DNA of 21,321 nt from a virus (IMGVR_UViG_3300009449_000042:1-21321), one strand, 5' to 3'; counted from the first letter of the stretch, positions 1 to 21,321 are shown. The notes: generated from the sequence alone by a model not told the origin. Translations and numbers: made by a program.

Positions 1-1
1 C

Positions 2-1471
2 GAAGGCCGCGAAGAGTTCGTCGAGTGGTCTGTATCTGACCCGGAATACTCGGGTCAAGAAGAGACCATCCGTATGCGGTGGGACTCTTTCAAAGGTGGT
101 GGCATCACAGCGGCGACTCTGTTCAAGGTGGTTTCTGAGGCGGGTGGCTCTGAGCTTCTCCGCGACGAGCCAGAGCAGGCGTTCGGAAATGCAGAGTTTT
201 CCGAGCAAGATCGGGCGATCCTGTCGGTGCCTCCACGCTTCACAGCGCCGGTAGGGGGGCCGGACACTGACGGGCTATTTGACCGCGAGAAGAGTGGTCG
301 TCCGAAGCGTACACTTGAGAACTGCATGAAGGCGATTGAAGCGATGGGACTTGAGCCCGCGCTGAACGCGCTGTCACAGGAGGTTAGCCTCGGCGGGGAT
401 CTCTCTAAGGTGCGAAAATACTTCCCGGAGATCAACAAGTCCATTACGGACCTCACACTCCATGGGCTTCGGCGTGCGATCATCTCTGACTACATGTTCG
501 AGCCTAGTCTCCAGCAGGTCTCAGAGGCTATATCATGTCTCGCGGTTCCGCATTCGTTCCACCCTATCAAGTCTTACTTGTCCGATCTGGTATGGGACGG
601 CGAGGACCGGATTACAGAGTTCTTCTACCGCTATGCGGGCGGAGAGAAGGGTGCGTACAACGCAGGCGTTGCGGAGATGTTCTTCCGTGCCAGCGTGGCT
701 CGCGTCAAGGAACCGGGAATCAAGTTCGACTCGATGATCATTCTGGAAGGCGCGCAGGGGTGCGGCAAGTCCACTTTGATCAAGGTACTAGGAGGTGATT
801 GGACACTGGAGGGCCTACCCTCGACGAACAGCATGGACAACAAGGACGTCATCCAAGCCATCCAGGGACACTGGCTGGTGGAGGTCGAGGAACTTGCAGT
901 CATGTCGAAGTCGGACGTGGAATCCATCAAGGCATTCGTTTCACGCACCACTGACAAGGCACGCTTCGCCTACGCTCGTGAGTCGCGAGAGTACCGGCGG
1001 CAGTGTATCTTTATTGGTACTACCAACGACGCTGAGTACCTTCTCGACAGCACGGGGAACCGACGATTCATCCCGGTAGAGGTTAGCTCTGTGGCACTGG
1101 CGGAACTCCGAAGGGATCGTGATCAGATATGGGCGCAAGCCGTCCAGCTTTGGCTTGCAGACCCCACGGTGGAATCGCTGTTCCTGAAGGAAAGTCTTTG
1201 GGCCGAAGCCGGGGAGCAGCAGGAACTCCGCCGTATTGCTGATCCGATTGAGTTCAAGTTGATCGGACATCTCCGACAAATTGAGCCGGAAGTAGACTTC
1301 ATCGGACAGGAGGAACTCGTCTTCGTTGCGTTCGGCAAGGTCGATGGGAGCAGCATACAGACGAAGGACATGCGACGTCTTGGACGTGCTATGCAGACGA
1401 TTGAGGGCTGGACGGCGGCACGCCGCCGCACGGACGGCCGCGTAAGCAAGGGCTTCAGGAGGGTCACGTGA
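2..1471 (+). CDS. VapE-like primase/helicase ATPase (5' end cut by window)
   Basis: Replication ATPase of the virulence-associated E (VapE) type, a P-loop helicase-like domain usually fused behind a primase-polymerase module. The frame is open from base 2. An in-frame ATG lies at 74, but the codons before it read like the end of a primase C-terminal (PriCT) segment (WSVSDPEYSG...MRWDSFKGGG...TLFKV), so I treat 74 as internal and the gene as truncated at its 5' end. Counting from base 2, Walker A GAQGCGKST is at residues 250-258, an acidic Walker B-like strand (LVEVEEL) at about 292-298, a sensor-like GTTND at 339-343 and GNRRF, a probable arginine finger, near 352-356. About 489 residues are visible. 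It heads the plus-strand replication cluster, and its stop overlaps the next start. The N-terminal catalytic primase domain, if present, lies outside the window. The family is secure; primase activity is inferred. Confidence 0.88.
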   Translation, partial: EGREEFVEWSVSDPEYSGQEETIRMRWDSFKGGGITAATLFKVVSEAGGSELLRDEPEQAFGNAEFSEQDRAILSVPPRFTAPVGGPDTDGLFDREKSGRPKRTLENCMKAIEAMGLEPALNALSQEVSLGGDLSKVRKYFPEINKSITDLTLHGLRRAIISDYMFEPSLQQVSEAISCLAVPHSFHPIKSYLSDLVWDGEDRITEFFYRYAGGEKGAYNAGVAEMFFRASVARVKEPGIKFDSMIILEGAQGCGKSTLIKVLGGDWTLEGLPSTNSMDNKDVIQAIQGHWLVEVEELAVMSKSDVESIKAFVSRTTDKARFAYARESREYRRQCIFIGTTNDAEYLLDSTGNRRFIPVEVSSVALAELRRDRDQIWAQAVQLWLADPTVESLFLKESLWAEAGEQQELRRIADPIEFKLIGHLRQIEPEVDFIGQEELVFVAFGKVDGSSIQTKDMRRLGRAMQTIEGWTAARRRTDGRVSKGFRRVT

Positions 1472-1890
1472 TTGACAAAACGATAGATGGCTGGATGGAG
1501 CAGATCATGAATCAAATACATGGGTCTGTTCTGCCCGCCCAAGATCTCGTCATGATAGACCAGGGGGGTGACAAGATTGTACTCAAGACCGAAATCCAGG
1601 TGCCCCGCAAGAAGGGGGCATCCTGGAGCCGAATGACATCCCATATCGACCTGGAGCGGGCGTTCAACAGTATGATAGAACATAGGGGGACGGAGGCCAG
1701 ACTCTATGCGCTGTTCTGCATAGGGGTCGAACCTCTGGAGCTGGCTGAAGAAGCACACCTAGTGTGGTCGGGCGCTCCTAGGAGTGAATATGAGATGCAC
1801 AAAGTAGTTCTGCGTATGCGCGCGGAATGGGACAAAAGACTTCAGAAGATAGGGATCTATGCTTCTGATCACTTTGAGGAGACACACTAA
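1468..1890 (+). CDS. hypothetical phage protein, 140 aa
   Basis: Unrecognised soluble protein. The GTG start at 1468 overlaps the TGA of the upstream ATPase (GTGA) and has a perfect AGGAGGG ribosome site at 1457-1463, 4 nt upstream, so I prefer it to the ATG at 1507. The N-terminal half is mixed. The C-terminal half (residues about 75-135) is predicted helical and rich in charged residues (AEEAHLVW, MRAEWDKRLQKIG). No catalytic motif, signal peptide or membrane segment is visible. The tight coupling to the ATPase and to the next gene (TAATG overlap at 1888-1892) suggests co-translation and a role in replication or its control, but that rests on context alone. Confidence 0.75.
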   Translation: MIDKTIDGWMEQIMNQIHGSVLPAQDLVMIDQGGDKIVLKTEIQVPRKKGASWSRMTSHIDLERAFNSMIEHRGTEARLYALFCIGVEPLELAEEAHLVWSGAPRSEYEMHKVVLRMRAEWDKRLQKIGIYASDHFEETH

Positions 1891-2198
1891 TGGAACTTAC
1901 GATCACAATCTCAGACGCGGACATCGAGCGACTTGCCGACGCCATCTCCGCTCGACTACTTGGAGCTACTTCGGTGGAGGTGCAGCCTCCGGTCGAACTG
2001 GAACCTGCGGCTCCGGTTGCCCCTGCGATGTCACTCGGCGACCTCCGGGGTCTCGCAAGGGAACTGGTAAGTAAGAAGGGCGCTTTGGGGCGCGACAAGT
2101 TGGTTGCCATCCTGGGGAAGTCAGGAGCCAAGAATCTGACCACGCTCAACGAGGACAAGTTTGACGAGGTAGCTAAGGCGATTCGGCGTGCGATGTGA
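1890..2198 (+). CDS. hypothetical small phage protein, 102 aa
   Basis: Small protein translationally coupled to its neighbour (TAATG). The N-terminus (LTITISDADIERLADAISARLL) looks like a short strand plus amphipathic helix. Residues about 28-48 form a Pro/Ala/Glu-rich linker. The C-terminal 55 residues form a compact helical unit (DLRGLARELVSKKG...LVAILGKSGAKNLTTL), a pattern I have seen in small phage proteins of unknown role in which a Lys/Gly-rich helix pair is followed by an AKxLxxL turn. There is no membrane segment and no enzyme motif. Two folded ends on a flexible linker would fit an adaptor or nucleic-acid-associated accessory factor; this is inference only. Confidence 0.75.
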   Translation: MELTITISDADIERLADAISARLLGATSVEVQPPVELEPAAPVAPAMSLGDLRGLARELVSKKGALGRDKLVAILGKSGAKNLTTLNEDKFDEVAKAIRRAM

Positions 2199-2260
2199 CC
2201 GCCGATACCCTCAAAGTAATGACACATTCAACGAACCAAACACAAGGAGAGAAAAAAATA

Positions 2261-3979
2261 ATGAGCAAGGGACCACAGGTCACATTCAGCGACGAGCTAC
2301 ACGCACAGAAATATCGAGGAAAGGGTGAAACCTTCATTGAATCCATGAACCGGGTAGCCGGTTCGCTAAAAGACGACGAAGAGCATTTTCGGGCCCTTCA
2401 GGATATGCTACAGAACCAACGGTTCCTTCCAGGCGGTCGCGTGCAGGCTAGCATGGGTGCCATGAAAGTGGTTTCTCCCATCAACTGCTACATGTCCGGG
2501 AATTTCACGGACTCGTTCGTACATGAAGAGGGCCACATCATGCAGCGTGCCACGGAGGCTGCGGCAACCATGAGACTGGGCGGGGGCATCGGGACCAACT
2601 TCTCAACGCTTCGCCCTAACGGCTCCAACATTAAGAAGCTAGACTCTCCTTCGAGTGGCCCAGTTTCCTTCATGCACATCTTCGACTCTGTCGGACGGGC
2701 CATTGCCTCAAGCGGCCATAGACGTGGCGCGCAGATGGGTGTGCTTCGGGTAGACCACCCGGACATCGAAGAGTTCATCCATGCCAAGAACAACTCGACT
2801 ACGTTGACGGGATTCAACATGTCGATCCTGGCAACCGATGAGTTCATGGCAGCGGTACGTTCCGATTCGGATTTCGACCTACGCTTCGATGACAGGGTGT
2901 ACAAAACTGTTCGAGCGACGGTGCTATGGGACATGATTATGCGGTCCACGTATGACTACGCGGAGCCGGGTGTCATCTTCATCGACAAGATCCAGAGAGA
3001 GAACAACTTGGATTACTGTGAGACAATCACAGGTACCAACCCGTGTGGAGAGATCCCGCTGCCACCCTTTGGAGCCTGTCTGCTAGGCTCCTTCAATTTA
3101 GTCAAGTACGTCCGAGGGGGAAAGATCGACCTTGATAAGTTTGCAGCGGACGTCCCGGCGGCGGTTCGCGGCCTGGACAACGTCATCGACCGAGCGTCTG
3201 TCTGGCCTTTGCCAGAGCAGGAACGGGAGATGAAGGACAAGCGTAGGATTGGGATCGGAGTTACCGGCCTAGCTAATGCGCTGGAAGCAACCGGCTTGCC
3301 CTATGGCAGCCCGGAGTTCTGCGAGCAGACCGAGGTTGTAATGGCCTTGCTTCGGGACGAAGCATACCGAGCCTCGATCGACTTGGCCAAAGAGAAGGGA
3401 GCCTTTCCTAAGTTTGAAGCTGAACCGTTCCTGGAAAGTGATTTTGCTGAGCGGCTCGGCGATGACATACGCGACGACATCTACGAGTATGGGATTCGCA
3501 ACAGTCACCTCTTGGCAATTGCGCCAACGGGAACGATCAGCCTAACAGCGGACAATGTGTCCTCTGGCTTGGAGCCGGTGTTTGCACATCGGTTCGACCG
3601 AGTGGTCCAGATGCCGGAGGGGCCGCGCACTGAAGCCGTTGAGGACTATGCGGTTCGAGTGTTCGGGGTCGAAGGTCGCACTGCGGGAGAGCTATCTCCA
3701 CAGGAGCACCTTGACGTTCTGATTGCTTGCTCGCCGTATGTTGACCAAAGCATTAGTAAGACGATCAATGTGCCCACGGACATTCTGTGGGAGGACTTCA
3801 AAGATGTGTACATGCAGGCTTGGGAGCGAGGCGCAAAGGGCGTAACGACCTTCCGAGTGGGCGGTCTCCGCGCCGGTATCTTGAATGAAACCGACAACGA
3901 AGAGACCGTAGAGGAGGAGGAGGAGGAAGTGTCGTCCTGCGGAATCGACACGGTAACCGGCCGACGGGAATGCTCGTAG
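2261..3979 (+). CDS. nrdJ: class II (adenosylcobalamin-dependent) ribonucleotide reductase
   Basis: Reduces ribonucleotides to deoxyribonucleotides in the cytoplasm, supplying dNTPs for phage replication. I chose ATG 2261 because AAGGAGA (2244-2250) lies 10 nt upstream. A GTG at 2195 in the same frame would add 22 non-conserved residues. Counting from 2261, the active-site loop NPCGE is at 270-274 (Asn270, thiyl-radical Cys272, Glu274). The redox pair is Cys76 (PINCYMSG) and Cys283 (ACLLGSFNL). The APTGTISLTADNVSSGLEP block near the C-terminus is typical of NrdA/NrdJ barrels. The NPCGEIPLPPFGACLLGS signature and the absence of an NrdB-like radical subunit nearby point to class II. At 572 aa it is compact for the class. 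The tail has an acidic run (VEEEEEEV) and ends with Cys560 and Cys571, probably the shuttle pair that re-reduces the active site. Class assignment rests on motifs, not structure. Confidence 0.9.
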   Translation: MSKGPQVTFSDELHAQKYRGKGETFIESMNRVAGSLKDDEEHFRALQDMLQNQRFLPGGRVQASMGAMKVVSPINCYMSGNFTDSFVHEEGHIMQRATEAAATMRLGGGIGTNFSTLRPNGSNIKKLDSPSSGPVSFMHIFDSVGRAIASSGHRRGAQMGVLRVDHPDIEEFIHAKNNSTTLTGFNMSILATDEFMAAVRSDSDFDLRFDDRVYKTVRATVLWDMIMRSTYDYAEPGVIFIDKIQRENNLDYCETITGTNPCGEIPLPPFGACLLGSFNLVKYVRGGKIDLDKFAADVPAAVRGLDNVIDRASVWPLPEQEREMKDKRRIGIGVTGLANALEATGLPYGSPEFCEQTEVVMALLRDEAYRASIDLAKEKGAFPKFEAEPFLESDFAERLGDDIRDDIYEYGIRNSHLLAIAPTGTISLTADNVSSGLEPVFAHRFDRVVQMPEGPRTEAVEDYAVRVFGVEGRTAGELSPQEHLDVLIACSPYVDQSISKTINVPTDILWEDFKDVYMQAWERGAKGVTTFRVGGLRAGILNETDNEETVEEEEEEVSSCGIDTVTGRRECS

Positions 3980-4004
3980 GTTTCTAACGTAAAGGAGTAG
4001 CCTA

Positions 4005-5330
4005 GTGCTACACAGCAATATTGGAGCAAGTAGCTCAGGCCGCTGGATGACATGTTCGTCCAGTCCGTCGCTGATAGCTACGCTTGACCCAGCGCTTACG
4101 AACACCTCCTCGATATTCGCGGAGGAAGGTTCGGCGGCTCACTGTCTGGCAGAACTAATTGTTGACCAGATTGCACGGAATGTAGACGAGGGCCGTCCCG
4201 CTAACGAAGGTGTGCTTGAAGCAACCGTCGTCGGAACGGTTCTCCGTAAGTGCGACTCGTCCAACGAATACGTTGCGAACGTGGACCCCTGGACCGGAGT
4301 GGCCTTCACTGGCACGACGAGCCAGTCGGACCACGAGTTCATAGCGGACGAGGAAATGGAAGAGTGCATTCGGTTCTACGCTGAGACTATTCTCGGCTTT
4401 GTGGACTCTTGCATCGGACATCCAGTTGTACAGTCGGAATCAACGATGTTCCCCATACCGGGGGACGAGGAGATCTTCGGCACCACAGACTGCATCGTAG
4501 TTGACCAAGTTGGCGGCACGATCTGGGTGGTGGACTTGAAGTACGGCAAGGGAGTAAAGGTCACGGCCCCGCGTAACTCGCAGGCCATGTTTTACGCCCT
4601 TGGTGCTATCGAGACCGGTGAGTATGGCGACCAAGACATCGTCAACGTCGTTATCATCCAGCCGCGAGTATTCTTCTCGGACGGACGTCGCATCTCGGAC
4701 TGGCGGACAACGGCAGGCGAGCTTCGTGAATGGCGGGATGCAGAGTTCCTGCCAGCCATCGCGGCGACTCGCTCACCTGCGCTCGCCAAGTACGAGGCTG
4801 GTTCTCACTGTAGGTTCTGTCCGGCGACAGCAGTATGTCCCCTGATGCAGCAGCAGGCACTCAAGAAGGCGCAAGAGGCCTTCGCGGAGGATCTGGACTC
4901 GCTGCCCATGGAGCAGGCAGCAAAGGTCGAACTGATCCTTCCGGGGGCAACTGACCCGGAGGCCATCTCGGCCGCGCTCAAGATCGCGGAGGTGCTGGAG
5001 AACTGGATTACTAAGGTTCGCGCTCTAGCCAACCTGAAGGCAACGAAGAGTGGCATGACACTGCCCGGATTCAAGGTCGTCCACAAGCGGACGCGCCGAG
5101 TCTGGGCGGACGAGCAAGCGCTGATGGATGAGCTTGAAGCGCTTGGCGAGCTGGACACCGGGACGAAGCGAAAGCCGCTTACGCCCAAGCAAATGGAAAA
5201 GGCTGGGCTCGATGAGGACTGGGTCAAGGCCCGGACAGTCAAGCCCGAGGGGGACATGACTGTCGCCCACGAGTCTGATCCACGAGAAGCAGTCGAAGAG
5301 GCCACGGTGGTCTTCAGTGAGATTGAATGA
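4005..5330 (+). CDS. DUF2800 PD-(D/E)XK nuclease-like protein with probable Fe-S cluster
   Basis: Phage protein of the DUF2800 family, related to RecB/Cas4-type nucleases and usually found beside the DUF2815 gene. The GTG start at 4005 has AAGGAG at 3992-3997. The N-terminal signature GASSSGRWMTCSSSPSL (residues 7-23) matches the family. The nuclease core shows Asp162 (GTTDCIV) and Asp177-x-Lys179 (VVDLKYGKGV), then RNSQAMFYALG (190-200), which fits the QxxxY helix of Cas4/RecB nucleases. Cys269, Cys272 and Cys278 (HCRFCPATAVC) are three of the four ligands expected for an Fe-S cluster; Cys17 or Cys47 could be the fourth. The likely role is DNA end processing in replication or recombination. 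The C-terminal third is helical and charged. Exonuclease activity is inferred from motifs. Confidence 0.88.
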   Translation: MLHSNIGASSSGRWMTCSSSPSLIATLDPALTNTSSIFAEEGSAAHCLAELIVDQIARNVDEGRPANEGVLEATVVGTVLRKCDSSNEYVANVDPWTGVAFTGTTSQSDHEFIADEEMEECIRFYAETILGFVDSCIGHPVVQSESTMFPIPGDEEIFGTTDCIVVDQVGGTIWVVDLKYGKGVKVTAPRNSQAMFYALGAIETGEYGDQDIVNVVIIQPRVFFSDGRRISDWRTTAGELREWRDAEFLPAIAATRSPALAKYEAGSHCRFCPATAVCPLMQQQALKKAQEAFAEDLDSLPMEQAAKVELILPGATDPEAISAALKIAEVLENWITKVRALANLKATKSGMTLPGFKVVHKRTRRVWADEQALMDELEALGELDTGTKRKPLTPKQMEKAGLDEDWVKARTVKPEGDMTVAHESDPREAVEEATVVFSEIE

Positions 5331-5378
5331 AAAAAAAAAAAACTCCGCCCCGCACTAAGTAAACGGTGCGGAGCGGAG
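5330..5378 (-). terminator. A13 run plus hairpin, reads as an intrinsic terminator on the minus strand
   Basis: Arms 5343-5355 and 5366-5378 pair over 13 positions with a single mismatch around the loop TAAGTAAACG. Thirteen A residues (5330-5342) lie just left of the stem. Read leftward this is a GC-rich hairpin followed by T13, the classic rho-independent layout. Read rightward it has no T-tract. All genes nearby are on the plus strand, so it would stop only antisense transcription. The right half of the hairpin is also part of the repeated element at 5352-5386, so the structure may instead serve the plus-strand RNA. Confidence 0.55.
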
Positions 5379-5386
5379 ATACTAAA
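5352..5386 (+). repeat. Repeated 35-nt intergenic element, copy 1 (upstream of DUF2815 gene)
   Basis: The pattern GCACTAAGT (5352-5360), 12 nt, GCGGAGATACTAAA (5373-5386) recurs at 10722-10756 with the same spacing but an unrelated 12-nt middle. In this copy the GCAC and GCGGAG parts belong to the arms of the hairpin 5343-5378. CTAAGT and GATACT are 17 nt apart, as -35 and -10 boxes would be, though CTAAGT is not a standard -35. It lies about 90 nt upstream of the DUF2815 start. Confidence 0.7.
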
Positions 5387-5419
5387 CTGTAGGCGGGGGG
5401 ATGCTCTCCCCGCCCACAG
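5387..5419 (+). promoter_or_regulatory. Second hairpin in the DUF2815 leader
   Basis: CTGT (5387-5390) pairs with ACAG (5416-5419) and GGCGGGG (5392-5398) with CCCCGCC (5408-5414), with one A/C mismatch between them and a 9-nt loop. No T-tract follows, so this is not a simple terminator. Together with the hairpin at 5343-5378, which ends eight bases earlier, it makes a two-stem leader for the DUF2815 gene. Structured RNA motifs named after DUF2800 and DUF2815 have been described upstream of such genes in other phages; whether this one belongs to them cannot be judged here. The remaining 5420-5464 shows no clear signal. Confidence 0.5.
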
Positions 5420-5478
5420 AACAAGCTGAAGCGGCGCGGACATGATGTCTAGCCCGCATACTTAAAGGAGAACATATA

Positions 5479-6000
5479 ATGTCCAAGGTAGTAACACCCA
5501 TCGGTACTCTTTCTTTCCCTGCCATCTTCGAGCCAGAACTCAACCCCAACAATCCTTCGGCCCCACCGAAGTATTCCACCATGATCGTGTTCAAGCCAGG
5601 AACTGACGTTTCCAGCCTTGAGGCCCTCGTGGATGCGGCCATCACCGAAAAGTTCGGGGAAAAGGTGCCTTCCAACCTACGCAATCCCATTCGGGATGGC
5701 GAAGAGAAGGAGCACCTCGGCGGCGCGTTCGTTGAAGGCGCGAAGTTCCTGACGGCGAAGTCCAAGTTCGTCCCCGGCGTAGTCGGTGCGGACCTCGGCG
5801 CGATCATCGACCCCTCGGAGATCTATCCGGGGGTTGAAGCTCGCATCCAGGTGAGCGCTTTTGCCTATAGTATGAACGGCAACAACGGCGTGGCCTTTAG
5901 CCTCTCGAACGTACAGAAGGTTCGGGATGGGGAGCGACTCGGCAGCAGCAACGCTGCGGAGACCGTGTTCGACGCCATCGACGTCAATGATCTCCTTTAA
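5479..6000 (+). CDS. DUF2815 family ssDNA-binding-type protein
   Basis: DUF2815 proteins have an OB-type fold resembling T7 gp2.5 single-stranded DNA-binding protein and sit in phage replication cassettes. The family marks are the N-terminal strand TPIGTLSFPAIFEP, the PPKYSTMIVFKPG segment (residues about 30-43), and the C-terminal PGVEARIQVSAFAYSMNGN...FSLSNVQKVRDGERLG block. The last residues (VFDAIDVNDLL) are acidic with a hydrophobic end, like the protein-interaction tails of SSBs. AAGGAG at 5465-5470 gives a well-placed ribosome site. It is preceded by a structured leader and followed at once by a strong terminator, so it can be expressed as its own transcript. That suits a protein needed in large amounts. 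The length of 173 aa is normal for the family. Confidence 0.88.
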   Translation: MSKVVTPIGTLSFPAIFEPELNPNNPSAPPKYSTMIVFKPGTDVSSLEALVDAAITEKFGEKVPSNLRNPIRDGEEKEHLGGAFVEGAKFLTAKSKFVPGVVGADLGAIIDPSEIYPGVEARIQVSAFAYSMNGNNGVAFSLSNVQKVRDGERLGSSNAAETVFDAIDVNDLL

Positions 6001-6024
6001 CCCCCCAACAGTCTGATCGTACAC

Positions 6025-6056
6025 GGCGGCCCCTAGCGGGGCCGCCCTTTTTTTTT
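6025..6056 (+). terminator. Rho-independent terminator after the DUF2815 gene
   Basis: GGCGGCCCC (6025-6033) and GGGGCCGCC (6038-6046) form a perfect 9-bp stem with loop TAGC, followed by C and T9 (6048-6056). It is a textbook plus-strand terminator 24 nt after the DUF2815 stop. It separates the DUF2815 transcript from the DNA polymerase gene. Confidence 0.93.
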
Positions 6057-6083
6057 GCTTCACTCTTCAGCCCGCGCGATAAT
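6055..6083 (+). promoter_or_regulatory. Candidate sigma70-like promoter for the DNA polymerase gene
   Basis: TTGCTT (6055-6060) and GATAAT (6078-6083) are separated by exactly 17 nt. Each box has imperfect but fair agreement with TTGACA/TATAAT. The -35 box overlaps the end of the terminator T-tract. A promoter is expected here because the strong terminator just upstream would otherwise silence the polymerase operon. This is a sequence match only. Confidence 0.4.
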
Positions 6084-6107
6084 GCAACGGTGATAAAAGG
6101 AGACAAC

Positions 6108-8360
6108 GTGCGAGTAACCATCGACTTCGAGACCCGTTCCGCATACGACATCAAGTACGGCGCGTACCGATACGCCCAGGACCCGAGCACTGAGATCATG
6201 TGTTTAGCCATCCTATTCGACGGAGAAACTGCGGCGGTTCTCTGGCACCCAGCATATCCGTCCCTTGGGCGTGAAGAGCAGGGTCGCGAACACCTCGAAC
6301 GACTCTTCGGCTACGTCAAGGACGGCTGCGAGATCGAGGCGCACAACTCACAGTTCGAGCGAGCCATCTGGCAGTTCGTCGGCGTAGCCCGCCTCGCTTG
6401 GCCCGCAGTCCACCCTAACCAGTGGCGCTGCTCCTCGGCCCTGGCCGCTACGTTTTCCCTCCCACGGTCGCTTGACGGCGCCTCGCAGGCCCTTGGTTTG
6501 GTTCAAGAGAAGGACAAGCTGGGCCACAAAACGATGATGCGGCTCTGCAAGCCCCGCGCTGCACTCAAGGCTGACCTTGAGCTTGTAGCCGAGCACGCGC
6601 TTGACGATAAGAGGCGCTGGAAGGAAATCGTAAAGCCGAAGAACGTATTTGTGCTGAAAGAGCTTTACGATCACGTACCGGCCGTCCGGGAGTTGAGCCA
6701 CTGGAAGGAGACCGACGAAGACCTCGATGTACTCTTCGATTACTGCAAGCAGGACGTTGTGGTCGAACACGGCATCTCCAAGCGTCTTGGTTACCACCTT
6801 CCCGAGAAGGAACTCAAGGTCTGGCAGCTCGACCAGAAGATGAATACTACCGGCATCCAGATCGACATGGATATGGTTGCTGCGGCTCTCAAGATTGCGG
6901 ATGAATGCAAGGAGCTTGCGGACGCCCGGATCTCGGAACTTACGGACGGCGCGGTCAAGACGGTCGGCCAGCGGCAGGCGTTCATGGATTACATCAATGG
7001 CGAACCCGGAGACGGATTCCTGCCCAACACACAGAAGGCCACGATTGAGGACGCCCTCAAGCATCCGAAGCTGTGGTCGAGCGATGCGCTCGAAGCCCTT
7101 CAACTGCGACAGTCGCAGGCGAAGACCTCGATCAAGAAGTACGTCAGCATGTACAACGTGGTGGGGCCGGACGGTCGCGCTCGTGGACTCCTTGCCTACC
7201 ACGGAGCGGACACAGGACGATGGGCTGGAAGGCTCTTGCAACCGCAGAACTTCCCGCGCGGCTCCGTCAAGGAAGATATCGACGTCCTGTGTGACGCGGT
7301 TCTTACAGGAGACCGCGAGTACCTCGACGTCATGTACGGAGACCCTATGGAAGTTATGTCGTCCGCTTTACGCGGCGCGATGACCAGCAAGGAAGGCTAC
7401 GATCTGATCTGCGCTGACTACTCGTCGATAGAGGCGCGTGGTATCTTCTGGTTGGTTGGGGATGAAGCGGCGCTAGAGACGTTTCGTCAAGGTCGGGACA
7501 TCTATATGGCCACTGCCGCTGAGATTTACGGCGTGGAGTATGGAGACGTTACGAAGGACCAACGCCAGATGGGCAAGCAGGCCGTTCTCGGTCTTGGTTA
7601 CCAGATGGGCTACGCGAAGTTCGCGGAGACCTGCCAAGGCTACGGCATGGACGTCTCAGAAGAGATGGCCAAGCAGGTCGTCGAGACCTACCGCTCGACA
7701 TACAGCAAGATCAAGTCGTTCTGGCGAGAGATTGAGGATGCAGCGAAGGAAGCGGTTGGTCGCAGTTCGGGTCACCCGGTACTCCTTGGAAAACTCAAGC
7801 TCTACACGAAGGACGAGTTTCTGCACATCGAGCTTCCGTCTGGTCGGTGCCTTCGCTACTACCAGCCGCGTGTCTCTCATGTTCCGAGTCGCTTCAACGA
7901 CTGGATCGAAGTGTTCCCCCGGAAGCAGGGCGAGAACCCGGCGGAATACGAGGAGCGGCAGAACACGATCCAAGCGCAGGCTGCACTGCTTACACTTCGA
8001 GACTTTTGTGAGCGATTAGGCGTCAGCCCATCGCTCATCAGGGTGGACACCAAGTTGACCTTTATGGGGCAGAACTCAATGACTCGGAAGTACACTCGTC
8101 AGAACACCTACGGTGGCAAGCTGACAGAGAACGTCGTCCAGGCCTTGAGTCGAGACATGATGGCGGAAGCGATGCTGTCGGTTGACGCTGGCGGGCTGTA
8201 CGTTCCGCTGCTAACGGTTCACGATGAGATCGTGGCCGAGGTCCCTGAAGGTCGGGGATCTGTTAAAGAGTTTGAGGACCTCATATCCATTCTACCGGAA
8301 TGGGCAGAAGGGTTCCCGTTGGCTGCCGAAGGGTGGCGAGGCAAACGGTACCGGAAGTAG
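6108..8360 (+). CDS. polA: Family A DNA polymerase with 3'-5' exonuclease
   Basis: Replicative phage DNA polymerase. The GTG at 6108 is preferred because AAGGAG (6097-6102) lies 5 nt upstream and the exonuclease strand begins at once; the in-frame GTG at 6090 lacks such a site. The DnaQ-like exonuclease comes first: Asp6/Glu8 (IDFETR), HNSQFE (79-84) and Tyr212-x3-Asp216 (YCKQD). The polymerase follows: motif A DYSSIE (437-442), motif B Arg486-x3-Lys490 with GLGYQMG (495-501), and motif C HDE (705-707). No 5' nuclease domain is present. The residue equivalent to E. coli Pol I Phe762 is Leu494. The block TYGGKLTENVVQALSRD near the C-terminus is typical of the phage PolA group that travels with DUF2800/DUF2815. 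All expected catalytic residues are intact over 750 aa. Confidence 0.95.
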   Translation: MRVTIDFETRSAYDIKYGAYRYAQDPSTEIMCLAILFDGETAAVLWHPAYPSLGREEQGREHLERLFGYVKDGCEIEAHNSQFERAIWQFVGVARLAWPAVHPNQWRCSSALAATFSLPRSLDGASQALGLVQEKDKLGHKTMMRLCKPRAALKADLELVAEHALDDKRRWKEIVKPKNVFVLKELYDHVPAVRELSHWKETDEDLDVLFDYCKQDVVVEHGISKRLGYHLPEKELKVWQLDQKMNTTGIQIDMDMVAAALKIADECKELADARISELTDGAVKTVGQRQAFMDYINGEPGDGFLPNTQKATIEDALKHPKLWSSDALEALQLRQSQAKTSIKKYVSMYNVVGPDGRARGLLAYHGADTGRWAGRLLQPQNFPRGSVKEDIDVLCDAVLTGDREYLDVMYGDPMEVMSSALRGAMTSKEGYDLICADYSSIEARGIFWLVGDEAALETFRQGRDIYMATAAEIYGVEYGDVTKDQRQMGKQAVLGLGYQMGYAKFAETCQGYGMDVSEEMAKQVVETYRSTYSKIKSFWREIEDAAKEAVGRSSGHPVLLGKLKLYTKDEFLHIELPSGRCLRYYQPRVSHVPSRFNDWIEVFPRKQGENPAEYEERQNTIQAQAALLTLRDFCERLGVSPSLIRVDTKLTFMGQNSMTRKYTRQNTYGGKLTENVVQALSRDMMAEAMLSVDAGGLYVPLLTVHDEIVAEVPEGRGSVKEFEDLISILPEWAEGFPLAAEGWRGKRYRK

Positions 8361-8369
8361 GAGGGGAAA

Positions 8370-8687
8370 ATGCTAACAACAATGCTCTGGATTGCCGTCG
8401 GTACTTTTTGTATCGTCCGCATCGAAACTTTCTCCCGTACACAGGACACGTTCCTGTTGTACGGGATGCACGGGTTGCCATACCTGATCGTGGCACAGTT
8501 TTGCTTATATACTGTGTTCAACAAGGCGCCCAACGTAATGGCCGCATGGATATCGTGGACTATCACGATGTCCGTTTTGCGAGTCCTTAACTCACACTAC
8601 GTACTCAACGAGGGCCTGGACCTTCGTTGGGCGGTTGCAGGGGTCTCGCTGATGGTCGGCGCCTCACTCTGCATCAAACAGGCGTAA
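8370..8687 (+). CDS. small multi-pass membrane protein, 105 aa
   Basis: Unrecognised inner-membrane protein with AGGAGGGG directly upstream of ATG 8370. Hydrophobic stretches at residues about 3-17, 34-50, 55-71 and 86-102 suggest three or four membrane spans with very short loops. No lipobox, signal-peptidase site or catalytic motif is visible. It lies 9 nt after the polymerase stop and 10 nt before the next gene, inside the replication operon. Such a small polytopic protein could anchor the replication apparatus at the membrane or act as a holin or superinfection factor. None of these roles is supported by a motif. Confidence 0.75.
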   Translation: MLTTMLWIAVGTFCIVRIETFSRTQDTFLLYGMHGLPYLIVAQFCLYTVFNKAPNVMAAWISWTITMSVLRVLNSHYVLNEGLDLRWAVAGVSLMVGASLCIKQA

Positions 8688-8697
8688 GGAGAATCAA

Positions 8698-8991
8698 ATG
8701 GACACTTCTAAGGACGCAGCAATCGAGATCATCGGTGGTCAACTTGACAACTTCCGGGAGGCGCTGTTCTCATTCTCTAGCGCCGACGCCCTATGTCTGG
8801 AGGACGTAGAGAATTTTATGCACGCCAAACGGTTTTTCTTCCGAGAGGCGAGCGGGTTTCCCGAACTTGCTGACATGGCCCAGTTGTCAGTATCCGCCGT
8901 CCGCGATCAGCTCCGAAAGGAAGAGACCCTCTGTCTCGAAGAGGCTGGGCTTGGCGAAGTAAACTTTGCGAAGATACTGCGCGGTGAGTAG
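8698..8991 (+). CDS. hypothetical protein, 97 aa
   Basis: Soluble, predicted mostly helical protein of unknown family, with AAGGAG 6 nt before ATG 8698. Acidic and aromatic residues are mixed in the middle (EDVENFMHAKRFFFREASGF). A segment around residues 55-75 (ELADMAQLSVSAVRDQLRKE) could form a helix-turn-helix, with SVSAVRDQL as a recognition-like helix, but the match is weak and there is no supporting domain. It sits between the membrane protein and the VRR-NUC nuclease, and its stop overlaps the nuclease start by 8 bases. A small replication accessory or DNA-binding role is possible. Confidence 0.7.
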   Translation: MDTSKDAAIEIIGGQLDNFREALFSFSSADALCLEDVENFMHAKRFFFREASGFPELADMAQLSVSAVRDQLRKEETLCLEEAGLGEVNFAKILRGE

Positions 8992-9280
8992 GTCAGAGAA
9001 AGCGCTGGAGCGATGGACTGTCAGGCAAGCAAAGCAAAGAGGGATCTACGTAGTGAAACTTGCGCTGCTGCAAGGCGGCGGGTGGCCGGACCTCACGATG
9101 TTCAAAAGTGGTCGAGCGGCTTTCTTGGAATTAAAGAAGGATGAAGCCTCGCGATTCCAACCTCTTCAGGAATTCTATCTGGAGGGACTAGCTAAGCTAG
9201 GCTTCCTCACGGGGGTCGCTTGGAACAAAGAACAGGTCGAGGATTTCCTCGATGAATTTGAAGGAGAACCAGATGGGTAA
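8984..9280 (+). CDS. VRR-NUC domain nuclease
   Basis: Stand-alone VRR-NUC protein of the PD-(D/E)XK superfamily. These phage forms are thought to cut branched DNA such as Holliday junctions, as does the related domain in FAN1. GTG 8984 overlaps the upstream stop (GTGAGTAG) and gives the natural N-terminus MSRSEKALERW; a TTG at 8966 would add six residues. The motifs follow family order over 98 aa: Gly33-Trp-Pro-Asp36, Glu49-Leu-Lys51, and Gln59/Gln62 in the helix after the core. The last 29 bases overlap the sequence before the helicase start. A VRR-NUC gene beside an SNF2 helicase gene is a common phage pairing and suggests they act together on replication intermediates. Confidence 0.88.
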   Translation: MSRSEKALERWTVRQAKQRGIYVVKLALLQGGGWPDLTMFKSGRAAFLELKKDEASRFQPLQEFYLEGLAKLGFLTGVAWNKEQVEDFLDEFEGEPDG

Positions 9281-10706
9281 GAATCTACCAAAGTTCGCCC
9301 CCCACGCCTACCAGGAGTTGGCAATCCAAGATATGGAAGAGAAGGGCATTATGGCGCTGCTACTCGATCCGGGCCTCGGTAAGACATCCATCGTACTGGA
9401 ATACTTCCGTCGGCAGTATGACTGCCTTGCGGCCACACGGATGCTAGTCGTGGCCCCACTGCGAACCTGTTGGGGTGTTTGGCCCTTGGAAGTCCAGAAG
9501 TGGAAAGGCTTCAAGGACTTCAAAGTCCATGTGGCGCACGGCAAGAAGGGCAAAGAGGTATCGCTCTGCAACGAGGCGGACATAACAGTTATCAACCCAG
9601 AAGGTTTGGGTTGGCTCGAAAGCCAGATGGAGTCCGGCGCTATTGAACGGTTCGACGCCCTCGCAGTCGATGAGTCTACAATTTTCAAAAGCTACTCCTC
9701 GAAGAGAACCAGGACACTATTCAAAATCGCGCACAAACACCAGGGTGGTATACCAAATCGGTTCATCCTGACTGGTACGCCAGCTCCAAACGGATGCGAA
9801 GACCTGTTCGGGCAGTTCGCGATTTTGGACCCGGATATTCTGGGCAAGACGCTGACTGCGTTCAGGTCGGACTTCAAGTTTCAGGCGTCAAAGCGGCCTT
9901 GGGGAATGGTCTGGGCACCCAGCGTACATAGCCCCGGCCTGATCCAGGACGCGATCAAGCCTCACTCTGTGCGGTTAGAAGCTACGGACTACCTAGACAT
10001 GCCGGACTTGATTAGAGTCCAGCGAGAGGTTACCCTACCTCCGGCTGCGATGGACCTCTACAAGCAGTTGCGGTCCGAGATGCTGGTCAATCTCAGTCCC
10101 AACGCTACGGTGGTGGCGGTCAATCCTGCGGTTCTGTCAGCTAAGTGTCGTCAGGTCGCCAACGGTGCAGTCTACATCACGGACGATGGGCTGGCTGGCA
10201 CGGAAACAGACCGCCGCATCGAGTACGTACATCAAGCCAAGGTTAAGGAACTGGCGCAGCTCTTCGATGAACTAGGCCAGAAGCCGCTGCTCGTCGCCTA
10301 TGAGTTTCGCCACGACCTCAAGCAGGTCCGCAAGCATATGAAGACGGCATATAAGCTAGACGTGCCGTACATTGGATCAGGGTCCGCACCGGACGATACA
10401 GCGGCGGCAATCGAGAGTTGGAACGCGGGTGATCTGCCTATGCTTCTGGTCAATCCAGCAGCAGCAGCGCATGGCCTCAACCTTCAGACCGGCGGCCACC
10501 ACCTGTGCTGGTATGGGCTTACTTGGAACTTGGAGTACTACCAACAACTGAACGCGCGGTTGTGGCGGCAGGGTCAGCGGGAAGCGGTGATTGTCCACCA
10601 CTTGCTCGCCAAAGACACGGTGGATTCCGTGGTCTGGGATGCCATCCAGATGAAGGATGCAACCCAGCGTGACCTGCTGCTGGGCTTGAAACGACTGAGA
10701 TGGTAA
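9273..10706 (+). CDS. SNF2-type superfamily 2 helicase
   Basis: ATP-dependent DNA translocase/helicase of the phage SNF2 family. ATG 9273 has AAGGAG (9261-9266) 6 nt upstream; the in-frame ATG at 9252 lacks as good a site. Motif I is DPGLGKT (32-38). Motif II is DEST (133-136), not the usual DEAH. Motif III is LTGTP (166-170). The helicase C half carries PAAAAHGLNLQ and the motif VI arginine cluster ARLWRQGQ (428-435) with Arg429 and Arg432. The 477-aa length is that of the minimal phage form, with no accessory domains. It overlaps the VRR-NUC gene and ends the first plus-strand block before an 83-nt intergenic region. The likely role is remodelling replication forks or branched DNA. Confidence 0.9.
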   Translation: MGKNLPKFAPHAYQELAIQDMEEKGIMALLLDPGLGKTSIVLEYFRRQYDCLAATRMLVVAPLRTCWGVWPLEVQKWKGFKDFKVHVAHGKKGKEVSLCNEADITVINPEGLGWLESQMESGAIERFDALAVDESTIFKSYSSKRTRTLFKIAHKHQGGIPNRFILTGTPAPNGCEDLFGQFAILDPDILGKTLTAFRSDFKFQASKRPWGMVWAPSVHSPGLIQDAIKPHSVRLEATDYLDMPDLIRVQREVTLPPAAMDLYKQLRSEMLVNLSPNATVVAVNPAVLSAKCRQVANGAVYITDDGLAGTETDRRIEYVHQAKVKELAQLFDELGQKPLLVAYEFRHDLKQVRKHMKTAYKLDVPYIGSGSAPDDTAAAIESWNAGDLPMLLVNPAAAAHGLNLQTGGHHLCWYGLTWNLEYYQQLNARLWRQGQREAVIVHHLLAKDTVDSVVWDAIQMKDATQRDLLLGLKRLRW

Positions 10707-10710
10707 TTAA

Positions 10711-10772
10711 GTTGCCCTGTGGCACTAAGTGTACTCCGTGTAGCGGAGATACTAAAGGGTATGCAGGGTAAC
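10711..10772 (+). promoter_or_regulatory. Structured leader before the metalloprotease-like gene
   Basis: GTTGCCCTG (10711-10719) pairs with CAGGGTAAC (10764-10772) over 9 positions with one G-T wobble. Inside it, CTCCG (10734-10738) pairs with CGGAG (10744-10748) around TGTAG. This nested fold encloses the second copy of the repeated element. Neither stem is followed by a T-tract, so simple termination is unlikely. The ribosome site GAGGAG (10779-10784) follows closely, so folding could affect translation. Confidence 0.45.
10722..10756 (+). repeat. Repeated 35-nt intergenic element, copy 2
   Basis: GCACTAAGT (10722-10730), 12 nt, GCGGAGATACTAAA (10743-10756). The flanking blocks match copy 1 at 5352-5386 base for base with identical spacing, while the 12-nt middles differ (GTACTCCGTGTA here, AAACGGTGCGGA there). 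CGGAG closes a small hairpin with CTCCG in the spacer. It ends 33 nt upstream of ATG 10790. Confidence 0.7.
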
Positions 10773-10789
10773 CACTACGAGGAGATAAT

Positions 10790-11272
10790 ATGACAGATGA
10801 CGAGAAGGAAAAATATTTTACCGCGCAGGGCGAGAGCTACGCGGAGCTACACCCCTTCAGCTTCGCCAACTTCGACGTGACAATCGAGCCACTAGAGAAA
10901 GAGCATGGCAGGTTCGACGTGGCGATGTGGGAGGACGAGGACGGGGAGCTTCACGAGTGGGGCACAATCTACCTCGACACCTACGAAGGCGTCCCCCGAG
11001 AGGACCTGATCACTCTACTTCAGTCAGAGATATTCGTCCACGAGTTGGCCCACGCCTCACAGCACCGTACCATAGAGTATGAACGGGAGCGCGAGCAGGA
11101 CCATGACGCGGAGTTCGGAATCAAGTATGCTATGGCGTACAACGATGTGATCCGTGGCGAGCGAAAGTGGACCAAGGAAGAGGCTTTTGAATACCTGGGG
11201 CTCACGCCTGAGAAACATGAAGAACTCATCAGCTCGCTGGCGGCAACTCTGGAGGTTAAGGACGATGAGTAG
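10790..11272 (+). CDS. HExxH metalloprotease-like protein, 160 aa
   Basis: Probable zinc-dependent peptidase or a derived relative. His84-Glu85-x-x-His88 (FVHELAHASQH) is followed by His105 (DHDAEFG) 16 residues after the second His. This spacing and the HxxEF-like third-ligand region recall SprT/Wss1-type minigluzincins, though family membership cannot be settled by eye. The N-terminal 75 residues are acidic and include short strands (FDVTIEPLEKE, FDVAMWEDEDGE). The C-terminus is helical and acidic. There is no signal peptide, so it acts in the cytoplasm. ATG 10790 has GAGGAG 5 nt upstream. The gene starts a new block after the repeated element and overlaps the dNMP kinase gene. Possible roles are processing DNA-protein crosslinks or cleaving a host protein; both are inference. 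Confidence 0.72.
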   Translation: MTDDEKEKYFTAQGESYAELHPFSFANFDVTIEPLEKEHGRFDVAMWEDEDGELHEWGTIYLDTYEGVPREDLITLLQSEIFVHELAHASQHRTIEYEREREQDHDAEFGIKYAMAYNDVIRGERKWTKEEAFEYLGLTPEKHEELISSLAATLEVKDDE

Positions 11273-11879
11273 TTCCAACGCAATTATATTCATCGGCGCT
11301 GCCGGTGCCGGGAAGGACACTGCGGCAGCAGCGGTCTTGGAAGCCGTTCCAGGATCTCGCAACCTGAAGTTCGCTGAGGCCCTAAAGGACGTCTGCGCTC
11401 GCGTCTACGGATGGGACCGAGAACGCCTCGACTCCGACTTGGACTACAAGGAGTCCCCCGCGTACTACGCGAGCGGCAGGCCTTGTGTAGTATCCGGCCG
11501 TGGCGAAGTCCAGACCCGCCGTCAGCTCCTCCAACATATTGGGACGGATCTGTTCCGGGGCATGAATGAGGACGTTTGGTTGAACGCGGCATTGGAAGAG
11601 GTCCACAACTCCCCGACGTGCCCGCTGTGGGTCGCCACGGACACGCGGTTCGACAACGAGGTGCAGTTTATCAGGGAGCAGTTTGACCGCACGTACGTCG
11701 TACGGGTGGTACGCGAAGGCGCCAAGACAGGCACGGACGCCTCCCGGCACGCTTCGGAGCAGGGCCATGCGAAGATCAAAGCGGACCTAGAAATCCGAGT
11801 AGGGGACGGGCGGGTCCACCAGCTTCAGGTCCAGGCACTCGACATCGCCTTGAAGTTTATCGGATGGCGGTCGGCATGA
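11265..11879 (+). CDS. deoxynucleoside monophosphate kinase
   Basis: Phosphorylates dNMPs to dNDPs, as T4 gene 1 kinase does, and so works with the reductase to feed the polymerase. ATG 11265 overlaps the upstream stop and has GGAGG at 11251-11255. An upstream in-frame ATG at 11154 would lie inside the metalloprotease gene and is unlikely. The P-loop GAAGAGKDT is at residues 11-19. The KFAEALKDVCARVYGWD segment (35-51), RRQLLQHIGTDLFR (85-98) and the TDTRFDNEV motif (125-133) are typical of the phage dNMP kinase family. At 204 aa it is a normal length for the smaller members. It carries no membrane or secretion signal. Confidence 0.9.
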   Translation: MSSSNAIIFIGAAGAGKDTAAAAVLEAVPGSRNLKFAEALKDVCARVYGWDRERLDSDLDYKESPAYYASGRPCVVSGRGEVQTRRQLLQHIGTDLFRGMNEDVWLNAALEEVHNSPTCPLWVATDTRFDNEVQFIREQFDRTYVVRVVREGAKTGTDASRHASEQGHAKIKADLEIRVGDGRVHQLQVQALDIALKFIGWRSA

Positions 11880-11953
11880 ATAATTGCCCCCGGTTCGCAA
11901 TCCTCTGGCGCGTGGCACTAGTCACCGCCTTTTTCCTATACATACTCAAGTAG
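11876..11953 (+). CDS. 25-residue putative membrane peptide
   Basis: A very short reading frame whose ATG overlaps the kinase stop (ATGA at 11876-11879), a common sign of translational coupling. The peptide has a short polar N-terminus (MNNCPRFAI) and one hydrophobic stretch (LWRVALVTAFFLYIL) ending in Lys, so it would sit as a single span. Its TAG stop leads into the next gene's ribosome site. It has no strong ribosome site of its own and could be chance. Size and hydrophobicity resemble small phage membrane peptides, but there is no recognisable family. Confidence 0.4.
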   Translation: MNNCPRFAILWRVALVTAFFLYILK

Positions 11954-11962
11954 GAGGACACC

Positions 11963-12175
11963 ATGAGAGTAACGACAGACCGAACGGAAGCCGTGGGCTT
12001 CCACTTTGAGCACTCCGCGAAGCTGCTCGCGCAACACGGGACACTCTGGGACCTTGAATGTGAAGGGTTTCACGAGGGGTTCCAGGCGAGAGCCGTGCCC
12101 CTGGACGGGCTCTGGAGCGTCAAGATCCTCGACGCCTATCTTAGGGAGGTGGGATTCCTATGTATGCCCGACTAG
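11963..12175 (+). CDS. hypothetical protein, 70 aa
   Basis: Small soluble protein of unknown family. TAGGAGG (11951-11957) lies 5 nt before ATG 11963, so translation is well supported. It is rich in His, Glu and aromatic residues (FHFEHSAKLLAQHGTLWDLE) and ends with a mixed alpha/beta pattern (LWSVKILDAYLREVGFLC). There is no membrane segment or known motif. Its last 16 bases overlap the start of the lipoprotein gene. The position between the kinase and small envelope proteins gives no firm clue to its job. Confidence 0.65.
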   Translation: MRVTTDRTEAVGFHFEHSAKLLAQHGTLWDLECEGFHEGFQARAVPLDGLWSVKILDAYLREVGFLCMPD

Positions 12176-12357
12176 CCATCCTTGCTTTAACCCTGCTCAG
12201 CCTGACCGGATGTGCGACCGCGAAGATGGCGCACGACGACATAAAGACGTATGTCCGGCACGTCAATGACGCCTATGATTGCATCGGAATTGAGATCCGT
12301 GGGAAGTCCGCGATCTGCATCGGTGACATCTACCTCGCGGTACAGATCCGGTACTAG
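12160..12357 (+). CDS. small phage lipoprotein, 65 aa
   Basis: Predicted lipoprotein: a short basic N-terminus (MYAR), a hydrophobic core (LAILALTLLSL) and the lipobox LTGC with Cys18 as the lipidated residue. The mature part is about 48 residues with two further cysteines (YDCIGIEIRGKSAIC) that could form a disulfide in the periplasm. AGGGAGGT lies 9 nt before ATG 12160. It could be an outer spanin (Rz1-like), but it lacks the Pro-rich character of many spanins, and its candidate partner is on the other strand. It could also be a superinfection-exclusion lipoprotein. Envelope targeting is well supported; function is not. Confidence 0.72.
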   Translation: MYARLAILALTLLSLTGCATAKMAHDDIKTYVRHVNDAYDCIGIEIRGKSAICIGDIYLAVQIRY

Positions 12358-12366
12358 GAGAGCTAT

Positions 12367-12825
12367 ATGCCAATATACGAGTTCCACCAGCCCAGCCTAC
12401 CGGGAGCGCCAGAGCTAGACCCCCGTCACTGGGAGTTCCAGATGCTACCGCCGGACATCGAAGGCTACCCTGGGGAGCCGGTACCCCTCAGCACCGTAGG
12501 GGAGCCGGTTTACTTCAGATGTGACCCTACGTTCCTGCGGCACCAATGTGACACCAAATGGGCCCTACTCTGGGACCCCCTTCGAGGCGGGTCGCCTACA
12601 CAGGAGGACGTTGAGGCTTGCATCCAAGCTAATCTCGATCAGTGTGTAAACATCCTAACCGAGGATCTGCCTTTCGCGGATGGCTGGGTCCAGGTCCAGG
12701 CTTGCGGTGAGAGCGCGTTCTGCTCTGGCTGGAGTGAGCCGCTCGTAGTTCCGTCGTTGCCCTTCGGGACGTCCCTACTAGTGGGCGCGATGGTCATGGC
12801 ACTCCTCTTCCGAAACAGAAGCTAA
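12367..12825 (+). CDS. Cys-rich protein with C-terminal membrane anchor, 152 aa
   Basis: Unknown protein with six cysteines in three pairs (FRCDPTFLRHQC, EACIQANLDQC, QACGESAFC), suggesting disulfides. The segment WVQVQACGESAFCSGWSEP resembles the closing strands of a fibronectin type III or similar Ig-like domain. The C-terminus has a short Pro-containing stretch, a hydrophobic helix (LLVGAMVMALLF) and basic RNR, a tripartite anchor like those of sorted surface proteins. No N-terminal signal peptide is seen, so how the Cys-rich part would reach an oxidising compartment is unclear. AGGAGAG lies just before ATG 12367, overlapping the lipoprotein stop. It is the last plus-strand gene before the terminator pair. 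Confidence 0.72.
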   Translation: MPIYEFHQPSLPGAPELDPRHWEFQMLPPDIEGYPGEPVPLSTVGEPVYFRCDPTFLRHQCDTKWALLWDPLRGGSPTQEDVEACIQANLDQCVNILTEDLPFADGWVQVQACGESAFCSGWSEPLVVPSLPFGTSLLVGAMVMALLFRNRS

Positions 12826-12830
12826 AACGC

Positions 12831-12864
12831 AAAAAAGCGGGGAGGGGCAATTGCCCCTCCCCGC
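12831..12864 (-). terminator. Perfect 28-bp palindrome, terminator for the late (minus-strand) operon
   Basis: GCGGGGAGGGGCAA (12837-12850) and its exact complement (12851-12864) form a perfect palindrome with no spacer, so the hairpin tip must open. Six A residues at 12831-12836 become T6 after the hairpin on the minus strand. It lies 48 nt past the last minus-strand stop. Confidence 0.82.
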
Positions 12865-12867
12865 AGA

Positions 12868-12908
12868 CTGTTCCCGCCCAAACCCCCGAATGGGGGGGAC
12901 AGCTTTTT
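12868..12908 (+). terminator. Terminator for the plus-strand operon
   Basis: CTGTTCCC (12868-12875) pairs with GGGGACAG (12895-12902) with one G-T wobble, followed by C and T5 (12904-12908). A competing inner hairpin CCCCC-GAAT-GGGGG (12883-12896) uses part of the same arm. The T-tract lies beside the last minus-strand stop. With the palindrome at 12837-12864 it forms a convergent pair. Confidence 0.6.
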
Positions 12909-12911
12909 CGC

Positions 12912-13286
12912 TCAGTGGCGGAACGCCTTCCAGCCAAATAGCCGAAGAGTGTAGTACCGCGCCCAAGATCGGACCACGCCGAGGATAACCCCCGCGCGAC
13001 CGTCCAGCTCCTGCTGGATGTACCTGATGCAGTCGTCACGATACGCGACGTCCGCAGCATGTCTGTGTGCGCCGCTAAGGTTGTGCTCTCTGCCCAACCG
13101 GTAGCGGTAATCGTGTAGACTCGCGGGGAGCTTTACGTCCCGGTAGTCCGTCGTCGTGCGTCCAATGCGGACGCCCATCATGTGATCCGTTGACGCGGTG
13201 GACCCGTCTGGGCCAGCCCAGCCCGAATCCAACTCGGAGTTCCACTCCGCTTCGGTCGGTATCTCCATGAACTTAGTTATGAGCAT
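12912..13286 (-). CDS. hypothetical protein with HDxxY...AD motif, 124 aa
   Basis: Last gene of the late operon. The core is LHDYRYRLG (His58-Asp59-x-x-Tyr62) followed by HAADVAYRDDCI (Asp79). HDxxY followed about 15-20 residues later by AD is the catalytic layout of group XIII-like and parvovirus VP1 phospholipase A2. The same spacing also occurs in phage DUF1353-like proteins of unknown role, so activity is uncertain. The C-terminus (VVRSWARYYTLRLFGWKAF) is basic, aromatic and amphipathic and could touch membrane. ATG 13286 has AAGGG upstream. It follows the endolysin and membrane/coiled-coil genes, so a part in lysis or virion entry is plausible but unproven. Confidence 0.72.
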   Translation of the reverse strand: MLITKFMEIPTEAEWNSELDSGWAGPDGSTASTDHMMGVRIGRTTTDYRDVKLPASLHDYRYRLGREHNLSGAHRHAADVAYRDDCIRYIQQELDGRAGVILGVVRSWARYYTLRLFGWKAFRH

Positions 13287-13304
13287 ATCTCGCCCTTTCT
13301 GGTG

Positions 13305-13559
13305 TCACCCCACAGCTAGCCTTACTGCGTCTAATACCCTATCAGATAGCTGCTCAATTCCCTGCTGACGACCTTCTAGCAGGCCAACAGTTCGGTTCAG
13401 TGTGGTGATCTGGTCATGGGTCTCCTGCACTTTTTCCTCACTTGCCTTGAGTCGTTCCTCTGTCCGCCGAGAGCTAGCAGTGATTTGTCGCCACAGCACA
13501 GAGAAGCCGCCCACTAGGGCGGTGGCCCCGGCGCTTACGATCTCGAATTCATGAAGCAT
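13305..13559 (-). CDS. membrane/coiled-coil lysis-module protein, 84 aa
   Basis: One N-terminal hydrophobic segment (residues about 7-24, IVSAGATALVGGFSVLW) is followed by a charged heptad-rich region (about 30-75, RRTEERLKASEEKVQETHDQI) that should form a coiled coil. The GLLEGRQQGIEQL segment is a recurrent feature of small proteins encoded next to phage endolysins. The layout, membrane span then periplasmic or cytoplasmic coiled coil, fits an inner spanin, a holin or an antiholin, and the sequence does not decide between them. Its start overlaps the endolysin stop by 11 bases, and its own ribosome site is weak (GAGATGG), so translation is probably coupled to the endolysin. Confidence 0.75.
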   Translation of the reverse strand: MLHEFEIVSAGATALVGGFSVLWRQITASSRRTEERLKASEEKVQETHDQITTLNRTVGLLEGRQQGIEQLSDRVLDAVRLAVG

Positions 13560-13953
13560 TGCGTTCTACCATCTCAAAGTGAAGTAAGTCCCTGAAACTC
13601 TCATCGGTCATGCGTCCATCCCTGTTCCAATCTCCGCCCCACCGCAAGTCCAATCCGTTCTGCTTCGCGATCTGTAGGATCGCTCCAGAGAGCTGAATGA
13701 ACCTTTCGGTATCCTCCCAGTCGATGGGGTATGGAGCAATGTCCACCGCAACGCTGGGCAGCGAATTGTGCTTTGAGTTGGGCCAGCTCACTTGACTGGC
13801 CCCCGACTCAAAGAGTTCTTGCTGTCTCTCAGGGCCTCTGTGGCCCTCCAGGACTGTGAAGTCCCAGTACTTGATGGCTTCCTCCAGCACCCCCCGAAGT
13901 CTCGTGTCAACGAGTTCTAGGGCGCTTAGGGAGCCTCTACCGAACGCTGGCAC
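13549..13953 (-). CDS. endolysin, M15-type peptidase
   Basis: Peptidoglycan-cutting endolysin of the M15 (VanY/CwlK-like) family, which cleaves the peptide stem of the wall. Zinc ligands are His62 (SKHN), Asp71 (AVDIAP) and His125 (LLHFE); the family carries these as SxHxxxxAxD and a C-terminal HF/HW. The GLDLRWGGDWNRDG segment (100-113) is also typical. GTG 13953 has AGGAGG 6 nt upstream. The start overlaps the stop region of the tail-tip gene. At 134 aa it is a single catalytic domain with no wall-binding module and no signal peptide, so it would need a holin to reach the wall. This is normal for a Gram-negative host. Confidence 0.9.
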   Translation of the reverse strand: MPAFGRGSLSALELVDTRLRGVLEEAIKYWDFTVLEGHRGPERQQELFESGASQVSWPNSKHNSLPSVAVDIAPYPIDWEDTERFIQLSGAILQIAKQNGLDLRWGGDWNRDGRMTDESFRDLLHFEMVERNAS

Positions 13954-13963
13954 GGAAGCCCTC

Positions 13964-16900
13964 CTAGGTGTTGGTTACGTTGGCGGTAGCAGTGAACTTT
14001 ACACCGAACCGCTGAGCGCCTCTGGAAACGAGGTTATCGGCAACACTATAGGACTGCACAGACACCTCAACGAAGTAGACCTGACCCGAGGTCAGCTCCG
14101 GTTTAGTCCCATTGGCCATGGCATTGAACCTTGCAGTAATGTCCACGACTTCGGCGCTGTTCGCATTTGCAGAGCCCAGAAGCGACGTTGAGGCCGCAAA
14201 GCCCAGAGTGGTTCGGTCAACACCCTCAGTATATTCCGTCCCGCCACGCAATGGTGGATTGGTGGGCATCCAGCCCTCCTTCAGACGCGCGAGCAGGTGT
14301 CTATTCCGTTCGTCGGCGTTGGGCCGATCCGCCACGGTAGCAATTTCGATCCGATCATCGTCGATGAGTTTCAGCCCGACAAGCAGCCTCTCATCGGTGT
14401 CAACAGCATCATTCTCCGAATACAGCTTTACGACACCTGGGTTGACAGAATGGTTATGGGTGCTCCAGTTAAGAGTCATGCTGCTAGTGCCTATATCTTT
14501 GACACTATATTGCTCATACCGACCATCATCATAGTGGTTGTACCCCCAGAGTTGGTTGGGGGTGTCGCCGTTGATCCGTAGCTTTGTCGGAGGAAGGGGC
14601 CTAAGCCGTCTTTTGAGTTCGTCCACAGTCACCGTCCGGTCAGTGGCGTCCTCCGGGGCAGTCCCGCCCGCTGGGGAGTACGCCGCATGACGGTACGTCT
14701 GGTTGGTGAGGCTTCCAGTGATCTGTCCGACTCGATCATACATCGGGTCGTCCTGATCCAGGAACAGGATCTCTGATCCCGTGTTCAGGGTCTGGATACC
14801 AGTGTCGAGTAGTCCCCGGTACACCCCCGACAAGGAGAGGCACGGATGTGCCTCAATGATTTGATCTCTAGGAACATTGGTTCCCACTGAAAAGTCTAGG
14901 CCCAAAGCCGGACCAATAAGTGGATTGCGATATGCCCATCCGAAGTAAAGGGTTACTGGGCGTGCTGACGTGAACGCAATGATCTCGTCGTACCTTTTAT
15001 CTCCATTCGCCCAAGCGGGGCGGACAAGAGCTAAGCCATAGCCCAGGTTCTTAACCTGCTCTTCGGTGATGCTAGTAGCTTCGAGTCGCCCGATTGATAC
15101 TGAGAGGTCCCTTACGAGAATATCACCGATGCTTTTATCGAAGTACCGGTCGGCATTATTCTTGAAGGCTCCCCACATTGCGTTGTTAGAAAACCCTTCG
15201 ACCATGGGACTGCCTACGTTTGAGTTGTGCCTGACTGGGTTGGTGTGGGGGCCTGCGCTAGCCCCGTACGGGCCGGGAACGTAATAGTCAGTGGACGAGC
15301 TGTTCCTGTCATATCTGGAGGCTTGGGCTCGATCCAGCCACACGTCTGAGGTGTGGCCTACAATTCTACCCGTCGGGGGCATGGTCGCTTGGTCGGACAC
15401 ATCAAGGTAGGCCCCTCCATCTAACTGGAAGGCCTGCGCCGACGTAGTTGTGGCATTCGGCCCCCCTAGGATATGCCAAGTGTGGGCCTGTGAGTTAATC
15501 AAGCCGAGCTGTTGGTGGTAGAACTCCGGCAATCCCGTCAACTCGATGCTGGTAGGGAACACCGCGTCAGCGGGTACGACCTGCGCTAGAGAGGCAGATC
15601 CTCCAACTTGGATAGAGCTAGTCGGTTCATCGAAGACATCCCGTATACCTTTTACAACCACGTTGCCCGAGGAGTCCTGGGGCAATCCGACTTCCAACAC
15701 TCGCATATAGAAGTCAAAGAGCCCGAAGTCGGGATGATTAACTTCTAATATGCTGCCGGGTCGCAGATAGCTTAGGTCTCGGGACACCTCCAAAGTCAAG
15801 GTGGTCAGAGGGTAGGAGTAGGACTTTAGGAATCGCTGTGCTACTGTCGCCGCAGTCGCTGGGTGCCTTATGCCTTGCATGTCAACTTGTTTGATTGACT
15901 TCTTGCCTCTACGGATAGCCATGTTCCCACTATCCACAGCGTTGGCTACCGCTTCCTTGAATTCCTGGGTTCGGTCTAGGTACTTGAGATGAACGGTGTT
16001 GAACGTCTGGTCCCATGACTGTCGATCCGCAGTCTTGACCTTGATGATCGACGCAGGGGTCAGTATTGGGACAGTGTTGAATCCCTTTTGAACAGTAGCA
16101 ACTATGCTGCCGCCAGTGAAGGTATTGTCAGCCCCCAAATCCTCGCCAGTGGTGCTCGCGAAGAACACAAATTTAGTGGCAGCCGAGGATTTGGAAGTGA
16201 CCACGCAGGGCTTCAAACCACTGCCCTCAGTCACGTTCGTGACAAAGATTTGGTCCCCAACTTCAAGTGCATCCCATAGCGCATCGTCGCCAAACCTAGC
16301 GTCTGCGCCAACCGCACCAGTTTGGAAAATGCCGTCAGTGGTGTACGTAGTGCCGCCAACGGGGTTCCCGTCATAGTCTAGGATGGCGTTGGTCGTCTCT
16401 TCGTACGTCTTGCGGTTCAGGGTATATTCAAACAGCCCGTCCTCGTTCTGAAACAGGACGCCATTGACCTGATCACTGATACTCTGTATGACCCCAAAGG
16501 CCTGCTTCGGGCTATCAATTGTCCGGCTGAACCCATTTCCTTCTTCGGAGCACTTCTTGGCGGCTGCGATGAAAGACTCTCGATTGATCAGTGAGGGATC
16601 AATGGCCAGTCCCCAGTCAACATCCGTCAGGATCTCATAGATTACGTGCATGGGGTTGGCATCAGCCGTAGTGCCGTCATCCCGGATCTTAGCATAGGAC
16701 GTTGTCAGCATCGTGGGGAATCGCTGAACATGAACTTGGAACTGAGGTGCAGTGGCGCGCTCGGTGAGCTTACCCCCCTCCCAGACCATGCGGGCAACAC
16801 CCCCGTAATGGGGGAGCAGGGAAGCGCGAGGCACCACGTCCCCATTGGTTAGGGTTTCGGTCTCGCCGCTGTCATTCAGCTTGCCTATGAGCCACTCATT

Positions 16901-17434
16901 GATGGGCTGGTCTTGGGTTCCGAAGTAAAAACTAATGTCCCCGTCGATACCCCCACCTCTCTTTGGGCCGCCGGTTAGGCTATGGTCCGTGACCCTAATG
17001 CGCCGATGGCCACTAGTGGTCTTCGTGAAACCGGCTAGAGGTACTGTCCCGCCAGTATGCGCGCGCTGCTCTCCAGCTTTGATGAAGAACTCATCGTCCA
17101 GTTGGATCGCGGTAATAGAGTCCAGCTCGCCCCAGCAAAGGGCCATGTCGATGCCAATGGAGTATTCGTACCCAACAACATTGCCCCCGGTGGTGAGGGC
17201 GTTGGTGGATAATTCACCATACCAGATGACGTTAGGTCCACTGATGCGGGTTGATCCCCAGACAACAGGAATGTACCGACTCTCAAGGTTCGTAGGGAAC
17301 CCGAAGTCTCCTAGAGCCGATGGCTCAGCTTCCTCGATGTCTGGCTTAGGCGCGAGGAGCATAGACAGCCCCGAAACCGCAGCGGAGACGACCGCCATAA
17401 CAATAGCGATAACAAGGTACTCAAATCCAGTCAT
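13964..17434 (-). CDS. tail tip / host-specificity protein (gpJ-like)
   Basis: Large 1156-aa baseplate or tail-tip protein of the lambda gpJ/GTA megatron type, which caps the tail and binds the host receptor. The N-terminus has a hydrophobic segment (about 5-27). Then come family-typical blocks: IPVVWGSTRISGPNVIWYG, YSIGIDMALCWGELDSI and, further on, MHVIYEILTDVDWGLAIDPS with QAFGVIQSISDQVNGVLFQ. The region RHPATAATVAQRFLKSYSYP...LTLEVSRDLSYLRPGSILEV (about 510-560) is the tail-hub segment. The C-terminal 500 residues are more variable, beta-rich and Gly/Asn-rich, and probably carry the receptor-binding part. AAGGAG (17444-17449) precedes ATG 17434. No NlpC/P60 peptidase gene intervenes between it and the DUF2163 gene, unlike in GTA and lambda. 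Receptor binding is inferred from position and length. Confidence 0.88.
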   Translation of the reverse strand: MTGFEYLVIAIVMAVVSAAVSGLSMLLAPKPDIEEAEPSALGDFGFPTNLESRYIPVVWGSTRISGPNVIWYGELSTNALTTGGNVVGYEYSIGIDMALCWGELDSITAIQLDDEFFIKAGEQRAHTGGTVPLAGFTKTTSGHRRIRVTDHSLTGGPKRGGGIDGDISFYFGTQDQPINEWLIGKLNDSGETETLTNGDVVPRASLLPHYGGVARMVWEGGKLTERATAPQFQVHVQRFPTMLTTSYAKIRDDGTTADANPMHVIYEILTDVDWGLAIDPSLINRESFIAAAKKCSEEGNGFSRTIDSPKQAFGVIQSISDQVNGVLFQNEDGLFEYTLNRKTYEETTNAILDYDGNPVGGTTYTTDGIFQTGAVGADARFGDDALWDALEVGDQIFVTNVTEGSGLKPCVVTSKSSAATKFVFFASTTGEDLGADNTFTGGSIVATVQKGFNTVPILTPASIIKVKTADRQSWDQTFNTVHLKYLDRTQEFKEAVANAVDSGNMAIRRGKKSIKQVDMQGIRHPATAATVAQRFLKSYSYPLTTLTLEVSRDLSYLRPGSILEVNHPDFGLFDFYMRVLEVGLPQDSSGNVVVKGIRDVFDEPTSSIQVGGSASLAQVVPADAVFPTSIELTGLPEFYHQQLGLINSQAHTWHILGGPNATTTSAQAFQLDGGAYLDVSDQATMPPTGRIVGHTSDVWLDRAQASRYDRNSSSTDYYVPGPYGASAGPHTNPVRHNSNVGSPMVEGFSNNAMWGAFKNNADRYFDKSIGDILVRDLSVSIGRLEATSITEEQVKNLGYGLALVRPAWANGDKRYDEIIAFTSARPVTLYFGWAYRNPLIGPALGLDFSVGTNVPRDQIIEAHPCLSLSGVYRGLLDTGIQTLNTGSEILFLDQDDPMYDRVGQITGSLTNQTYRHAAYSPAGGTAPEDATDRTVTVDELKRRLRPLPPTKLRINGDTPNQLWGYNHYDDGRYEQYSVKDIGTSSMTLNWSTHNHSVNPGVVKLYSENDAVDTDERLLVGLKLIDDDRIEIATVADRPNADERNRHLLARLKEGWMPTNPPLRGGTEYTEGVDRTTLGFAASTSLLGSANANSAEVVDITARFNAMANGTKPELTSGQVYFVEVSVQSYSVADNLVSRGAQRFGVKFTATANVTNT

Positions 17435-17437
17435 GGC

Positions 17438-18298
17438 CTATCTCTCCTTGGTGATCTGCAAGTTAGCAGTGTGAGGGTTTAGGGTAGGCACAAAAGGAAA
17501 CCCGCCATAGTGTTCGACATTGTTGAAGCGGCTCAGACAAGTGTCAATCGACTTGTCGCACCCAGCGGTGAACGTGATGGCCTGCCCAGGTGTGAGCCCC
17601 TCTAGGGGCACCAAGAGCACCAAAGAGTACTCATTGGTGTTCGCCGTTGCGGAGAAGTCTACACCCATGCGCTGACTCCCATCGACTCCGTTCAGAAAGG
17701 TCCCACCGTTAAAGAAAGCGGTGTCTGCGGCTAGCTTAGTAGTCGCCTGCCCTTGGTCGGAAAGAGTTACGGTCACACCGTCAGCGCTGGCCGCTACGAC
17801 GGAAAAGCTAAAGGTAAATGGCGACTTGGGTACTAGGCACTGCTTACTGTACAGATTGTGGTCGCACATCCATGAAAAGGTCTGCGTGGGGATCTGTGCT
17901 GCTAACATGCTCATCATGCCGAGCACGGACACTGATGCTTCCGTGCCTGAGAACTTGACGCTAGAGACAGATCCCGCCCAGAAGGGGAAGACTTCTGCCG
18001 CCGCGTCACTAAGGTGGACCTGCTGGATTGTGAGGTTGTCTGGGGACGGGGGAACGCCCCCTAGGTATCGGGCGACGAATGGGTTGTTGAAGGGGAACTT
18101 CAAAGTGAGGCTACCCGAGGTCTCCTTAACGGAGATAGTGGGGGCTGTGCGTGAGATCGCGATAGGCTCATATGTGTTTCCATTCAGAGTATAAGGCTCT
18201 GCGGCGGAGGTGTAGTAGAAGGTATCTGCGCCGGTAATCGCGTACAGCTCGATTGGCGCTCCATCTTCCGTGGATTCTTGTTGACTTGAGAAAGACAT
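17438..18298 (-). CDS. DUF2163/BR0599-type tail hub protein
   Basis: Tail-tip hub protein of the DUF2163/BR0599 family, related to lambda gpL and the GTA hub. The N-terminal part contains the duplicated beta domain (YEPIAISRTAPTISVKETSG, FWAGSVSSVKFSG). The C-terminal BR0599 block is CLSRFNNVEHYGGFPFVP (254-271), close to the family consensus. Four cysteines at 145, 154, 247 and 254 match the positions that bind an iron-sulfur cluster in gpL-type hubs, so a cluster is likely. The stop is 3 nt before the tail-tip start. The length of 286 aa is normal. The start has AAAGGA upstream. Confidence 0.88.
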   Translation of the reverse strand: MSFSSQQESTEDGAPIELYAITGADTFYYTSAAEPYTLNGNTYEPIAISRTAPTISVKETSGSLTLKFPFNNPFVARYLGGVPPSPDNLTIQQVHLSDAAAEVFPFWAGSVSSVKFSGTEASVSVLGMMSMLAAQIPTQTFSWMCDHNLYSKQCLVPKSPFTFSFSVVAASADGVTVTLSDQGQATTKLAADTAFFNGGTFLNGVDGSQRMGVDFSATANTNEYSLVLLVPLEGLTPGQAITFTAGCDKSIDTCLSRFNNVEHYGGFPFVPTLNPHTANLQITKER

Positions 18299-18318
18299 TA
18301 GGGGGTTTCCTTTCAGGG

Positions 18319-19899
18319 TTATTGTTTAACGGTCTGCACCTTGAACTTGCACTTGATCGCGTCTCGGCCTTCGTACTCTAGTCTGATCTTGTCCGAGGCC
18401 ATCCGCACATGGTAGAGAAGCTCAAATCGCTTCCCGGCGGTGCCGCCTGGAATAGCCCCATTATATGATATGTTAACTGTTCCGTCAGCCTGGGCGGTGG
18501 AGGAGAGCACCGCGTACTGGGTTTTGGTTCCGCCAGAGGTTACCTCGAAAGAGGCGTAACCGTCTAGGAGGGGGGTTAGCCCTCCCAGTCCGGTGCCCAT
18601 TACAGTTAAGACGTTCCCAGCATTGCTGACTGCGAAGAAATCCTCAGTGCCTGACGGCACGTAGAAGGATCGCTGTCGGCCTTGGGTCCACATAATAAAC
18701 TCTCGGAGCGCGTCAATCTTACCCGATTCGTATGCGTACTCAAAGGAACGCTCGAATGCAACCGTACTTGACTTTCGACGTTGGAAGGTGTCGATAACGC
18801 CAATCTTCCGATCAAACTCAACTGCGCCGGAGTCCCCAGAGAACGCGAGAGAAGTTGTGAGCAGCCCGCCTTCTCGTAGGATGGGGCGGCTGTTGAAAGT
18901 CTCAGAGGCCAAATTGGAGTATAGCGTAGAGGATTCGAGGAGGTTCTCGGCGTAGTCTCCCTGCTGTGCGACCCAAGTGGACAGGTACTCAACGGCGTCC
19001 GAGGGGTACACTTTGACTTTAGGATTCTCTCTGAGCAAGGCTATGGATTGAGGTACGATAGTGAACTTATCGCCAACGGATGTGCCTGGGTTGGTCGTGC
19101 CGAAGAAAAGCCTCGCGGACGTGCTTGCATTACCTAAGAGGGGCAGGGTGTATGAGGTGCCCTGCGCGTCCTCGTAGGTGACTAGGTCGCCCTTCTTTAG
19201 AGAGGCAATCGAAGGGTCCCAGTTGGTTGGGCCATCCAGTGCCAGAAACCAAACGTCATCCACGCCCGCGCCGCCCGAGGCTCCTTCCACAACTACCGGC
19301 TGAGATCGGTGCCACAATGACACCTTGGCCTCACGAGAGGTTAGGCCCATCATCTGGGCCTGAAAGTCATGGGCGGTGCCGCGATCTGAAGTGCCCACGA
19401 GATATCTATACTTTGTAGTCAATCTGGAACTCGCCCGCAGCCGCGTACGTTGTTCTGTGCCATCCCACGCTTCCGAGACGTTCGTCTTGAACTCTATCTC
19501 CTCCTCGATGTCTCCCTGGGGCTTTTCGTCCACCGGAAAGAACCGTCGGAAGGTCAAAGTGAGATTAGTGCCCGCCCAGCTCAATTGCACTGTCTGCACT
19601 GAATCCCTAGCGGGCTTCAGGAACGTCAAGGTGACTACTATCGAAGAGGACGCGGGGACTACGAGCGGGTTGCTAGTGAGGTCTGCTACAGTGGTCAGGG
19701 CAGACTGCCCAGGCCATGTGATCTGGAAGGTGCCATCCTCTAAGGGCACGGTCAGCGGGGCCGAAACTGCTTCGTGTGATGAGTTGAAGATCTCGACCGA
19801 AGTCGAGGAGGAGTCTACAACCTCGCCAAGATACCGAGAGGGCGCGGTGTCGAGCTGATACTGGTTTCCGAAGTATGTCGAGCCGAAAGTAGATAGCAT
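18319..19899 (-). CDS. minor tail protein with two distal-tail-like segments
   Basis: Tail protein of 526 aa placed where distal tail (DUF2460/Dit) proteins sit, just upstream of the DUF2163 hub. The N-terminal 40-118 is an Ig-like beta region (VVDSSSTSVEIFNSS...VQLSWAGTNLTLTF). Two segments resemble the Dit core: EAWDGTEQRTRLRASSRLTT (143-162) with AKVSLWHRSQ, and TFQRRKSSTVAFERSFEYAY with LREFIMWTQGRQRSFYVPSG near 365-425. The repeated order of an Arg-rich strand, a Tyr-rich strand and then a W/F...R...F turn suggests an internal duplication. The end, RIRLEYEGR-like with KCKFKVQTVKQ, is basic. The assignment rests on gene order and this pattern; no exact family name is claimed. Confidence 0.72.
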   Translation of the reverse strand: MLSTFGSTYFGNQYQLDTAPSRYLGEVVDSSSTSVEIFNSSHEAVSAPLTVPLEDGTFQITWPGQSALTTVADLTSNPLVVPASSSIVVTLTFLKPARDSVQTVQLSWAGTNLTLTFRRFFPVDEKPQGDIEEEIEFKTNVSEAWDGTEQRTRLRASSRLTTKYRYLVGTSDRGTAHDFQAQMMGLTSREAKVSLWHRSQPVVVEGASGGAGVDDVWFLALDGPTNWDPSIASLKKGDLVTYEDAQGTSYTLPLLGNASTSARLFFGTTNPGTSVGDKFTIVPQSIALLRENPKVKVYPSDAVEYLSTWVAQQGDYAENLLESSTLYSNLASETFNSRPILREGGLLTTSLAFSGDSGAVEFDRKIGVIDTFQRRKSSTVAFERSFEYAYESGKIDALREFIMWTQGRQRSFYVPSGTEDFFAVSNAGNVLTVMGTGLGGLTPLLDGYASFEVTSGGTKTQYAVLSSTAQADGTVNISYNGAIPGGTAGKRFELLYHVRMASDKIRLEYEGRDAIKCKFKVQTVKQ

Positions 19900-19905
19900 G
19901 GTGCT

Positions 19906-21321
19906 TTACCTCTTATACACATATCCGGCAAGGCCGGAAGATCCAGTAGGGTTTAGTGGTCGCTGAAGTTCGTTAACAAACCCGCGTTTTACGACGGGGA
20001 TCGTGTCGAAGTGCCCATCCTCTAGTATCACGGAGGAGTCCTTCGCGTCGAGCCCGGTCTGTTTCAGGTTCATCGTGATACGACTAACACCAGGGAACTG
20101 GCCGAGGTGTATCGCGTAAGCCCCGTTGCTATTAGCGTACAGGGAGTTTCGTTGGAGCCTAGTCTGTCCAACAGATATGTAGTCCCACTCTAATCTCATG
20201 CTCGTCGTTGGAGCAGGATTGTAGTGGCGCAGGTCCACCCGAAGGCCGGTTATTGTACCAGTCCAGTTGGCCATAGCGGAGGGGTCAATTGAGTAGGTAG
20301 TCCACTCCCCTTCGTCAAAGGACGCCGGATGGTCGAAAAGCATCGAATTGCCAGGGTCGGCGTACGAGGTGGCGGTGCTGGTTGTTATGAAGATTTGGCC
20401 GTTACCGCCCGAGTTGGCTGTTCCCCCAACCGAAAGAATCTTCTGGCGTACACGAAACTCAATCCTGTCATACGTGGCGTTGGCGGCGTGCGCCAGTCCG
20501 TCCGCTCCATTGGCCCGCCAGAAGTGTGTCTGTGGGTCTGCGCCAGAGAACTGCTGCTCCGCCCAGCCACTACTGGCTAGGGCGGTGCCGCCCGTCGCGG
20601 CAACTAAGTTGGCTATGTCCTCAGCCTCTAGGATTGCGTCCTCAGTCTGAATAGAGGCGCGAGCGGTGGGCATGGGCAGCGAATAGAGTACCGATTCCAC
20701 CGGAGTCCAAGGGGATATGTAGAACTCATCGAAGCCCTTGCCCGCTTCGGTCTCGATGGGCCGGAGCGGATAGAAGGTGCGAGCCCTAGCCCCCGTCATC
20801 CCTACCGCTTCTCCACCTTGGAAGCTATTGAAGCCCGCTTGGATGGAGTACCTTTTGGACTGAAGGAACTGGCTGCTATTGTCATTTGGGCCGTACTTGC
20901 GGATGTGGTTTGTCCCGAGGGGTCCGTACCCCGATCGCCCGCCGCTGGTCTGCTGGAGGGTGTCGTCCAATCCGTCTTCGGAGAAGCGGGCGATCAATAT
21001 ACTTGGATTCTTGTAGGCCTCGTTGGCTCCCTGGTATGAGAAGGGGTACTGGTAGGAGTCCACGCCCTGCTCGTCTGTGTGGGGGCCAGTGGTGCCCAAG
21101 AACATGCCGGTCGGGTTGAGCCCTGTGCTGAGAAAGTCTGCATCCCCAGCGAGGCGCCCCATCCACCAGTGGCTGACGTTGTCACTTCCAACAGTCTGGA
21201 GGACCATGTGGAAGTGTTCGTTCCCAATATCAGCGCTACCATAGAAGGTGTAGTTCACACCAGAGGTGAAGTTGAGCCGACCTGAGCGAGGGAAAAACCC
21301 GTCCGGGATTTGGGCCGCTGA
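19906..21321 (-). CDS. beta-rich tail protein (5' end cut by window)
   Basis: Partial gene: the frame is open through base 21321, and codons before the GTG at 21258 read as normal protein (IPDGFFPRSGRLNFTSGVNYTFYG), so that GTG is internal. Of the 471 visible residues, the N-terminal third is rich in Gly, Ser and aromatic residues. A region beginning near SGWAEQQFSGADPQTHFWRA and running to LEWDYISVG (about 240-385) has the alternating strand pattern of a jelly-roll carbohydrate-binding module. The C-terminus (ANSNGAYAIHLGQFPG, FVNELQRPLNPTGSSG) resembles distal-tail ends. It lies 6 nt upstream of the next tail gene. It is likely a structural tail or adhesin component of unknown family; no catalytic motif was seen. 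Confidence 0.68.
   Translation of the reverse strand, partial: SAAQIPDGFFPRSGRLNFTSGVNYTFYGSADIGNEHFHMVLQTVGSDNVSHWWMGRLAGDADFLSTGLNPTGMFLGTTGPHTDEQGVDSYQYPFSYQGANEAYKNPSILIARFSEDGLDDTLQQTSGGRSGYGPLGTNHIRKYGPNDNSSQFLQSKRYSIQAGFNSFQGGEAVGMTGARARTFYPLRPIETEAGKGFDEFYISPWTPVESVLYSLPMPTARASIQTEDAILEAEDIANLVAATGGTALASSGWAEQQFSGADPQTHFWRANGADGLAHAANATYDRIEFRVRQKILSVGGTANSGGNGQIFITTSTATSYADPGNSMLFDHPASFDEGEWTTYSIDPSAMANWTGTITGLRVDLRHYNPAPTTSMRLEWDYISVGQTRLQRNSLYANSNGAYAIHLGQFPGVSRITMNLKQTGLDAKDSSVILEDGHFDTIPVVKRGFVNELQRPLNPTGSSGLAGYVYKR

Follow-up and report, generated by a model that had tools for sequence, protein, structure and literature searches.

Gene context and sequence of the repeated element

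The window, i.e. the whole 21,321-nucleotide stretch analysed here, is a 21.3-kb fragment of the genome of an uncultured tailed phage, for which no close relatives were found among GenBank phages. Its + strand successively encodes a VapE-like protein, a ribonucleotide reductase, a DUF2800 protein, a DUF2815/Enc34-type ssDNA-binding protein (ssb; 5479-6000; Pfam PF10991) and a DNA polymerase A, then several small genes, an endonuclease/Holliday-junction-resolvase-like protein (PHROG matches, VRR-NUC being judged from its place in relatives), a SNF2-type helicase, an HExxH (metallopeptidase-like) protein (10790-11272) with no Pfam family above cut-off, and a dNMP kinase (11154-11879). Genes for lysis and tail proteins come next, on the - strand. 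A strong intrinsic terminator lies after ssb (6025-6046, + strand), and ssb also has a terminator behind it in a distant relative, G005. The ribonucleotide reductase gene has a mobile position, lying before DUF2800 in the window (2195-3979) and after the DNA polymerase gene in two relatives (L097, 3058-4776, and L100, 2447-4198). No sigma factor gene was found among the scanned window proteins, the window being a genome fragment from which the corresponding part is absent, and no T7-type single-subunit RNA polymerase gene was seen in it. The intergenic regions between positions 3900 and 13500 contained no canonical sigma70 promoter.

Two intergenic spaces of this + strand block, between DUF2800 and ssb and between the helicase and HExxH genes, carry the same 35-base element, GCACTAAGT-N12-GCGGAGATACTAAA, on the + strand: copy 1 (GCACTAAGT-AAACGGTGCGGA-GCGGAGATACTAAA) at 5352-5386 and copy 2 (GCACTAAGT-GTACTCCGTGTA-GCGGAGATACTAAA) at 10722-10756. 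The original prediction of a gapped repeat upstream of two unrelated genes was borne out, both copies matching the pattern exactly and the downstream products being the ssDNA-binding protein and the HExxH protein. Its description of the blocks needed amendment: the left block does span 9 bases, but the right one spans 15 rather than 14, since the last spacer base is also identical, and the spacers, said to differ entirely, agree at 5 of their 12 bases (3 expected). Likeness between the copies continues downstream of the element as NN-GTA-N-GC-N-GGG (8/12), and the motif ACTAA is present in both blocks, 27 nt apart. No third copy was detected in the 21-kb window within 3 mismatches.

An unbiased scan ranked the element as the top ungapped direct repeat of the window, with 28/35 identities, or 36/47 when the 12 bases further downstream are included. 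Among 333 third-order Markov simulations, the former score was reached once and the latter never, and none of 100 dinucleotide shuffles contained the gapped pattern, in agreement with the earlier claim that such a match is unlikely by chance. The right block alone is unremarkable (E = 0.003 against its own locus, within the range of chance repeats elsewhere); the significance of the repeat therefore comes from the presence of both blocks at equal spacing, the intergenic location of both copies and their conservation in a relative.

Candidate promoter boxes and adjoining inverted repeats

As read from the DNA, the left block would carry a -35 box, CTAAGT (5355-5360 in copy 1, 10725-10730 in copy 2), and the right block a -10 box, GATACT (5378-5383 and 10748-10753, all on the + strand), with a 17-nt gap that would fit the geometry of RNA polymerase and predicted transcription starts near 5390 and 10760. 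This spacing falls within the 16-18 nt of sigma70-type promoters, and GATACT matches TATAAT at 4 of 6 positions, including the A at position 2 and the T at position 6. Conversely, CTAAGT shares only 2 of its 6 positions with TTGACA, GG stands at -15/-14 where an extended -10 promoter has TG, and the element scores below other matches in a sigma70 consensus scan; the poor -35 box and the low consensus score make a plain sigma70 reading a poor one. A bipartite motif repeated upstream of phage genes, as in phage-sigma promoter classes, is found in two copies both in the window and in its near relative. A standard promoter does not account for two conserved stretches, GCGGA ahead of the -10 box and GTA-N-GC-N-GGG downstream. 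Considering the poor sigma70 -35 box and the lack of canonical promoters in the intergenic DNA of the region, these elements may be read by a host sigma of divergent type, by a phage sigma, or by a host sigma assisted by an activator; host RNA polymerase with its host sigma and host RNA polymerase with a phage sigma or activator appear about equally likely.

Other known box types were compared and rejected. By eye, the window element showed no -12 GC element as in sigma54 boxes and only a partial likeness to FliA-like sigma28 boxes. As for promoters of T7-type single-subunit RNA polymerases, ACTAAAGGG of copy 2 is similar to ACTATAGGG, yet neither the left block nor copy 1 agrees with this assignment.

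Both copies are embedded in inverted repeats. Upstream of copy 1, an A13 tract (5330-5342, + strand) is followed by the inverted repeat CTCCGC-C-CCGCACT / GGTGCGG-A-GCGGAG (5343-5378; fold z -6.6), which overlaps the proposed promoter. Read on the - strand, where the tract becomes T13 after the hairpin, positions 5330-5378 look like a strong leftward intrinsic terminator, a possible function predicted from the DNA. In copy 2, the spacer holds the small inverted repeat CTCCG-TGTAG-CGGAG (10734-10748), itself enclosed by an outer inverted repeat, GTTGCCCTGT / GCAGGGTAAC (10711-10772). As had been noted earlier, CGGAG closes a hairpin in both copies by pairing with an upstream CTCCG; the loops differ, being 5 nt long inside the spacer in copy 2 and extending around the left block in copy 1. 

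Initiation at copy 1 would yield a short transcription unit consisting of the ssDNA-binding protein gene and ending at its terminator. This transcript is predicted to open, from about +3, with a stable 5' hairpin, CTGTA GGCGGGGGGA TGC TCTCCCCGCC CACAG (5387-5419, + strand). Stable 5' hairpins are a familiar means of mRNA protection. Copy 2 would similarly drive the HExxH/dNMP-kinase unit that follows the helicase gene.

Conservation and genomic position in related phages

A single close relative was found (G001, IMGVR_UViG_3300045790_001405), and it retains both copies at orthologous places. Copy 1 is identical across the whole element, and its leader is nearly so, compared with a difference of ~10% in the adjacent ssb coding DNA. 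Copy 2 reads GGACTAAGT-GTACTCCTTATA-GAGGAGATACTAAA, with an N12 spacer; its spacer and flanks differ from those of the window, whereas neither copy shows a change in ACTAAGT or GGAGATACTAAA, and CTAAGT and GATACT lie 17 nt apart in all four copies of the two phages. The spacer hairpin of copy 2 becomes CTCCT-TATAG-AGGAG in this relative, a paired change with respect to the window. Elsewhere, positions 12825-13934 of the window are ~97% identical to the relative with flanks at 70-88%, which suggests mosaic exchange, and the relative contains, between its polymerase and 105-aa genes (oriented 3040-3313), an extra small gene that the window does not have.

Exact and relaxed scans of the collection (variable gap of 8-22; core with a gap of 8-38) returned only this relative plus chance matches. 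The latter are L008 and L009, both in coding DNA and the second antisense. Bacterial genomes gave one match, in AT-rich Richelia DNA, at a chance level estimated at about two. The expectation that the gapped pattern would recur in related phages thus held for the near relative, with both copies kept, and failed for the exact sequence in two more distant ones, G005 (73% ssb identity to the window phage) and G006 (54.7 kb; helicase 54% and HExxH 49% identity), from which it is absent. The contig of G005 does not reach the copy 1 junction, and two small genes occupy that of copy 2, where no promoter is obvious. At the place of copy 2, directly upstream of its HExxH gene, this phage carries AAACCCAGT(T/G)CGTAAAGGA as a tandem repeat at a 33-nt distance (L097:7627-7690).

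G006 possesses an intergenic class of its own, TAGAA-N15-TGCTATAAT, represented genome-wide by seven sites within 3 mismatches, five of them perfect, at gene junctions (~0.15 expected from shuffles in a piece of 15-20 kb). Two of them, one immediately preceding ssb (oriented 15511) and one immediately following the helicase stop codon (22926), occupy the junctions that carry copies 1 and 2 in the window, and at both the hexamers are again 17 nt apart. By our own count of about ten comparable junctions, the chance of agreement at both is ~2-7%. This agreement, together with the identical 17-nt geometry, is the main argument for promoters. The ssb leader of G006 also begins with a hairpin at the same offset as in the window, about +3 of the predicted start. 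A further site of this class, upstream of VapE (oriented 11290-11325), has its TGCTATAAT promoter (11304) in the loop formed by a perfect inverted repeat of 11 bp, GGGCTCACCAT...ATGGTGAGCCC, which TTATT follows; it may be a promoter located within a terminator.

Among the proteins of G006 is a member of the sigma-70 superfamily that has both region 2 and region 4. On contig IMGVR_UViG_3300007541_000026, from a relative of the window phage, L103:8023-9060 (- strand) encodes a sigma-70-family factor with regions 2 and 4, whose true start is probably inside the open frame and which is a candidate reader of the promoters of its own phage. A search for proteins closely related to the sigma factor of G006 did not retrieve the left half of the window phage's genome.

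The upstream regions of ssb in ~75 other phages were also screened for repeated elements, the sole notable case being L059, which has an unrelated direct repeat of 83 nt (6241-6323 and 6918-7000) containing CTATAAT and a ribosome-binding site, one copy being directly upstream of ssb. It constitutes another repeated promoter-like leader before this gene.

Weighing of explanations and comparison with known systems

Stems overlap the promoters in both the window phage and G006. For the 50-nt stretches ending at the -10 box of ten sites (two in the window, copy 2 of the near relative and seven in G006), the mean folding z was -2.26, vs -0.24 for control 50-mers, and six of the nine independent sites had z <= -2 (6.7% expected). 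Promoter-overlapping stems are therefore a habit common to the two phages. We infer that these repeats probably act on transcripts reading through from upstream, by 3'-end protection or insulation, and not on the promoter-initiated ones.

Such stems could also belong to a cis-acting RNA element, riboswitch-like or protein-binding, located between genes of one long transcript, in which an outer stem would close the conserved loops ACUAAGU and AUACUAAANNGUA around a variable inner hairpin. Several observations are favourable to this architecture: copy 2 folds far better than its shuffles (z -5.3), its inner hairpin still pairs in the near relative through a double change, an RNAalifold consensus of four sequences contains 5 pairs with changes on both sides, conservation continues into the 3' side of the outer stem, and the near-identity of the copy 1 leader between the two phages exceeds that of the adjacent ssb coding DNA. 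However, copy 1 strongly prefers another, much more stable fold, with the left block inside a stem and no inner hairpin at the place of that of copy 2, and the fold common to the two copies, a structure chosen to fit very few sequences, was equalled in 4.4% of column permutations. Moreover, one pair of the outer stem is broken in the near relative, Rfam covariance models gave no hit to the element, even with E allowed up to 5, viral contigs contained no further copies with variable loop length, and both places are occupied in G006 by promoters instead of this element. A three-sequence RNAalifold run with permutation control was discarded, two of its sequences being the same copy, so that it tests the own fold of copy 2. 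The RNA alternative put forward by the original prediction thus survives in its hairpins, as part of a promoter region, a conserved fold shared by the two copies being weakly supported; as a full explanation, we consider it unlikely. 

Even less probable is a pair of DNA operators, two sites for a phage repressor or activator distinct from the core promoter. Conserved blocks of 9 and 15 bases are longer than ordinary -35 and -10 boxes and the recurrence of ACTAA in both would suit such sites, but no operator-scale palindrome or direct repeat is common to both copies, and this reading would leave to coincidence both the 17 nt between the hexamers and the agreement in position with the promoter-like sites of G006. 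A very weak HTH hint in a 97-aa product of the window (8698-8991) would also suit a regulator, but it is far below cut-off. Least credible of all, and very nearly dismissed here, is a functionless repeat due to recent duplication or chance: there are indeed only two copies, a right block close to chance level by itself and a loss of the sequence in more distant relatives, yet almost no simulation equalled the repeat as a whole, each copy lies between genes, and the near relative preserves the two at orthologous positions, with their blocks spared.

We therefore favour, with a probability of roughly 0.77, the reading of the two copies as promoters belonging to a single sigma-type class in this phage lineage, a prediction drawn from sequence comparison. 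The promoter class suspected at the outset from CTAAGT and GATACT, 17 nt apart, gains from the retention of both copies in the near relative and from the different bipartite class with the same spacing that G006 displays at both orthologous junctions. A broader scenario, in which a phage family would use lineage-specific promoters read by a fast-evolving phage sigma and fused to box-overlapping hairpins that insulate upstream RNA and not promoter-started RNA, is more speculative, and we hold it to be rather doubtful. For an uncultured phage group, these elements provide two promoters that can be tested and, combined with the sigma gene of G006, would make the co-evolution of phage sigma factors and promoters testable in vitro.

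Three sets of promoters offer the closest parallels. The late promoters of Salmonella phage 7-11, GTAAtg-(16)-aCTA, are read by host RNA polymerase with the phage sigma gp47, and in phiEco32, a related phage, promoters of another spelling occupy similar positions in the genome (PMC8948821). Like those of phage 7-11, the window elements share a two-part consensus that departs from sigma70 boxes and recurs in front of phage genes, and their spelling differs from that of G006 at similar positions, as between phage 7-11 and phiEco32. Unlike them, they have the boxes and spacing CTAAGT-17-GATACT, their starts are predicted only, they occur as two copies upstream of replication and nucleotide genes and not of late genes, and the window fragment contains no sigma gene. 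With the sigma70 extended -10 class of G006, they share junctions, 17-nt spacing and a -10-like second box with conserved A2 and T6, whereas they have no TG at -15/-14, a poor -35 box and GATACT as -10. This hexamer is identical to the -10 box of the T7 A1 promoter, TTGACT ... GATACT (PMC10800924), the -35 box being near-consensus in A1 and CTAAGT in the window. The element is thus most likely a new example of a familiar kind, phage promoters in their own spelling, its unusual aspects being a spelling wholly changed between relatives at fixed positions and a recurrent overlap with stems.
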